Shown here: piece by piece, positions 1-64,000 of the stretch
Numbering within the stretch: the first letter of the stretch is position 1
Layout: each line of letters begins with the position of its first letter
DNA from: Rossellomorea orangium
Lineage (GTDB): Bacteria > Bacillota > Bacilli > Bacillales > Bacillaceae_B
Assembly: GCF_019334305.1 (NCBI RefSeq)
Contig: NZ_JAHWGH010000007.1
Span: 1 to 64,000 of the forward strand
Length of the DNA stretch: 64,000 nt
Direction: 5' to 3'
Position numbers and translations under genes: made by a program
Notes under the pieces: model-generated
Seen by the model: the letters and a program-made list of their open reading frames with translations, nothing else
Databases searched by the model: none
Told to the model about the DNA's origin: nothing

Positions 1-448
1 AGGAGGGTGAAGGGAACAGTCCCGCTTTCCACGGACGTTCGGCCGAGCCTCCTCAGCAAAAATCGCTTCCGGGGTCTCGGCACGCCCGTTTTCCGTAGGA
101 GTCTACGCAGTTCCCTTCACCCTCTAGAGTAGTAAGTGGTTGACAGAGCATAATGATTTGTGACCATCAGTTTAAAAAGAGTAAAGGACTATTAATTAAA
201 ATCAGTCACTGCAACGAATGATAAAGCAGTGGAATACACATTCTCCACATTTCCTTTCTGATAGGCAAACTTTTCGTCAGTTGATTGGAGCGGAAGGTGC
301 TCGACTCCTGCGGGAAACGCTGGACAGGTGAGACCCCTCAGGCGTAGCCGAGGAGGCTCACCGCCAGCCCCGCGGAAAGCGAGCACCTGTAGCGGAAATC
401 AACCGCCACTCGCTACATCCAAAAGCAACAATGTTTACGAAAACACCC
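1..448 (-). mobile_element. Composite repeat element, copy 1 (cut by window edge)
   Basis: Read on the minus strand this matches the elements at 20624-21155 and 41392-41911. It starts near 448 with a terminal sequence resembling GGCTGTTTTCGTAAAC, then an A-type palindrome (about 284-405), a shared AT-rich spacer, and a B-type palindrome (about 1-125) whose distal end lies outside the window. The terminal TIR has drifted (GGGTG instead of GGCTG). No coding potential is supported; open frames across it are repeat shadows. A MITE-like nature is inferred from the TIRs seen in the two complete copies. Confidence 0.75.
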
Positions 449-474
449 CTTGTAAAATAGTAAACTTTTCGAAC

Positions 475-507
475 AAAAAAACTCCGGCACGTGAAAACCG
501 GAGTCCT
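475..507 (-). terminator. Rho-independent terminator of the yvl operon
   Basis: Hairpin with ACTCCGG/CCGGAGT arms followed, on the minus strand, by a run of T residues; it sits just past the yvlD stop. Confidence 0.85.
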
Positions 508-514
508 TTTCTAT

Positions 515-871
515 TTACTTCTCTTTCATTGGCTCGAGGACCGCTTTTTGAATCACCAGATTGGCCAGTGACAAAATGATCGATGCCAGAAATGCCATCC
601 CGAAGCCTGATAGTTCGAAACTGCTTCCCATCAGACCATCCGTCAGTAATAACGTGATGGCATTGATGACGAATAAAAACAGGCCCAGTGATAAAATCGT
701 GACCGGCAACGTAAGGATGATCAGTATCGGTTTCACGAGAACATTCAGGATCGAAAGGATAAAACTCGCTCCGATGGCTGCTCCGATCCCCGATACTTCG
801 AATCCTTCAAAAAATCCGGCTAATGCAATAAAAATCACTGCATTGATTAAAATTCCAATAATCCATCTCAT
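515..871 (-). CDS. yvlD: YvlD-like four-helix membrane protein (phage holin family IV)
   Basis: 118-residue protein consisting almost entirely of four hydrophobic segments (about residues 1-22, 28-50, 56-78 and 86-110), typical of the YvlD/DUF360 family of small membrane proteins. Biochemical function is not established; in B. subtilis it belongs to the cell-envelope stress operon yvlABCD. Its ATG overlaps the stop of the PspC gene (TAATG), which indicates translational coupling, and a terminator follows. Last gene of a four-gene operon read from a sigma-W-type promoter near 2600. Confidence 0.88.
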   Translation of the reverse strand: MRWIIGILINAVIFIALAGFFEGFEVSGIGAAIGASFILSILNVLVKPILIILTLPVTILSLGLFLFVINAITLLLTDGLMGSSFELSGFGMAFLASIILSLANLVIQKAVLEPMKEK

Positions 872-1074
872 TATCTGATGGCTTCCTCCTCATGTGGCAG
901 CACGAAGGCCAATAACCCATAAATGACACCCAGCGGGAAAAATCCCGTTGGAATGAGCAGGATGATAAAAATCACCCTCAGGATCGTGGAATCGATCCCC
1001 ACATAACGGGATAATCCCCCAATCACTCCAGCCAGCTTACGGTCGGACCTTGATCGTGCTAATCGTTTTTTCAT
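871..1074 (-). CDS. yvlC: PspC-domain membrane protein YvlC
   Basis: 67 residues. The basic N-terminus (KKRLARSRSDRKLAGVIGGL) and a single hydrophobic stretch (about 31-58) are the PspC domain signature of phage-shock-like envelope stress proteins. Length agrees with stand-alone PspC proteins. Start chosen from the AGAAGG site 7 nt upstream. It lies 21 nt after the DUF4097 gene and overlaps yvlD by one base. Expected role is as a membrane partner in envelope stress response; inferred from family and context only. Confidence 0.9.
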   Translation of the reverse strand: MKKRLARSRSDRKLAGVIGGLSRYVGIDSTILRVIFIILLIPTGFFPLGVIYGLLAFVLPHEEEAIR

Positions 1075-1095
1075 CGTTATACCTTCTTTCTCATC

Positions 1096-2217
1096 TTATG
1101 CGTTGTCCTTATTAACATTCTTCTGTTCATGCTTTTTTATGAGGACAGATCCTGCTTTTGTTTCCGCAAAAAGATGAAGCTTATCCGCCGAGTCGGTTTT
1201 TCGACTGAAACGGATCGATTTCTGCACCACTTCGTTTTTTTCCTCTAATACATCAATACCCTGCAGCTCTACCTTGAAACTACCGAAATTCGATTTAGCT
1301 TCTCCTGAAATATTGATGTTTTCAGGTACGAACAGATCAATATTGCCCGTTACCGTTTTGGCATGCACCGTATCGGATTTCTCCCCCGTAAGGGCACAGA
1401 CGATGTTTCCATTCAGAGACTGAACATCAGAGTACAAAATATCCCCTTCAACATGGACCTTCCCATTAATGGACTCCGCCTCTACATGATCTGCTTTTGC
1501 GTTCTTGATGGTAATCGCCCCGTTGGACGTTTCAACTTCTACTTTTTTCGAAGACAGGCGGTCAATTTCGATCTTCCCATTTGCCGCCTTCGTACGAAGA
1601 TCCTCAACTTCCAGATTACTGGCTTTTAATCCACCATTGAATAAGCGGACCGAAATCCTTTTATATTGATGCTTCGGAATGTAGAGCTTGGAATCCACTT
1701 TCATCCACTTTAATTGGGTCGAATAATAGAGCGTATCTTCATCCACGGCAAAGGATGTATTCTCCATAAACTGCTTTCTCGCTTCTTCGTGATCTTCCGT
1801 GCGATACACCTTGGCTTCACATTCTACACGGACTTCCTCTCCATCCCATGGAATCAGTTCCACCTTCCCATTCGCCACATCCACGTCAATTTTCACAAAA
1901 TCCGTATTGGGCTGCTGGTAAACATGGGACAACTCTACTGATTGATTCCATTGGAAATCAAAGTCGAAATTCTTGATCTTATTCAGCGCCGAATTCATGA
2001 AGTCAAGAAGCTTATCTTTCGGATTTCCCGAATGTTGATCCTTCCCATCCTTTTTCTCGTCTTGAAAGATGGATACAAAATCATCAAGAAAATCTTTTTC
2101 TTTAGTCTTCGATGTTTTTGGCTGCTTCTCGAGCGCTTCCAACAATGCCAGTGCTTCCTGTGCCGAAATCGTTCCATTCTCCAACATATCCAAAATGCGT
2201 TTGCGTTCTTCATTCAT
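1096..2217 (-). CDS. yvlB: DUF4097 family protein YvlB
   Basis: 373 residues. The first ~30 residues form an amphipathic helical module (KRILDMLENGTISAQEALAL) seen at the N-terminus of YvlB-type proteins; residues ~95-345 form a repetitive beta-rich region (patterns such as NGKVELIPWDG, NGAITIKNAK, NGKVHVEGD) characteristic of the DUF4097 beta-helix-like adhesin domain. No signal peptide is visible, so it is probably cytosolic or membrane-associated through its partners. Second gene of the yvl operon. RBS AAAGGGG before the ATG. Molecular role unknown. Confidence 0.88.
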   Translation of the reverse strand: MNEERKRILDMLENGTISAQEALALLEALEKQPKTSKTKEKDFLDDFVSIFQDEKKDGKDQHSGNPKDKLLDFMNSALNKIKNFDFDFQWNQSVELSHVYQQPNTDFVKIDVDVANGKVELIPWDGEEVRVECEAKVYRTEDHEEARKQFMENTSFAVDEDTLYYSTQLKWMKVDSKLYIPKHQYKRISVRLFNGGLKASNLEVEDLRTKAANGKIEIDRLSSKKVEVETSNGAITIKNAKADHVEAESINGKVHVEGDILYSDVQSLNGNIVCALTGEKSDTVHAKTVTGNIDLFVPENINISGEAKSNFGSFKVELQGIDVLEEKNEVVQKSIRFSRKTDSADKLHLFAETKAGSVLIKKHEQKNVNKDNA

Positions 2218-2239
2218 ACTCTTTCATCCCCTTTATCGA

Positions 2240-2563
2240 TTATAAAAGTACTTTGATGCCCTTATACACATTCCAAATGACTACAACAACACTGAGTAAT
2301 ATAGCTAAACCGATCATGACGAAGGTAAAGACAGGCAGTCCCGCACCAGTGGCGAAAACCCCCATATCCATAAACAGACCCGCAATCACAAGAGGGACCG
2401 CAATGACCGGTAATAAATGAGATAGAAATGCTGCTTTTGCATCCTTTTTCACGTATGGATTATCCGTTAGAAAATATACGATCAAAGGAAAAAGGAAGCC
2501 GGCAAAAAATATACTAAAATAGCATAGGGCTGATAATACCTTATTGGTGTCCATCTTCATCAT
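2240..2563 (-). CDS. yvlA: DUF4870-type small membrane protein (YvlA-like)
   Basis: 107 residues with three hydrophobic segments (about 8-30, 44-64, 72-102) and a short polar loop with YVKKDAKAAF, as in DUF4870/Tic20-like small membrane proteins. First gene of the envelope-stress operon; two or three adjacent ATG codons (2563, 2560, 2554) follow a GAGGAG site, so the exact start is open by a few residues. A sigma-W-like promoter lies 17 nt upstream. Equating it with B. subtilis YvlA rests on position and size. Confidence 0.8.
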   Translation of the reverse strand: MMKMDTNKVLSALCYFSIFFAGFLFPLIVYFLTDNPYVKKDAKAAFLSHLLPVIAVPLVIAGLFMDMGVFATGAGLPVFTFVMIGLAILLSVVVVIWNVYKGIKVLL

Positions 2564-2579
2564 CTCCTCTACTATTATT

Positions 2580-2605
2580 TACGATACGCTGGGCAAAAAG
2601 TTTCA
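2580..2605 (-). promoter_or_regulatory. Sigma-W-type promoter of the yvl operon
   Basis: On the minus strand TGAAAC (2605-2600) and CGTA (2583-2580) are separated by exactly 16 bases, matching the ECF sigma-W consensus (TGAAAC-N16/17-CGTA). The B. subtilis yvlABCD operon is a known sigma-W target, so position and motif agree. Confidence 0.85.
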
Positions 2606-2733
2606 ATGCATTTGTTACTAATCTTATTTTCACATATGGGATGTGTGCTTCACTCCATCTGGAGGCTGAATTTGGGTAGGTATGGAGGTGTGGTTTTGGT
2701 TTTTGATGAACATTTTATATGGGCAAGTAGCTT

Positions 2734-2755
2734 GTTGATTTCCGCTCCAATCAAC
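2734..2755 (+). repeat. Collapsed A-type palindromic repeat
   Basis: The two outer ends of the ~130-bp A-type palindrome (left end GTTGATTTCCGC, right end TCCAATCAAC) are present side by side with the whole interior missing, as expected from deletion across the base of the hairpin. Confidence 0.6.
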
Positions 2756-2884
2756 TTTTCAAGCATTTATTATCCAACATGATACTCGATCATTCACAAT
2801 CAATTACATAACTTTTACACAAAAAGCCTCCAGCCCTCCGAATTAAAGGTGAAGTAAAAACCAATGCCCTGTTCATATTAATAA

Positions 2885-2914
2885 TAAAAAAAGAGAGATG
2901 CATTAAACATCTCC
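2885..2914 (-). terminator. Terminator of uvrBA
   Basis: GAGATG/CATCTC hairpin followed on the minus strand by a long T run, 10 nt past the uvrA stop. Confidence 0.85.
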
Positions 2915-2922
2915 CCTCATTA

Positions 2923-5796
2923 TCAATTTGTTACTTCTTCTTTCTCCCGAACTTTCTTTTTCATCCGTTCACGATCGCGTTCGAGTACGGGTTTGAGGTA
3001 TTTGCCTGTGTAGGAGCCTTGTACTTCGGCTACTTTTTCAGGGGTTCCGCTTGCGACGATCGTTCCGCCTTTGTCTCCACCTTCGGGACCAAGGTCCACA
3101 AGGTAATCGGCTGCCTTGATGACATCGAGGTTGTGCTCGATGACAAGGACGGTGTCTCCGTTTTCGACCAGTCGTTGAAGGACGACGAGGAGACGTGCGA
3201 TATCATCGACATGTAGTCCAGTGGTCGGCTCATCCAGGATATAGAGGGAACGACCCGTTGAACGTCGGTGCAATTCGGATGCTAGCTTCACACGCTGGGC
3301 TTCCCCACCTGATAATGTGGTGGCCGGCTGACCTAAAGTGATGTATCCAAGGCCGACATCAAAAATGGTCTGCAGCTTACGTTTGATCTTAGGGATGTTT
3401 TCGAAGAACTTCACTGCATCTTCTACCGTCATCTCAAGGACGTCTGAAATATTCTTATCTTTGTATTTCACTTCAAGGGTTTCACGGTTGTATCGTTTTC
3501 CATGACATACTTCACATGGAACGTACACATCCGGCAGGAAATGCATTTCAATCTTGATGATTCCGTCCCCGCGACACGCTTCACAGCGGCCGCCTTTTAC
3601 GTTAAAGCTGAAACGGCCCTTTTTATAGCCGCGGACTTTTGCTTCATTCGTAGTCGCAAATACATCCCTGATATCATCGAATACCCCGGTATACGTTGCT
3701 GGATTGGACCTAGGGGTACGTCCGATAGGCGACTGATCGATATCGATGACTTTGTCCAGATGGTCGATACCTTTCACTTCTTTATGCTCACCTGGTTTAG
3801 ACTTCGCATTATGAAGCTTTTGAGCCAGGGATTTATGCAGGATTTCGTTGATCAGGGTACTTTTTCCGGATCCCGATACGCCGGTTACGGCTGTGAAGAT
3901 CCCCAGTGGCAGCTTCACCTTGACGTTGTTCAGGTTGTTTTCCTTTGCCCCCACAATCTCCAGGTAACGGCCATCGGGTTTGCGCCTTTCCTGTGGAAGG
4001 GGGATGAATTTCTTACCTGACAGATACTGACCGGTCAATGAGTTCGGATCGTCCATTACTTCCTGGGGTGTCCCCGCTGAAACGACCTCACCACCATGTA
4101 CCCCCGCACCCGGTCCAATATCGATCAGATAATCCGCTGCCATCATCGTATCTTCATCATGCTCCACGACGATCAGCGTATTCCCGATTTCACGCATATT
4201 CTTTAATGTATCAATCAGACGGTCATTATCCCTTTGATGCAAACCAATGGATGGTTCATCGAGGATGTAAAGGACCCCCGTCAGCCGCGAACCGATTTGA
4301 GTGGCAAGGCGGATCCGCTGTGCCTCCCCGCCGGATAACGTACCGGCCGCCCTGCTCAATGTGAGGTATTCCAGTCCAACATTCACCAGGAAGCCAAGAC
4401 GTTCTTTGATTTCCCTCATAATAAGGTTGGCGATCTTCATATCTTTCTCGGAAAGTTGGAGTCGATGGAAGAACTGCTCCGCTTCCTCGATTGAAAAAGC
4501 CGTCACTTCCCCTATGTGAAGGGAATCCACCTTCACCGACAGGCTCTCTTCTTTTAAACGGTGGCCGTGACATGTAGGACAGTCCTGCTGCGCCATATAC
4601 TTTTCCATCTGCTCACGGATATAATCCGAGCTCGTTTCACGATAGCGTCTCTCCACATTCGGGATGACGCCTTCGAAACGGAGATAGTTTTCCCTCACTT
4701 GTCCGAAATCGTTCTCGTAACGGAAGTAAATCTCATCTTTCCCGGATCCATAAAGAATCTTATCCATCTGGTGCTTCGGCAGATCCTTAACGGGAATATC
4801 CATTGGAATTTCATAATGGTCACATACGGCCTTCAGAAGAGAGGGATAGTATTGAGAACTAGTCGGTTCCCATGGAGCAATGGCATGCTCAGCAAGGGTA
4901 CGGTCCCAATTGGGGATCACAAGCTCCTTATCCACCTCAAGCTTTGTTCCCAGCCCATCACAACTTACACATGCACCATAAGGACTGTTGAAGGAAAACA
5001 TCCGCGGTTCGAGTTCACTGATGGAGAATCCACAGTAAGGACATGCGTGATGCTCGCTGAATAGAAGCTCTTCTTCCCCTATGACATCGATGATCACCTG
5101 TCCATCTGCGAGCCGCAATGCCGTTTCAAGTGAATCCGAAAGTCGTGCCGCGACTCCCTCCTTTACAACGATCCGGTCGATGATCACTTCAATGGAATGC
5201 TTCTTGTTTTTCTCTAACGAAATCTCCTCACCGAGATCCTGTACCTCTCCATTGATGCGTACCCTCACGAATCCCTGTTTCTTGATGTCTTCAAGAGTCT
5301 TCACATGAGTTCCTTTACGGCCCGACACGACCGGTGCCAGGACTTGCAGTTTGGTCCTCTCGGGATATTCCAGAATCCGGTCAACCATCTGTTCGATTGT
5401 TTGGGAAGTGATCTCAATCCCATGATTCGGACAGATCGGTTTTCCGACACGGGCAAACAGCAATCTCAGGTAATCATAAATTTCTGTTACCGTCCCCACT
5501 GTTGAACGGGGATTGCGGCTCGTCGTTTTTTGATCGATGGAAATTGCAGGCGATAACCCTTCGATGGCGTCGACGTCCGGCTTATCCATCTGCCCCAGAA
5601 ACTGACGGGCATAAGCGGATAAGGATTCGACATAACGTCTCTGGCCCTCTGCATAAATGGTATCGAAGGCAAGGGAAGATTTCCCCGACCCTGACAGCCC
5701 TGTTAAAACAACCAGTTTATCCCGTGGGATTTTAATATCTATATTTTTTAAATTATGAGCTCTAGCTCCTTGTACGATTATTTGGTCCTGCGCCAT
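2923..5796 (-). CDS. uvrA: Excinuclease ABC subunit A
   Basis: 957 residues, full length for UvrA. Damage-sensing ATPase of nucleotide excision repair, acting with UvrB in the cytosol. Two ABC modules are visible: Walker [10 protein letters not shown] near residue 32 and GVSGSGKST near 640, each followed by an LSGGEAQR signature, and two zinc-binding inserts (CPYCG...CVSC and CEACRGDG...CEVCHG). The start was set at the ATG at 5796 ([17 protein letters not shown]), preceded by AAGGATG; the frame remains open for 19 more codons but those overlap uvrB. It follows uvrB by 7 nt, so the two are co-transcribed under the SOS box upstream of uvrB. Confidence 0.98.
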
Positions 5797-5803
5797 GATT
5801 CGT

Positions 5804-7786
5804 TCATCCTTCCGCCTTGAGCTCAAGAATGGTATCGCGAAGCTGTGCGGCACGTTCGAAATCGAGTGCCTTGGCCGCTTCCTTCATTTCCACTTCCAGG
5901 CTAGCAATAAGTTTTTGTCGCTCCGGTTTAGACATTTTCGAAACCTTTGTCTGTTCTCCTTCATAAACCCCTGCTTCTTCAGCGGCATGAGTCGCCCTGA
6001 TGACATCACGGATCTCTTTTTGTATCGTCGTCGGGGTCACGCCGTGTTTTGCATTGTATTCCTGCTGTATCGTACGGCGACGCTCGGTTTCATCGAGTGC
6101 TTTCTGCATGGAATCCGTGATTTTATCTGCATACATGATGACTCTCCCGTTGCTGTTACGGGCAGCCCGGCCTATCGTCTGGATCAGGGACCGTTCTGAA
6201 CGCAGGAAGCCTTCCTTGTCAGCATCAAGGATGGTGACAAGTGAAACTTCCGGAATATCCAGCCCTTCCCGGAGCAGGTTGATTCCGACCAGCACATCAT
6301 ATTTCCCCAATCGGAGGTCCCGGATAATTTCAATACGCTCCAACGTTTTGATCTCTGAGTGGAGATATTGGACCTTGATCCCGATTTCCTTCAAGTAAGC
6401 ACTGAGATCTTCTGACATCTTCTTCGTTAACGTAGTGACGAGTACCCTTTCATTCTTCTCGATCCGTTCATTGATTTCACCTAACAGATCATCAATCTGC
6501 CCTTCGATCGGACGTACCTCGATGATCGGATCCAGAAGTCCCGTCGGCCGGATGATCTGCTCGACCATTTCAGGACTATGTTCCAGCTCATATGGTCCGG
6601 GAGTTGCCGAAACATAAAGGAGCTGCTGGGTCTTCTTCTCGAATTCTTCAAAGCGGAGAGGACGATTGTCCATGGCTGAAGGCAGACGGAATCCATGATC
6701 CACGAGCACTTTTTTACGTGCCTGGTCCCCGTTGAACATTCCCCTGATCTGAGGCAACGTTACATGGGACTCGTCGATTACGATCAGGAAGTCATCAGGA
6801 AAGTAATCCAGAAGCGTGTACGGAGTCGATCCGGACGGCCGCAATGTCAGGTGTCGGGAATAGTTCTCGATTCCTGAACAGAAGCCCATTTCCCTCATCA
6901 TTTCCAGGTCATAACGTGTCCGCTGCTCCAGGCGCTGTGCCTCTAGCAATTTATTTTCTTCCTTCATGATCGCCAGCTGTTCTTCCAGTTCTTTCTCAAT
7001 ATTTTTGATCGCTACCTGCATTTTTTCCTCACGGGTAACGAAGTGGGAGGCCGGGAAGATGGCGATATGGTCTCGATCTCCCATGATTTCCCCTGTCAGG
7101 GCGTCCACTTCACGGATCCGATCGATTTCATCACCGAAAAATTCTACACGCATACAGTGCTCATCACGGGAAGCAGGGAAAATTTCCACAACATCTCCAC
7201 GTACTCGGAAGGTTCCGCGTTGGAAGTCGATATCATTTCGCTCATATTGGATATCCACAAGCTTACGGAGCAGTTGATTCCGTTCGATCTCCATTCCCGT
7301 TCGGAGGGAAAGGACGAGCTCGCGGTACTCTTCCGGATTACCCAAACCATAAATACAGGATACGCTGGCAATGATGATGACATCCTTCCTCTCGAACAAA
7401 GCCGAGGTGGCGGAGTGCCTTAATTTATCGATTTCATCATTGATGCTTGCATCCTTTTCGATGAAGGTGTCGGTCTGTGGAACATACGCTTCGGGCTGAT
7501 AGTAATCATAGTAACTGACAAAATACTCAACTGCGTTATCAGGGAAGAATTCCTTAAACTCGCTGTAGAGCTGTCCTGCCAGGGTTTTATTATGGGCAAT
7601 GATAAGGGTCGGCTTCTCAACCTGCTTGATCACATTGGAGACGGTGAATGTCTTTCCCGTCCCTGTTGCTCCAAGTAGAGTTTGATGACGCTTCCCTTCA
7701 TTTATACCCTGTACCAGTTTCTCTATAGCCAGGGGCTGATCTCCCTCTGGTTTATATTTAGACTTGAGCTCAAATTGATCTTTCAC
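5804..7786 (-). CDS. uvrB: Excinuclease ABC subunit B
   Basis: 660 residues, normal length. Central helicase-like component of nucleotide excision repair. Visible: Walker A GATGTGKT (residues ~39-46), the tyrosine-rich beta-hairpin [10 protein letters not shown] (~95) that clamps DNA, a DESH box (~340), the motif VI region QTIGRAARN (~545), and a C-terminal UVR domain (~622-656) that contacts UvrC/UvrA. Starts with GTG after AGGAGG at 7 nt. The SOS operator at 7909-7922 predicts LexA control. Confidence 0.98.
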
Positions 7787-7908
7787 CGTGAAACCTCCTA
7801 TAATAAAGGACTGCTACCTTGTATTTACCTACATATACCCATCTTAAACACTGTACATTCTTCTATACACATTCTACCACATTTCCTTCAGGATTAACCA
7901 ACAATAAG

Positions 7909-7922
7909 CGAACAAAAGTTCG
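7909..7922. promoter_or_regulatory. LexA (DinR) SOS box for uvrBA
   Basis: CGAACAAAAGTTCG is a perfect match to the Bacillus SOS operator CGAAC-N4-GTTCG, 123 bp upstream of the uvrB start. Confidence 0.9.
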
Positions 7923-7936
7923 TTTAATTCATTCAA

Positions 7937-7946
7937 GGGACGGACC
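7937..7946 (+). repeat. Solo GGGACGGACC motifs (also 39402, 46427, 47404)
   Basis: Single, unpaired copies of the terminal motif of the 73/104-bp elements: 7937-7946, 39402-39411 (complement), 46427-46436 (complement), 47404-47413. All are intergenic or in leaders. They look like one-ended remnants. Confidence 0.6.
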
Positions 7947-7969
7947 TTCCCTTTTTTCTTTCTCAGCAT

Positions 7970-8243
7970 TGTGGATAACTTCAACGTTCTTATTTATTTG
8001 GTGATAGAATAGAATTTTCGACAAGGAACTGCGGGACGACCGTCTTTTTTCGACAGAATGCGACCAATTCTATACACACCTTGTGCATAACCATGTGTAT
8101 AACTCGATAACACTTGTGGAAAATCCTTAAACTTATGCACATTTCGTCAATTTTCTTGTGAACAAACCTTTTGTACACGGTTTCAAACTGTGAATAACCA
8201 ATAGAACCAGTATCTTATTCACATAATTCACTCTTTATCCACA
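7970..8243. promoter_or_regulatory. Cluster of seven DnaA boxes
   Basis: Seven perfect TTATNCACA nonamers: 7970-7978 (-), 8082-8090 (-), 8094-8102 (-), 8133-8141 (+), 8189-8197 (-), 8215-8223 (+) and 8235-8243 (+). At least three more differ by one base (8070-8078, 8115-8123, 8158-8166). The region is AT-rich and non-coding, between divergent uvrB and the amidase gene. Such clusters occur at oriC and at DnaA-titrating sites; there is no dnaA or dnaN here, so an origin is unlikely. Confidence 0.8.
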
Positions 8244-8368
8244 ATTCAATTATCTTCCCCGAAATTATTCATCTAGGCATATATCCAATAATTGATTGAC
8301 TATTCAGTCTATTTTTCATTAAGCTTTTTTATGTGTTCTATTAAAATACTTCACAACAGGAGGAATGT

Positions 8369-10360
8369 ATGAAAAAAGCGAAATGGTTAAAAGTTGCCGG
8401 CAGTCTAAGTATGACAGGATTCCTATTGGGATCTGCCATATCCCCCGTATCTCCTTCCAGTTCTTATAAAGGAATCGCACAGGCAGCAATGGTCGATTCA
8501 CTAGAATTGCAGGAAGCATTTCAAGAAGCCGCCAAGGAGTTTAACGTACCCGTCGAAATCCTGCTATCAGTCGGTTATAACATGTCCTTATGGGAACACC
8601 ATGACGGGAAACCGAGTGCTTCCGGCGGCTACGGACTGATGCATCTGACTGATGTCGACCTTGATTCTATGGAAGAGCCGCACGGAGATGAACCCCTTCA
8701 TATGTATCTATCAGGGAAGGAAGAAGCAGCCGGACAGCAAGCGGTGACAACTGAAAGGGTCTCCGACTTGTCCATTACCGACCCCACTCTCCACACATTA
8801 AATACGGCAGCTGACTTGCTTTCCCTTTCAACAGAAACGTTGAAGCATGATGAAAAGCAGAACATCCGCGGCGCTGCTGCACTACTCGCCAAGTATGCGA
8901 AACAAACGGTGGGACAAGCTTCGACTGACCTCAATGATTGGTATGGGGCTGTTGCCAAATACAGTGGTTCATCTGACAATACAGGAGCAAGGGATTTTGC
9001 CGATCGGGTGTATGATACGATCAACAATGGTGCAGTGAAGCAGACTGAAGATGGATATTCCGTCAAGCTGGCAGCTAAACAAACCCAACCTAATAAAGAA
9101 ACCATCAACAGCCTACATTTGAAATCCGACAACGACGAGAACAAGGCAGACTGTCCGAATGGCCTTGCCTGCCATTACGTCCCGGCAGCCTACAAACAGA
9201 TCGATCATGATGGCACTGTATATGAATGGTCATACGGCAACTACGACAAAGCCAATCGTCCATATGATGATCAGGAAATCAAGTACATCGTCCTCCACGA
9301 CACGGAAATCAGCTATGATCTAACGAAAACGGTATTTCAACGGGAAACGACCCAGGCTTCCGCCCACTATGTAATCCGATCTTCGGACGGTGATATTACC
9401 CAGATGGTCGATAACAAAGATGTAGCGTGGCATGCAGGTAACTGGTACTTCAACTCCAAGAGCATCGGAATCGAACATGAAGGAATCGCGATTGAAGGGG
9501 CAGCCTGGTATAACGAACAGCTTTATCATGCATCTGCGCGATTGGTAAAGCACCTATCCAAGGAGTACAATATTCCGCTGGACCGAGATCACATCATCGC
9601 ACATGACGAAGTGCCGGGAACATCCGCCGCCAGACAGCCGGCCATGCACTGGGATCCAGGTCCATTCTGGGATTGGGCACATTATATGCAGATCTTAGGA
9701 GCACCGCTCGAATCAGGGAAAAAGCAAAAAGACGTTGTGCAAATCAGCCCTAATTTCAGCACGAATATGCCGGATCTTCAGACACCGACCGGTGAACTTG
9801 TGCCGAAACAATCGGCAAACTTTGTGTATTTGTATTCAGCTCCGAGCTTTGATGCCCCACTTATCAAAGATGCGGCACTTCCAAATGCTCGTCCACTGGA
9901 TGCGTCTAATTGGGGAAATAAAGCCGTAACAGGTCAAACTTTTTATAAGGCTGAAGAAGAAGGGGACTGGACCGCGATTTGGTATGGAGCTCAAAAAGCG
10001 TGGTTCTATAATCCGAAAGGGACCAATACTACCAAAGGCTCAGGCATTGTCATCACACCAAAAGAAGGAAAAACAGGTATCCCGGTTTACGGATTAGCTT
10101 ATCCGGAAGCAGAAGCCTTCCCTGAAGGGATTCCGGTAAGAGGCATGACTGAGCTTCAATATACCCTTACCCCGGGACAGAAATATGTCGCCTCTGATAA
10201 AGTGAAGGGAAGCTTCTACAGCGCACCGGTCTACACGTATAACCCAGCGACGACTCACAAGATTGTTTGGGGGGACGATGAGTTTTACCTCATCCACCTT
10301 AATCACCGCCTTGCCTTTGTAAGAGCGAATGATGTTGATGTAGTCGCTGCCCCAAAATAG
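8369..10360 (+). CDS. Secreted N-acetylmuramoyl-L-alanine amidase with lysozyme-like N-terminus
   Basis: 663 residues. N-terminal signal peptide (KKAKWLK then a hydrophobic stretch, cleavage likely after AQA near residue 38). Residues ~45-110 resemble a transglycosylase/lysozyme fold (AAKEFNVPVEILLSVGYN, SGGYGLMHLTD). Residues ~305-455 are an Amidase_2 (T7 lysozyme-type) domain with zinc ligands visible as YIVLHDTE, AWHAG and the late MHWDPGP; this domain cuts the MurNAc-L-Ala bond of peptidoglycan. The C-terminal ~200 residues look like cell-wall-binding SH3-like repeats (VYLYSAPSFDAP, KYVASDKVKGSFYSAPVY). Monocistronic, strong RBS, own terminator. Plus strand in a minus-strand block, so probably inserted between uvrB and csbA. 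Confidence 0.9.
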   Translation: MKKAKWLKVAGSLSMTGFLLGSAISPVSPSSSYKGIAQAAMVDSLELQEAFQEAAKEFNVPVEILLSVGYNMSLWEHHDGKPSASGGYGLMHLTDVDLDSMEEPHGDEPLHMYLSGKEEAAGQQAVTTERVSDLSITDPTLHTLNTAADLLSLSTETLKHDEKQNIRGAAALLAKYAKQTVGQASTDLNDWYGAVAKYSGSSDNTGARDFADRVYDTINNGAVKQTEDGYSVKLAAKQTQPNKETINSLHLKSDNDENKADCPNGLACHYVPAAYKQIDHDGTVYEWSYGNYDKANRPYDDQEIKYIVLHDTEISYDLTKTVFQRETTQASAHYVIRSSDGDITQMVDNKDVAWHAGNWYFNSKSIGIEHEGIAIEGAAWYNEQLYHASARLVKHLSKEYNIPLDRDHIIAHDEVPGTSAARQPAMHWDPGPFWDWAHYMQILGAPLESGKKQKDVVQISPNFSTNMPDLQTPTGELVPKQSANFVYLYSAPSFDAPLIKDAALPNARPLDASNWGNKAVTGQTFYKAEEEGDWTAIWYGAQKAWFYNPKGTNTTKGSGIVITPKEGKTGIPVYGLAYPEAEAFPEGIPVRGMTELQYTLTPGQKYVASDKVKGSFYSAPVYTYNPATTHKIVWGDDEFYLIHLNHRLAFVRANDVDVVAAPK

Positions 10361-10374
10361 AAAAAATAATCACT

Positions 10375-10412
10375 AAAAAACCAGGTCCCCCTTATAGGGA
10401 CCTGGTTTTTTA
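10375..10412. terminator. Bidirectional terminator amidase / csbA
   Basis: CCAGGTCCC/GGGACCTGG hairpin flanked by A and T runs on both sides, between convergent genes. Confidence 0.9.
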
Positions 10413-10424
10413 TGAGCTTTATAC

Positions 10425-10655
10425 TCATGCACTTCTCTTCGCTTTTTTCATCATCCGGTCACTATACCAGAATCCGGCGGTCAGCGAAGCCGCGTCTATG
10501 ACTATGAGCAACCAAGAATCCGTATAGCCCTTTGACACCGAAGCCGCGATGAGGGCAACGGTCAGGACCAGGCCGACATAATGATTATACGTCACCCTTG
10601 TGAACAGTACGACAAGCAATCCTGGTAAAAATAAGCCTAAAATAATTTTGGACAC
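10425..10655 (-). CDS. csbA: CsbA small membrane protein
   Basis: 76 residues with three hydrophobic segments (about 4-24, 27-45, 49-66) and a basic tail KKAKRSA, matching CsbA, a membrane protein that in B. subtilis belongs to the sigma-B general stress regulon; biochemical function unknown. A GTG start at 10655 is chosen because AAGGAGAG lies 6 nt upstream; a longer frame to 10691 lacks an RBS. In B. subtilis csbA directly precedes uvrB; here the amidase separates them. Confidence 0.85.
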   Translation of the reverse strand: MSKIILGLFLPGLLVVLFTRVTYNHYVGLVLTVALIAASVSKGYTDSWLLIVIDAASLTAGFWYSDRMMKKAKRSA

Positions 10656-10727
10656 GTTCAACTCTCCTTGAAAGATAAGGGAATACCACATATTCTACCG
10701 AAGTTTCCCCATTCTGGAAAGGGGTTC

Positions 10728-11369
10728 TTACTCGTCACCTTCCCGGATCAGTTTCCGGGTCCGTTCCTTCAGCTCACTATGAGGGATGAATTTCTCTGAG
10801 AGCATATCCGGAAGGACGTATTCGAGAAAGTATTGTACGCATTCCAGGTCCTTATATTTCACAATGGTAGACAGCGCTTCCTGATAGATTTCAATAAATA
10901 ACGGTTCTGGATTTCCCTTTTGGATTTCACCGAAGGATTCGTACAACAAATCGATTTTATCCGCAACTGAGAGAATTCTCCCTTCAAGGGTCTCGTCCTT
11001 CCCTTCTTTGAAACGTTCCCGGTACACTTCCTGGAACTGAGGTGGAAATTCCGTCGTGATGAATTTATTCACCATCTGGTCCTCCACCTGGCTGAAGAGC
11101 TCCCGCAGCTTGCCTGAGGCATATTTCACAGGGGTTTTGATATCGCCCGTGAACAATTCTGCATAATCATGGTTCAGCGCTTTTTCGTAAAGGGACTTCC
11201 AATCGATTTCCTTTCCGTTCTGTTCCTCCACCGTCCCGAGAAACTGGGCGATTTTCGTCACTTTGAAGGAATGACTGGCTACATTATGCTCATGGTATTT
11301 GAATCGACCCGGACAGCGGATGAGGGTCTCGAGATCTGATAAGCTTTTAAAATAATGATGAATTCCCAT
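10728..11369 (-). CDS. HD-domain hydrolase, YfbR-like 5'-nucleotidase family
   Basis: 213 residues. HD-superfamily signature residues are present: H in RFKYHEHNVASHSFKV (about 25-40), the HD pair in ALNHDYAELF (about 67-76) and a later D in SVADKIDLLYE (about 135). This pattern and the length fit the YfbR/5'-deoxynucleotidase group that dephosphorylates deoxynucleoside monophosphates; substrate here is inferred. RBS GAGGAG 6 nt before ATG. Monocistronic by spacing. Confidence 0.8.
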   Translation of the reverse strand: MGIHHYFKSLSDLETLIRCPGRFKYHEHNVASHSFKVTKIAQFLGTVEEQNGKEIDWKSLYEKALNHDYAELFTGDIKTPVKYASGKLRELFSQVEDQMVNKFITTEFPPQFQEVYRERFKEGKDETLEGRILSVADKIDLLYESFGEIQKGNPEPLFIEIYQEALSTIVKYKDLECVQYFLEYVLPDMLSEKFIPHSELKERTRKLIREGDE

Positions 11370-11498
11370 GGTATTCTCCTCTCACTGATTATCTTTACTT
11401 TATGAAAATAGTATCAAGGAGAGTCCGCCGATGCAAAAATCCGTGGCTTTTCCTTTGGCTTTTTTCATATATCGGGTTGCATTTAATGGGGCGAGTAG

Positions 11499-11545
11499 CG
11501 GTTGATTTCCGCTCCAGGTGCTCGCTTTCCGCGGGGCTGGCGGGT
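11499..11545 (+). repeat. A-type palindromic repeat, left part only
   Basis: About 47 bp identical in layout to the left arm and core start of the full copies (GGTGCTCGCTTTCCGCGGGG); the matching right arm is missing. Confidence 0.75.
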
Positions 11546-11652
11546 TCTTCCACTAGCGCAACCATTTCTACTTCTCTTACTAATATGGTATTTTACACTG
11601 TAATGATACGTGCTGATTGCCCGTCCACATTTTTTCAGGATAGGATGTGCTG

Positions 11653-11686
11653 ATAAAAAGAACTCCCTCATTGAATGAGGGAGTGT
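11653..11686 (-). terminator. Terminator of serC-serA
   Basis: ACTCCCTCATT/AATGAGGGAGT hairpin followed on minus by TTCTTTTTATC, just past the serA stop. Confidence 0.85.
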
Positions 11687-11694
11687 TATATGGA

Positions 11695-12876
11695 TCAGAT
11701 AAGGCGCACGGAAACGACGCCTGAAATGTTTTTCAATTTTTGTTTGACATCCAACTGTTCCTCTTCATTTAGCTTTTGATCAAGATCGATCATGGTGTAG
11801 GCCCACGTATGCTTACTGCGGTTGATCATATCGGCGATGTTGACGGCGTATCCGGACAGGACCGTGGCAATTTGTCCCACCATGTTCGGGATGTTCTGAT
11901 GCATGACTGTCACTCTCATTTTCCCGCTGTACGGCAGCTCTACATCCGGCAGATTGACGGCGTGCTTGATATTCCCGGTTTCAAGATACGTTTTCAACTG
12001 CTTGGTGGCCATGATGGCACAGTTCTCTTCCGACTCAACGGTAGAAGCACCGAGATGAGGAACAGGAACGACATTTTTCATGGCGAGTACCCTTTTATTC
12101 GGAAAGTCCGTCACATATTTCCGGACAACCCCTGAATCCAATGCTCCGGCCATGGCATCCTCTTCCACAAGCTCACCTCGTGAAAAGTTCAAGATCGTCA
12201 TCCCTTTTTTCATTTTCGAGAAAGCTTCCGGGCTCACGAAGCTTGCTGTTTTATCCGTCAAAGGGATGTGTAGGGTGACGAAATCACACTCTGCCCACAC
12301 TTCTTCAATTTGATGGGCCCGTTTCACATCCTGCGATAAACGCCATGCAGCATCGACGGAGATAAACGGATCGTACGCCACTACATCCATGCCGAGTGCA
12401 AGGGCATCGTTGGCCACCAGGACACCAATCGCTCCGAGGCCTACGACTCCGAGCTTCTTCCCTTTGATTTCACTTCCCACGAACTCTTTTTTCTTTGCTT
12501 CCACGACTCCGGGTACATCTTCTTCCGATTCCTTTAATGAGTTTGTCCAGCCAACGGCCGTATACAGATTACGAGATGAAGCAATCAAATTGGCGAGGAC
12601 AAGCTCCTTGACGGCGTTCGCATTGGCACCGGGTGTATTGAAAACGACGATCCCCTTTTCCGTACAGAGATCGATGGGGATATTATTGACTCCCGCCCCT
12701 GCACGGGCGATGGCTTTGACGGAAGCCGGAAAATCATAATCATGGAGGTTCTTTGACCGGACTAGGATTCCATCCGGATCCCCATTTCCGTTCAAATGAT
12801 AGTTGAGATCATCCTCGATCAGGGATAATCCGCTTTGACTGATGGCATTGTACGTATTGATTGAGATCATGTTCAT
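11695..12876 (-). CDS. serA: D-3-phosphoglycerate dehydrogenase (short form with ACT domain)
   Basis: 393 residues. First step of serine biosynthesis: oxidises 3-phosphoglycerate with NAD+. Visible: substrate-binding RAGAGVNNIPID (~59-70), Rossmann motif LGVVGLGAIG (~141-150), catalytic SRGELV region (~230) and VPHLGAST (~270), and a C-terminal ACT domain (~320-393) for serine or ligand sensing. This is the shorter SerA type, unlike the ~525-residue B. subtilis enzyme. The first ATG overlaps the serC stop; a second ATG at 12870 is better spaced from GGAGGA. Operon with serC. Confidence 0.93.
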   Translation of the reverse strand: MNMISINTYNAISQSGLSLIEDDLNYHLNGNGDPDGILVRSKNLHDYDFPASVKAIARAGAGVNNIPIDLCTEKGIVVFNTPGANANAVKELVLANLIASSRNLYTAVGWTNSLKESEEDVPGVVEAKKKEFVGSEIKGKKLGVVGLGAIGVLVANDALALGMDVVAYDPFISVDAAWRLSQDVKRAHQIEEVWAECDFVTLHIPLTDKTASFVSPEAFSKMKKGMTILNFSRGELVEEDAMAGALDSGVVRKYVTDFPNKRVLAMKNVVPVPHLGASTVESEENCAIMATKQLKTYLETGNIKHAVNLPDVELPYSGKMRVTVMHQNIPNMVGQIATVLSGYAVNIADMINRSKHTWAYTMIDLDQKLNEEEQLDVKQKLKNISGVVSVRLI

Positions 12877-13952
12877 TGTCCTCCTTGCTTCACTTCAAAT
12901 TTTTTCATGAAATCGACAAGTGCTTCTACACCTTCACGTGGCATAGCATTGTAAAGACTTGCCCTCATTCCCCCAACGGAACGATGGCCCTTCAGGAACT
13001 CAAACCCTTCCGCTTTGGCTTCCTTTAAAAATTGGGCATTCAACTCATCATCTCCCGTAGAAAACGGAATGTTCATAAGTGAACGATTTTTCACCGGTAC
13101 GGGGTTATGGAATAACGATGATTCATCGATACAGGAATATAGAAGGGCCGCTTTCTTCTCATTATGCTCCTGCATCCCTTCCACCCCACCATTCTCTTTC
13201 ACCCATTCCAGTACAAGCTTCAGGACATAAATGGAAAAGGTCGGCGGTGTATTGAAGAGGGAATCATGCTTCACATATGTTTCGTAATTCAACATGGTCG
13301 GACATTGAACATGCGCCTTCCCGATCAGGCTCTCGTGGATGATGGCAACCGTCACACCGGAAGGTCCGAGATTTTTTTGTGCGCCGGCATAAATGAGTCC
13401 GAATGAAGAAACATCGACCTTCTCAGAGAGAATATGGGAAGACATATCGGCGATAAGGGGAATACCCCCTGTATCAGGGTATTCATGAAACCGGGTCCCT
13501 TCGATCGTATTATTGGATGTGATATGTACATAGCTCGATTGTGATGAAAAATCTTCTGATGTGTAGGACGGGATCTCAAAGGGTTCTTTGAGGGAAAGTG
13601 TTTGGACCTTTCCGACTTTCTCTGCCTCTTTAACGGCTTTCTTCGACCAGCTTCCTGTCACGATGTAATCCGCTCCCTGTCCTTCACCGAGAAGATTCAG
13701 GGGGATCATGGAGAACTGCAGGGATGCTCCCCCCTGCATGAAAATCACCTGATAATCGTCAGGGATCGAAAGCAGTTCACGGAGTAGGCCTTGTGCTTCT
13801 TCTATTATATTTTGGAAAGGGGCCGACCGATGACTTAATTCCATCACAGACATGCCACTTTCACGATAATTCAATAACTCGGCCTGTACCTTCTGTAATA
13901 CAGGCTCAGGCAACACAGCAGGACCAGCAGAAAAGTTATACACACGCTTCAA
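12873..13952 (-). CDS. serC: Phosphoserine aminotransferase
   Basis: About 359 residues. PLP enzyme making phosphoserine from 3-phosphohydroxypyruvate and glutamate. Begins KRVYNFSAGPAVLPEPVL, the diagnostic SerC N-terminus; the PLP lysine is in GAQKNLGPSGV (~195). A TTG at 13952 gives the usual length and follows GGTGGTG; the frame can be extended upstream to a TTG at 13967. Overlaps serA by 4 nt. No T-box or other leader was seen in the ~150 nt upstream. Confidence 0.93.
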   Translation of the reverse strand: MKRVYNFSAGPAVLPEPVLQKVQAELLNYRESGMSVMELSHRSAPFQNIIEEAQGLLRELLSIPDDYQVIFMQGGASLQFSMIPLNLLGEGQGADYIVTGSWSKKAVKEAEKVGKVQTLSLKEPFEIPSYTSEDFSSQSSYVHITSNNTIEGTRFHEYPDTGGIPLIADMSSHILSEKVDVSSFGLIYAGAQKNLGPSGVTVAIIHESLIGKAHVQCPTMLNYETYVKHDSLFNTPPTFSIYVLKLVLEWVKENGGVEGMQEHNEKKAALLYSCIDESSLFHNPVPVKNRSLMNIPFSTGDDELNAQFLKEAKAEGFEFLKGHRSVGGMRASLYNAMPREGVEALVDFMKKFEVKQGGQ

Positions 13953-14097
13953 CAACAGCACCACCAAAAGTCAGAATTTTTCAACAGTATAATCCCGTGC
14001 AATGCTTAAGTCAATCACAAAAACATATGATGAAAACGCTTAACAACGGTGTTTTTAGCCTTATGCGAGGTCATGGATGGATTTTTGCTTGATTTAT

Positions 14098-14153
14098 AAA
14101 AAAATCGGCCTTCCCACATGCCCTGGATGGGCAAAGCAGGAAAGCCGATTTTC
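14098..14153 (-). terminator. Terminator of the ktr operon
   Basis: Long hairpin with AAAATCGGC/GCCGATTTT arms followed on minus by T residues, just beyond the KtrB stop. Confidence 0.85.
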
Positions 14154-15474
14154 AGCCTGTAAGAATATCTTCTTTCGGATAGCGGATCTTCTCTTTATCA
14201 GGTCGGGAAAGGGAGAAAGCCAATGTGAGGGGTCCGAGTTTACCGACGAACATCACAATGATGATGATCCATTTTCCTATGACCGAAAGGGAGCCCGTAA
14301 TCCCCATGGACAGCCCTACCGTCCCGAAGGCAGACACCACTTCAAACACAAGGGAAAGGAACGACACATTCTTTTCCGTCATTTCAAGGAAGAAAAGAGC
14401 GGTGAAGACCAGGAGCACGCTGATCATGGATAAAGCCAATGCTTTAAAAATATGCGTTTGATCAATCGTTCTCCTGAAAATCCGAATCTCTTTTTTCTCT
14501 TTTAAAAAGGCAATCATACTCAGGGAAATGACAACAAAGGTCGTCAGCTTAATACCCCCTCCAGTGGAAGCACTCCCTGCTCCGATAAACATTAATAAGA
14601 TCGTAAAGAGCAAAGTGGAACGCTCCATGCTCCCGTAATCAAGTGAGTTGAACCCCGCAGTCCGTGGTGTTACCGCCTGAAAATAGGAAGCAAATATCTT
14701 ATCTGAAATCGGGAGTGAAGCCAGGGTATTCGGATTATTGAACTCCAGTACGAATATCATGATGAAGGCAATGACATTCACCAGGAAGGTTCCAAGTACC
14801 ATGATTTTGGTATGAAGGGATAACTGACGGATCGTTTTGGATTTCCACATATCCACCAGAACCGTAAACCCGATTCCTCCCAATATAAACAGAAATGAAA
14901 TCGTCAAGTTGATGACCGGACTTCCCACATAGCCCATCAGACTGTCGGACCATAGGGAGAAACCTGCATTGTTAAAAGCGGATATGGAGTGAAAGACACT
15001 GACATATAATCCCCTCTTCCACCCAAACTCCGGCACCCATTCCGTCGCTAATAAAAGGACGGCAAACCCTTCAACGATAAAAGAAAAGACAAATAAATAC
15101 TTCACAAGCTTGATGACCCCGCCCACTGACGTTTGGTTCAGGGCTTGTTGGAGAAGCAATCGTTCTTTGAATCCGATCTTTTTACCTAGCATCATAAAGA
15201 TCAAGACCGCGAAGGACATGATCCCAAGTCCTCCGATCTGGATCAGGCTCATGACGACGATTTCCCCGAAGAGCGTGTAGACGCTCCCCGTATCCACGAC
15301 AGCAAGACCCGTCACAGTCATGGCTGATGTAGTCGTGAACAGGGCCTCAAGCCAGGTGATATGTTCAGTAGTGGCGAAAGGAAGTTTTAACAGTCCCATC
15401 CCCAATATGATAAAAAATAGAAAGGTCACAACAAGAAGCTGCGGTGGACTTAACCGAATGACCTTTTGCTTCAT
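14152..15474 (-). CDS. KtrB/D-type potassium (TrkH family) translocating subunit
   Basis: 440 residues, polytopic. The four P-loop/filter segments of the SKT family are visible: TSAMTVTGLAVVDTG (~48-62), SAFNNAGFSLWSDS (~165), GSASTGGGIKLTTF (~300) and SAFGTVGLSMGITG (~385). It imports K+ with Na+ dependence in Ktr systems, gated by the RCK protein encoded 2 nt upstream. Symbol left open because KtrB and KtrD cannot be separated by eye. Controlled by the upstream c-di-AMP riboswitch. Confidence 0.93.
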   Translation of the reverse strand: MKQKVIRLSPPQLLVVTFLFFIILGMGLLKLPFATTEHITWLEALFTTTSAMTVTGLAVVDTGSVYTLFGEIVVMSLIQIGGLGIMSFAVLIFMMLGKKIGFKERLLLQQALNQTSVGGVIKLVKYLFVFSFIVEGFAVLLLATEWVPEFGWKRGLYVSVFHSISAFNNAGFSLWSDSLMGYVGSPVINLTISFLFILGGIGFTVLVDMWKSKTIRQLSLHTKIMVLGTFLVNVIAFIMIFVLEFNNPNTLASLPISDKIFASYFQAVTPRTAGFNSLDYGSMERSTLLFTILLMFIGAGSASTGGGIKLTTFVVISLSMIAFLKEKKEIRIFRRTIDQTHIFKALALSMISVLLVFTALFFLEMTEKNVSFLSLVFEVVSAFGTVGLSMGITGSLSVIGKWIIIIVMFVGKLGPLTLAFSLSRPDKEKIRYPKEDILTG

Positions 15475-15476
15475 CC

Positions 15477-16133
15477 TTATACACCTTCTTTTTCAAATCG
15501 GTTAATATCCCGATTATGTCCTATGACGATCAGGAGATCCTCAATTTCGACCACTTCATCGGCAGAAGGAGATACAATGACCTCTTCTCCCCGATGGATG
15601 GCGATGATGTTACATCCGAACTTTGCCCGTACATCAAGATCATTCAACGTTCTGTTGGCTACCTTCTTTGAAGCGCATACTTCTACAATACTGTGCTCCT
15701 TCGATAACTCGATGTAATCGATGATCTTTTCAGATGTGATATGATGGGCGATCCTTCTGGCCATGTCCCTTTCAGGATGAATGACCTTATCTGCCCCGAT
15801 CCGGTCAAGCACCTTCTGATGATAGGAATTTGACGCCTTCACCCATACTTCCTTCACTCCCAATTCCTTAAGAAGGAGCGTCGTAAGAATACTTGCTTCT
15901 ATATTATCCCCGAAGGATACAATCACGTGATCGAAATTCCGTAAACCAAGTGACCTGAGAACGGATTCGTCCATGGCATTCGCCTGCACAGCATGAGTTG
16001 CAATATCAATATATTTCTGCACCACATCATGATGAATATCAATGGCTAACACCTCAACATCCAGATCAGCCAACTCCTGGACCAAATTCCCTCCAAATCT
16101 CCCTAATCCAATAACGGCAAACTGCTTTTTCAT
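15477..16133 (-). CDS. KtrA/C-type RCK regulatory subunit of potassium uptake
   Basis: 218 residues. N-terminal RCK_N Rossmann domain (FAVIGLGRFGGNLV, ~4-17; acidic end of beta-2 in VLAIDIH) binding ATP/ADP, and a C-terminal RCK_C domain (~135-218), which in KtrA/C binds c-di-AMP. Forms the cytosolic ring that gates the TrkH-type subunit encoded immediately downstream. Start at the ATG following TGGAGG; five extra upstream codons are possible. Its transcript carries a c-di-AMP riboswitch, giving two levels of c-di-AMP control. Confidence 0.94.
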   Translation of the reverse strand: MKKQFAVIGLGRFGGNLVQELADLDVEVLAIDIHHDVVQKYIDIATHAVQANAMDESVLRSLGLRNFDHVIVSFGDNIEASILTTLLLKELGVKEVWVKASNSYHQKVLDRIGADKVIHPERDMARRIAHHITSEKIIDYIELSKEHSIVEVCASKKVANRTLNDLDVRAKFGCNIIAIHRGEEVIVSPSADEVVEIEDLLIVIGHNRDINRFEKEGV

Positions 16134-16210
16134 GATGAAATCCTCCAAAACCTTTTTTATAGCTTAACCATCTAATGCTTGTTCATGACTTAATTCCCAT
16201 ATCAAACAAC

Positions 16211-16400
16211 GCAAAAAGACCACCAGGAACTAAGCCTGTGGTCATTATCCATTAAAGATCACAAGTATCATCCTCTCCCACTACGCTTACGAGGTTAGCT
16301 GACGGATTCGGGTCATGGAAGTAGCCCTACCTTTCAATAGAAAGGATTCACCCCTATAGTACTAATGGTTCCCCCGCTTCAATTCATGAATTAAGCGATA
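16211..16400 (-). promoter_or_regulatory. c-di-AMP riboswitch (ydaO/yuaA leader) with terminator
   Basis: On the minus strand the conserved ydaO blocks appear in order: TCGCTTAATTC, GCGGGGGAACCA, GGGGTGAATCC, GGTAGGGCTAC, GACCCGAATCCGTCAGCTAA and CCTCGTAAGCG. A GACCACAGG/CCTGGTGGTC hairpin with T run (16213-16244) follows as the expression platform. Ligand binding is expected to terminate transcription of the potassium uptake operon downstream. Confidence 0.95.
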
Positions 16401-16533
16401 AAGAATATTCATTTGATGATAGATATATTACTCCTCTCCACATGGGTTGTAAATAGATTATTTGTAAAAAATTCTTAAAGAAAAACAGGCAAAATTGTCT
16501 CAATACATCCAACATTTACTGTTCGTTAAAAAG

Positions 16534-16559
16534 GTTTGTTAATTCGTTATCAGGGGAAT
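16534..16559 (+). promoter_or_regulatory. Sigma-B-type promoter of the DUF1206 gene
   Basis: GTTTGT (16534-16539) and GGGAAT (16554-16559) separated by exactly 14 bases, matching the sigma-B consensus GTTTaa-N13-15-GGGWAW, 49 bp upstream of the start codon. Confidence 0.7.
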
Positions 16560-16607
16560 AGCATACATAAGTCTTACGAAAATTGAATTAGAAAGGAAGA
16601 AACGTTT

Positions 16608-17471
16608 ATGGCAGGAGTTTCATCCCTTAGTTCTTCAAACGGGAATAAAAGCAGTTCATCCGTTTCATCGAATGATATAAAACCATGGATTAAAGGATTT
16701 GCACGGGTTGGTTATATCTCAAGGGGCATCGTGTATATGCTTATTGGGGCATTATCCGTCATGGCTGCACTCGGTATAGGCGGAAGCACCTCGGATTCGA
16801 GCGGGGCCTTTGCGGCCGTGGCAAGCAAGCCTTTTGGGGAAGTCCTATTATGGGTCCTTGGAGTCGGATTGATCGGAATCGTCCTTTGGCGCCTCATCCA
16901 GGTGATCAAAGATCCGGAGCATGTAAAGAATGACGGGAAGTCCATGTTCAGGAGACTCGCAAGCCTCATCAGCGGCATCGCCTATGGGTCCTTAACCTAC
17001 AACGCCTTTGCCATTGCCATGCATGCCAAAAGCTCGGGATCCGGTTCGGGTTCCAAACAGACCCTTTCAGCCAAGCTATTGGCCCAGCCTTTCGGTCAAT
17101 GGATCGTCGGAATTGTCGGACTTGTCATTATTGGTTTCGCACTCTATGAAATTCATAAAGCTTATACAGAGAAATACACCGACAAATTCAAGCGACATGA
17201 AATGACAGAGAACGAATGGGAGCTTGGACGAAAAACTGGGAAATTGGGGCTGTATTCACGCGGGATCGTCTTTTTACTCATTGGCTACTTCTTCATCCAG
17301 ACGGCCATCACCGCCGACCCGGATAAAACAAAGGGACTTGACGGGGCATTATCCAAACTCGCCCAGCAGCCTTTCGGACAATGGCTCCTTGGAATCGTAG
17401 CCGTTGGATTATTCTTATATGGAGTTTTTCAGATACTGAAAGGAAAGAACCGTCATATGACCATTTATTAA
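16608..17471 (+). CDS. DUF1206 membrane protein
   Basis: 287 residues. A serine-rich N-terminal tail (~1-25) precedes three copies of a two-helix DUF1206 module, each opening with an ARVGYISRGIVYMLIG-like helix (~33, ~117, ~210) and closing with a KPFGEVLLW/QPFGQWIVGIVG/QPFGQWLLGIVA helix. Predicted six membrane segments. Function unknown; a sigma-B-type promoter upstream suggests a general stress protein. AAAGGAAG RBS 8 nt before ATG and its own terminator: monocistronic. Confidence 0.85.
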   Translation: MAGVSSLSSSNGNKSSSSVSSNDIKPWIKGFARVGYISRGIVYMLIGALSVMAALGIGGSTSDSSGAFAAVASKPFGEVLLWVLGVGLIGIVLWRLIQVIKDPEHVKNDGKSMFRRLASLISGIAYGSLTYNAFAIAMHAKSSGSGSGSKQTLSAKLLAQPFGQWIVGIVGLVIIGFALYEIHKAYTEKYTDKFKRHEMTENEWELGRKTGKLGLYSRGIVFLLIGYFFIQTAITADPDKTKGLDGALSKLAQQPFGQWLLGIVAVGLFLYGVFQILKGKNRHMTIY

Positions 17472-17504
17472 TCATGTAAAGAGACTGGGACAAAAGGTTT
17501 CCAA

Positions 17505-17562
17505 CTAAAGAAAAATCCGAACGAGTGATTTGATTAAAAGTCAATCTCGTTCGGATTTTTTT
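17505..17562 (+). terminator. Terminator of the DUF1206 gene
   Basis: AATCCGAACGAG/CTCGTTCGGATT hairpin followed by seven T residues. Confidence 0.9.
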
Positions 17563-17600
17563 AAGTGCTAAAGCTTAACCCCTGTATTTAGCAGGTTCCA

Positions 17601-17732
17601 GCTGTTGATTGGAGTGCAAGACGAAGACTCCTTCGGAAAAGCGGACTGGCTGAGACCCCGCAGGAGCTTAAGCGACGAGGAGGCTCAGCCGGACGCCCGA
17701 GGAAAGCGAAGTCTTGCACGGAAATCAACAGC
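17601..17732 (+). repeat. A-type palindromic repeat with alternative arms
   Basis: 132 bp bounded by a perfect inverted repeat GCTGTTGATT/AATCAACAGC. The core blocks GAGACCCC and GAGGAGGCTC are the reverse complement of those in the other copies, but the arms read GTGCAAGAC...GTCTTGCAC instead of GGTGCTCG...CGAGCACC: different sequence, same pairing. Confidence 0.85.
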
Positions 17733-17819
17733 GGTATAACAAGCGGATGCTAAAAGACCATCTGTTCAGGGGATCTATTTGAAATATAAGAGTCTTTTTC
17801 ACTCAAATAATCACCGACT

Positions 17820-17848
17820 TTGACACTTTCTAAGATCTATTGTATCTT
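17820..17848 (+). promoter_or_regulatory. Sigma-A promoter of the symporter gene
   Basis: TTGACA (17820-17825), 17-bp spacer, TATCTT (17843-17848), 93 bp upstream of the ATG. Confidence 0.6.
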
Positions 17849-17940
17849 ATGAAAATGAATCCTCACTAAACCTATCAGATTTATATAAATGTTATGTTTT
17901 AGAACTTTGGGGACTATAAGAATAAAGGAGGCGTCAAAAC

Positions 17941-19158
17941 ATGAAATCTCTCTGGAGAGGTTATCTCAATACATCCCTGATCATCAAAATAACCGTGGCT
18001 CTCATACTGGGGATTGCCGCCGGTCTAATCTTTGGAAAGGATGCATCCGTCCTTTCACCCCTTGGCGACATCTTGATTCGCCTGCTTAAGTTCCTGATCA
18101 TCCCCCTCATCTTGTTCACCTTGATGGTAGGTGTGAATCAGACGAATGTAAGCAAGCTTGGACGCATGGGCGGAAAGACGTTCTTATACTATTTATTTTC
18201 ATCTGCTTTAGCCATCATCGTCGGAATCGCCGTTGCCAGTATCTTTAAACCAGGTACAGGCATGACCCTTGATACAACGGAGAAATTCAAGGTGCCGGAA
18301 AATCCCGGCGTCACAAGCGTGCTCCTGAATATCATTCCGGAGAATATCGTCACGGCATTCACAGAAATGAACCTTCTGGGGATCATTTTTACAGCCATTG
18401 TGTTCGGTATTGGGATTTCGTATTTACGGTCGCAAGCGGAGTATCGTGAACTGGGCGACCATGTGTATAAGGTCGTAAATGGTTTGAACGAAGCCACCCT
18501 GGCCATCATGAAGGTGATTCTTCAATATGTACCGGTCGGGATTTTTGCCATCATGGCCAATACAGTCGGAAATCAGGGACTGGACACGCTGCTCTCATTA
18601 GGTAATATGATTCTCGTTCTGTATATTGCTTTGTTTGTCCAAATCGCTATATATATTATCGCCCTAGCAGGTTTCAAAATCAGCCCGCGCCGGTTCTTTG
18701 CTCAAGCCCGTACACCAATGGTGACCGCATTCGTCACCCAAAGCAGCTCTGGAACACTGCCATTGACACTGAATGCAGCCAAAAATCTCGGTTTGCCGAA
18801 AAGCCTGTACGGCTTCAGTTTACCCTTCGGTGCAACGATTAATATGGACGGCGCTGCCATCCGGATTGCCGTGTCTGCCGTATTCGCCGCCAACGTCGTC
18901 GGGGACCCGTTATCTCTGACCGATATGCTGGTCGTTGTCCTCGTAGGAACATTGGCTTCAATCGGAACAGCAGGTGTCCCTGGAGCAGGTATCATCATGA
19001 TTGCAACGGTATTCGCCCAGCTCGGCCTTCCGATGGAAACCGTCGCTCTGTTGACGGCGATTGATGCCCTTGTCGGAATGGGATGCACTGCCCTGAATGT
19101 GACCGGAGATTTAGTCGGTACGTCGATTATTGATAAGACTGAGAAGGATAGTGAGTAG
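17941..19158 (+). CDS. Dicarboxylate/amino acid:cation symporter (DAACS family)
   Basis: 405 residues with about eight hydrophobic segments. Family signatures: serine-rich hairpin loop TQSSSGTLPLTLNAA (~262), GATINMDGAAI (~298) and the conserved TAIDALVGMGCTALNVTGD (~362-380). Predicted to import glutamate/aspartate or C4-dicarboxylates with H+ or Na+; substrate not resolvable by eye. RBS AAAGGAGG. Monocistronic. Confidence 0.9.
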   Translation: MKSLWRGYLNTSLIIKITVALILGIAAGLIFGKDASVLSPLGDILIRLLKFLIIPLILFTLMVGVNQTNVSKLGRMGGKTFLYYLFSSALAIIVGIAVASIFKPGTGMTLDTTEKFKVPENPGVTSVLLNIIPENIVTAFTEMNLLGIIFTAIVFGIGISYLRSQAEYRELGDHVYKVVNGLNEATLAIMKVILQYVPVGIFAIMANTVGNQGLDTLLSLGNMILVLYIALFVQIAIYIIALAGFKISPRRFFAQARTPMVTAFVTQSSSGTLPLTLNAAKNLGLPKSLYGFSLPFGATINMDGAAIRIAVSAVFAANVVGDPLSLTDMLVVVLVGTLASIGTAGVPGAGIIMIATVFAQLGLPMETVALLTAIDALVGMGCTALNVTGDLVGTSIIDKTEKDSE

Positions 19159-19162
19159 CACT

Positions 19163-19194
19163 AAAAAAAGGATAGCCGCGGCTATCCTTTTTTC
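19163..19194. terminator. Bidirectional terminator symporter / minJ
   Basis: AAGGATAGCC/GGCTATCCTT with A run left and T run right, between convergent genes. Confidence 0.9.
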
Positions 19195-19199
19195 TTATT

Positions 19200-20396
19200 T
19201 TATGAAACCTGGTGATGCTCCCATCCAGAAGCCTCATCTGCAAAAATGATCCCCAATTCATGATGATCACCTTCATACAGAGCTCCTTGAGTGAAACGGT
19301 TCTCTCCGTTCGTCCCAAGTACCTCCAGCTTACAATAAGCCCCATTCTTTTGAAGGGCTTCATAAAACGCTCTTTCCGTATTTACCTCGACTCCGTTCAC
19401 CTTCAGGACGATTTCACCTACTTCAAGGGTCAATTTCTTGGCAGGCGATCCTGGGAGGATACCCAGAATCATGACTCCCTTCGGCTGACGTTTAAAGAAG
19501 TAAGGCTTTGAATCCTCCGTACTTCTGTAGCGGTATGCGATCCATGCACGTCCAATGACGGCGACGGCTGCTGCACCGATTGAAAACATAGGTGCCCAAA
19601 AACCTGTTACGGCCAACGTCAAAACGAATGCACCCAACCAGAAAACCCGGGATCCCGTATATTTAATCGCCACTTCCGGCAACGTGCTTTTCACAAGCTG
19701 CTGAAAACCAAGGAGAAACGGTACGCATAGCAAAGAATACGTTTCCGTCCCAACAGTAAGCACCGGCCACCAGTCAAATGGAAGCGTCAAGCTCCCGTCT
19801 GGAATCAGGATGAACATCGGGACCAGCCACAGTTTCTTCCCTAGATGTGCCCCAACTTTCAGGCCGCGGGCACTCTTGAATAAACGGGGTGAAGTATGCT
19901 TCCAACCATTCAGTCGAATAAGGATGCCTTCTATCATCGTCAGCACACCCAGTAGTACGACGATGGAACTCAGCAGTCCCAGGTTCACGTTCTCCACATA
20001 TGTATTCACATAGGGGATGTCCCATTGAAAATAATCCAACAACACTAATATGAAATAGGAAAAACCTACAGTCATGGTAGCGGACATAAGCTGAAAACGA
20101 CCCGTCAGCGCAAACAGGATCGACACCGCCCCGATCAGGATAACGCCGGCGATAGGAATCACCATTCCCACTCCTACCGTAACGATTGAAAACAGCAACC
20201 CTAGTACGATTCCGTAAGAAAATAATACCCTCATATCATGGTACCCATCCAACAATCTCGTATTGAAATCTTTTCGTTCCCTCTTCACACGATAATAGCC
20301 CGTCATAATAGAGAAGAACACAGAGAGATAGAAAACAGGATGCAGAAATAATTTACCGAATCCTTTCAGGATCTCCAGCAACCAAAGCTCAACCAA
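19200..20396 (-). CDS. minJ: MinJ-like polytopic PDZ protein
   Basis: 398 residues: about seven to eight hydrophobic segments (residues ~10-285) followed by a PDZ domain (~300-390; ILGILPGSPAKKLTLEVGEIVLKVNG split as GSPAKKL and GEIVLKVNG). This architecture and its position next to ctpB and uvrBA correspond to B. subtilis MinJ (YvjD), the adaptor linking DivIVA to MinCD at poles and septum. Starts with TTG after AAGGTGGTGA. The division role is inferred by homology. Confidence 0.85.
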   Translation of the reverse strand: MVELWLLEILKGFGKLFLHPVFYLSVFFSIMTGYYRVKRERKDFNTRLLDGYHDMRVLFSYGIVLGLLFSIVTVGVGMVIPIAGVILIGAVSILFALTGRFQLMSATMTVGFSYFILVLLDYFQWDIPYVNTYVENVNLGLLSSIVVLLGVLTMIEGILIRLNGWKHTSPRLFKSARGLKVGAHLGKKLWLVPMFILIPDGSLTLPFDWWPVLTVGTETYSLLCVPFLLGFQQLVKSTLPEVAIKYTGSRVFWLGAFVLTLAVTGFWAPMFSIGAAAVAVIGRAWIAYRYRSTEDSKPYFFKRQPKGVMILGILPGSPAKKLTLEVGEIVLKVNGVEVNTERAFYEALQKNGAYCKLEVLGTNGENRFTQGALYEGDHHELGIIFADEASGWEHHQVS

Positions 20397-20623
20397 TGAT
20401 CACTCACCACCTTTTGTAAGAAAATTTGCATTATCTACTATTTTATCAAAAGAAGCGGTTAAAACCTATTGCAATTTTATTCGTTCATTTTACGTTTCGA
20501 TGTCATTTCCGACAGCATTCCTCATATTTTCCCGGGAAATGATGTCGATTAGACGGAAATATTCCCTATCATTGCAAAAAAGAGACGACCAGGCTTAACT
20601 GCCGACCGTCTCTTATTTCATTT
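20397..20623. other. Intergenic region upstream of minJ
   Basis: Contains a minus-strand terminator (20575-20614, AGAGACG/CGTCTCT hairpin plus T run). Since the closest upstream minus-strand gene is phaC at 21269, this looks like the original end of the pha operon, now separated from it by the composite element. Otherwise nothing recognised. Confidence 0.6.
20575..20614 (-). terminator. Terminator, probably of the pha cluster
   Basis: AGAGACGGTCGG hairpin followed on minus by TTTTTT; located beyond the inserted composite element. Confidence 0.75.
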
Positions 20624-21155
20624 GGCTGTTTTCGAATACATTGTTGCTTTTGGATGTAGCGAGTGGCGGTTGATTTCCGCTACAGGTGCTCGCTTTCCGC
20701 GGGGCGTGAGTTGAGCCTCCTCGGGCTTTGCCCTGTGGGGTCTCAACTTTCACGCTATTCCCGCAGGAGTCGAGCACCTTCCGCTCCAATCAACTAGACA
20801 GATGAAAAGTTTTACGATCATAAAGGAAATGTGGAAATTGTGTATGCCACTGCTTTTACATTAATTTCATTGACTGATTTTTTGTCCTTTACTCTTTTAA
20901 ACTGAGGTCACAAACCATCAAACCATTTTGCTCTGTCAACTACTTACTACTTTAGAGGGTGCAGGGTACTGCGTAGACTCATACGGAAAACGGGCGTGCC
21001 GAGACCCCGGAAGCGGTTTTTTCTGAGGAGGCTCGGCCGAACGTCTGAGGAAAGCGGGACTGTTCCCTTCACCCGACTGCACCACACCCTATAAGACAGA
21101 GCATTCGCAAATCTTCGTCTGTATATGAATAGCAACAATCTTTGCGAAAACAGCC
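20624..21155 (+). mobile_element. Composite repeat element, copy 2 (complete)
   Basis: 532 bp bounded by imperfect terminal inverted repeats: GGCTGTTTTCGAATACATTG at the left and the complement of GGCTGTTTTCGCAAAGATTG at the right. Order: left TIR, A-type palindrome (20669-20795), AT-rich spacer ending in CTGTCAACTACTTACTAC, B-type palindrome (20954-21074), short tail, right TIR. No gene inside. The same order is found at 41392-41911 and, inverted, at 1-448. Inserted between phaC and a terminator. Confidence 0.85.
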
Positions 21156-21157
21156 TT

Positions 21158-21253
21158 TTAATTAAAATAAGATAAAATAAAATCCTTAAAAACAAAGAAA
21201 GCAAAACTTAAATATTCCAACGGGTAATCCACTTCCCAATCCATCATCGTCAT
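21158..21253 (-). CDS. Small 31-residue open frame after phaC
   Basis: Short frame MTMMDWEVDYPLEY... with an AAAGGAGG site 5 nt upstream of its ATG; the RBS overlaps the region just past the phaC stop. The peptide is acidic at the start and aromatic/hydrophobic at the end (FAFFVFKDFILSYF). Its stop lies 2 bp from the right end of the composite element, so it may be the truncated start of a longer gene interrupted by the insertion. Unrecognised. Confidence 0.4.
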   Translation of the reverse strand: MTMMDWEVDYPLEYLSFAFFVFKDFILSYFN

Positions 21254-21268
21254 GTTTCCCTCCTTTCT

Positions 21269-22297
21269 TTATTTCGAGTGAGCGTGTAACCACTCTTTAA
21301 GTCCGGTTGAAATTCCATATTTAATAAGACTGGCATGTCCCCCTGCCACCTCTGATAATTGCTTATCCTCACTCGAAATCAGGTCTAATAATGGAGTGCT
21401 GATGGGTGTTGGCACCAAATGATCATATTGAGAAGAAATCATGTAAGTGTTGGATTCTATTGTTTTTAAATCGACCTTTTCCCCGGAGAGTGTGAACTCC
21501 CCCTTCATTAAAACATTTTCTTTAATGAAATATGTGAGGATATCCCTTGCCATCGCACCGGTTAGGGAGAGATGATCATTGGTCCACTGATTGAAGCGAA
21601 GCCAGTAATCCGTATATTCCTTATCGTAGGCTCTGTTTAAAAGTGAAAAATAGGGAGAAAGGTAAATAGGCGAGGTCAATGCCCTCATTCCATAGCGGAC
21701 GAAGGGTGCGGGGATGATATTCATTTCTTCCACGAAAGCCGGGACATCCAATTCATCTTTTTTCAAGGCTTCGACCCAACTGCGATAATCCGGGATTTGA
21801 TTAAAGTCGATGGGGGTGACAAAAAGCATTAGATTCTTGATGAGTTGAGGGTGTAACGCTGCGTAGATGACGGCTAACGTCCCTCCTAAACAAAAGCCGG
21901 AAAGGGAGAGCTGATTTTCACCACTATGTTTAAGCGTTTCCTTTATGCACGGGTCCACATAAAGAGAAAGATATTCCGCCAAACCGATTCCTCTTTCTTC
22001 TATTACAGGTTCACCAAATTCGAGAAGGTAGACATCATATCCTTCCTTCAGAAATCCCCCTATCATACTATGTTCTTTGGTCAGATCAAGAATGGATGGT
22101 TTGTTGATATGTGAATATAGTAAAAATACGGGGATCAGACCATTTTTATTTTCGGAATGATAGTACCATAGTTTACTGTTGTATCGATTCCAGATTTCTT
22201 CCCTTGGAAAGTTCGGCTGCCACTCGCTTTCATTTTGCAATGTATCAATGAAGCCTTTCCACCTTGCGACTTCTTTTTGATTATTCTCTTCTTTCAT
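21269..22297 (-). CDS. phaC: PhaC-like polyhydroxyalkanoate synthase / alpha-beta hydrolase
   Basis: 342 residues. Alpha/beta-hydrolase fold with the PHA-synthase lipase-like box GFCLGG, nucleophile Cys136, Asp292 (SQYDHLVP) and His321 (GGHASLI): the complete catalytic triad. Length is near class IV (Bacillus PhaRC-type) synthases. It would polymerise 3-hydroxyacyl-CoA at granule surfaces. Preceded by a 66-residue gene and a short-chain reductase; no phaA and no full-size phaR are in view, so function as a true synthase needs a partner elsewhere, or the short protein fills that role. Confidence 0.82.
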   Translation of the reverse strand: MKEENNQKEVARWKGFIDTLQNESEWQPNFPREEIWNRYNSKLWYYHSENKNGLIPVFLLYSHINKPSILDLTKEHSMIGGFLKEGYDVYLLEFGEPVIEERGIGLAEYLSLYVDPCIKETLKHSGENQLSLSGFCLGGTLAVIYAALHPQLIKNLMLFVTPIDFNQIPDYRSWVEALKKDELDVPAFVEEMNIIPAPFVRYGMRALTSPIYLSPYFSLLNRAYDKEYTDYWLRFNQWTNDHLSLTGAMARDILTYFIKENVLMKGEFTLSGEKVDLKTIESNTYMISSQYDHLVPTPISTPLLDLISSEDKQLSEVAGGHASLIKYGISTGLKEWLHAHSK

Positions 22298-22318
22298 CGT
22301 GTTACCTCTATTCTTTAT

Positions 22319-22519
22319 TCATTTAATGTCGTTGCCTAATGTCGTTGCCTGTGGAAAGAGCAGAAGTTGAAATAAATTCACGATAACGTGGAATAGCTGC
22401 AGCCATTGCTTGACGGATTCTACAAACACCGGGTCGTCCAATTTCTCTTTAATCGCTTGATTCAGCTCATACTCCACACTCATCCACAGCTTTTTCAAAT
22501 CTTCATAAAATGGATCCAT
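22319..22519 (-). CDS. Short helical protein between phaB-like and phaC (PhaR/phasin position)
   Basis: 66 residues, predicted helical: DPFYEDLKKLWMSVEYELN then a hydrophobic stretch (FHVIVNLFQLLLFPQ). It occupies the place of PhaR, the obligatory ~180-200-residue subunit of class IV PHA synthases, but is far shorter. Its last codons sit on a 13-bp tandem duplication (GGCAACGACATTA twice), which may have altered the C-terminus. Strong AGGAGG RBS. A truncated PhaR or a distinct granule protein are both possible. Confidence 0.65.
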   Translation of the reverse strand: MDPFYEDLKKLWMSVEYELNQAIKEKLDDPVFVESVKQWLQLFHVIVNLFQLLLFPQATTLGNDIK

Positions 22520-22531
22520 GTCTTCCCCTCC

Positions 22532-23293
22532 TTAAACCTGTGCACGGATGCCGCCATCCACGATCAGAATATGTCCATTGATATAATCCGAGGCAGCAGA
22601 GGAAAGGAAGACGGCAACACCTTTCAAATCTTCTGGCTGCCCAAATCTCCGCGCAGGTATATGCTGCTTGATCATGTTTCCCTGACTGGCGAATAATTCC
22701 TTTGTAATTTTCGTAGGAAAGAAACCGGGTGCGATGGCATTCACCTGAATATTATGAGGTGCCAGCTTCACTGCAAGATCCTTCGTCAGGGTCATGACCG
22801 CCCCCTTACTCGTATTGTAAGGAACGGTATCCATCAGCATGGGATTCGTCCCGCCAAATCCGGTCACGGAAGCAATATTAATGATCTTCCCACTTTTCTG
22901 ACCCACCATGATTCGGGATACTTCCTGTGAAAACAAAAAAACCCCCTTCACATTGACATCCATCACCTTGTCCCACTTATCTTCAGGGATGTCGGCAAAA
23001 GGGCCGGTCCAGGACGTCCCGCTATTATTGATCAGGATATCGATTCTGCCAAACTCTTTCATCACCATTTCGACTACGTTCACAACATCTGATTTCTTTG
23101 TCACATCGCAAGGGATGGCGAGTGACTGTACGCCTAGATCCAGTAGCTCCTTCTTCACTTCTTCACACGCCGGGAGGTTCCTCGAACATACGACCACATG
23201 CGCCCCCGCTTCTCCCAGCGCCATGGCCATCTCTTTCCCAAGACCCCGTCCACCGCCTGTGACGATGGCGACTTTGTTTTTAACTGAGAACAT
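22532..23293 (-). CDS. Short-chain dehydrogenase/reductase (PhaB/FabG-like)
   Basis: 253 residues. Classical SDR: TGGGRGLGKEMA (~12-23) for NAD(P), NNSGTSW (~91), catalytic Ser in NIASVTGFGG (~140) and Tyr/Lys in VPYNTSKGA (~158-162), C-terminal VDGGI. Its position before the PhaC-like gene suggests a 3-oxoacyl-CoA reductase supplying (R)-3-hydroxyacyl-CoA; a general FabG-type reductase cannot be excluded. AAAGGAG RBS. First gene of the cluster. Confidence 0.85.
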   Translation of the reverse strand: MFSVKNKVAIVTGGGRGLGKEMAMALGEAGAHVVVCSRNLPACEEVKKELLDLGVQSLAIPCDVTKKSDVVNVVEMVMKEFGRIDILINNSGTSWTGPFADIPEDKWDKVMDVNVKGVFLFSQEVSRIMVGQKSGKIINIASVTGFGGTNPMLMDTVPYNTSKGAVMTLTKDLAVKLAPHNIQVNAIAPGFFPTKITKELFASQGNMIKQHIPARRFGQPEDLKGVAVFLSSAASDYINGHILIVDGGIRAQV

Positions 23294-23446
23294 TCTATCA
23301 ATCTCCTTTCTAGTAAATTGAGGGTCATTATTATAATAGATAGAACGGGGGAATGAGTGATTACTATTTCAGAGTTTCAGTAAAATTGAATGAAATGCCT
23401 TTATCAAAATGGCATATGCACAGCTGAAACAATAATTTCTTTCCAT

Positions 23447-23478
23447 ACAAAAAGACCTCTCTGAAAACAGGAGGTCTA
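23447..23478 (-). terminator. Terminator of the exopolysaccharide operon
   Basis: AGACCTCCTG/CAGAGAGGTCT hairpin followed on minus by TTTTTG, 33 nt past the last gene. Confidence 0.8.
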
Positions 23479-23510
23479 ATGATGTTCGGTTATATTTGAT
23501 AAAAATATTT

Positions 23511-24317
23511 CTATTTAAAGCTATACTCTAAGAAATCCGGCCTCTTTCTCCATTTTTGACTTAAGATAAATAATACTATTTTTCCCGGAAGGCTATGGGC
23601 TATATAATATTTGTATTCTATTACTTCCCTTCCTCCGAAACCCTTTTTAAAGTCAGAAATATTCTTCATGGCTTCATCCTCATCATCATCGAATGATATA
23701 CCGACAAAATCATAAATCTGATAATTTTGCTCCTTAAAGTATAAGATATCGTTCCAATGAAGAAAGCGATTAGCCCTTCCGATTCGATTTCTTTCTTGAT
23801 TATTTCCGAATTCAAACCGTCCGGAACATGAGTGAATCATGCTCGCTTTTCCTTCTGTCAGGGAATACGCATGAGAAGCCAGTTTACGCCCTTGCTCATC
23901 CATCACTTTCGTTATCACAAGCATTCCTTCTTCACCTAGGGAATTCAGTTTACTGTAACTGCAGGATGGGATATCTTTCTCCTTTGAAAACGGGATGAAA
24001 AACTGAACAAATTCCTTAATGTCTTTTGGAGAGGGATGATCTATGATTGTGACTTCAAAAGAATCTTTAGAGGCCCTGTTAATCTGATACCGGGTGGTTC
24101 GATTCATTCCCTTGAATAATTCTTCTTCTGTTTGCTCAAGATTCAGATGGAGGGTCTTAAATTTTTTTAGCATATGGTATTTGTCATCAGACATATGTTT
24201 AGGAAGTTGAGAAACGATCGTGATGTCTGTTTTTTTATGAGGTCTATCCGTTTCAATTGTTCCGTATAAATCAGTTATATCTAACATCCATTTCTTCCAG
24301 TAAATCGGCTTCATCAC
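23511..24317 (-). CDS. FemAB/GNAT-like acyltransferase of the EPS locus
   Basis: 268 residues. The pattern LFKGMNRTTRYQINRA (~67-82) and the later GRANRFLHWNDILYFKEQNY and YDFVGISFDD resemble the FemAB/BioF2-type acyl-CoA-fold proteins often found in polysaccharide clusters, where they acylate sugars or aminoacylate intermediates. No signal peptide. Overlaps the preceding deacetylase-like gene by about 47 nt if the first ATG is used; a later ATG (24314 or 24287) would shorten the overlap. Precise substrate unknown. Confidence 0.65.
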   Translation of the reverse strand: MMKPIYWKKWMLDITDLYGTIETDRPHKKTDITIVSQLPKHMSDDKYHMLKKFKTLHLNLEQTEEELFKGMNRTTRYQINRASKDSFEVTIIDHPSPKDIKEFVQFFIPFSKEKDIPSCSYSKLNSLGEEGMLVITKVMDEQGRKLASHAYSLTEGKASMIHSCSGRFEFGNNQERNRIGRANRFLHWNDILYFKEQNYQIYDFVGISFDDDEDEAMKNISDFKKGFGGREVIEYKYYIAHSLPGKIVLFILSQKWRKRPDFLEYSFK

Positions 24318-25344
24318 AAATCCCCCTATTATAATTAAATTCCCTTTGTAGTTCTGTCATATTTAGACTTCTCATCCCGTACTCTTCCTTCAATCCAGAG
24401 AATACTTCAAAAATTCGATTGAGAAATTCAAGATTTTCTCGCAAGTTCGAGTTGAAATTATGTGGGTGCCACCACAAATGATAGGTTTGGCCGTTCTGCG
24501 CAGCATACGTTAGATCGTCCAGAATTCTTTTAAGACGAAGGGATTCAAGCCTTTTTAATCTTGGACAATAAGGCCTGAGGAACCTGCTTGATGGTATATT
24601 CAATGGCATAGACCCATCACTTTCCTTTAGGGAATACGTATTGTGTCCAGTGAGATTGAAATAGGCATCAAGAAAACGGAGAGCGCGCTTCACATACCTC
24701 TTATTTTCACCCGTCTTCAAATCGTAAATCCAAGATTTTTCAGTACCCCGGTAGGAAGTGATCCCTTTACTTCTGCAAAGCTGGACATACTCCTTCTTTA
24801 TCTGGTTACGGGGAAAAACAATGCTTTTCGGTTCCTGCCGCACCTTTTTCATTACTTCTATGGCTTTACTGAGATCAGCATTAAATTCTTCTATTGTCTG
24901 ACCTTCTTCTAAGCAGTAATAATGGGAAAAGGTGTGGGTGCCGATCTCTTGGTTTTTTGCCTTTGCTATTTCACTGATCATTGAGGGGGAAAAGTGAAAT
25001 TCATAATGGTCTCTATCATTTTTTATAGAATTAAGATACACATAGGGCGAAAGCTGTGAATCATGATAACCGGGCAGTTTTGCCGGAAAATCTTTTCTCA
25101 ACTCTTTGAAATTTTGATAAAACATAAAGCCGACAACGGCCCATGTGGCATGGATATTATATCGATTGAAGCTTTCCAATATGGATGAAACCACATGTTC
25201 AGCATCTTCTTCAGATTGATCTTTATACGTTTTAAAGGGAAGCTGGTCCTGCATTCCCCAATAGAGCTCAAAATCCAATGAAATAACTAGAGTTCCTGGT
25301 TGATTTTTATTAAATGGAGTGACTTTTTTCCCAAGCAGTTTCAT
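24271..25344 (-). CDS. Polysaccharide deacetylase (NodB-like) family protein
   Basis: 357 residues. NodB-type motifs: VISLDFELYWG (~20-30) with the catalytic Asp, and EIGTHTFSHYYC (~138-149) with the metal-binding His pair; HLWWHPHNFN (~297) fits the late conserved histidine. Likely removes acetyl groups from an exopolysaccharide precursor, or is a xylanase/chitin-deacetylase-type relative. Start at the ATG at 25344, six nt after AGGAGG; upstream codons belong to the RBS region. Overlaps neither start nor end of the epimerase seriously (about 35 nt). Confidence 0.8.
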   Translation of the reverse strand: MKLLGKKVTPFNKNQPGTLVISLDFELYWGMQDQLPFKTYKDQSEEDAEHVVSSILESFNRYNIHATWAVVGFMFYQNFKELRKDFPAKLPGYHDSQLSPYVYLNSIKNDRDHYEFHFSPSMISEIAKAKNQEIGTHTFSHYYCLEEGQTIEEFNADLSKAIEVMKKVRQEPKSIVFPRNQIKKEYVQLCRSKGITSYRGTEKSWIYDLKTGENKRYVKRALRFLDAYFNLTGHNTYSLKESDGSMPLNIPSSRFLRPYCPRLKRLESLRLKRILDDLTYAAQNGQTYHLWWHPHNFNSNLRENLEFLNRIFEVFSGLKEEYGMRSLNMTELQREFNYNRGICDEADLLEEMDVRYN

Positions 25345-26272
25345 GACTCCTCCTTCTCTTTCTTTGAATTTCATTCAATGCTTCACGAAGGCCTTGTTCC
25401 AATGAGTATCGAGGAGACCATTCCAACTGCGCCCTTGCTTTTGAATAGTCCAGGGAGCTATGTTCGATATCACCTTCCCTTGCAGATTCGAACTTGACTG
25501 ATAAAGGTTTTTCGCTAATTTTGGATATTGAGTGTATGAGTTGATTGATGCTCAGCTGTGTTTCTGAACCAATATTGATGATCTTGTTCTCGCCGTGTTC
25601 AAGTGACTGGACACAAGCCTCAGCAACATCCTTCACATATATGAAGTCCCGGGTTTGATTCCCATTACCGAAAACCTGGATGGGTTTATCCTGTGACGCA
25701 CTGTTCAGGAAGATAGAGATTACGCCCGCTTCGCCTTCTGATGTTTGTCTTGGTCCGTACACATTGGAAAATCGGAGGATCGTATAAGGTAAGGAATTTG
25801 ATTGGTAATACATTTGAATATAGTTTTCAGATGTCATCTTGGATAAACCATAGGATGAGGTAGGCATAAGCTGATGACGTTCATCGATCGGCAGGTTCAG
25901 AGGAGTTCCATACACTGCCGCAGAAGAAGCAAAGATGAATTTTTTCAGATGGTATTTTGCACTCAGATGAAGAAGGTTAATGGTCCCGATAATGTTGACT
26001 TTTCCATCCTCCTGCGGATTCTTCATTGAATAGGACACAGAAATCTGTGCTGCTAAATGGATAATGACATCCGGCTCTTCCTTTATGAATACTGTTTCAA
26101 TTTCCGGACTGGTGATATCCATTTTGTAAAATGCAACACCATCTGGAATATTTTCTTCTTTGCCAGTGATAAGAGAATCGATCATTATAACAGAATGTCC
26201 TTTTTCTTGTAGATTTTTTGTAACATGATACCCTATAAATCCCGCTCCGCCCGTTACCAATACCTTCATCAT
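25310..26272 (-). CDS. NAD-dependent sugar-nucleotide epimerase/dehydratase
   Basis: 320 residues. Extended SDR: GGAGFIGYHV (~8-17), Asp after beta-2 (IMIDSL), SSAAVYG (~115-121), catalytic YGLSKMTSE (~141-149; YxxxK) and VYGPRQ (~171). Typical of UDP-glucose/UDP-GlcNAc 4-epimerases; exact substrate not resolvable. Its start overlaps the glycosyltransferase stop, showing translational coupling in the EPS operon. Confidence 0.88.
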   Translation of the reverse strand: MMKVLVTGGAGFIGYHVTKNLQEKGHSVIMIDSLITGKEENIPDGVAFYKMDITSPEIETVFIKEEPDVIIHLAAQISVSYSMKNPQEDGKVNIIGTINLLHLSAKYHLKKFIFASSAAVYGTPLNLPIDERHQLMPTSSYGLSKMTSENYIQMYYQSNSLPYTILRFSNVYGPRQTSEGEAGVISIFLNSASQDKPIQVFGNGNQTRDFIYVKDVAEACVQSLEHGENKIINIGSETQLSINQLIHSISKISEKPLSVKFESAREGDIEHSSLDYSKARAQLEWSPRYSLEQGLREALNEIQRKRRRSHETAWEKSHSI

Positions 26273-27420
26273 TACACCTCTCTACTCTTATTTGGAAGTC
26301 CGACTGGTCTCATTCCAATACCATTTAGCTGAACTGCCTTATACATCTCTATCGTTTGATCACTCATATGTTCAAATAAGAAGTGACTCTCATATCTCGT
26401 TCTACTGCATTGCCCCATTTTATTCATCAATTGTGGGTCAATGAGCAGCGTCTTTAACCTTTCCTTTAATGTCTCTGAGTCATTCCTTGGGATCAGAAAA
26501 CCGTTCTTCCCTTCATCAATAAGTTCTCTCATTCCTCCTACATCCGATGCAACGATGGGTAACCCGGCTCTCATTGCTTCAATGACACTGATGGGAAGCC
26601 CTTCATGCCTTGAGATTAATACAAATAGATGTGAGTCTGCCAATAGTTCGGGTATATTTCGTCTGTTCCCAAGGAAATGGACGCGATGTGCAATGGAACT
26701 CCTTGCAACCATATCCTTTATCTCCTCTACTAAAGGTCCGTCCCCCACCAGATCCAGCTCCCAAGAGAGCTCCCGGATGTTTTCCAGTGTGAGGAGAAGG
26801 CGTCGGTGATCCTTTGGGGAGGCAAACCTTGCTACCATGATTAATTTGGGTTTGGACCCCGATGGATTCCTTCGGAGATTTTCGGGAACATCTGGAACAC
26901 TGTTATGGATCGTCTTCATTTTTGATTCGTGTATGATCCGGTGCTTTTTAGCTAACTGATAGTCATAGTTTGAAACGGTTATGATCCCATTGGATATCTT
27001 TCCTGCAACCCTTTCAAGAATGGCATACATTCTTCTTTTCCTTTCAGGCACCCCCTCAGAAAAGGCCCATCCATGGGCTGTAAATACAGTTGGGACTCGA
27101 CAGATCTTTCCAGCGATACGTCCCAGCATACCTGCTTTCGAAGAGTGAGTAGCGAGAATATCAGGTTTTAGTTTCTTCAACCACTTGCAAAGCTCGTTCA
27201 ATGCAAACCAATCCTGTAGTGGATGGATCTTTAATTGAAGATGTATCAACTCTTCGCATCTAATTCCTTTCTTCTGGAGCTCATCGGTGACAGGTCCGCT
27301 CCCCATGGAGAGGACGACTACTTCATGTCCCGCTCTCATAAGGCTCAGGGAGAGATCGAGAACATGAACTTGAGCTCCCCCTACATCATCCATTCTTGTA
27401 ATGAATTGTATGACTTTCAT
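26272..27420 (-). CDS. GT4-family glycosyltransferase
   Basis: 382 residues, GT-B fold. N-terminal donor groove MDDVGGAQVH (~10-19) and the C-terminal retaining GT4 signature SRHEGLPISVIEAMRAGLP (~290; E-x7-E). Cytosolic, adds a sugar to the lipid-linked EPS repeat unit. Start at 27420 follows a GGGGGGAG site; a longer in-frame extension to 27549 runs inside the upstream polymerase gene and is rejected. Confidence 0.9.
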   Translation of the reverse strand: MKVIQFITRMDDVGGAQVHVLDLSLSLMRAGHEVVVLSMGSGPVTDELQKKGIRCEELIHLQLKIHPLQDWFALNELCKWLKKLKPDILATHSSKAGMLGRIAGKICRVPTVFTAHGWAFSEGVPERKRRMYAILERVAGKISNGIITVSNYDYQLAKKHRIIHESKMKTIHNSVPDVPENLRRNPSGSKPKLIMVARFASPKDHRRLLLTLENIRELSWELDLVGDGPLVEEIKDMVARSSIAHRVHFLGNRRNIPELLADSHLFVLISRHEGLPISVIEAMRAGLPIVASDVGGMRELIDEGKNGFLIPRNDSETLKERLKTLLIDPQLMNKMGQCSRTRYESHFLFEHMSDQTIEMYKAVQLNGIGMRPVGLPNKSREV

Positions 27421-28600
27421 ATACTCCCCCCTCTTGTTTAGGAATACTGTCGACAGTGCACCAGGGTAAGGCAAGCAGCAGCCAGAAATGGCGCCAGTGC
27501 AGTGTATCGATAAAGAAACTATTGAAAAGTAAGCCGATGATGGATGCAAGAATCACAACAAAATAACCCTGATACACTCCTTCCGTCTTCCTGATATTCC
27601 GGAAGCAAGTCAGCATACTCATCCCCACAAAACCAATAAAAGAGATAAACCCCAGAAATCCATTTTCAGTGAGTATCCTCACATATAAACTATGAGTAGA
27701 ATGATTGAACATCATCTCCGATTGCCCCGACCCCACTCCCAGAGGATGGGTCAATGCGGCTTCCAACGATTCCTTCTGTTTATCAAACCGGGTATTATCG
27801 TATTCCTGATATCCTAACCGCTCATGAAACAGATCGACTAGATCAGTAGATGCCATAACAAAGTAGAGAATCGGAAGAGAAGAAAGAATAAGGAGAATGA
27901 TAATACCGATTCGTTTGTTGATATTCCCTTTAAAAAACATAAAATAAATGAAAAGTGCGACGACAAGATGCCCCCAGGCAGCACGGGAAAAGCTTAATGA
28001 GACGGCTAAAGAGAGGACAATGAAACTGATGAACATCCATACTTTCACTTTTTCTCTCCCAGTCACCATCTCAATCTTCAGTAGCAAGAAAAGTGCCGCA
28101 GGAATCACAAAGGGACCGAACACATTCGGATCTTTAAACATCGACTTTATTCTTCCCGACCACATAAATAGATCTGAAAACGGAAGTAGGTTGAAGAAGG
28201 AACCGAGACCGATTACGGCCGCTGCCATTGCAGCAATTACGTATCCATTAAATATGGTCTCAAGAGCCTTTTCTTTATATATGGAGACCACGCTCCCGAT
28301 ACAGATCCATGTCAGTACGAGGTAAAACGTGATGACGCTATAGTTGAGACCATGGACAGGATCCTTTGCAAAATAGAGTGAAGCCAAATTACACGTTATA
28401 AATATGATCAGCAGAAGCATTGGAGCAGGGAGCTCCATCGAAAAGGGGATCATTTTCTTCAACATCAATGCGATAAGGATCATTAACAGAACATCATAGG
28501 GAGAAGGCTCAACAAATACGATTGAGCTGCAAGCCAATGTAAAATAAAGAAACGAATTCAGCCAACCGGGAAGAAATTCATTTAGCTTCACTGGCTTCAA
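27386..28600 (-). CDS. O-antigen ligase/Wzy-type polymerase
   Basis: 404 residues with about ten to twelve hydrophobic segments and a large extracytoplasmic loop (~240-300; VDLFHERLGYQEYDNTRFDK, HPLGVGSGQSEMMFNHSTHS) as in the Wzy_C/O-antigen ligase family. Would polymerise flipped repeat units at the outer face of the membrane. Overlaps the flippase at its start and the glycosyltransferase at its end, so it is within the same operon. Confidence 0.85.
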   Translation of the reverse strand: MKPVKLNEFLPGWLNSFLYFTLACSSIVFVEPSPYDVLLMILIALMLKKMIPFSMELPAPMLLLIIFITCNLASLYFAKDPVHGLNYSVITFYLVLTWICIGSVVSIYKEKALETIFNGYVIAAMAAAVIGLGSFFNLLPFSDLFMWSGRIKSMFKDPNVFGPFVIPAALFLLLKIEMVTGREKVKVWMFISFIVLSLAVSLSFSRAAWGHLVVALFIYFMFFKGNINKRIGIIILLILSSLPILYFVMASTDLVDLFHERLGYQEYDNTRFDKQKESLEAALTHPLGVGSGQSEMMFNHSTHSLYVRILTENGFLGFISFIGFVGMSMLTCFRNIRKTEGVYQGYFVVILASIIGLLFNSFFIDTLHWRHFWLLLALPWCTVDSIPKQEGGVYESHTIHYKNG

Positions 28601-29918
28601 CTCCTATTTCACATTTCAATTGATCTTGGGTCACACCTTTTGTTCTCATTGCATACCAGGCAAGAAAAGCAACAACCAAATATCCTGCGGAACCCAGAAC
28701 ACTTAAACAAAGCAGGGACTGTATGGATGAGAATTGGGAATGGATCGAAACCAATACTGCAGCCAACAAGAGAACAAAACGAACGAATTCCCCAATAAGA
28801 TGTAAATGTTGGGCTTCAAAGACATAAAAGTTTGATGTAATGGGATTAACGACCATCTGGAAGAAAAATAGAATCGCCATCACTTGGATGTAGGTCCCTG
28901 ATTCAATCCACCCTTCGCCAAACACATGTCCAAATGTCCATGGTGCGGCTACTACAATGATGCATATGATCAAGGAACTTACACCAGACAGCTTCCACAC
29001 CATCTGCCAAAAAAGGGAGTTCAATGGAGTAGTGGTGGAACGCTTCTGTTTTGTGGCGCTGGCAAAATACACTTGTTTAACCGAGAACCCGATCAGGGCG
29101 TCTGGAATCGAAAGTACCCGCTGACCGAGCATATAAAGGCCTGCAGCTTTCGACCCGAATGTTGCGGCGATGAAGAAGACAGGCAAATGACCACTGGCAA
29201 CACTTAATATGGACGACCAGCTTGATATAAGTGGAAAGTACTTATAGCGATTGGCCAACATCCCCATTTTTTTTAGATTGATTTGAGGAAGGCGGACTCT
29301 AATGGATTTAAAAGACAGCCTGAGTACTGTACTGCTGCCTACCATCCTTCCAACTACCTCTCCTGCAACCAAACCAACCGGGCCAAAATGAAGAAGACCC
29401 AGGCTGATTTGCGAGAATACTTGACTCATGTTCATAAACACTTTCCCTTTAGCCATGAAGGGGTAGGCTTCCCTCCTAATGAGCCACGTATTCAATACTT
29501 GAAAGACGCCAAAACCGAATAAGCTCAAAGGCAGTAGCCATAAGTACTCTTCTAAATGGGGAATGTTCACGATGGATGCCATGAAATGCCGGAACAACCA
29601 GACCCCAATCAAGCTTAAAACACTCATTCCAGATACAATTATCAATGAAAGACTTAAGAGATTTACCGCATCATCCTCATCCCTTGGCAGCGGGATAGCC
29701 GATTCATATAATAAGGAAGCCATCACCGATGTCGTGTACAGGATGGATACATAAATGGAATATCCACCAAATTCTTCAGGTGTGTACAATCGAGTCAACA
29801 ATGGAGTCGTCAATACGATGACGATGAGAGATATGGCTGTGCCTGAAACGAGAATGGAGACGTTACGATAGAAGTTTCCTTTAAGGATAAGAGCCTTTAA
29901 TTTTTTTATGAATTTCAT
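28578..29918 (-). CDS. Wzx-type flippase (MOP/PST superfamily)
   Basis: 446 residues, about twelve to fourteen membrane segments. N-terminal GNFYRNVSILVSGTAISLI and the PLLTRLYTPEEFGGYSIYVS motif (~38-57) are characteristic of polysaccharide exporters of the MOP superfamily. It translocates the lipid-linked repeat unit. RBS AAGGAGATG; overlaps the polymerase gene by 23 nt. Confidence 0.88.
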   Translation of the reverse strand: MKFIKKLKALILKGNFYRNVSILVSGTAISLIVIVLTTPLLTRLYTPEEFGGYSIYVSILYTTSVMASLLYESAIPLPRDEDDAVNLLSLSLIIVSGMSVLSLIGVWLFRHFMASIVNIPHLEEYLWLLPLSLFGFGVFQVLNTWLIRREAYPFMAKGKVFMNMSQVFSQISLGLLHFGPVGLVAGEVVGRMVGSSTVLRLSFKSIRVRLPQINLKKMGMLANRYKYFPLISSWSSILSVASGHLPVFFIAATFGSKAAGLYMLGQRVLSIPDALIGFSVKQVYFASATKQKRSTTTPLNSLFWQMVWKLSGVSSLIICIIVVAAPWTFGHVFGEGWIESGTYIQVMAILFFFQMVVNPITSNFYVFEAQHLHLIGEFVRFVLLLAAVLVSIHSQFSSIQSLLCLSVLGSAGYLVVAFLAWYAMRTKGVTQDQLKCEIGVEASEAK

Positions 29919-29962
29919 CTCCTTGTACCACCTTAATCACGTATGACTTCATGGGAGCGGCA

Positions 29963-30742
29963 TCACTTAAATCCGATCAATCTCTGTTTTCTCCTTATTT
30001 TCTCTGGTGTAAAGCTGGTGAAATCCATGCCATTGGCAATATACACGGCATTGGCACGAAAGTAATTGGTATACATAGCCGAAAATTCATGTTGGATCGC
30101 TTGATAGGCTTCCCCTAATGTAAACGTCCTGGAATGATGATTATGAGCGTCAGATGCCACAACATGAACATGATTGTATTTGATCAATTCATAGGCAAAC
30201 TTTTGAATACTCTTTCCGAACTTACCTAAGATACTACCAGCGTTCACTTGGAATAGGGCTCCTTTTTGAAATAAGGAATACAGCAGCTCCGGCTTTTTCC
30301 TCAATTCTTCATTACGTTCAACGTGGGCAATGATCGGTACGTACCCCACCAATTGAAGCTTATAAAGAATCATCTCCGTATAGGAGGGGAAATGACTATT
30401 AGGGAGCTCGATCAGCACGTACTTATTCGTTTCATTCAGAGTCAACAAAATGGAGTCCAATTTCTGCAAATCCTCCGCAACTTCTCCGTATAAATGGATT
30501 TCCATTCCCGGAAGTATCGTAAGCGGGATCTGACGCTTCTTCAATTCACGATTTAGTTCCATTACCTGATGGACAATGCGATGCCCTTTATTAAAATGGA
30601 GTCCGTTCCCTTGATGGGGAGTGGCGATGACATGTGAAATACCCGTTTCCGCCGCTTGTCCTGCCATTGAAATCGATTCTTCAAGTGTCACGGGGCCATC
30701 ATCAATACCATGTAAGATATGGTTGTGTATATCTACAATCAC
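29963..30742 (-). CDS. CpsB/CapC-type PHP tyrosine-protein phosphatase
   Basis: 259 residues. Begins with the PHP metal-binding motif VDIHNHILHGIDDGP (~3-17), followed by ATPHQGNG (~41), LPGMEIHLYGE (~78), AHVERNEEL (~140) and SDAHNHHSR (~198): all metal ligands of the manganese-dependent CpsB family. It dephosphorylates the tyrosine cluster of the adjacent BY-kinase. GTG start chosen from AGAGGAGG 7 nt upstream. Confidence 0.9.
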   Translation of the reverse strand: MIVDIHNHILHGIDDGPVTLEESISMAGQAAETGISHVIATPHQGNGLHFNKGHRIVHQVMELNRELKKRQIPLTILPGMEIHLYGEVAEDLQKLDSILLTLNETNKYVLIELPNSHFPSYTEMILYKLQLVGYVPIIAHVERNEELRKKPELLYSLFQKGALFQVNAGSILGKFGKSIQKFAYELIKYNHVHVVASDAHNHHSRTFTLGEAYQAIQHEFSAMYTNYFRANAVYIANGMDFTSFTPEKIRRKQRLIGFK

Positions 30743-30767
30743 ACTGATTCCTCCTCTGTTATAACGA

Positions 30768-32114
30768 TTAATAGTAATACTGAACTTTCTTGGATGGAGC
30801 GATTTCATTCAGGATGGTACCGAGGATTTCCGTTTTCACCTGCTGCAGTTGCTGAATTCCATCGGACACTTCATCACGTTTGGATTTTTGGGCATTCACG
30901 ACGAATATACATCCATCCACTTTGTTGGCTAATGCCAAAGAATCTGATACGACCATCGGCGGACTGTCAATAATGATATATTCATACTCTTTCTTAAGCT
31001 CTTGCAGCAACTGGTCCATTCTCTTTGATGAAAGAAGTTCTGTAGGATTCGGAGGTATGATTCCGGCGACGATGACCGAGAGATTCGGAATATGTGTTCC
31101 TGATACAATTTCCTTCGCTGTAGAATATCCTTCTAGATAGGAAGTAACCCCTTTTCTACTGCTGACACCAAAGAGGAATTGTCCATCAGGTCTCCTTAAG
31201 TCACAATCGATATAAACGGTTTTCTTATTATCGAGTGCCATGACGATCGCAAGGTTGGCACTGGTCAATGACTTCCCTTCATTTGGATGCTTACTTGTCA
31301 CCATTAATGCAGAAGCAGCATTGTTCTTCGTTTTATACTGGACAATCGTCCTTAGCGAACGATAAGCCTCAGCAAGAGGGGAATGAACCTCTCCGGCTTT
31401 TAATAGATGTTGAGATAAGCCCCCGCCCACCTTTTTAGACTTCTTCATATGAGGAATCCCACTCAACACCGGAAGGGATAATGCCTCTTCTACTTCATGG
31501 ATGGTGATTAATTTCATATCGAAGTGTTTCCTATAGAGAACCCATGTAGCAGACAAAATAAACCCAATGACCATAGACAGAAGGATGTTGATCATTTTAT
31601 TGGGGCGTACCGGCTTATCACTTGGACTGGCAGATGAAAGAACATGAACATTATCGATATCCATCACTTTCTTTACTTCTTCTTTAAACGTCAGAGCTAC
31701 TTCATTCGCAATTTCTGCTGCGTTTTCAGGATTCGAGCTCTCAGCGATGATGGAAATGATCTGGGAGTTTTCGTTCGTGACTACACTTGTTTGTTTAACC
31801 AGCTCTTCCTTACTGATGCGCTGGTCAAGCTTATCTTCGACCTTATCCATGATCCGGTCACTCTTGATCATGATACTGTAGGTTTCAATTAAACGGATAT
31901 TGATTTCCACTTCATTAAGTGATAAGTCTTCCCCATTCCCTTTCACGACCGTACCATTGACCAGCAGATCTGTCTTGGATTCATACATAGGAGAGAGCCA
32001 GAAGAACGTGATGATGGCCCCCAGGACCGTCGTGAGTATTGTGGTCAGGATAATGAATTTCAAACCGTTTTTTAGCTCTTTCAATATAGCTTGATAATTA
32101 AATGATTGCTCCAC
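30768..32114 (-). CDS. Fused chain-length determinant / BY-type tyrosine kinase
   Basis: 448 residues. N-terminal Wzz domain with two membrane segments (~18-40 and ~165-190) and an outside loop, then a cytosolic BY-kinase: Walker A SKHPNEGKSLTSAN (~253), Walker A' YIDCDLRRPDG (~283), Walker B YIIIDSPPM (~381) and a C-terminal tyrosine cluster KKVQYYY. Controls EPS chain length by cyclic autophosphorylation. Many Firmicutes split these into two proteins (CpsC/CpsD, EpsA/EpsB); here they are one chain. GTG start after AAAGGAG. Confidence 0.9.
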   Translation of the reverse strand: MEQSFNYQAILKELKNGLKFIILTTILTTVLGAIITFFWLSPMYESKTDLLVNGTVVKGNGEDLSLNEVEINIRLIETYSIMIKSDRIMDKVEDKLDQRISKEELVKQTSVVTNENSQIISIIAESSNPENAAEIANEVALTFKEEVKKVMDIDNVHVLSSASPSDKPVRPNKMINILLSMVIGFILSATWVLYRKHFDMKLITIHEVEEALSLPVLSGIPHMKKSKKVGGGLSQHLLKAGEVHSPLAEAYRSLRTIVQYKTKNNAASALMVTSKHPNEGKSLTSANLAIVMALDNKKTVYIDCDLRRPDGQFLFGVSSRKGVTSYLEGYSTAKEIVSGTHIPNLSVIVAGIIPPNPTELLSSKRMDQLLQELKKEYEYIIIDSPPMVVSDSLALANKVDGCIFVVNAQKSKRDEVSDGIQQLQQVKTEILGTILNEIAPSKKVQYYY

Positions 32115-32144
32115 CCCTACACTCCTTTCAACCTCCGTTGTTCT

Positions 32145-32807
32145 CTAATAAGAACCACTACGCCGCAAAACAGTACCGATTGTCTTCAACAGGATCTTGA
32201 GGTCCAACCGGAGAGATTGATTATAAACATAATATAAATCGTAGAATATCTTCTGTCCGTGGTTCATATCAGAGCGCCCATTTACTTGGGCATATCCGGT
32301 CATTCCGGGTTTTACAAATAATCTCTGTCGCTGCTGTTCATCATAATATCGAGTGATGCGTGGCACTTCCGGTCGTGGACCTACCATACTCATATCACCC
32401 TTTAGAACATTCAATAGTTGTGGTAATTCATCGAGGCTTGTTTTACGAAGAATCTTTCCCAGGGTGGTAATATCCGGATTGTGTTCCCCTTTGAACACGA
32501 AGTCATCAGGGACTTTATCTTTCCAGCCGTACTCTACTTCATTGGATTCCCTCATGGTTCGGAATTTATAAATAGTAAAGGGAGTATGATTGATGCCTGT
32601 CCGGGTTTGTTTAAATATAACCGGGCGACCATCCATCATCATAATGAGCAAGTATATCAGGAGAAAGATCGGGCTTAATAGAATCATAGAAATCAAACTG
32701 ATGACGATATCCATCATCCTCTTGCTGTTCAACTTATCTATTCGAGTCTTAATGTCCACCTGCTCCAGTGCAACGCTCTCTTCATGCATTTTACTTGGTT
32801 CTATCAA
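32145..32807 (-). CDS. Undecaprenyl-phosphate sugar-phosphate transferase (bacterial sugar transferase)
   Basis: 220 residues. A single membrane segment (~38-60, ISLISMILLSPIFLLIYLLI) then the catalytic domain with KFRTMRES (~92), the acidic LRKTSLDELPQLLNVLKGD (~136-154) and GPRPEVPR (~160) motifs. Initiates EPS synthesis by loading the first sugar-phosphate onto undecaprenyl phosphate. First gene of the nine-gene operon; TTG start after GGAGGTGAGG. Confidence 0.9.
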   Translation of the reverse strand: MIEPSKMHEESVALEQVDIKTRIDKLNSKRMMDIVISLISMILLSPIFLLIYLLIMMMDGRPVIFKQTRTGINHTPFTIYKFRTMRESNEVEYGWKDKVPDDFVFKGEHNPDITTLGKILRKTSLDELPQLLNVLKGDMSMVGPRPEVPRITRYYDEQQRQRLFVKPGMTGYAQVNGRSDMNHGQKIFYDLYYVYNQSLRLDLKILLKTIGTVLRRSGSY

Positions 32808-33056
32808 TATTCCTCACCTCCTTAAAAAAAGTAATTAGAAATAATGTTAATTTACTATATTGAGGATAAGGACTATATATTCATTACTTGTTATCTATTT
32901 TTTCAATCTTGCACCTCCTTTTAGTCATTTAGAACCCTTAATTGGTAAATTAAGTTATATTATTCGACATCCATTCCTATATCCCCTCTTTTTTCACGAA
33001 TAAAACTTAAAAAAAGAGAAAGGTTCATTTCACTAAGAACCTTTCTCTTTAGCAGA
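32808..33056. promoter_or_regulatory. EPS operon leader region
   Basis: AT-rich leader. An almost perfect Shine-Dalgarno AAGGAGGTGC (32920-32911, minus) precedes a three-codon frame TTG-AAA-AAA-TAG (32906-32895), followed by a second AAGGAGGTGAGG for the sugar transferase. The ctpB terminator occupies the other end (33009-33050). Confidence 0.5.
33009..33050 (-). terminator. Terminator of ctpB
   Basis: AAAGAGAAAGGTTC/GAACCTTTCTCTTT hairpin followed on minus by T residues. Confidence 0.9.
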
Positions 33057-34514
33057 CTATTCTTTATCAGTTCCTTTTGCTGTTCTTTCAATATACTCCA
33101 AAGCCGCCTGCAGCTGCAGATCATTCTGCTCATTCTGCACCGCTTTTACTATTTCTTCCTGTAGTCTCTCCCCAGTTTTGGCATCGATGATTCCCGTGAC
33201 ATCCATGCTTTCCTGGATCTGGAAGTCCTTGACGGCCTTAGCGGTTTTCTTGCTGAAATATCCATCGACCCGATCAAGTGTGAAGCCTAACCCTTGAAGC
33301 ATTTCCTGGGCATTTTTCACCTGTTCATTGTTTATGCCTTCTTCCAATGGCTTCTCCACCTGAAGGGGATGGGCATAGAAGTAGGATGGCTGTCTGACCG
33401 GGATGTCCGGCTTGATTCCCTTCTTATGGATCCAGTTCCCGTTCGGCGTCAGCCATTTGAACATCGTCAGCTTGATGTTGCTGCCGTCCCCCATCGGCAC
33501 TGCCTGCTGTACGGTCCCTTTCCCGAAGCTCTTCGTCCCGATCAGGGGATAGCCTTCTGCCTCTTTCAGCGCACCGGCAAGGATTTCAGATGCAGATGCA
33601 CTGCCCTCATCGATAAGAACGACGACAGGATACGCTTTTCTTTCCTTACTGTTCGAGAAGGATTTCAGCACCTCTCCGCTTCGTTCCTGGATTTGGACAT
33701 ACGGTTTTTTCTCAGTGACGAATTGTTTCAGGATTTCTTCCACACTCGACAGGAGCCCTCCAGGGTTGCCCCTCACATCCAGGACCAATCCTTCCACTTT
33801 TTTCTTTTCAAGTTCTGCCAGCTGCTTTTTAAAATCGATGGCTGTATTTTCCGAGAAGGTGGTAATTTGAATATAACCCGTTTTCTTACCATTGACTTCC
33901 TTCACATCCGAGATGACCGTTTCAACCGGGATATCGTCCCGTTTCACGGACACTTCGATCGGATCCGACAGTCCTTCTCTCGTGATCTCCAACTTCACTT
34001 CCGTACCCTTTTTCCCTCGTATTTTCAACGTTGCCTCGTAAAGGTCGAGGCCGTCGATACTGTTCCCGTCCACCTTGATGATGCGGTCATTCGGTTTCAG
34101 TCCTGCTTTCTCGGCAGGTGAATTTTTAAATGGTGCCACGATGACAAGCTTCCCGTCCATGATCGTGACCTCCGCACCGATTCCTTCAAAGGACGAATCC
34201 AAGGCGTCATTGAATTGGGACGCGGTCTCTGCGTTCATGTATACAGAGTACGGATCATCGAGGGTTTTCAGCATCCCCTGGATCGCACCTTCCACAAGCT
34301 GCCCTTTGTCTACATCCTGAAAAAACTTATCGCTGATCAGATCATAAGCAACCTCTACCTTGTGAAGCTTATCATTAAGCTCCCCTTTTCCATTGAACTG
34401 AGCAGGCTCGTCCCCTGCCAAATCAGCCCACTCCAAACCTCCATACATTCCTCCTGCACCGATCAGCATGCTAATGATGATGGTGATGATGAGCCTTCTG
34501 CCCGTCCACTCCAT
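33057..34514 (-). CDS. ctpB: C-terminal processing peptidase (S41) CtpB-like
   Basis: 485 residues. N-terminal membrane anchor (~7-25), PDZ domain (~100-185; LVIVAPFKNSPAEKAGLKP, GLDLYEATLKIRGKKG), S41 protease domain with nucleophile Ser in DEGSASASEI (~305) and Lys in GTKSFGKGTVQQ (~330), and a C-terminal PG_binding_1 domain (~400-455; MLQGLGFTLDRVDGYFSKKT). In B. subtilis CtpB cleaves SpoIVFA during sporulation. Start at 34514 follows GGAGGGG. Neighbour of minJ in B. subtilis; here separated by the pha and EPS blocks. Confidence 0.92.
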   Translation of the reverse strand: MEWTGRRLIITIIISMLIGAGGMYGGLEWADLAGDEPAQFNGKGELNDKLHKVEVAYDLISDKFFQDVDKGQLVEGAIQGMLKTLDDPYSVYMNAETASQFNDALDSSFEGIGAEVTIMDGKLVIVAPFKNSPAEKAGLKPNDRIIKVDGNSIDGLDLYEATLKIRGKKGTEVKLEITREGLSDPIEVSVKRDDIPVETVISDVKEVNGKKTGYIQITTFSENTAIDFKKQLAELEKKKVEGLVLDVRGNPGGLLSSVEEILKQFVTEKKPYVQIQERSGEVLKSFSNSKERKAYPVVVLIDEGSASASEILAGALKEAEGYPLIGTKSFGKGTVQQAVPMGDGSNIKLTMFKWLTPNGNWIHKKGIKPDIPVRQPSYFYAHPLQVEKPLEEGINNEQVKNAQEMLQGLGFTLDRVDGYFSKKTAKAVKDFQIQESMDVTGIIDAKTGERLQEEIVKAVQNEQNDLQLQAALEYIERTAKGTDKE

Positions 34515-34572
34515 ATATTCCCCTCCAGCTAGTCGTTTGTTTATGGTCTGGATGAAAATCTTCCACCCAACG

Positions 34573-34618
34573 AAAAAAGACACCACACAAAAACGCGCTA
34601 AGGCGGTGCGATGTCTTT
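34573..34618 (-). terminator. Terminator of the metY-metX operon
   Basis: AAAGACATCGCACC hairpin with GGTGTCTTTTTT tail on minus, 50 nt past the metX stop. Confidence 0.8.
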
Positions 34619-34667
34619 GCTTATCTAACTATATGCCGGAAGGGGACGAGTTATGATTGGATGGAGA

Positions 34668-35741
34668 TTATTTGATGTTCGTCGCCATTCTTTGAACCTG
34701 ATGGTGTTTGAGATGGGAAGAGATGATCCCTCCCCATTTCTCAAATTCCACCAGGAATCCGTCATGACCGAATGAGGTTGGGATATAGTAGTGCTCTCCA
34801 TTTGATACTTGTTCCGTGAAGTCTTTTAAGTATTGAGGGGAATAGATCAAATCACCCTCGTAGCTGATGGATATCAGCTCGCACCGATAGGATTCAGCGA
34901 CTTTATCCACACCTTCCCTTCCTCTTCCGATATCATGGGTATTCATGGCTTTCAACAAGGTAAGATAGCTGTTGGGATCAAAACGCTTTCCTAATTTCTT
35001 TCCTTGATAATCCAGATAGCTCTCTACATTAAATTGCTCATTCGTCCTCTCCCGCTGAAACCGCTGATCGAATAATTCCTGGGTCCGATACGTCACCATC
35101 CCGACCATCCTTGCGATCTCCAGCCCTTTTAAACCGGCTCCCTGGGGATAGTGTCCGTTATGAAACTCGGGATCCCCTTCGATCGCCGTGATCCCGATAT
35201 GATTGAACGCGAGACCATAATCATTCAGTGCCGGTGAGACAGCAAGGGCGAACACCTTATTGATATAGGAAGGGTACAGCACTCCCCACTCAAGCGCCTG
35301 CATACCACCGAGTGAACCTCCGATCACGGCTTCTACGTGCTGGACGGATAGCTGCTGCAGCGCCTCATATTGGGCATGGACCATATCTCTTATCGTGATG
35401 TGGGGGAAATCCGGACCGTATCGCTCTCCGGTATCCGGATTGACGGCCGTTGGACCACTGCTTCCTTCACACCCTCCCAATACATTGAAAGCAACCACAT
35501 TGAATCGCTCCGTATCAATATACGACCCGGGGCCAATCAGTCCAGCCCACCAGCCGCGGTCCTCACTGGTACCTTTGACAATATGGGTTCCAGTGAGGGC
35601 ATGACATACGAGGATGACAGGCCCATCTTTACGACCTGTACGCTCATATGCAAGATGAACATTTTTCAACTCGATGCCTGATTCTAACGTGAGGGATGGG
35701 ATGGTAATGGAGCTTACTTCGTACGAATATGAATTCTCCAT
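34668..35741 (-). CDS. metX: Homoserine O-acetyltransferase
   Basis: 357 residues. Alpha/beta-hydrolase fold; nucleophile in VIGGSLGGMQALEW (~143), HALTGTHI (~47), NVLGGCEGSSGPTA (~92) and the terminal SFGHDGFL with Asp/His. Transfers an acetyl group to homoserine, providing the substrate for the sulfhydrylase encoded upstream. Start at 35741 after GGAGGTGG. Lies downstream of metY in the SAM-I-controlled operon; a GCTGGATGC/GCATCCAGC hairpin without T run (35881-35911) sits between them. Confidence 0.93.
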   Translation of the reverse strand: MENSYSYEVSSITIPSLTLESGIELKNVHLAYERTGRKDGPVILVCHALTGTHIVKGTSEDRGWWAGLIGPGSYIDTERFNVVAFNVLGGCEGSSGPTAVNPDTGERYGPDFPHITIRDMVHAQYEALQQLSVQHVEAVIGGSLGGMQALEWGVLYPSYINKVFALAVSPALNDYGLAFNHIGITAIEGDPEFHNGHYPQGAGLKGLEIARMVGMVTYRTQELFDQRFQRERTNEQFNVESYLDYQGKKLGKRFDPNSYLTLLKAMNTHDIGRGREGVDKVAESYRCELISISYEGDLIYSPQYLKDFTEQVSNGEHYYIPTSFGHDGFLVEFEKWGGIISSHLKHHQVQRMATNIK

Positions 35742-35880
35742 TCCTCCACCTCCTTTTTGGTGTTGTTTGGGGTGATCGATGGGTTGAGTTTTTCCACCGA
35801 CCATATGTCCCGATTAGTATTAAAGGTTCATTTAAATTTGACTGCAAGAAGCAGTTTCGCTGATATCTGTATACAGTAAC

Positions 35881-35911
35881 CCGCTGGATGCCCTTTTACT
35901 AGCATCCAGCC
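35881..35911 (-). other. Intercistronic hairpin metY/metX
   Basis: GCTGGATGC/GCATCCAGC stem without a T tract, so a processing or stabilising hairpin is more likely than a terminator. Confidence 0.5.
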
Positions 35912-35939
35912 CTGGATTTATCTTCAATAAACCTAAATC

Positions 35940-37235
35940 TTATACCTTCGACGTTTCCAACGCCACTTCAATCGCATGATCCAAATCCTCGATCAGGTCT
36001 TTCACAGATTCCAAGCCGACGGAAAGTCTTACAAGATCCTCGGTTACCCCGGTCGCGCGGATTTCCTGCTCATTTAATTGCTGATGCGTCGTGGAAGCTG
36101 GATGAATGATCAGTGATTTCGCATCCCCGACGTTGGCAACATGGGACCATAGGGAAATATTATCAACGACTTTCCGCCCTGAATCCCTGCCCCCTTTTAT
36201 GCCAAAGACGACGATGGAGCCTGCTCCGTTTTTTAAATATTTTTGAGCAAGTGCGTGGGATGGATGCTGAGGCAGTCCAGGATAAGACACCCACGCGACC
36301 CCGCTGTGCTGATTTAAATGCTCCGCAATCTTCAATGCGTTTTCCGTATGACGTTCGATACGGAGGTGCAGGGTTTCAAGTCCCTGCAGCAACAGGAATG
36401 CGTTTTGAGGACTTAAGCAGGCACCGAGATCCCTGAGAAGCTGCACTCTAAGTTTGGTGATAAATGCAGCCGGGCCAACATCTTGTGCGTAGCGAAGTCC
36501 ATTATAGCTTCTGTCCTCTTCCGTGAATCCAGGGAATTTCTCATGGTTCCAGTCAAACTTCCCTCCGTCAATGACGACACCTCCGATTGCCGTCCCGTGA
36601 CCACCGATCCATTTGGTTGCAGAGTGGATGACGATATCCGCTCCCCACTCGATCGGCTTGCACACGTACGGAGTGGCAAAGGTGTTATCAATGATAAGTG
36701 GAATGTGGTTGTCATGCGCCACTTTTGAGACCGCCTCGATATCCAGAACGTGAAGGCTTGGATTTCCAATCGTTTCGGCAAATACCGCCTTCGTTTTCGG
36801 CGTAATTGCTTTACGGAAGTTCTCAGGATCAGTCGGATCCACAAAATGAACCTTGATCCCGTATTTCGGCAGAGTCGTAGAGAACAAATTATACGTTCCA
36901 CCGTAGAGATTTGTGGCTGCCACGATTTCATCTCCTGCTCCAGCAATATTCAGGATCGACAGGGAGATGGCGGCCATTCCCGATGACACCCCAAGGGCCC
37001 CGATGCCTCCTTCTAACAAGGCAAGGCGCTTCTCCAAAACGTCGACTGTCGGATTCATGATGCGTGTATAGATGTTGCCAGGCTCTTCAAGGGCAAATAG
37101 TTTGGCTGCATGATCGCTGTTATCGAATACGTAGGAAGTAGTTTGATAGATCGGTACCGCTCTTGATCCTGTGGATGGGTCGGGCTCCTGGCCGCCGTGA
37201 AGTAGCAGAGTGTCGAAATCGAATGATTTGGTCAT
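35940..37235 (-). CDS. metY: O-acetylhomoserine sulfhydrylase
   Basis: 431 residues. Cys/Met metabolism PLP enzyme; PLP lysine in [17 protein letters not shown] (~210), YTRIMNPT (~57) and GGTYNLF (~112) typical of the long (~430-residue) MetY branch. Forms homocysteine from O-acetylhomoserine and sulfide. First gene after the SAM-I riboswitch and the 25-bp palindrome array. RBS AGGAGG 7 nt before ATG. Confidence 0.93.
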
Positions 37236-37293
37236 TGGGAATTCCTCCTGGTTTTTTAGATTTGGGCTTTGGATTGGTTTACGGTTGGTTTGG

Positions 37294-37406
37294 TTCAGCT
37301 GTTGAAAAGGGTGGTTTTTTCAGCTGCTGATTATTGGGATGAATTCACCTGCTGAATTTTCAAAGAATATCAGCAGCTAAACTTCTCCAAACATTCTCCT
37401 GCTGAA
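37294..37406. repeat. Phased palindrome array 1 (5 units, 25-bp period)
   Basis: Units of a 13-bp palindrome (consensus TTCAGC-W-GCTGAA) start at 37294, 37319, 37344, 37369 and 37394, exactly 25 bp apart. Between them are unrelated 12-bp spacers. It lies in the transcribed leader between the SAM-I riboswitch terminator and the metY start codon. The same arrays bracket the RAYT gene at 56.3-57.4 kb. Confidence 0.9.
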
Positions 37407-37440
37407 CACAAAAACTGAGAAGATAGAAGAGGTAAAAACA

Positions 37441-37608
37441 AAAAACCCTCTTCCTAAGAAGAGGGTCTAAATGAATAGGGTCCTCCTCTTATCTTTCAGG
37501 CAAATCGCCTGCAGGAATTAGCACCTTTTCATGCGACGCCTTTAGCGTACATGAAGGTTGCCGGGTTTCATCGGGCCTAGTCCCTCCACCTCTCTGGATA
37601 AGAGCATA
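37441..37608 (-). promoter_or_regulatory. SAM-I (S-box) riboswitch with terminator
   Basis: On minus: CTCTTATCCAGAGAGGTGGA, GGCCCGATGAAACCCGGCAA, GGTGCTAATTCCTGCAG and closing AGATAAGAG (P1), followed by a terminator CCCTCTTC/GAAGAGGG with T run (37443-37467). SAM binding stops transcription of metY-metX. Confidence 0.96.
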
Positions 37609-37644
37609 TAGTTGTCAAAGTGAAAAATTCTTGCGTTGAGATGA

Positions 37645-37674
37645 ATTATAAAGGGTAAGGAGCACCATCGTCAA
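37645..37674 (-). promoter_or_regulatory. Sigma-A promoter of the metY-metX operon
   Basis: TTGACG (37674-37669), 18-bp spacer, TATAAT (37650-37645), about 37 nt upstream of the riboswitch P1 stem. Confidence 0.75.
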
Positions 37675-37692
37675 GAGTATTTTCAGAATTTT

Positions 37693-38832
37693 TTATTTTT
37701 TAACAGAAGCTACAATGGCATCTGTAAACTGAGCGACGATGTCTTCCCCATCCTCGATACCTAACGATATGCGCACCACATGGGTGTTGATGCCAAGTTT
37801 CTCCTGAGCTTCTTTCGGAAGGGCACGATGGGATGTTCCAAGTGGATACGATACCGTCGTTTCCACACCGGCCAGGGACGGGATGATTTTGATCCAGCCA
37901 AGGGACTTGAAGAATGTACTGATGTCACATGTTGGCTCAAGTTCAATCGTCACGATTGCACCGTTTCCTTTTTCTGATAGGTTGCTTGGGTAATAGACCG
38001 ATTTCACTCCTCTGTTGTTTCGCAGTTCATCTGCAAGGGTCTCTGCGTTACGGGCCTGTGTCCCGACTCTCAGTGCCAGCGTTTTGGCACCACGGCAGGT
38101 CAACCAGGCTTCGAAAGGGCTTAAATTCGAACCAATATTGACCACTTTCTCTCTTGCTTTTTGGACAAGCTCTTCGTGACCTACGACCACCCCTGCCGTG
38201 ATATCACTGTGTCCACCGATATATTTCGTCGCGCTGTGGGCGACCAAGTCTACGCCTTCAAGGAAAGGCTGGCGCAGAAACGGCGTGGCAAACGTATTGT
38301 CAATCATCGTTTTCAAGCCGTGTTTTTCCGCCAAAGCGACCATTTTAGCGATATCTTCAACACGCATAAATGGATTTGTGACGGTTTCACTGTAAAGCAG
38401 TTTGGTTTGCGGAGTGATCGCTGTTTCTACTTCCTTCTCATTTGTAAAATCAACGAATGATGTGGAAATGCCGAACGAGTTCAGTTCTGCTTTTAACATG
38501 TGGAAGGTACCACCGTACAAATCCTCTGCTGCTACGATATGGTCTCCTGATCGAACCACAGCCAGGATTCCCACGAGGATGGCGGATAAACCGGAAGATG
38601 TGGCGACACCAGCTGGTGCTCCTTCCAGGTCTGCCACCATCTTCCCCAGCTCATCGGTGTTGGGGTTACCCGTTCTTGTATAGAGATAAGGAGACTTCCC
38701 CTCATAAAAGCCCTCCAGCTCCTCCAGTGAGGTAAAAGAAAATGCAGACGTCTGGTAGATCGGCGTCGTCTTACTGCGGATTTCCTCCGTTCCCTTAAGC
38801 TGACTATGTACAACCTTGGTGGTGAATTTCAT
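37693..38832 (-). CDS. Cys/Met-metabolism PLP enzyme (cystathionine gamma-synthase/lyase type)
   Basis: 379 residues. PLP lysine in AHSATKYIGGHSDITAG (~193-209), YTRTGNPNTDELGKMVADLE (~50) and YGGTFHM (~105): the short (~380-residue) branch that includes MetI, MetC, MccB and methionine gamma-lyase. It is separate from metY-metX (own AAGGAAGG RBS, no S-box seen in the 73 bp upstream), so it may be a cystathionine gamma-lyase/synthase for reverse transsulfuration; the substrate is unresolved. Confidence 0.85.
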   Translation of the reverse strand: MKFTTKVVHSQLKGTEEIRSKTTPIYQTSAFSFTSLEELEGFYEGKSPYLYTRTGNPNTDELGKMVADLEGAPAGVATSSGLSAILVGILAVVRSGDHIVAAEDLYGGTFHMLKAELNSFGISTSFVDFTNEKEVETAITPQTKLLYSETVTNPFMRVEDIAKMVALAEKHGLKTMIDNTFATPFLRQPFLEGVDLVAHSATKYIGGHSDITAGVVVGHEELVQKAREKVVNIGSNLSPFEAWLTCRGAKTLALRVGTQARNAETLADELRNNRGVKSVYYPSNLSEKGNGAIVTIELEPTCDISTFFKSLGWIKIIPSLAGVETTVSYPLGTSHRALPKEAQEKLGINTHVVRISLGIEDGEDIVAQFTDAIVASVKK

Positions 38833-38918
38833 ATTTCCGTCATCCTTCCTTTATCTATGTATTTTAAAAAGTGTATCATATTCAGAAGATTGTGAGGAGT
38901 GAGAGATGTTAGTTTCCA

Positions 38919-38955
38919 TAAAAAAAGAACCTGTCGCTTTGTTGCAACAGGTTCC
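38919..38955 (-). terminator. Terminator of the DUF302 gene
   Basis: GGAACCTGTTG/CGACAGGTTC hairpin with seven T residues on minus. Confidence 0.88.
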
Positions 38956-38961
38956 CATCCT

Positions 38962-39342
38962 TCAAACGTTTTCTAAACAACCGATCAAGCGATTTTCAAT
39001 ATCCAATGCCAACTCTTTCAGTTCATCATTATCAACCATCTCAATCAGCTTGCTCGGCTTCGCCATACCAATCTTGGTTGTTCCGCCTTCTGTGTATACC
39101 GTCACTTTACAAGGCAGGAAGTAACTTACGAGCATGCTTTCCTCCAGCACTTTCTTTGCTTCGTGCGGATTACATACTTCGAGCACGACCACTTCTTCAT
39201 TGAAGTCCAGACCCTTATCCTGGAGCTTCCCGGCAAGGTCAAGATTCCAAAGAACACCGAAACTTTCCTCTTTAAGTGCGTTCTCGACGGCCGTCACCGC
39301 TTCTTTCACATTCATTGAAACTTCTTTTGTGTAATGAAACAT
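38962..39342 (-). CDS. DUF302 family protein
   Basis: 126 residues. DUF302 pattern: FGVLWNLDLAGKLQDKGLDF (~27-46), VLEVCNPHEAKKVLE (~52) and FLPCKVTVYTEGG (~74). Two cysteines in conserved places (VCNP, LPCK). Function unknown; family members occur near redox and metal genes, and a ResA-like thioredoxin lies upstream here. GGAGG RBS. A solo GGTCCGTCCC repeat lies just upstream. Confidence 0.85.
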   Translation of the reverse strand: MFHYTKEVSMNVKEAVTAVENALKEESFGVLWNLDLAGKLQDKGLDFNEEVVVLEVCNPHEAKKVLEESMLVSYFLPCKVTVYTEGGTTKIGMAKPSKLIEMVDNDELKELALDIENRLIGCLENV

Positions 39343-39416
39343 ATTGATCCTCCTTTTTGAGTAATGGTTACTTATACCTCATAGCGTATGTAATGAAACC
39401 AGGTCCGTCCCTCACA

Positions 39417-39998
39417 TTATTCCATCTGTTCGACCATTTTACCCATCATTTCTTCGTTCATGGGGCCGACGATTTTGTGTTGGATGAGGCCGTTGGTGTC
39501 GATCATATAGGTGGTCGGAATGGTAAAAGCTCGGTATTCGTCTCCGATATCACCTTTTTCATCCATGAGGATCGGGAAGGTGAGCTCGTATCCATCGACA
39601 AACTGCTGGACCGCTTTTTTTCCGTCATCTTGGGAAGTCAGATTAACGGCAAGAATTTCGACATTCTCTTTATCCGCATTTTTTTCATAATACTTTTGCA
39701 TATGGGGCATTTCGGCTTTACATGGCGGGCACCAGGTGGCCCAGAAATTCAGGATCACTTTTTTTCCCTGATAGTCGGACAGTTTAATGCTCTCACCATT
39801 TAAAGTGGTCAACTCAAAATCCGGCGCACGGTCACCTTTAGTCAGCCCCTGCTTGGCGTTGGTCAAATCCATGGACTCTTTGGCTAATTGTGCTGCCTCT
39901 TCCTTCGCCTTTTTTTCCTGTTGATCCTGAAACAGATTCACTAGAAAAATCCCGATCAGCAGGGCAACGATGGCCAGGGCAAAATTCCGTTTATTCAA
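39417..39998 (-). CDS. ResA/TlpA-like membrane-anchored thiol-disulfide oxidoreductase
   Basis: 193 residues. N-terminal membrane anchor (~5-22), then a thioredoxin-like domain with the active site WCPPC (~92-96) and the cis-Pro region IPTTYMID (~163). Reduces disulfides outside the membrane, for example apocytochrome c heme-binding cysteines; cccB is 6 kb away. TTG start overlaps the last 8 nt of the preceding membrane protein gene, indicating coupling. Confidence 0.9.
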   Translation of the reverse strand: MNKRNFALAIVALLIGIFLVNLFQDQQEKKAKEEAAQLAKESMDLTNAKQGLTKGDRAPDFELTTLNGESIKLSDYQGKKVILNFWATWCPPCKAEMPHMQKYYEKNADKENVEILAVNLTSQDDGKKAVQQFVDGYELTFPILMDEKGDIGDEYRAFTIPTTYMIDTNGLIQHKIVGPMNEEMMGKMVEQME

Positions 39999-40605
39999 TA
40001 TGGTTCCTCCTCCCGCCTAAAGCAATTAGATAGATCATCACCACTACATACGTCCATGTAACGGTAGTGAACGTAAAACCTGTATTTAACGAATGAAACA
40101 GCAGTTGAAGCAGTGTGAAAACAACCACTAATTGCACTATCCATATTTCCCGCTTTAGTCCACTTGATTTTTTTAATAGAAACCAAAAGAGTGTCCCGTT
40201 GATGATAAGTTGGAAGATTCCTGAAAGGAAATCCAGTTCTAATACATGATGGACAAATTCAAATGAAACCACCGTACTGACCCAGGCGATGACTACAATG
40301 GATGGGCTTACTCCCCTTTTTAAGGTTATGTATAAAAGTGCTGCCAGGATCCCCAGCCAGTAACCAACCCTTCCTCCATGAAAATACAGGATTGTAAGGG
40401 GATGATCGATGACCGTTTGAAAATCTACCACTATGACACTCAGCTTCCAGGTAAGAATAAAATAAAAGACCGCACTCGAATACCAATCGCTTGCCTTTCT
40501 ATTCCAGAAGTAGAGAAACAGATACGTCAGGACGAAGGAGGCGATGATTGCTCCCCAGGAAGAGGGGAACGTGAATGAACCTATAGAGTACCACATTTCA
40601 GGCAT
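39991..40605 (-). CDS. Polytopic membrane protein coupled to the ResA-like gene
   Basis: 204 residues, about six to seven hydrophobic segments, with conserved-looking YFHGGRVGYW (~74) that recalls the substrate-binding loop of prolipoprotein diacylglyceryl transferase-like proteins. Not firmly recognised. Translationally coupled to the downstream TlpA-like protein, so a role in thiol chemistry or cytochrome maturation at the membrane is plausible. Confidence 0.75.
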   Translation of the reverse strand: MPEMWYSIGSFTFPSSWGAIIASFVLTYLFLYFWNRKASDWYSSAVFYFILTWKLSVIVVDFQTVIDHPLTILYFHGGRVGYWLGILAALLYITLKRGVSPSIVVIAWVSTVVSFEFVHHVLELDFLSGIFQLIINGTLFWFLLKKSSGLKREIWIVQLVVVFTLLQLLFHSLNTGFTFTTVTWTYVVVMIYLIALGGRRNHIE

Positions 40606-40623
40606 CGGTCACTACTCCCTTCA

Positions 40624-41199
40624 CTAACAAGCGTTCTTTCTCACAACGATATAGTAGACGGACGTATGAAGATGCCCGACTGTTGTCGTGAAGCCCGCTG
40701 AAGTAAGCTGACGGTCCAAGTCCTCTGAAGCAAGCCTTTCCTCCATGGGAGGTCCCATTTCGGATTCTACAGCTTCCCAATCAAGAATCAACCAGATTCC
40801 ATCGTCTTTCAACATATCATGAAGATCTTGAAAGACTTTGATCAAATCAGGAACTTCATGCAGGACAAAAGCAGAAACAACCTTATCTAACGTTTTCTTA
40901 TTGAAGCTAAGGTACTCAAGGGATGATTTCTCATATACGATGTTGTCTATATCTTCTTCCCCAGCACGATGCTTCAGGTACTCAAGCATTTCCTGTTGTA
41001 AATCTACTGCCTGCACATTCGTTTCAACCTTTCGAGCAATTGGAAGGGTTAAATAGCCATTCCCACACCCCAGGTCTGCCACAATATCATCAGGTTTTAA
41101 TTGAAGCATCTCTAATACTTTGTCTACAGGCACTATGGCTTGCCGCTTTGGATCAAGCAGCTTTGAAGCTTTATGATGTTCAAATAAATGTCCAGTCAT
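40624..41199 (-). CDS. Class I SAM-dependent methyltransferase
   Basis: 191 residues. SAM-binding motif I VADLGCGNGYLTLPIA (~37-52), motif II acidic end VQAVDLQQEML (~59), post-motif KVVSAFVLHEV (~103). UbiE/Methyltransf_11-like; substrate unknown. Start at 41199 (MTGHLFEHHKASKLLDPKR) after GGAGG. Followed by the membrane/ResA pair after 18 nt, so possibly one transcript. Confidence 0.85.
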   Translation of the reverse strand: MTGHLFEHHKASKLLDPKRQAIVPVDKVLEMLQLKPDDIVADLGCGNGYLTLPIARKVETNVQAVDLQQEMLEYLKHRAGEEDIDNIVYEKSSLEYLSFNKKTLDKVVSAFVLHEVPDLIKVFQDLHDMLKDDGIWLILDWEAVESEMGPPMEERLASEDLDRQLTSAGFTTTVGHLHTSVYYIVVRKNAC

Positions 41200-41391
41200 T
41201 GAAATTCCTCCGTTCAAATATATACCCTATTATGTATTAGTATCTTAAATCTCAAGCCCACAATCAAGTTATTTACTCATAGTGTATCCCTTAGTTGAAT
41301 TATTACAGATTTGTACGCTGGATGTGTGTCGGACCGTTGAACAAATAAGAACTATACCTGCCCTGATACGATTCATCTTTTAAATAAAATA

Positions 41392-41911
41392 GGCTGTTTT
41401 CGTAAACATTGTTGCTTTTGGATGTAGGGAGTGGCGGTTGATTTCCGCTACAGGTGCTCGCTTTCCGCGAGGCTGGCGGTGAGCCTCCTCAGGCTTCGCC
41501 CCGCGGGGTCTCACCTGTCCAGCGTTTCCCGCAGGAGTCGAGCACCTGCAGCGAGAATCAACTATGTTTTACAACCTTACAGAATATGTGGAGATTGCTT
41601 ATGCCACTGCTTTTTCATTTGTTGCAGTGACTGATTTTAATTCATAGCCCTTTACTCTTTTTAAAATGATGATCACAAACCATTTTGCTCTGTCAACTAC
41701 TTACTACGTTAGAGGGTGAAGGGAACTGCGTAGACTCCTACGGAAAACGGGCGTGTCGAGACCCCGGAAGCGGTCTTTGCTGAGGAGGCTCGGCCGAACG
41801 TCCGTGGAAAGCGGAGCAGTTCCCTTCACCCTCCTGCACCACAACCTAAATGACAGAGCATCGTAAATCTTAGTTTGTATATGAATAGCAACAATCTTTA
41901 CGAAAACAGCC
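41392..41911 (+). mobile_element. Composite repeat element, copy 3 (complete)
   Basis: 520 bp, same layout as copy 2: left TIR GGCTGTTTTCGTAAACATTG, A-type palindrome (41436-41562), spacer, B-type palindrome (41711-41833), right TIR complement of GGCTGTTTTCGTAAAGATTG. Apart from these, the 41218-41974 interval has no gene. Confidence 0.85.
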
Positions 41912-41913
41912 TT

Positions 41914-41957
41914 TTAAAAAAACAAAAGGACCACCCCGATTAAATAAAGGGTGATCC
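41914..41957 (-). terminator. Terminator of the c-di-GMP-controlled gene
   Basis: GGATCACCC/GGGTGGTCC hairpin followed on minus by TTTTGTTTTTTT, directly abutting the composite element. Confidence 0.8.
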
Positions 41958-41974
41958 ATAAGTATTGATGAAAA

Positions 41975-42220
41975 CTAGGCCGCTTTCAAACCTTCCAAGA
42001 TGAGCATGAAATATTTAACGCTGTCCCCACCGCGCTGATTGATTATTTCAATGTCATGTAGGATCTTTTCAAGTTCCTCAGGACCGACACATTCCAGGAA
42101 CATGTCACTGACTTCTTCGGCTGTATACTGTCCTATATGGGTATACTTTAGTGCTGTACGATTTCTTCTGCAGAAACTTCTTAATTGTCTCTTTATATCA
42201 GCTAACTCCAATACCATCAT
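41975..42220 (-). CDS. Unrecognised ~80-residue protein behind a c-di-GMP riboswitch
   Basis: About 80 residues (MMVLELADIKRQLRSFCRRN ... YFMLILEGLKAA), mostly helical, charged N-terminal half, no membrane segment or signal peptide. Not assigned to any family. ATG codons at 42220 and 42217 follow AAGAAGG too closely; a TTG at 42208 is better spaced, so the start is uncertain. An upstream extension to a GTG at 42277 crosses the riboswitch terminator T run and is unlikely. Own terminator, so monocistronic and controlled by c-di-GMP. Confidence 0.65.
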   Translation of the reverse strand: MMVLELADIKRQLRSFCRRNRTALKYTHIGQYTAEEVSDMFLECVGPEELEKILHDIEIINQRGGDSVKYFMLILEGLKAA

Positions 42221-42261
42221 CCTTCTTACAGGTTCAATCCTTACTAATAAAGCATCTCTAG

Positions 42262-42420
42262 TAAAAAAACACCCCACGAATCGGCAGGCATGATCATACT
42301 AGCAAAATGCTACCATTAGTATTCATTGCTTCCGTTATTTCGGTAACCCGGCGATCATTATTTTAATAAAATGGAAGACCCGTGGCTTTGCGTCCTAATT
42401 TTTCAATTAGTTTGCCTTTT
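42262..42420 (-). promoter_or_regulatory. c-di-GMP-I (GEMM-I) riboswitch
   Basis: On minus, hallmark blocks appear in order: GGCAAACTAATTGAAAAATT (first stem-loop), GGACGCAAAGCCACGGGTC (42395-42377), a variable stem, and GATCGCCGGGTTACCG (about 42355-42340), closing with GGAAGC. This is the canonical GEMM-I aptamer. A CATGCC/GGGGTG stem followed by seven T residues (about 42262-42290) is a candidate terminator, so binding probably acts on transcription elongation. Confidence 0.9.
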
Positions 42421-42531
42421 TCGAAAATCAATTAAATATATTGTCATTATACTAAAAGAATGATGATATGAAAACACAATACCGTAATTCATTGGTGAAT
42501 CCTTTATCCTAATATAGAGTGAAAGCATACA

Positions 42532-42565
42532 ATAAAAACCCCATTCTACTAGAGAACGGGGTTTC
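42532..42565 (-). terminator. Terminator of the M23 hydrolase / ftsEX operon
   Basis: AAACCCCGTTCTC/AATGGGGTTT hairpin with T run on minus, just past the stop. Confidence 0.88.
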
Positions 42566-42570
42566 AAAAC

Positions 42571-43899
42571 TTAAAAGTTGATATATTGACGTGGATCTAC
42601 AGCATTTGCATGTGATGCACTCCAAGATCCTCTGTAAAGTTCAAAGTGTAAATGCTGTCCAAATGAGAAACCGGTGTTACCCATGTATCCGATTTGGTCG
42701 CCTTTATTCACAGCTTGCCCAGTGCTTACTAATGAAGAAGACATGTGAGCATATACAGTAGTGAACGTTTGGCCATTGATAGAGTGAGTAATGTATACAA
42801 CATTACCGTAGCTTGAGCTGTAATGGCTTTTGATGACATATCCATCAGCTGCAGCTGAGATTGGAACACTTCCACGTGCTGCAATGTCTGTACCATAGTG
42901 GAATCTTCTCTCACCATTTAGTACATCCCATCCGAAGTTGGTAGTGATCGTTCCATGTGCTGGAGCTGTCCATGCTCCTGAACTTACTGGGGCACTTGGC
43001 GCTGGTGACGTCGAGCCACCACCACTATTGCTTGACGTAGCCGCTGCACGTTTAGCTGCTTCAGCTTCAGCCTGACGTTTGCGTTCGATTTCACGCTGAC
43101 GGGCTAGTTCTGCCAGTCGTGCTTGTTCTGCCTGGATCTCTCCTTCAAGCTGCTGCTCCATCTTAGCAAGCTCGTCTGACTCTTTTTCAAGATCGGCTTT
43201 TTCTACTTTTAACGTAGCCTGTTGAGCTTCTAACTGCTTGAATAATTCTGCTTTTTTAGCTTTTTGGCTATCTAGATCTTTTTTCAGGGACTGAAGATTC
43301 GCTTTTGAAGCTTCAAGGTCAGCAAGTTCTTTTTCTACTTCCGCCTGCTTTTTCTCTAATTCAGCTTGATCGCGTTTCTGTTCGTCCATGATTTTTTTAT
43401 CTGCATTTACGATTGTATTTACTGCTGTTACACGGTTGATGAAGTCTCCGAAGCTTTCCGCTCCAAGAAGTACGTCAAGATAATTGGCTGAGCCGCCTTT
43501 TTCTTGAATCGCACGAGCGCGTTCTTTTAGAAGCTCGTTACGTTCTGCGATCTTTTTCTTTAACTCTTCAATATCTGCCTTAAGCTTATTGATTTTAGCA
43601 GTTGTTTCATTAATCTCTTTAGTTTTTTCTGTGATTTTGGTTTCTGTATCTTTTAACTTCGTGCTGATTTCAGTAATTTGAGCTTGAATATCTTTTTGCT
43701 TGTTGATATTTTGGTCAATTTGTGAATTTTTCTCATTTATCTTTCCATTGACCTCTTCCTTCTTAGAAGAAACGTCGCCCTGCTGTTTCTTTAAGTCCTG
43801 CACAGAGGAGTTAGCGCTAGCAGTTGTAGCGAACGTTGGTAGACCCCCGATTGTTAATGCTGCTGCAAGTGATAATGATATAAAATACTTCCTGTTCAA
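42571..43899 (-). CDS. EnvC-like M23 murein hydrolase with N-terminal coiled coil
   Basis: 442 residues. Signal peptide (~1-29, ending ATTASA), a long coiled coil (~33-275, rich in K/E/Q heptads), a Ser/Gly/Pro linker (~285-310), and a C-terminal M23 (LytM) domain with HYGTDIAARG (~335) and HLHFELY (~418) zinc ligands. The architecture equals EnvC, the periplasmic partner activated by FtsEX. It directly follows ftsX with a 40-nt gap, so it is likely the hydrolase or hydrolase activator controlled by this FtsEX (B. subtilis uses CwlO). TTG start after AAAGGAG. Confidence 0.9.
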   Translation of the reverse strand: MNRKYFISLSLAAALTIGGLPTFATTASANSSVQDLKKQQGDVSSKKEEVNGKINEKNSQIDQNINKQKDIQAQITEISTKLKDTETKITEKTKEINETTAKINKLKADIEELKKKIAERNELLKERARAIQEKGGSANYLDVLLGAESFGDFINRVTAVNTIVNADKKIMDEQKRDQAELEKKQAEVEKELADLEASKANLQSLKKDLDSQKAKKAELFKQLEAQQATLKVEKADLEKESDELAKMEQQLEGEIQAEQARLAELARQREIERKRQAEAEAAKRAAATSSNSGGGSTSPAPSAPVSSGAWTAPAHGTITTNFGWDVLNGERRFHYGTDIAARGSVPISAAADGYVIKSHYSSSYGNVVYITHSINGQTFTTVYAHMSSSLVSTGQAVNKGDQIGYMGNTGFSFGQHLHFELYRGSWSASHANAVDPRQYINF

Positions 43900-43938
43900 G
43901 CGGCATGCTCCTTTCAGCTTCTATCAACCTATCAAATT

Positions 43939-44823
43939 TTACACTTTTAAGAATTTACGCACAGACATAAAGCTTCCCCAGGCACCGATCAGGCATCCCA
44001 TCAGTAAAATCAATCCGTTTACTTGATAGATAAAGGGGGTAAAATCTAATATCTGAATAAAATTGTTTTGTAGTTTCGGTTTAATAAATCCATAGGCATA
44101 GTAGTAACCTGTGGTGACAAGAGCAATCGGGATAATAGAACCTAAAACACCCAGCCATAAACCTTCTAAAATAAATGGCCAGCGCACAAACCAGTTGGTT
44201 GCACCCACGAGTTTCATTATCTCGATTTCCCTTCTTCTCGCGACAATGGTAATTTTGATTGTATTTGAAATGAGGAACATGGCAGTGAACAGGAGACCGA
44301 TAATTAGTACAAGTCCTACGTTTCTACTCATTTCCAGCACATTAAATAGTTTTTCGATTTTCGCCTCACCGTACAGTGCTTCATTTACACCGTCATATGA
44401 GCTGATTTGTCCAGCTATTTTTCCCGTATCACGTGGGTTTTCAGCTTTTACAATAAACACATCATACAGTGGATTATCCTGTTCAAATAATCTGAAATCG
44501 TCACCCAAGTCCTTGACTAGGTTCTGAAGCTCTTCCTCTTTAGAAGAGTATTCTACAGATTCGACTCCACTTATATTTTGAATCTTCTTCTCTATTTGAT
44601 CAATCTGGGATTTCTCAGTACCAATTTCAAGTAATACACGAACCTCAACGTCTTTCTCAATATCAGTCGCTACCTTGTTCATGTTTAACATCAATACGAT
44701 AAACACACCTACAAGTAGCAGTGTTACGGTAACCGCACTTACTGATGCGAAAGTCATCCAGCCGTTACGGCCGATGCTCTTGAAGCTCTCCCTAAAATGC
44801 CTGCCATACGTTCTAGCTTTCAT
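43939..44823 (-). CDS. ftsX: Cell division ABC transporter permease FtsX
   Basis: 294 residues. Four membrane segments (~25-48, ~168-190, ~220-243, ~265-288) with a large extracytoplasmic loop between the first two (~50-165), the FtsX topology. Works with FtsE as a mechanotransmitter that activates peptidoglycan hydrolases. ATG at 44823 overlaps the ftsE stop by 11 nt, the usual coupling; longer upstream frame is inside ftsE. Confidence 0.95.
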   Translation of the reverse strand: MKARTYGRHFRESFKSIGRNGWMTFASVSAVTVTLLLVGVFIVLMLNMNKVATDIEKDVEVRVLLEIGTEKSQIDQIEKKIQNISGVESVEYSSKEEELQNLVKDLGDDFRLFEQDNPLYDVFIVKAENPRDTGKIAGQISSYDGVNEALYGEAKIEKLFNVLEMSRNVGLVLIIGLLFTAMFLISNTIKITIVARRREIEIMKLVGATNWFVRWPFILEGLWLGVLGSIIPIALVTTGYYYAYGFIKPKLQNNFIQILDFTPFIYQVNGLILLMGCLIGAWGSFMSVRKFLKV

Positions 44824-45499
44824 AACCGTAATCACCTCGCTGTTCATCCCGGACAATGCGGCCATTTTCAATGGCGATTACCCTGTGCTTGATTGTATTT
44901 ACGATTTCACGGTTATGCGTAGCCATTATGACCGTCGTTCCACGGTTGCTGATTTCTTCAAAGATGTTCATAATATCCCAGGACGTTTCCGGATCAAGGT
45001 TACCTGTCGGCTCATCTGCAATCACAAGCTTCGGCGTATTTACGATGGAACGAGCAATCGATACACGCTGCTGTTCCCCACCCGATAACTCATTCGGCAG
45101 CATTCTTGCTTTATGCTTTAACCCGACCAGGTCCAGTACTTCCATGACTCTCTTCTTAATCTGTTTTGGATGTTCTTCTATTACTTCAAGTGCGAAGGCA
45201 ATGTTTTCATAGATTGTCAGCGATGGTAGCAGCTTGAAATCCTGAAACACGACTCCAACATTTCTTCGTAAGTATGGAACTCTACTATTCTTCAGTTTTG
45301 CGAGATTAATACCATTAACAATGATATCTCCTTTAGAAGGACGTTCTTCGCGGTACATCATTTTGATGAACGTAGATTTCCCGGCGCCACTTGGACCCAC
45401 CACATACACAAACTCACCTTGCTTAATGTGGACGTTAAAGCCATTAGCAGCCATGACACCGTTGCTGTACTGCTTGTAGACGTCTTTCATTTCTATCAT
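44813..45499 (-). CDS. ftsE: Cell division ATP-binding protein FtsE
   Basis: 228 residues, complete ABC ATPase: Walker A GPSGAGKST (~36-44), Q-loop VFQDFKLL (~85), signature LSGGEQQRV (~138-146), Walker B LVIADEPTGNLDP (~157-169), H-loop MATHNRE (~190-196). ATP hydrolysis drives FtsX. First gene of ftsE-ftsX-M23. Confidence 0.97.
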   Translation of the reverse strand: MIEMKDVYKQYSNGVMAANGFNVHIKQGEFVYVVGPSGAGKSTFIKMMYREERPSKGDIIVNGINLAKLKNSRVPYLRRNVGVVFQDFKLLPSLTIYENIAFALEVIEEHPKQIKKRVMEVLDLVGLKHKARMLPNELSGGEQQRVSIARSIVNTPKLVIADEPTGNLDPETSWDIMNIFEEISNRGTTVIMATHNREIVNTIKHRVIAIENGRIVRDEQRGDYGYES

Positions 45500-46063
45500 T
45501 TTAAAATCACCTAATTTGTATTTATGTAGTTACCCTCTTGGCTGTTATCGACATATGTACACGGCACGTAACCCTAGTCGTCTTTACCACCGTTAGACAA
45601 AAAATGGTGAAAAAACTCGAATTACGCTTCCGAAAATAATTATAACATCACTTTATAGTAAGTTAAGGAAAAAAATTATTACATTTTCATTTCAGCACGT
45701 GAAAAAATGTGAATTTTTTACCTGTTTTGTTGTCGATTTTACCTATTTTTCGATGGAAAAATAGTACTTTTTATCTAATAACAGGTACTAATACTACACT
45801 CTAAAGTTTTAGGTTAATAAAATGATAAACGTTAAGCTGATGCTATTCTGATTAAGTTACTAGGTTATAAATGTGTACATCTAAATAACCAACGATTTAA
45901 GGGGTTAATACGAAAAACTTCTGTAATAAACACTTAAAGAAGTACTAGAAAAAACTTGTGGATAAACTCTCAGCAGTCAGAAATGGTGGATATTTGATAT
46001 TGACGGACTGAATTCATGCCTGCAAAAAAAAGAAGAACCCCAACGTGGATTCTTCTCCTGATC
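45500..46063. other. Intergenic region cccB / ftsE
   Basis: 564 bp AT-rich sequence with no supported gene. It contains a single perfect DnaA box (TGTGGATAA, 45957-45965), the cccB terminator at its right end, and presumably the ftsE promoter. Confidence 0.6.
46024..46057 (-). terminator. Terminator of cccB
   Basis: AGAAGAATCC/GGTTCTTCT hairpin with eight T residues on minus. Confidence 0.88.
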
Positions 46064-46378
46064 TTATTTCTTATTGGATAACCATTCAGCTACTGCTTCT
46101 GCTTCCTCACCTTCAATGAGTCCAGGAGGCATTTGACCTTTACCATTCTTGATGGTTTCAAGAATTTGATCTTTGCTTAGCTCAGCACCGATATTTTTCA
46201 GGGCTGGCCCCATTCCGCCTTCAAGGTTTCCCCCATGGCAGCTGGTGCACTTATTATTTACGATTTTTTCAGGGTCCACTCCGCCGGAGCTAGTTTCTGT
46301 ACTGTCGCCACCGTCACCGCCACATGCAGCCAGTACCAATGAAGCGCCAAAAAGAACACCTAGCAGCTTTTTCTTCAT
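46064..46378 (-). CDS. cccB: Lipoprotein cytochrome c-551
   Basis: 104 residues. Lipoprotein signal peptide with lipobox LAAC (~17-20), a Gly/Ser/Asp-rich linker, then a small class I cytochrome c domain with heme site CTSCH (~44-48) and axial Met in GQMPPGLI (~83). Membrane-tethered electron carrier to the cytochrome oxidase. ATG at 46378 follows GAGGGGG; 16 upstream codons lack an RBS and break the signal peptide. Its position next to ftsE and YitT is as in B. subtilis. Confidence 0.95.
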   Translation of the reverse strand: MKKKLLGVLFGASLVLAACGGDGGDSTETSSGGVDPEKIVNNKCTSCHGGNLEGGMGPALKNIGAELSKDQILETIKNGKGQMPPGLIEGEEAEAVAEWLSNKK

Positions 46379-46459
46379 CTTTAATCCCCCTCGGAAACAT
46401 TTATCAGAGTCGCGGATGTGATACAAGGTCCGTCCCTCTCTTACATAATTATACCAAGT

Positions 46460-47332
46460 TTAAACCCGTTTGAAACCTTCTCCCAATACTTCTGAAGCGT
46501 CCATGGTCACGACGAATGCAGAAGGATCAATGGTTTTCACCAGTTGTTTCAGTTTTGTGAATTCTGTTTGGTCGACAACGCACATGAGGATCGGGCGCTC
46601 ATCATCAGTATATCCACCGTATGCAGATAGTTTTGTCACTCCGCGGTCGATTTTATTCAGAATTCCTTCACGAACTTCTTCCTGGCGATTCGTGATAATC
46701 AAGGCCATTTTCGATCTGCTTATTCCGACCTGCACGAGATCGATGGTTTTACTTGTGACATACAGTCCGATTAAGGCATATAACCCTCGCTCAATATCAT
46801 AAACGATGGCTGCCGAAAGAACGATCATACCATCAATAAGGGCGACACATGTCCCAAGAGACAGCCCCGTAAACTTATTAACAATCTGCGCAGCTAGGTC
46901 CGTCCCTCCAGTTGAGGCTCTTCCCCGGAACACAATCCCTAAACCAAGTCCTACACCGATTCCGCCAAAGAGTGCACCAAGAAGCGGATCTTCCGTCCAT
47001 GGTTTCCAGTCTTCTGTCAAGAATACGACAAGCGGTAAAAACACCGTACCGATGGCCGTTTTAACACCGAATTGCAGACCCAGGAAGATCAACCCTGCTA
47101 TGAATAGCGGTATGTTAAATGCCCATTGTACATATGCCGGCTTCCAATCGAACAGTCCATTCAGGATGGTCGATATACCGCTCACCCCTCCGGAGGCCAC
47201 CTCATTCGGAAGCAAGAACACATTAAACGCAATAGCCACTATCGTCGACCCAAACACAACAAACAAATACTCTAACAACTTTTCTTTCCGTGGATTAACT
47301 ACCTGCTCACGACGCCTTTCCTTCAAACCCAT
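46460..47332 (-). CDS. yvjA: YitT family (DUF161/DUF2179) membrane protein, YvjA-like
   Basis: 290 residues. Five to six hydrophobic segments in the first ~200 residues (YitT membrane domain, e.g. LLPNEVASGGVSGISTILNG ~42-61 and FRGRASTGGTDLAAQIV ~130), then a soluble C-terminal DUF2179 domain (~205-285; LNKIDRGVTKLSAYGGYT). Function unknown. The symbol follows B. subtilis synteny (yvjA between cccB and prfB). RBS AAAGGAG. Confidence 0.85.
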   Translation of the reverse strand: MGLKERRREQVVNPRKEKLLEYLFVVFGSTIVAIAFNVFLLPNEVASGGVSGISTILNGLFDWKPAYVQWAFNIPLFIAGLIFLGLQFGVKTAIGTVFLPLVVFLTEDWKPWTEDPLLGALFGGIGVGLGLGIVFRGRASTGGTDLAAQIVNKFTGLSLGTCVALIDGMIVLSAAIVYDIERGLYALIGLYVTSKTIDLVQVGISRSKMALIITNRQEEVREGILNKIDRGVTKLSAYGGYTDDERPILMCVVDQTEFTKLKQLVKTIDPSAFVVTMDASEVLGEGFKRV

Positions 47333-47629
47333 CCAGTACGACTCCTTTAACCTATGTATTAATAGTATGAGTACAAATCTTTTCTTTGATGCACAACTCT
47401 TCAGGGACGGACCTCTAAATCAGGACATCCTTCTTGTGAAGAATTATACAATCCATGACGAATTTGCACTCTCAATTCTAATGAAATACAAGTTGTTATC
47501 GTGATGCATATCGAGCACTAATTCCCTCTGCATCAACCTTTGAGAGTATAGCATGGGCACATAGAGGTGTAAATAACAGCCCAATAACGTGTTAAAGCAT
47601 TAATGGGATGAGGTTCGTTGGAAGGGACG

Positions 47630-47702
47630 TTTTGAGGGACGGACCTCGGTGAAGGGCTGTAAGATGTTCGATCTATGCCTTTTTGAGGTCCGTCCCTCAA
47701 AA
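47630..47702. repeat. 73-bp inverted-repeat element (GGGACGGACC family)
   Basis: Perfect 18-bp terminal inverted repeats TTTTGAGGGACGGACCTC and GAGGTCCGTCCCTCAAAA enclose 37 bp. It abuts the prfB terminator. Confidence 0.85.
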
Positions 47703-47738
47703 AAACTGCCCTTTCCGGTAATCGGGAGGGCAGTTTGG
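47703..47738 (-). terminator. Terminator of prfB
   Basis: AAACTGCCCTCC/GGGCAGTTTTTT hairpin and T run on minus, just past the stop. Confidence 0.88.
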
Positions 47739-47742
47739 CATT

Positions 47743-48844
47743 TTATTGTATTCTTGATCTCAGGTAGGCGTTGATGAATGGATCGATGTCGCCGTCCATG
47801 ACGCCTTGTACGTTTCCTGATTCTGTGTTGGTTCTGTGGTCTTTGACCATGGAGTACGGGTGGAAGACGTAGGAACGGATCTGGCTTCCCCATCCGATTT
47901 CCTTTTGCTCTCCACGGATTTCGGCAAGCTCCTGCTCTTGTTCTTCAATCCGCTTTTGGTAGAGCTTCGCTTTTAACATTTTCATTGCTGACTCACGGTT
48001 TTTGATTTGGGAACGCTCTGATTGGCATGTCACCACGACGTTAGTTGGTAAGTGAGTGATACGGACAGCTGAGTCGGTTGTATTGATGTGCTGTCCACCG
48101 GCTCCACTTGCACGGTACGTATCGATTTTCAGATCTTCCGTACGGATGTCGATTTCAATTTCTTCATTGAATTCCGGCATCACTTCACAAGACACGAATG
48201 AAGTATGACGACGTCCCGAAGAATCGAATGGTGAAATACGAACAAGACGGTGTACGCCTTTTTCAGCTTTTAAGTAACCATATGCGTTGTGGCCCTTAAT
48301 TGCTAAGGTAACACTCTTAATTCCTGCTTCATCCCCTGGAAGATAATCCAGAGTTTCCACTTTGAATCCACGTTTTTCACCCCAACGCGTGTACATACGA
48401 AGAAGCATGGAACCCCAGTCCTGTGACTCGGTTCCGCCTGCACCTGGATGCAATTCAAGGATGGCATTGTTTTTATCGTGTTCTTCACTTAGTAGAAGCT
48501 GAAGCTCGTAGTCATTTAGACGTTTGACCAGGTCACCCAGTTCTTCTTCCAGGTCCTTTTGAAGTTCTTCGTCCGGCTCTTCCTTGACTAGTTCAAGGGT
48601 CAACTCCAGGTTTTCCTGGGATTCAAGCAATGATTTGTATTCATTGACGAGATCCTTCAGACCGTTCCCTTCATTGATAAGTCCTTGTGCTTTTTGCTGG
48701 TCATCCCAGAAGTCGGGTTGGACCATGATTTCGTCCAGTTCCTGGATTCTTGCCTCTTTGTTTTCTAAGTCAAAGAGACCCCCTGAAGTCCGCTAATGTC
48801 TTAGCTGATTTTTCTAACTCTGCTCTGATTTCTGATAGTTCCAT
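47743..48844 (-). CDS. prfB: Peptide chain release factor 2 with programmed +1 frameshift
   Basis: About 366 residues in two frames. The first 24 codons (ATG at 48844, [20 protein letters not shown]) end at an in-frame TGA (48772-48770). The site reads AGGGGG-TCT-CTT-TGA-C: an internal Shine-Dalgarno and the CTT-TGA-C slippery stop. Skipping the T at 48772 continues in the frame ending at 47743 ([17 protein letters not shown]...). Domain 3 has the GGQ loop [10 protein letters not shown] and the RF2 tripeptide SPF in [12 protein letters not shown]. Recognises UGA/UAA and autoregulates through UGA at the frameshift. Not a pseudogene. Confidence 0.96.
48770..48785 (-). promoter_or_regulatory. 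prfB +1 recoding site
   Basis: AGGGGG SD-like element three bases upstream of CTT-TGA-C, the conserved autoregulatory frameshift signal of bacterial RF2. Confidence 0.95.
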
Positions 48845-48938
48845 GTGTGGTCACCTCTATAGTTATTTGGGTTGTTGATATAATTTTATTAAGATGGTTC
48901 GGAAGTAGAGTGGGGTGGAGTTTTTATTAGAAAGTAGT

Positions 48939-49066
48939 GGTTGATTTCCGCTGCAGGTGCTCGCTTTCCGCGGGGCGTGGGTTGAGCCTCCTCGGGCTAA
49001 AGCCCTGTGGGGTCTCAACTTCCACGCGTTTCCCGCAGGAGTCGAGCACCCTCCGCTTCAATCAAC
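48939..49066 (+). repeat. A-type palindromic repeat
   Basis: 128 bp, GGTTGATTTCCGC to the TCAATCAAC end; arms GGTGCTCG/CGAGCACC and core GAGCCTCCTCGGG ... GGGGTCTCAAC present. Confidence 0.85.
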
Positions 49067-49139
49067 TGTGCTTTTTCATAAGTCTTTTCACAAAATCATC
49101 CACTACTAACACCATCTACTTTATCTACCTATAAAAAAC

Positions 49140-49183
49140 GGAAAAGTACCTGGGATTTATTTTAGCAAAATAAGTCCCAGGTA
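49140..49183 (-). terminator. Terminator of secA
   Basis: ACCTGGGA/TCCCAGGT stem with an extended AT-rich inner stem and TACTTTTCCG on minus. Confidence 0.75.
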
Positions 49184-49201
49184 TCATCTCATTTCTTTTC
49201 G

Positions 49202-51712
49202 TTATCCGGTTATGCCATGACAGTGTTTGTATTTTTTGCCGCTTCCGCATGGGCATGGGTCGTTGCGGCCTACGTCTGCTTGTTTGCGGACTGGTTGTTT
49301 TTTGGCTTTGGCTCCGTCTTCTTTCGGGTTTACCGCTTGGCCTTTGGCCACTTCCTGGCGTTCCAGATTGTTGCGGATTTCCGCTTTCATGACGTATTTG
49401 GCCACGTCTTCTTCGATGGCAAGGACCATGCTTTCGAACATGGCGAATCCTTCATGCTGGTATTCACGCAGCGGATCGTTTTGACCGTATGCACGAAGGT
49501 GGATACCCTGGCGAAGTTGATCCATGGCATCGATGTGATCGATCCATTTCGTATCAACTGCGCGAAGCAGGATGACTTTTTCAAACTCACGCATTTGCTC
49601 AGGCGTCAGCTGCTCTTCTTTTTCATTATAGCGGTGCTGAACGTCTTCATAAATAAGAGCTGTCATTTCATCCGCTTCTTTTCCACGAAGATCGTCGACT
49701 GTCACGTCATTTTCAGGTAGGAGATTGGCATTGACGTAATCTACGATGCCTTGGAGGTTCCAGTTCTCCATCTCTTCTTCTGACGTATGTGCCGCTACTT
49801 GGCGTTCGATGGCTGATTTGATCATGCCTTCAACGATTTCACGAAGGTTTTCGGAATCGATGACTTCATTACGCTGTTTGTAGATGATTTCACGCTGCTG
49901 ACGTAGGACATCATCATATTGAAGAAGCTGTTTACGAGCATCGAAGTTGTTTCCTTCCACTCGTTTTTGAGCTGATTCAACAGCACGGCTAACCATTTTA
50001 CTTTGGATCGGCTGGGAATCGTCCATTCCAAGGCGTTCCATCATGCTCTTCATGTTGTCAGAGCCGAACCTACGCATCAATTCATCTTCCATTGAGAGGT
50101 AGAACTGAGTCACCCCTGGATCTCCCTGACGTCCGGAACGTCCACGGAGCTGGTTATCGATACGGCGTGATTCGTGACGTTCTGTACCGATAACGGCAAG
50201 ACCGCCAAGATCGATGACGCCTTCCCCAAGCTTGATATCCGTACCACGACCGGCCATGTTTGTCGCGATTGTGACAGCACCAGGTTGACCCGCTTCTAAA
50301 ATGATTTCGGCTTCACGGCCATGGTTTTTCGCATTCAATACATTATGGCGTACGCCTTTTTTCGTAAGGAGCTTGGAAATCAATTCTGACGTTTCTACGG
50401 CAACCGTACCGACCAGTACAGGTTGTCCTTTATCGTTTCGTTCTTTAATATCATCCACAACCGCATTGAACTTCCCTTCGATGGAAGCGTAAATCAGATC
50501 GGCGCGGTCATCACGAACGATCGGTCTGTTCGTCGGGATGACAATAACGTTCATATTGTAGATATTACGGAACTCTTCTTCTTCCGTCTTCGCTGTACCC
50601 GTCATACCGGACAGCTTTTCGTACATACGGAAATAGTTCTGGAACGTGATCGTTGCCATCGTCATGCTTTCGTTCTGGATTTCAAGGCCTTCTTTGGCTT
50701 CGATTGATTGGTGAAGACCGTCACTGTAACGGCGGCCCTTCATCAGACGGCCTGTGAAGGAGTCAACGATGACGATTTCGCCTTCCTGAACCACATAATC
50801 AACGTCACGGTGCATACTAACGTGGGCTTTCAGCGCCTGGTTGATGTGGTGGTTGAGAGTTACGTGTGAAATATCAAACAGGTTATCAATATGGAAGGCT
50901 CTTTCTACCTTGCTGATTCCGTCTTCTGTTAATTGAACACCTTTTGTTTTTTCATCGTACGTGTAATCCTCTTCTTTTTTCAGTGTGCGTACGACCGCAT
51001 TCGCCTGGATGTACAGCTGAGGCGTACGCTGAGCGTTACCTGAAATGATCAATGGTGTACGTGCTTCATCGATCAGAATGGAGTCGACCTCATCGATGAC
51101 GGCAAAATGAAGGCTGCGCTGAACCATTTGATCTTTGTACAGAACCATGTTGTCTCGTAGGTAGTCGAATCCGAATTCATTATTCGTACCGTACGTGATG
51201 TCTGCGCTATAGGCTTCGCGTTTTTCATCTTTGGACATAGAGTTGAGGTTGAGCCCTACAGTTAAGCCTAAGAAATTGTACAGTTTACCCATTTCCTCGG
51301 CATCACGGCTGGCAAGATAATCATTGACCGTGATAACGTGAACGCCTTTTCCTGTGATCGCATTCAAGTAAACAGGCATGGTAGCCGTCAGGGTTTTACC
51401 TTCACCGGTTTTCATCTCGGAGATGTTTCCGCCATGAAGGGAAATACCACCCATAAGCTGAACGCGGTACGGGTAAAGTCCCAGTACACGTCGAGCCGCT
51501 TCACGAACGACAGCAAATGCTTCAACGAGCATGTCCTCTAAATCTTCGCCTTTTTGATAACGCTCCTTGAATCGCTCTGTTCTTTCGCGGATTTCGTCAT
51601 CCGTCAGACGCTCCATATCGGGGCCCAGTTCTTCTATTTGATCGGCCAGTTTCTCCAGCCTCTTTAATTCTCTTTTATTTGCATCGAACACTTTATTTAA
51701 TAGACCAAGCAT
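49202..51712 (-). CDS. secA: Preprotein translocase ATPase SecA
   Basis: 836 residues. Motor of Sec secretion. Visible: [15 protein letters not shown] start, Walker [13 protein letters not shown] (~100), [13 protein letters not shown] (~205-217), second NBD with [14 protein letters not shown] (~490) and [10 protein letters not shown] (~524), and a C-terminal zinc-binding SEC-C motif [19 protein letters not shown] at 51712 after GGAGCG; 13 upstream codons are not SecA-like. Monocistronic, as terminators lie on both sides. Confidence 0.98.
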
Positions 51713-51940
51713 GTATAAACGCTCCTTTATCTGTGTTGGAATGAGAGCCAAACGTCACAAGTATAACGAAAGAAAATGAGATTCCGATGAGAAATATGTG
51801 AAATCCCTGTAAAATCCCAGGAAATCCATCCCCATCACTCTACATTATGATTCGCTACAAAACGCAATAATCCTCCCACCAAAACACGATATATTCCCTA
51901 TCAATCTTACCACTATCCCATATCGGATACAACTTAAGCC

Positions 51941-52044
51941 TTTGAGGGACGGACCTCCCTTTTTCAGTCTTTGGAAGAAGTGAATGCTATTATATCAAGC
52001 TTTCTATTCTAAATGGTCATGAATTGGGAGGTCCGTCCCTCAAA
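51941..52044. repeat. 104-bp inverted-repeat element (GGGACGGACC family)
   Basis: Perfect 19-bp terminal inverted repeats, TTTGAGGGACGGACCTCCC at left and its complement at right, around 66 bp of AT-rich sequence unrelated to that of the 47.6-kb copy. Confidence 0.85.
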
Positions 52045-52076
52045 AAAAAAGCCGCCTGTGATAGGCGACTTTTGTG
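52045..52076 (-). terminator. Terminator of the SEC-C gene
   Basis: AAAGTCGCCT/AGGCGGCTTT hairpin followed on minus by nine T residues. Confidence 0.88.
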
Positions 52077-52095
52077 GACAGTGTTTCAGTTCTGG

Positions 52096-53211
52096 TTAGG
52101 CGTTCACTGTTTTTAGCAGTTCGTAGACGGTGTCCTGGTAGCTTTCCCAGATTTGCTTGCTTCGTCTTGAGATGCTGTTGGCAGAGACATCGAAGTATTC
52201 AGCAAGTTCTTTTTGAACGTGGCGGATACTGATTTCGTCAATGTTTTTCGCCATGTCGACCATTGCCCCTGAGTAGATTTTCGGGTTGCGGATGGTCGGG
52301 CGTTCTGTGTAGAAGTATTTTTCCAATACGGCTACGAGAAGCTCACTTTCTTTCTTGTTTTCCTCTTTTTCAGACAGGAAGTTTTGTAGGGAAGTAATCG
52401 CTTCGTTGTATTCCGGTGTCTTCCAGATTTCCACTCCTTCAATGGAGTCTTCGGCTTTCTTATCAGAATCCTGTTCTGCTTCTGCCTTTTCTGATTTAGA
52501 AGTCGCTTTTCCTGCCTTCTTCTTCTCCGCACTATAAAGAACAAATCCGACATCAGCGATTTCCAAGTACTGACCTGATAAGTAATCATGTAGAGTTTCA
52601 AACTCACCTTGTTCATATCGGATCTTCACTAATTCCATCGCGGCCTTTTCAATCGCAGGATAAATAAAGTATTGAGCAAATGGAAGATACTTCTCTCCAT
52701 TTGGTAATAGTAAACCTAAGAAAAAGCTATTCTCATCAAGCTTACCGAATTTCTCCGTTACAACAAGTGTATCCCCTGAGATGGCTTCCTCGACACGAAG
52801 CGTATTGTCATTCAGCTTCTCAACCGTACCGGCTGTCACGCGAATGTTCTTCCATGATTCCAATACTTCAGCTGTCTGAGGACGGGTCACCGTGTTCAAT
52901 TGTTTATCGACAAAACGTTCAATTAAACGAACACCATCAGCATCCTTCTGAGTCGCTCCGTACCAGCTGACAAATGCCATTTCGTAAATATCCGGATCCG
53001 CCTGCATCAAGTCCATCTTAGACAAGTAGTGATGGTAGCTCTCTTCCATCTCCGCAGACTGGGCCGTAGCGATAAAGTCATACAGCTGAGCCTGAAGCAC
53101 ATCCAGCTCCTGATTCACCAGGGTATCTATATTCACAACGTTTTCACAGCATTTCTTATATTTTTTTCCACTGCCGCATGGGCATGGTTCATTTCTACCG
53201 ACTGTACTCAT
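52096..53211 (-). CDS. SEC-C motif protein with C-terminal helix-turn-helix-like segment
   Basis: 371 residues. The N-terminus [20 protein letters not shown] carries the same zinc-binding SEC-C motif as SecA. The middle is acidic and lysine-rich (~215-245), and the end (~340-365; YFDVSANSISRRSKQIWESY) looks like an HTH. ATG at 53211 was chosen for the GGAGG 9 nt upstream; the 21 upstream codons have no RBS. Function unknown; neighbouring secA on the same strand suggests a link to protein export or ribosome binding, which is inference. Confidence 0.8.
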   Translation of the reverse strand: MSTVGRNEPCPCGSGKKYKKCCENVVNIDTLVNQELDVLQAQLYDFIATAQSAEMEESYHHYLSKMDLMQADPDIYEMAFVSWYGATQKDADGVRLIERFVDKQLNTVTRPQTAEVLESWKNIRVTAGTVEKLNDNTLRVEEAISGDTLVVTEKFGKLDENSFFLGLLLPNGEKYLPFAQYFIYPAIEKAAMELVKIRYEQGEFETLHDYLSGQYLEIADVGFVLYSAEKKKAGKATSKSEKAEAEQDSDKKAEDSIEGVEIWKTPEYNEAITSLQNFLSEKEENKKESELLVAVLEKYFYTERPTIRNPKIYSGAMVDMAKNIDEISIRHVQKELAEYFDVSANSISRRSKQIWESYQDTVYELLKTVNA

Positions 53212-53300
53212 GTTTGTATTTACCTCCAACTTCTCTGAGTCCCGTACACAAATGTTCATTATATAACATTTCAAGCAAGCATTAAACTGTTTTAAAACAA

Positions 53301-53337
53301 GAAAAAAGAACCAATCGATTTTCGACTGGTTCTTTTC
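53301..53337 (-). terminator. Terminator of the ampS-DUF1028 operon
   Basis: AAGAACCA/TGGTTCTT hairpin with T residues on both strands. Confidence 0.85.
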
Positions 53338-53341
53338 CCAA

Positions 53342-54178
53342 TTATCTTCCCTGCTTTTTCATATAATCCAATACGTCCAAATCGATATAATTCTCTTCCT
53401 GCTCACGCATTTCAAAGTTTTCCGTATGAAGATAGTCTTTCAGATTCTGATAGAGGGACTGCTTGTCTTTCGCATAGCCAAGTCGGGTCAGTTCCCGTTC
53501 CACTTCATTATGAATATCTCCTTCCAGCAATACCACTCTGCCGGCATCTGATTCTTTAAAGTAGAGCTGATGAAGTTGATAGATTCGCTTTAGTTCCTTG
53601 ATTGGAGAGGCGTGATCGTCCACTCTCAGATCGATATACCGATCGTTGAATCCGCCATACCCGCCATTTTCCTTTACGACTAAAAGTGCCGCGGACTGCA
53701 TGCCCCGGGAATCACCGCCTGCTTCCTGCCCGGCATCGAGAGCCTGTAATAATCTCTCGGCAAGTGATCCGGTCGTCGATTCAAACGATTCCGCCATCGC
53801 CTTCACTGTGTTCTTATCTACTAATATATTTCCCTGCGCGGCAAAGTGTTTTCCTGTCTGTCCTCCAGCCCAGTCATAACACCCTTCACCAGTGAACGTG
53901 GCCGAGTTTCCACCGGCATCGATCAATCCCACCTGGCGTAACGGACGCTCTGGGTCGTCCTTTGTGATGATTTCAAGGGCTTCTTCCGCCGTCTTTCCTT
54001 GTGACATCAGTTGAAGTGCGTGCGGACCGTAAGAAGTGTTCGCATAAGACTGGGTCGCGACTGCGCCGACACCCGCTTTTGCAAAAGGCACAACCGATCC
54101 AACACCGAGGAATTTCGATTGTACCGCTATCCCCCATTCTTTCTCTTCCGGGTCATAACCTACAATGGAATACGTCAT
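53342..54178 (-). CDS. DUF1028 family protein (Ntn-hydrolase-like)
   Basis: 278 residues. DUF1028 pattern: TYSIVGYDPEEKEWGIAVQS at the start, GVGAVATQSYANTSYG (~38-53), GEGCYDWAGG (~97) and GGDSRGMQSAALLVV (~154-168). The family is predicted to have an Ntn-hydrolase fold; substrates are unknown. Residues beyond ~215 form an additional C-terminal helical region. It lies 14 nt after the aminopeptidase, RBS AAAGGAGG, suggesting a shared role in peptide turnover. Confidence 0.85.
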   Translation of the reverse strand: MTYSIVGYDPEEKEWGIAVQSKFLGVGSVVPFAKAGVGAVATQSYANTSYGPHALQLMSQGKTAEEALEIITKDDPERPLRQVGLIDAGGNSATFTGEGCYDWAGGQTGKHFAAQGNILVDKNTVKAMAESFESTTGSLAERLLQALDAGQEAGGDSRGMQSAALLVVKENGGYGGFNDRYIDLRVDDHASPIKELKRIYQLHQLYFKESDAGRVVLLEGDIHNEVERELTRLGYAKDKQSLYQNLKDYLHTENFEMREQEENYIDLDVLDYMKKQGR

Positions 54179-54192
54179 GATGAAATCCTCCT

Positions 54193-55302
54193 TTAGATTA
54201 AAGCGTCAGGATTCAATCCTTTTAGCTCTTCTACTACAAATAACCCATCTTTGCGAATTAAAACATCATCGAAGTAAATTTCCCCGCCGCCGTATTCGGG
54301 ACGCTGGATGCACACCATGTCCCAATGAACATTGGAGCGGTTTCCGTTGTCTGCCTCTTCATATGCCTGTCCCGGGGTGAAGTGAAAGCTGCCGTTAATC
54401 TTTTCATCAAATAAAATATCCAGCATCGGTTCATTGATCTTCGGGTTCACACCAAGAGCAAACTCACCGATGAAACGGGCACCTTCATCGGTATCGAGGA
54501 TGTCGTTCAATTCCTTCGTATTATCTGCAGTCGCCTTCACAATTTTGCCGTCCTCAAACGTCAAGGAAACATTGTTAAACGAAAATCCCCTATAAAGTGT
54601 CGGAGTGTTATAGGTAATCGTCCCATTCACGCTATCCTTCACAGGAGCCGTATACACTTCTCCATCCGGAATGTTCCGCTCACCGAAACACATGACAGAC
54701 GGAATGTCTTTGATGGAGAATGTAAGGTCCGTCCCTTCACCGGTGATGCGCACTTTATCGGTTTTGTCCATCAGCTCTTTCAAAGGCTTCTGGGCTTCTT
54801 CCATCTGTTTGTAGTCGACTGTGCAGACTTCCAATAAATAGTCGAAGAACGTTTCATAGCTCATCTTCGCTTTCTGGGCGAGTGAGAAGTTTGGATAGTT
54901 TAAAAGAACCCATTTTTTGTTTTGGATAAGATAGTCGTTGGATTCTTTCATATGAGGCATAAGCTCCTGCCATTGTTCTGGTGGAACTTCACTCATTTCT
55001 GCGTCATTGGCATCGCTGGCAATATGGATGACCGCATCCAGATCTTCATACTGTTGCATATTCCATTTATTTCGAATAATAACCTGCTCCGGCTCGGCAT
55101 GACTGACCATAATCCGATTGAGTTCAAGGTCGCTTAATTCAAAATAAGGAATGACTCCCATTTCATATGATTTTTTCATGAGCTCCTTTATAAGAGGCTG
55201 CGTTGAATGTTCCCCTGTTATCATAAGCTTTTCCCCTTCTTTCACCTTCAGTGAGTGGGTTAAAAGCACCTCTGCTAACTTCTCTAATCGTGGATCTCTC
55301 AT
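54193..55302 (-). CDS. ampS: M29 family leucyl/thermophilic aminopeptidase
   Basis: 369 residues. M29 metallopeptidase: MRDPRLEKLAEVLLTHSLKV start, the metal-ligand regions GERNIPDGEVYTAP (~229), GARFIGEFALGVNP (~288), HFTPGQAYEEADNGNRSNVHWDMV (His cluster, split as HFTPGQAYEEAD and SNVHWDMV, ~319-340). Removes N-terminal residues in the cytosol with two divalent metals. ATG at 55302 follows AGGGGGA at 7 nt; 22 upstream codons overlap the hpf terminator and are rejected. Confidence 0.92.
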   Translation of the reverse strand: MRDPRLEKLAEVLLTHSLKVKEGEKLMITGEHSTQPLIKELMKKSYEMGVIPYFELSDLELNRIMVSHAEPEQVIIRNKWNMQQYEDLDAVIHIASDANDAEMSEVPPEQWQELMPHMKESNDYLIQNKKWVLLNYPNFSLAQKAKMSYETFFDYLLEVCTVDYKQMEEAQKPLKELMDKTDKVRITGEGTDLTFSIKDIPSVMCFGERNIPDGEVYTAPVKDSVNGTITYNTPTLYRGFSFNNVSLTFEDGKIVKATADNTKELNDILDTDEGARFIGEFALGVNPKINEPMLDILFDEKINGSFHFTPGQAYEEADNGNRSNVHWDMVCIQRPEYGGGEIYFDDVLIRKDGLFVVEELKGLNPDALI

Positions 55303-55369
55303 TTCATTTCCCCCTATTTTTTGCCTACCTTCAAACTTCGACAAAAAATGGTAAAATCCTCCTATCAAT

Positions 55370-55405
55370 TAAAAAATCCTGCGGTCATCATCGTGACCGC
55401 AGGAT
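55370..55405 (-). terminator. Terminator of hpf
   Basis: ATCCTGCGGTCA/TGACCGCAGGAT hairpin, T run on minus. Confidence 0.9.
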
Positions 55406-55420
55406 TCCTTGGTTATCAAA

Positions 55421-55999
55421 TTAGTTTGTTTCAATTAAACCGTACTTACCGTCACGACGCTTGTACACAATGTTTGTCGCGTTTGTTTCTGCATCGGTGA
55501 AGATGAAGAATGTATGACCGAGCATGTTCATCTGCAGGATGGCTTCTTCGCTGTCCATCGGTTTCAGGTTGAACTGCTTCGTTCTTACTACTTCCTGATC
55601 GTCCTCTTCCTCCAGTTCAACGGCAGCTGCACCATTAGGAGAAACGTGATTCAAGTCTTCCTGAGCCGCGAAGAACTCCTTCGGGCTGCCTTTTTCACGC
55701 ATCTTACGGTTCACTCTAGTCTTATGTTTGCGAATTTGACGCTCCAATTTATCTACTATCAGATCAATGGCCGCATACATATCCGTGTTGCGTTCCTCTG
55801 CTCGTAGCACTAAATGCGGCATTGGAATAGTCACTTCAGTTTTCGTATTTTTATCAGGATACACTTTTAAATTAACATGTACATTTGCATCAGGAGTTTC
55901 ATTAAAGTAACGATCTAACTTGCCAATCTTCTTCTCCACGTGTTCGCGAATCGCTGGAGTTACCTCAATGTTCTCGCCTCGAATGTTGTAGTTCAACAT
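55421..55999 (-). CDS. hpf: Long-form ribosome hibernation promoting factor
   Basis: 192 residues. N-terminal S30AE domain (~1-100; [40 protein letters not shown]) that binds the 30S decoding region, an acidic linker (~115-135), and a C-terminal dimerisation domain (~135-190; [20 protein letters not shown]) that joins two ribosomes into 100S. A sigma-B-type promoter lies upstream; in B. subtilis the orthologue YvyD/Hpf is sigma-B and sigma-H controlled. RBS AAAGGAGG. Confidence 0.96.
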
Positions 56000-56044
56000 G
56001 TAAACTCCTCCTTTTAAAAATAAAGCTATGTTTATATATTCTCC

Positions 56045-56070
56045 ATTCCCTTCATTTATCCTTCTTAAAC
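56045..56070 (-). promoter_or_regulatory. Sigma-B-type promoter of hpf
   Basis: GTTTAA (56070-56065), 14 bases, GGGAAT (56050-56045) on minus; 46 bp upstream of the start. A TTGACA (56089-56084) could serve another sigma factor. Confidence 0.75.
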
Positions 56071-56286
56071 TTTCTTAAAATTTTGTCAATTTTTCGTAAA
56101 GTTTGTAATGTGGTGTCGAAGGTGTTGGTATATCAGGGGTTGGAGGTTTTTAAGAGTGAGGTGAGGGTTGCGAGTGTTTGGGGTCACCTAGCACTCTTTA
56201 TGGTATTATTATCTCACTTTTTTTGGGGGATTAGACTGTGGGGTTGTGGAGGTTTTGTGGAGAGTTTGGGGCGGATTTGTGAATGG

Positions 56287-56424
56287 TTCAGCTGCTGATT
56301 TTTGGCGTTTTTTCAGCAGGAGAATAATAGGTGGAATTCAGTTGCTGAATTTCCTTCCATATTCAGCAGTTAAATTTCAAAAGAAAATCAGCTGCTGAAT
56401 AAAAACAATTATTCAGCAGCTGAA
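56287..56424. repeat. Phased palindrome array 2 (6 units, 25-bp period)
   Basis: 13-bp palindrome units start at 56287, 56312, 56337, 56362, 56387 and 56412, each exactly 25 bp from the next; the central base alternates T, A, T, A, T, A. Ends 12 bp past the 3' end of the RAYT gene. Confidence 0.92.
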
Positions 56425-56435
56425 CTCAAAAACCA

Positions 56436-56981
56436 TCATAAAAATTGATGTAATTTAACCTCTACATAAAACTTATAATGACTCTTAGAACCGTCACTCA
56501 TATAAGATAATATCCTTTTTGTATCGACATACTTGCTGGGACGGCTGGATACAAATGATCGGTAACTGGACCATTGATAACCTTCAGGCGAGGGACACAT
56601 GCCTGCTCTTACAGGATTAAGATGGATGTAACAACTGGTGTCGATCAGCTGTTTGTTATTCGTTATCACAACAGACTTAAACCGCCCCTCAAAAAGATGC
56701 CCGTTAAAGCCGTTCTTCTTGTTAAAATATCTAGCATACCGGTAATGGATGTAGTGAATGATTTTTCCTGGAGGATGATTCTGAGTTTCGATCAAGAGGT
56801 GAACATGATTCGTCATGAGACAATAGGAGTGTAGGATAAAGGGGTATTTTTCTTTTGCGGCTTCCACTATTTCTAAGTATTTCAATCGATCGTCCTTATT
56901 GCGGAAGATGGTATACTTCCGGTTTCCACGTGCAGTGATATGGTAGATGAAGCCTGGAGACCATTCTCTCTTCTTATACAT
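56436..56981 (-). CDS. REP-associated Y1 tyrosine transposase (RAYT, IS200-like)
   Basis: 181 residues. Y1_Tnp family: HIT-RGNRKYTIF near the N-terminus (~14-26), HUH motif NHVHLL (His59, His61), LFEGRFKSVVI (~96), and the catalytic Tyr118 in CYIHLNPVRAG. RAYTs are domesticated relatives of IS200/IS605 transposases that nick at REP palindromes. ATG at 56981 follows AAAGGAAG; a longer frame to 57026 is possible. It sits between two arrays of a short palindrome (56287-56424 and 57324-57411), the organisation expected of a REP-RAYT unit. Confidence 0.9.
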   Translation of the reverse strand: MYKKREWSPGFIYHITARGNRKYTIFRNKDDRLKYLEIVEAAKEKYPFILHSYCLMTNHVHLLIETQNHPPGKIIHYIHYRYARYFNKKNGFNGHLFEGRFKSVVITNNKQLIDTSCYIHLNPVRAGMCPSPEGYQWSSYRSFVSSRPSKYVDTKRILSYMSDGSKSHYKFYVEVKLHQFL

Positions 56982-57065
56982 AGCAACTTCCTTTCTTTTG
57001 TTTGGTGTAAATTTGTTATTCGACATTCTTTTTGAAATTCCTGCAAACTCCAGTCTAACAGCTAC

Positions 57066-57260
57066 TTAGAGACCGGTATCTTTTTTACTTTCTCTATGTT
57101 TTTTCAAATTGTAACCTATGCTTCCGACCATAAACGACATGACCATCACATATATCCAAATAGGATAGCGAGGGATGATGATGAAGGATGCTAACAGGCA
57201 GGTAGGGATGATTAGTCTTTTTGCTCTTTGTGTGTAGGACAGCTCTTTGTACGTTTTCAA
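57066..57260 (-). CDS. Small membrane protein inside the RAYT unit
   Basis: 64 residues, two hydrophobic segments (~15-30 and ~34-50), basic tail KKHRESKKD. Unrecognised. TTG start after GGAGGTGATAGA. It lies between the RAYT gene and the right palindrome array, so it might belong to the same mobile unit or be a host gene. Confidence 0.6.
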   Translation of the reverse strand: MKTYKELSYTQRAKRLIIPTCLLASFIIIPRYPIWIYVMVMSFMVGSIGYNLKKHRESKKDTGL

Positions 57261-57323
57261 TCTATCACCTCCTACTTTCTGCTTTGGAATGTAACAACAT
57301 CTCTATCTAGTTAAGGATTAGAT

Positions 57324-57411
57324 ATCGACTGCTGAAAAAATCATGATATTCAGCTGCTGATTTTCACACCATTATCAGCAGGTGAAAAACCCCAATTATT
57401 CAGCAGCTGAA
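57324..57411. repeat. Phased palindrome array 3 (4 units, 25-bp period)
   Basis: Units start at 57324, 57349, 57374 and 57399, exactly 25 bp apart; the consensus is the same as in arrays 1 and 2. It ends 18 bp from the stop of the ABC-2 permease gene. Confidence 0.9.
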
Positions 57412-57428
57412 CCAAAAAGGATCTTGCC

Positions 57429-58184
57429 CTAAACATCCACATCCCTCTTCCCAAAACTCCACCAACTCAATCCACCAAACCCAACCAAATAAACCACAAT
57501 CACCCCAACCGAAAACCAAAACGTCATCCCCTCAAACGGAGGAGTCCCAAAGAAATACTGCTGCAAGTCAGTATTCGCAAACAACAGATACCTCCCCCAC
57601 TCCAGCCCACGCTCGTTCATCAGCATCAAAAACGTGCTGCCAGAAAAGGTCAGAAAGATCGTAGAACCAATTGCAAACGAACTGCTCCTCGTCACCACTG
57701 AAAAGGTAAAAGCAAAAGAACAAATCACCATCATTTCTATGAATCTCAGGACGTACGCCCCTGCGACAATAAAAAAGTTCTCATTTAAATCAAAGAAACT
57801 ATCATAAAACCATAGTGTGCCCAGCACGGCTGAAAATAAGAAATGAGAGGCTGTTAAAACAGTTACGATCACCAATATGGTTATGTATTTGGAAAGTAAA
57901 ATCTTCACACGGTTAATGGGCCGGATGAGCAATAACTTGATGGTACCTGAAGAGAATTCACTCGATACGATATCCCCGGCAATTATCAGGCTGAAGAGTT
58001 GTATGATGATTAGTAGATTCGAACTGATTCGCATATATTCCCAAAATGAAAATTGGATGCCATCGAAGAGCATGTAGACAAATATGGATGCGATGGCATC
58101 CACAAACACGATGAGTGCAAGGGAAATCCACATCCGTGAGTGAGAGGTTTGTTTTATAAGTTCATTGGTAATTAAATTCATCAT
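57429..58184 (-). CDS. ABC-2 type transporter permease
   Basis: 251 residues, six hydrophobic segments; LIIAGDIVSSEFSSGTIKLLLIRPINRVKILLSKY (split: DIVSSEFSSGTIKLLLIRP, ~68-86) is the cytosolic loop typical of ABC-2 permeases such as NatB/YhaP. No ATPase gene is adjacent, so the partner is elsewhere or lost. Substrate unknown. Confidence 0.82.
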   Translation of the reverse strand: MMNLITNELIKQTSHSRMWISLALIVFVDAIASIFVYMLFDGIQFSFWEYMRISSNLLIIIQLFSLIIAGDIVSSEFSSGTIKLLLIRPINRVKILLSKYITILVIVTVLTASHFLFSAVLGTLWFYDSFFDLNENFFIVAGAYVLRFIEMMVICSFAFTFSVVTRSSSFAIGSTIFLTFSGSTFLMLMNERGLEWGRYLLFANTDLQQYFFGTPPFEGMTFWFSVGVIVVYLVGFGGLSWWSFGKRDVDV

Positions 58185-58190
58185 GTTCCT

Positions 58191-58523
58191 CTACCCATTC
58201 CGAACAGCATCTGAGAGTCTCTTTGGAGCCACAATCAAGTAGCCATTGCGAACCAACCCTTCAATGGTTTGCCAGCCTACTTCCTCTATTTCAACCAGCA
58301 CCCACCCGTGTCTTCCTATGTATGGAGCTTTGATATAACCTGGCTCTTCAAGGAGGATTTCCTGAGTGGCTGGGAGTGTTTTAATCGATAAAGTCTCACC
58401 GATGATCACAAATGGTTTGTCCTTCACGCGGAAAGAAATATGTCCGAACCCATCTACATGTTCATGAACCTCTGGATAGAGAAGGCTAAGTCTTCTAATT
58501 TCATCAATTTCAATCGTTTTCAT
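58191..58523 (-). CDS. MmcQ/YjbR family protein
   Basis: 110 residues. Pattern RRLSLLYPEVHEHVDGFGHISFRVKDK (split: HEHVDGFGHISFRV ~20-33) and HGWVLVEIEEVGWQTIEGLV typical of the YjbR/CyaY-like fold, often annotated as DNA-binding but with unproven function. GGAGG RBS. Six nt from the ABC-2 permease, so probably co-transcribed. Confidence 0.82.
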   Translation of the reverse strand: MKTIEIDEIRRLSLLYPEVHEHVDGFGHISFRVKDKPFVIIGETLSIKTLPATQEILLEEPGYIKAPYIGRHGWVLVEIEEVGWQTIEGLVRNGYLIVAPKRLSDAVRNG

Positions 58524-58601
58524 ACCACGTCCTCCAGCATTTTTCTATTATTATAGCATGAGAGGATTTGGAAAAAGAAAAAAGCCTCGCAAGTTTGAGC
58601 C

Positions 58602-58994
58602 TTAGTGTGCTATGTAAGGATTTAGTTCACTCTCAATCGTAGCTTTCCATGTAGAAAACGTCGGTGACAGACTTTCCTGGACGATACTTTGTTTCATTTC
58701 GCTGTTGTCTAACTGCCCGTCCAGTTTCCAGGCTTGATCTGCTACAGCATCAAATTGGGTTAAAGCGTTCTGGATGCCTTCCCGTCCATCAAATGTTGCT
58801 TTTAACAAATGGTTGCTTTCAGAAATCTGCCCAATTGCCATGAAGACATCAGAAAGGACCCGATCCCCTTCTGTTTTTCTTAAATCCGTGAAGCTTGCTT
58901 CAACATATTTCAGTGCTTCTTCGATTGTGCCGAGCATTCCGACGTATTGGTTTACCAATTCGTATTGTTTTTCGTCTAGTTTCGTTGCTGTCAA
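58602..58994 (-). CDS. Unrecognised helical protein of the fliDST operon
   Basis: 130 residues, predicted all-helical (YELVNQYVGMLGTIEEALKY, GREGIQNALTQFDAVADQAW), no membrane segment. TTG start with AGGTGA upstream; begins 8 nt after the FliT stop. Size and helicity are reminiscent of flagellar export chaperones, but no family is recognised. Confidence 0.7.
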   Translation of the reverse strand: MTATKLDEKQYELVNQYVGMLGTIEEALKYVEASFTDLRKTEGDRVLSDVFMAIGQISESNHLLKATFDGREGIQNALTQFDAVADQAWKLDGQLDNSEMKQSIVQESLSPTFSTWKATIESELNPYIAH

Positions 58995-59002
58995 AAAATC
59001 AC

Positions 59003-59350
59003 CTATTTCTTTTTATCGTAAAACATTCCATCGTATTGCAGGGATTCGTATGGGTTTGAATACTTTTGAACAGACGTTTTTTTCCTGGTTAAGCCGTTCA
59101 TATCCCGTTTAATCTGAAGACGCAATTGAGCCAGCTTCCGATCGATTTGCGCATTCCAAGCGATCATCTGCTTGCCAAGCTCCTGCTCCTCCTGAGTATA
59201 AGGAGGCTTGATAGTGCCAAGTACGCTATGTCTTTTTTCTAAAAGAGACTCTACTTCTTCAATGGTTGACTCCCTGTTTTCATCATTCACCTGTTCCAAT
59301 GCTTCTTTCAATTGCTTCGTGATCGTATAGCACAGAAGAACCGAGTTCAT
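59003..59350 (-). CDS. fliT: FliT-like flagellar chaperone
   Basis: 115 residues, helical bundle (YTITKQLKEALEQVNDENRE, IEEVESLLEKRHSVLGTIKPP). Position directly after fliS, length and predicted fold match FliT, the FliD chaperone. ATG at 59350 overlaps the fliS stop (TAATG); the longer frame to 59413 is inside fliS. Confidence 0.85.
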   Translation of the reverse strand: MNSVLLCYTITKQLKEALEQVNDENRESTIEEVESLLEKRHSVLGTIKPPYTQEEQELGKQMIAWNAQIDRKLAQLRLQIKRDMNGLTRKKTSVQKYSNPYESLQYDGMFYDKKK

Positions 59351-59754
59351 TACGCCTGTCCACCTTGACCGGCATGCTGTTTCTGGCGGTTCAGTTGAAT
59401 GACTTCTTTCCAAGTATCACGGAAATCAGTGATGAGCCCCTCAACTTCTTCTAAAATCGCAGCGTCATTCTTGATGTTGGCTTCTGTTAAGCGACGGTTG
59501 ATATAGTCGTAAAGGGACATAAGGTTTTGTGAGACTTCAAGATCTGTATTCAACGTCACCATCAGCTCGTTCACGATGGCTTGCGTCTTTTGGATATTCG
59601 TATTCTTCAGTTCAATATTCTTCTCTTCAATGGCTTTTTTTGCGATATGGATAAATTTCAGGCTTCCGTTATAGAGCATAAGGGTGAGTTCACCTGGTGA
59701 TGCGGTGTTGACCGAGTTGTTCTGGTATGCTGCATACGGGTTGTTGATGGCCAT
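59350..59754 (-). CDS. fliS: Flagellar export chaperone FliS
   Basis: 134 residues. Typical start INNPYAAYQNNSVNTASPGELTLMLY (split: NPYAAYQNNSV, TASPGELTLMLYNG) and helical bundle with the DYINRRLTEANIKND region (~85-99). Binds the flagellin C-terminus to prevent premature polymerisation. Between fliD and fliT in the late flagellar operon. Confidence 0.95.
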   Translation of the reverse strand: MAINNPYAAYQNNSVNTASPGELTLMLYNGSLKFIHIAKKAIEEKNIELKNTNIQKTQAIVNELMVTLNTDLEVSQNLMSLYDYINRRLTEANIKNDAAILEEVEGLITDFRDTWKEVIQLNRQKQHAGQGGQA

Positions 59755-59776
59755 AGTGACACTCCTTTAATTATGA

Positions 59777-61789
59777 TTAGCCGCCGAATTGGTTCATGAG
59801 GAACATAGACTGTTCGTTGGAACGCTGAATCGCTTTTTCCATGGCGGTGAATTGGCGCCAGTAGCGGTCTTCGACTTGTTTAAGTCGGTCTTGGAAGCGG
59901 TCAATGCTGCTGTCTACATTGGTAAGCTCACGTCCAAGGGAAAATTGCTGGTTTGTAGAAAAGGAATTACCTGCCTTTTCTTTGAGTTTGTCCATGGATT
60001 GATTGACAGAATCATAGAGTCTTTGCACCAATCCCTTTTGATTAAAAGTGTTTCCATCCCCCCTAAAGAGGTTTTCAACTGATTCGGGATCGCTTTCAAT
60101 TGCCTTTTTCAAATCTGCGTCGTTAATGACTAGTTTTCCACCTTCAAGATAGTTACTGCTCGTTGTAATTCCGATGCTTGCCAATTGACTAAAAGCGGAA
60201 GAGACCTTTTCATTTGAGACAGGTGCGTAGAAGTCGGTTCTCATTTGTGAAAGGACTCCAGTTAAAATCGGATCTCTCTTTAATAGGCCGCTCTTCGCTT
60301 TTTCTTCCCATTGCTCTTGCTGCTTATCGGATAAGCTTTCCCTTTGCTCATCGGTTAAAGGCTGATAACTTCTGTAGTAATCTTCAGACGTTTTCTTCTG
60401 GATTTTATCGATTAGCTCATTGTATTTCGTGACGAATTCTTTAATGTTGTCAAACACCTTTGTACTATCATTATTTACTGAAATGCTCACTGGATCAGTA
60501 AACGTATTCTTGATATTTAATGTTACTCCGTTCATTTCAAAGGTATTCGAATGTCTTCTTGTATCCAGCCCATTCAAATTGAAAATAGCATCTTGTCCAT
60601 CTGTTTCCGTTCCTGAACCAAATCGAAGAAAGCTATTCATAAATGTTCCGCTTTTAATGATTTCTTTACCAGCTTCATTAAAGTTACCCGTTTCTTTTCG
60701 GGTAAGGGTCAGTTGATCTGAGAAAGAATCATAGAACATCGTTACCCCGACACTTGAAGAATTGACCTTCTCCATGACCGAATTAAGAGACTGGGAACCT
60801 TGTACAAGAAATGTTTCAGAAGTCTCTCCTTTTGAGGTGTGAGCTCCAAGTGAGAAAGAAGTGTAGTTTTGTTTATACGTTACTTCAATTTTTGTATCTT
60901 TCGCTTGTTCAGTATTAAAATTCACTTTACCGGTTTCTTTATTAATGAATCCAACAATATTATCGCTAGCATCTTTGATATCAAGCGTATCGTTTGAACC
61001 ATCTGAGACACTATAGGTCACATCATTTATTTTGATAGCGTCTACCGAATGAATTGATCCTCTTGAAAGTTGCCAACTAGAAGATGGCTGAGTCAGGGTG
61101 GTACTATCGGTTTTGTTTTCAGTTACAAACTGGGCATTCACAACAGCACCCTTTTTTAATCCTGCTCCACCAAATAGCAATTTATCATTAGTCGTATCCA
61201 GGAATATTTCCCCATCAGATGTTGGAGGGGACTGAACCACTTTGAATACTTTACCATCAACTTTAATATTTACAGCATTTGAATCAATTGCGTTCAAGCC
61301 ATCTAAAGATAATTCAGTCGTTCCTTCAGAAGCTACTGTGAAATTCTTTGATTCTACTACTCCTGCGCTCCAAGTCAGAGAATTCCTCATTTTAGTATTC
61401 TGAGAATGAAGACTTTTGGTCGCATCCATTTTATCCGTTGATGATGCGGATACTCCTCCAGCGTTCTTGAGAACAGCTGCACTTGCCAACTGGGTTACAT
61501 TCTTGATTGAATAGGATGATTGTGATGCTGCGCTGCTGGCTGTTGCCGTCACATAGTCCGAATTGGTTGAAGAAGTTGTTCTGGCACGATAGTTTGTCGA
61601 TAACTTCATTTGAGTTAATTCAGATCTAAAATCCAACAACAATGTATTCATGGAACGATAGTCATCCCGCTGCCATTCCAGTGTCTGTTTCTTTTGTTTT
61701 AATTTATCTAAAGGCATTCGCTCTGCCTTCATCAAGTCCGCTACAAGGGAATCAATATCCATTCCACTTGCCAAACCACCGATTCTCAT
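59777..61789 (-). CDS. fliD: Flagellar filament cap protein FliD (large)
   Basis: 670 residues. N-terminal coiled coil MRIGGLASGMDIDSLVADLM, central variable domains, C-terminal FliD_C with coiled coil (~600-660; VDSSIDRFQDRLKQVEDRYW). Caps the growing filament and promotes flagellin folding. The B. subtilis protein is ~498 residues; the ~170 extra residues are in the central D2/D3 region, in line with an enlarged flagellin in the same locus. Confidence 0.95.
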   Translation of the reverse strand: MRIGGLASGMDIDSLVADLMKAERMPLDKLKQKKQTLEWQRDDYRSMNTLLLDFRSELTQMKLSTNYRARTTSSTNSDYVTATASSAASQSSYSIKNVTQLASAAVLKNAGGVSASSTDKMDATKSLHSQNTKMRNSLTWSAGVVESKNFTVASEGTTELSLDGLNAIDSNAVNIKVDGKVFKVVQSPPTSDGEIFLDTTNDKLLFGGAGLKKGAVVNAQFVTENKTDSTTLTQPSSSWQLSRGSIHSVDAIKINDVTYSVSDGSNDTLDIKDASDNIVGFINKETGKVNFNTEQAKDTKIEVTYKQNYTSFSLGAHTSKGETSETFLVQGSQSLNSVMEKVNSSSVGVTMFYDSFSDQLTLTRKETGNFNEAGKEIIKSGTFMNSFLRFGSGTETDGQDAIFNLNGLDTRRHSNTFEMNGVTLNIKNTFTDPVSISVNNDSTKVFDNIKEFVTKYNELIDKIQKKTSEDYYRSYQPLTDEQRESLSDKQQEQWEEKAKSGLLKRDPILTGVLSQMRTDFYAPVSNEKVSSAFSQLASIGITTSSNYLEGGKLVINDADLKKAIESDPESVENLFRGDGNTFNQKGLVQRLYDSVNQSMDKLKEKAGNSFSTNQQFSLGRELTNVDSSIDRFQDRLKQVEDRYWRQFTAMEKAIQRSNEQSMFLMNQFGG

Positions 61790-61801
61790 CAGGACACTCC
61801 C

Positions 61802-62161
61802 CTATACCTTTTTATCGACCAGCAAACCAACAAATTCCGTCATCGCGGCATGCATATCAAGCATTTTCTTTGCCGGTATTTCTTTCACTACTTCCTGAGT
61901 GCGATCATCCACAATAGTCACATAGTATTCTTTCAATTTATCATGAAATTCAAATTTGAGGTGTGTATTCGAAGTGGACATAAACTCATTCATCCCATGA
62001 ACGACATCTTCTATTTTTTCTTTGGTGACAGGTTCTTTGGTGGTGGTTTCTTTATGGTGTCGTTCTTGCGCTTGAATTTGTTTCACTTCTTCACTTGTTT
62101 GGTTCTTTAATCTAGTAAATGATTGTATTCCTTGTACTCCACCTGTCACTTTGTCCATCAT
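61802..62161 (-). CDS. flaG: FlaG family flagellar protein
   Basis: 119 residues. Charged, low-complexity N-terminal half, then the FlaG domain (~50-119; LKFEFHDKLKEYYVTIVDDR, EVVKEIPAKKMLDMHAAM). Influences filament length in other bacteria. First gene of flaG-fliD-fliS-fliT, behind a sigma-D-type promoter; RBS AGGAGG. Confidence 0.92.
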   Translation of the reverse strand: MMDKVTGGVQGIQSFTRLKNQTSEEVKQIQAQERHHKETTTKEPVTKEKIEDVVHGMNEFMSTSNTHLKFEFHDKLKEYYVTIVDDRTQEVVKEIPAKKMLDMHAAMTEFVGLLVDKKV

Positions 62162-62191
62162 CGTTTGATCCTCCTGAGGGTTATATTGGTT

Positions 62192-62218
62192 ATATCGGAG
62201 TTCGTCGGGGAAAGTTTA
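62192..62218 (-). promoter_or_regulatory. Sigma-D-type promoter of flaG-fliDST
   Basis: TAAA (62218-62215), 15 bases, TCCGATAT (62199-62192) on minus; consensus TAAA-N15-GCCGATAT. Confidence 0.85.
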
Positions 62219-62228
62219 GTTGTTATTA

Positions 62229-62260
62229 GAAAAAGAGACCCTATTGCTAGAGTCTCTTTT
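62229..62260 (-). terminator. Terminator of the flagellin gene
   Basis: AGAGACTCTAG/TAGGGTCTCT hairpin with T run on minus, located after the distal flagellin exon. Confidence 0.9.
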
Positions 62261-62273
62261 AGAGAAATTAGTA

Positions 62274-62318
62274 TTAACGAAGAAGTTGTAAAACTCCTTG
62301 TGGTTGTTGGTTCGCTTG
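62274..62318 (-). CDS. Distal (3') flagellin exon
   Basis: Fifteen codons, CAA GCG AAC CAA CAA CCA ... TAA, encode QANQQPQGVLQLLR and a stop: the canonical flagellin C-terminus. No start codon or RBS belongs to it. It follows immediately after the group I intron and precedes the flagellin terminator, so it is the downstream exon. The same tail is also encoded upstream of the intron core with different synonymous codons. Confidence 0.85.
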   Translation of the reverse strand, partial: QANQQPQGVLQLLR

Positions 62319-62671
62319 CTTTGCGACTATGTCTTTCAATCATAGAATAGACTATATCTTCACCCTTGTATGTAAGGGGCTGGGCACTTCGAACAGGATT
62401 TACTGCCCTACGAGATTCATAGTCATAGCTTTCGCCTTAGACCGTGTTCTCTAGTCGTTGAACCTTCTCCAGAGTTTCCTCTCAGGAGCTTGGCTGCTGA
62501 TTATCCATTGTTTCATCTCTATCATTTTCAGACCGTACCGCCTACCGTTTCCAGTTTCGTTATGGTTGATAAAGCTTTAGGAAGTTCCAGCAATTCACCC
62601 AGTTATACTCCAGCTCGTTACCAAGCTGGACGCCCTCGAATCATTTATCTCAGAAGTTGTAGTACTCCCTG
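62319..62671 (-). ncRNA. Group I intron (subgroup IA-like) in the flagellin gene
   Basis: Core elements on minus: internal guide GGGCGU (62635-62630) pairing with exon AUGCCU (62677-62672); P2 CCAGCU/AGCUGG; P3 CUGGG (62602-62598) with CCCAG (62384-62380); P4 UUGCUGG (62593-62587) with UCAGCAG (62500-62494) in AATCAGCAGCCAAGC; P7 GACUA (62456-62452) with UAGUC (62354-62350) in AAGATATAGTC; P8 CCCUU/AAGGG; P9 CUAUG/CAUAG; terminal G at 62319. Length 353 nt (371 if the 5' site is at 62690). No homing endonuclease. A self-splicing intron in a Geobacillus flagellin gene has been reported, as I recall. Confidence 0.92.
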
Positions 62672-64000
62672 AGGCATCTGATTGGATTGAGCCAACATTG
62701 CTTGTGCTGCTTGAGAAAGGATTGAGTTCTTTGTTTGAGTCATCATTTCTTTCGCCATGTCAACGTCACGTACACGAGACTCAGCAGCTGTTAAGTTTTC
62801 AGAAGAAGTTCCCAAATTATTGATTGTGTGCTCTAAGCGATTTTGGTATGACCCTAGTTTAGAACGCTCGCTAGAAACACTTGCAATTGCTTCATCTAAG
62901 ACCGCAACTGCAGCAGTTGCTTTTTCAGAATCAGAAACATCAAGCGCATATTCTACACCAGTACTGTTTGTACCATTCGTAATTTCTGCATCAGTTGATA
63001 CAAATGATGCATTTAAAGAATTACCTTGTCCGTCTGTTACGGATTTTGTTGCTCCTGAAGTTGCAGATGAGATGCTCAATGCTGATGCTCTCATGTCTGA
63101 AATTGAAACGCTCATTGATTGACCTGCATTAGCACCAATTTGAAAACTTAATGAGCGATCTTCGGTTACTGCTGGAGTTGTTACTGTAGGTGCAGTTGTA
63201 ACTGCGTTAGTAGCTGTTTCTAATAAAAATGATCCTGTTACTGTTCCATCACTTGAACTATCACCATTAGCAGTAAAATCAAATGAAATCCCGTCTGCAT
63301 CATAGTTTAAAGTGTCACCAGAAGCTAAGGAGAATGTGGATTGGGAAACCTGTGTAGCACCAGAAAATAATGTTGCAGTGAATTCTGAAGTTGATTCATC
63401 CCACGAAATATCAATTTTATCTACATTCTCAATTACATTACCTGACGTATTATTAACAGAAAAGTTTGTCATTGTTGCAGTAGCATCTCCTGTAGAACCA
63501 CCTATAGTAAGAGGCACATTTACTGGTTCCGATGAAACCGTTCCTGTACCGTCAGTACCAGCACCTGCAACTGTATTTAAATCTAGAGTAACTGAATCTC
63601 CATCTGCCCAGTTTGCTGCATCAGCAGATGTAAATGAGAAACTAATTCCTTGATTATTATAAGAATAAGTATCTGTAGCTGCATCAAAGGCAACTTTATC
63701 AGCATCAATAACTAATGTATTTGCACTACCATCTAATCCATCAAAGTCGACTTCAAAGTCTGAACCGTTCTTTGTAACGGTAACTTGGTTCGCTCCACTA
63801 TTGTTTAGATCTGTGTAATCAAATCCGTTATCAGCAGTTCCAGTAACATCAATATCAAATTTTGCTCCTGTAGTACCACCTGACCAAGTAATCGGTTCTG
63901 CACCGACAGTAATTGTTTGGTCAACTGCTTTTACTACGTTCACAGTTGAAGCAGGTGTTGTTACAGCTGCACTAACTTCAAAGTTTTCTGAACGATCACC
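62645..64000 (-). CDS. hag: Flagellin (5' part beyond the window), unspliced reading
   Basis: At least 451 residues in view; the frame runs open to the window edge (GDRSENFEVSAAV...), so the conserved N-terminal D0/D1 lies outside. The visible part has a long Thr/Ser/Asp/Asn-rich variable region and the conserved C-terminal coiled coil (GSYQNRLEHTINNL, AESRVRDVDMAKEMMTQTKN, QAAQAMLAQSNQMPQGVLQL). Read without splicing it ends at TAA 62647-62645. The group I intron begins within the last 15 codons, so spliced mRNA instead uses the exon at 62274-62318. Exported and polymerised into the filament; FliS binds its C-terminus. Confidence 0.93.
   Translation of the reverse strand, partial: GDRSENFEVSAAVTTPASTVNVVKAVDQTITVGAEPITWSGGTTGAKFDIDVTGTADNGFDYTDLNNSGANQVTVTKNGSDFEVDFDGLDGSANTLVIDADKVAFDAATDTYSYNNQGISFSFTSADAANWADGDSVTLDLNTVAGAGTDGTGTVSSEPVNVPLTIGGSTGDATATMTNFSVNNTSGNVIENVDKIDISWDESTSEFTATLFSGATQVSQSTFSLASGDTLNYDADGISFDFTANGDSSSDGTVTGSFLLETATNAVTTAPTVTTPAVTEDRSLSFQIGANAGQSMSVSISDMRASALSISSATSGATKSVTDGQGNSLNASFVSTDAEITNGTNSTGVEYALDVSDSEKATAAVAVLDEAIASVSSERSKLGSYQNRLEHTINNLGTSSENLTAAESRVRDVDMAKEMMTQTKNSILSQAAQAMLAQSNQMPQGVLQLLR

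Follow-up and report, generated by a model that had tools for sequence, protein, structure and literature searches.

The window, a stretch of 64,000 nucleotides from Rossellomorea orangium, holds a flagellin locus near its end (Table 1). The flagellin gene, a highly expressed gene, is read from the minus strand and extends beyond the window. Its open frame of 588 residues, which includes a tail encoded by an intron, matched Flagellin_N with 170 bits and Flagellin_C with 97.5 bits. Downstream, an inverted repeat with a T run was read as the probable terminator, followed by the genes for FlaG, FliD and FliS, the last of which is the flagellin chaperone. A Flagellin_N profile search of the whole genome found the intron-bearing gene and one weaker frame of 303 residues. 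Since the latter presumably encodes the hook-filament junction protein FlgL, the intron-bearing gene appears to be the sole flagellin gene of the genome. Elsewhere in the window, riboswitches for c-di-AMP (16268-16407, minus strand), SAM (37486-37604, minus strand) and c-di-GMP-I (42338-42425, minus strand) were seen, the last of which may be relevant to motility control, as well as a 196-residue frame (56436-57026, minus strand) that we take to resemble an IS200/REP-type transposase.

Table 1. Features of the flagellin locus and its intron (positions in the window)
Feature	Position	Strand	Remark
Flagellin 5' exon	62690..64000	-	ends ATG TTG GCT; gene extends beyond the window
Group I intron	62319..62689	-	371 nt; begins CAAUCC, finishes GUCGCAAAG
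Intron-encoded spare tail, QSNQMPQGVLQLLR-stop	62645..62689	-	within P1 stem and loop
Internal guide sequence GGGCGU	62630..62635	-	GGGC pairs with exon GCU and intron C1
Rfam RF00028 covariance-model match	62327..62663	-	70.9 bits, E 5.4e-16
Flagellin 3' exon	62274..62318	-	encodes QANQQPQGVLQLLR-stop
Inverted repeat, then T run	62231..62260	-	read by eye; probable terminator
FlaG	61802..62161	-	flagellin locus, downstream of the flagellin gene
FliD	59777..61789	-	flagellin locus, downstream of the flagellin gene
FliS	59350..59754	-	flagellin locus, downstream of the flagellin gene

From the letters of this DNA alone, an earlier reading, here called the sequence-only reading, had proposed that the flagellin gene holds a group I intron. 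The flagellin domains of the open frame and the RF00028 match, which exceeds the gathering score of 50, confirmed this. The match ends 8 nt short of the inferred terminal G, and the 3' boundary was placed from the reading frame and by comparison. Among the fetched relatives, 29 intron-less alleles were available (L169 carries the intron and was excluded), 24 of which end MLAQANQQPQGVLQLLR. Cutting between ATG TTG GCT and CAA at the 5' site (GCU/CAA, 62689) and between AAG and CAA at the 3' site (62319) rebuilds exactly a protein with this end and leaves an intron of 371 nt. Of these 29 alleles, only 13 have GCT at the splice position.

Group I introns are described with a U at position -1 that pairs with a G of the P1 strand, and with a 3'-terminal G (PMC11915505, in the text available). 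In the window the U of exon GCU faces a G of the guide, giving a U.G pair at the 5' splice site. Among the matches listed, all 121 distinct introns have U at -1 and G as their last base, and in all 121 the exon codon and C1 are complementary to the guide; the codon before the intron is GCT in 119 and TCT in 2. Both TCT introns have the guide GGGA and not GGGC. This replacement of GCU:GGGC by UCU:GGGA is a compensatory change in P1, which by comparison fixes the 5' splice site at GCU. When the P1 segment was folded to minimum energy, exon codon and C1 were paired with the guide in 120 of 121 introns among the matches listed, L261 being the exception. In 89 introns, the region of codons 2-5 paired with its own pre-guide partner better than shuffled sequences did (mean 6.09 versus 5.36, with 5.72 as the highest of 200 shuffles). 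A P10 pairing of the 3' exon with the bases before the guide was searched for by eye and not found, and the intron, judged by its 371 nt alone, holds no homing endonuclease gene. Codons 1-7 of the 3' exon (62298-62318) are nearly frozen at the nucleotide level in the closer intron-bearing set, less so in the wider intron set, and variable in the intron-less alleles, which may reflect either a contact made during splicing or transfer of these codons together with the intron.

The frame of the 5' exon continues into the intron, whose first 42 nt encode QSNQMPQGVLQLLR and are followed by a stop that ends at 62645. The second tail copy, QANQQPQGVLQLLR and a stop ending at 62274, lies in the 3' exon, so that the spliced message would give the canonical tail. 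The earlier count of 12 equal residues out of 14 with at least eight synonymous codon differences held: 12 of 14 residues are equal, and the codon differs at 8 of the 13 same-residue positions (stop counted).

A first set of related introns was obtained by scanning public genomes for the 3' junction, whereby the 3' exon was inspected and the intron tail ignored. The scan gave 58 stretches, whose genera include Rossellomorea, Peribacillus, Heyndrickxia, Niallia, Sutcliffiella, Metabacillus, Neobacillus and Sporosarcina; together with the window they contain 56 complete introns, 53 of them distinct. Four loci ending before the 5' exon and one locus with a cut 3' exon were left out. The tail was present in 53 of the 53 distinct introns with the stop always at intron nucleotides 43-45, and the distance from this fixed stop to the guide varied from 7 to 12 nt. 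Further introns came from the matches listed when 299 genomes at the order level and 398 at the class level were searched with queries that included the tail. The merged set holds at least 121 distinct introns; not counted in it are three intron remnants that lack their 5' part (the second copy of L150, L173 and L190) and L265, from which nothing was parsed. Among the matches listed, 118 of the 121 re-encode the tail as 14 residues containing VLQLL, and so do all five copies outside the 121 (L169, L234, L237, L259 and L264, the last with no 3' exon copy found). Because the tail recurs in 118 of 121 distinct introns and in 5 of 5 further copies, counts that relatedness inflates, its re-encoding is evidently not due to chance.

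The intron is carried by only 13 of the 36 genomes of the genus. One record named Pseudomonas sp. ISL-84 (L061) carries the Bacillota flagellin junction of this intron, and the assembly is probably mislabelled or contaminated. Since three of the 121 introns (L151, L235 and L266, among the matches listed) have no tail, the tail is not indispensable. In L151 the frame is broken and runs into a long unrelated end; this is the only clear variant that breaks the frame and keeps the structure among the 121 of the matches listed. The read-through of L235 ends QLLVA-stop and that of L266 QFEQVA-stop, which gives a VA end in two of the three.

Changes in the tail were then counted by parsimony on an approximate tree built from the rest of the intron, with 117 tips (three tail-less introns and one cut locus omitted). 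In codons 9-13 of the intron tail, encoding VLQLL, 162 nucleotide changes and no residue change were found. The VLQLL codons of the 3' exon copy showed 141 nucleotide changes and again no residue change in the same 117 introns. If changes fell at random, the expected synonymous share in codons 9-13 would be 0.276. Elsewhere in the intron tail, the residue is free to vary at codon 5 (36 residue changes) and moderately so at codons 2 and 14 (11 and 8). Because 162 and 141 nucleotide changes left every residue intact, we conclude that both copies are, on this comparative evidence, under selection at the protein level, in agreement with the sequence-only reading. Comparison between relatives shows the anatomy of the intron, its splice sites and the selection on both tails.

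The two copies might have been kept alike by gene conversion or homogenisation. In codons 7-14, the intron copy has a DNA identity of 0.731 to its own exon copy, which is hardly above the 0.724 to the exon copies of other genomes, and this explanation was rejected. Unusual residues are nevertheless mostly common to both. In 87 introns (the locus with the cut 3' exon and L151 omitted), departures of the exon were matched in the intron copy in 7 of 7 cases at position 8 and in 6 of 6 cases at position 14, which none of 20000 shuffles reached for either position, and in 3 of 4 cases at position 5, which 41 of 20000 shuffles reached. Relatedness is not taken into account by the shuffles, and only a handful of lineages contribute the matched cases. 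Such pairs are LLG with LLG, LLQ with LLQ, and AVLQLLR with AVLQLLR. At the class level, the matches listed include further matched cases in L228, L231, L252 and L260-L263 and mismatches between intron and exon at position 8 in L226 and L227. At position 8 the intron departs alone, with the usual residue in the exon, in L147, and at position 14 it does so in L070, L076 and L168. As homogenisation is absent, yet unusual residues are mostly shared, the likeness of the copies appears to be maintained by selection and not by copying.

An intron-type tail can also stand alone. In Fredinandcohnia onubensis (L064), a second flagellin gene has no intron at the tail site and ends QSNQMPQGVLQLLR. This is its sole tail, closed by the exon-type CGT TAA, as would be expected if the intron had been lost by recombination between the two tails.

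The sequence-only reading had also offered that splicing selects between two C-termini that FliS and the export gate recognise. In the form considered here, splicing regulated by temperature or growth phase would select between two C-termini with different properties. For flagellin introns of thermophiles, temperature-dependent splicing is reported (PMC4853749, in the text available). Among the matches listed, the intron copy also retains systematic differences from the exon copy, position 2 being S in 96 of 118 introns and position 5 being M, L, T or I in 94 of them; the exon copy has Q at position 5 in 83 of 87. However, both positions lie in or adjoin the P1 pairing region and drift between lineages. 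Elsewhere in the tail, unusual residues mostly track the exon copy, and the L064 paralogue uses the intron-type tail by itself. Direct support for a role of FliS or the export gate did not emerge, and we consider such a selection of C-termini unlikely.

It is still far less probable that the tail-like sequence is conserved only for the RNA structure of P1 and its loop. Codons 1-5 are within or border P1, and the intron loop in the window folds a CUC...GAG hairpin, as do many others inspected by eye. Against this, the changes in codons 9-13 spared every residue, copies with CUU CUU CGA have lost the hairpin but kept the peptide (by eye), and the frame and the stop were retained in 118 of 121 introns among the matches listed. 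RNA structure alone was rejected as the cause of the conservation.

An equally improbable reading places the 5' splice site at CAG AUG CCU/CAG with the guide GGGCGU. The start of the tail would then be exonic and splicing would add six residues, with the frame shifted if the Rfam 3' end is right. Six pairs are indeed possible in the window and Rfam does put the intron end at 62327. The six-pair helix, however, is intact in only 47 of 89 introns, and the U before the cut is missing in 13 of 89, whereas GGGC does not vary in this set. The CCU site was rejected since the helix is broken in relatives and it is GCU or UCU that co-varies with the guide; the GCU site, moreover, gives the exact protein of 24 of the 29 intron-less alleles. 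Least credible of all, and likewise rejected, is a dead intron with only the unspliced tail in use and the 3' copy a relic: the unspliced protein is complete and decayed 3' intron fragments occur at other places (L150 second copy, L190), but the terminal G, the compensatory change in P1 and the conserved tail of the 3' exon speak against it.

We consider it likely that the spare tail is a fail-safe, by which ribosomes entering the unspliced RNA still complete a full-length flagellin. The stem and loop of P1 are dual-coded: they serve as the splice-site helix and also specify an alternative C-terminus of flagellin, complete with a stop codon. As translation is coupled to transcription, the leading ribosomes probably arrive at the 5' splice site while the intron of 371 nt is still being made. 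They would read on and terminate 45 nt into the intron, short of P2 and the core, so that a full-length flagellin with the end QSNQMPQGVLQLLR is released. After folding and excision of the intron, later ribosomes would make flagellin ending QANQQPQGVLQLLR. Since the unspliced message would yield a flagellin with the end QSNQMPQGVLQLLR, it would not be a source of tail-less flagellin. Splicing in vivo, the timing of the ribosomes and the functional equivalence of the two proteins are what we infer in this scheme.

The proposal that both messages give assembly-competent flagellin, and that the intron is buffered against splicing failure, is supported by the evolutionary evidence, namely the counts in VLQLL, the unusual residues shared without homogenisation and the L064 paralogue with QSNQMPQGVLQLLR only. 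A point against the fail-safe comes from thermophile introns, where splicing and motility are reported to depend on temperature, which suggests that the unspliced message is not fully functional there (PMC4853749, in the text available). The spare tail is a case of an intron sequence that selection preserves as part of the host protein, and it implies that the unspliced product may be what is described where a predicted flagellin has the end QSNQMP...LLR. It also offers a testable answer to the question of how such introns can survive in a gene with high expression.

A second flagellin group I intron, here called intron A, is absent from the window but present in relatives (L008, L019 and others) at RDVD/MAKEMM. 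Its junction is clear from the protein, and it finishes with UUCGCACG as the tail-site intron finishes with GUCGCAAAG. By eye, the exon GAU pairs with GUC directly before P2, in parallel to GCU with GGC at the tail site. The in-frame peptide was read in 77 distinct copies, leaving out introns that hold N, have a length outside 250-480 or are without the core motif. It ends in AA in 72 copies, in VA in 4 and in AV in 1, YALAA being the commonest read-through end (50 of 77). Variants with one more codon (YDLIAA, YVLTAA, YVLAAA) retain the AA end. On an approximate tree of intron A, the last alanine codon had 32 third-base changes and 1 residue change, and the penultimate alanine codon 5 and 3. 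Part of the stretch that encodes this peptide folds into a stem as well (by eye), which implies a contribution from structure. As a control, nine introns in genes not resembling flagellin were read, the genes being judged by eye and several related. They end RGK, TGK, GSR (four), LAV, YQR and KKVA (L219), with no AA end among the nine and one VA end; since L219 has this end in a gene unlike flagellin, VA by itself is weak evidence.

The common end of ssrA tags is LAA, and variants with LVA, AAV or SVA also serve as degradation tags (PMC9382460, in the text available). The tmRNA tag of the R. orangium genome ends NNNLALAA by manual translation. Its tmRNA gene is apparently split by a group I intron (L002:1170-1800; 39.9 bits, below the Rfam cut-off). 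The region follows a frame resembling smpB, and ARAGORN does not predict a gene in it; introns in tmRNA genes have been described before (PMC11915505, in the text available). In L064:1-420 we also noted a third flagellin intron-like insertion of about 300 nt after NAQDG, near the N-terminus, with the read-through RLEMPL-stop (both by eye).

We lean, with some reserve, towards a common scheme in which flagellin introns of Bacillota encode the fate of the unspliced product. Where the remaining tail is short (14 codons) it would be replaced, whereas where it is long (RDVD/MAKE) an ssrA-like degron such as YALAA would let ClpXP remove the truncated flagellin. Two of the three tail-less introns at the tail site would carry a degron in place of the tail. 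The intron would then be its own protein quality control, and intron A a natural encoded degradation tag that is independent of tmRNA.

Group I introns are thought to be disfavoured in bacterial protein genes because coupled translation interferes with their folding (PMC3984707, in the text available). Unspliced RNA would otherwise give a broken protein, and at the flagellin tail this problem is apparently solved at the protein level, inside the splice-site helix and across many genera. Many group I introns and IStrons begin with an in-frame stop that keeps ribosomes off the core (PMC3984707, PMC4227781); as far as these texts were available, such stops truncate the protein, whereas the flagellin intron stop follows a complete, selected tail. 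Introns of group IA2 are known from the flagellin genes of thermophilic bacilli, among them Geobacillus stearothermophilus (Hayakawa and Ishizuka 2009, 2012, via PMC3984707 and PMC4853749). Like the tail-site intron they are group I introns in flagellin genes of Bacillota, but the available descriptions mention no re-encoded tail and treat splicing as a possible temperature switch for motility. Neither a re-encoded tail nor an intron-encoded degron was found in the literature on flagellin and bacterial group I introns, as far as available and with the Hayakawa and Ishizuka papers represented by those citing them; a term search of the available text of PMC8512704 gave no mention of either. Flagellin group I introns are already known, and what is new against the sources available is the complete, selected protein end before the stop.

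Elements of the e14 type are prophages with an integrase, placed by DNA recombination, and the 371-nt intron is too short for an integrase. In the text available, e14 in icd of E. coli K-12 brings a C-terminus of 54 residues with 12 nucleotide exchanges and 2 conservative replacements (PMC11148124), so that the host gene remains functional. It would be the closest analogue in idea to the spare tail, since here too the element supplies the C-terminus of the host protein, with 12 of 14 residues equal. Yet e14 is a DNA element that displaces the original gene end, whereas with the flagellin intron, which acts as RNA, both copies apparently stay in use. In Clostridium tetani, the group II intron C.te.I1 undergoes four alternative splicing reactions that give distinct surface-layer isoforms (PMC3919590, in the text available). 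There, as at the flagellin tail, unspliced and spliced messages encode isoforms with different ends, but C.te.I1 makes distinct isoforms, whereas the flagellin intron provides one alternative end that copies the normal one.
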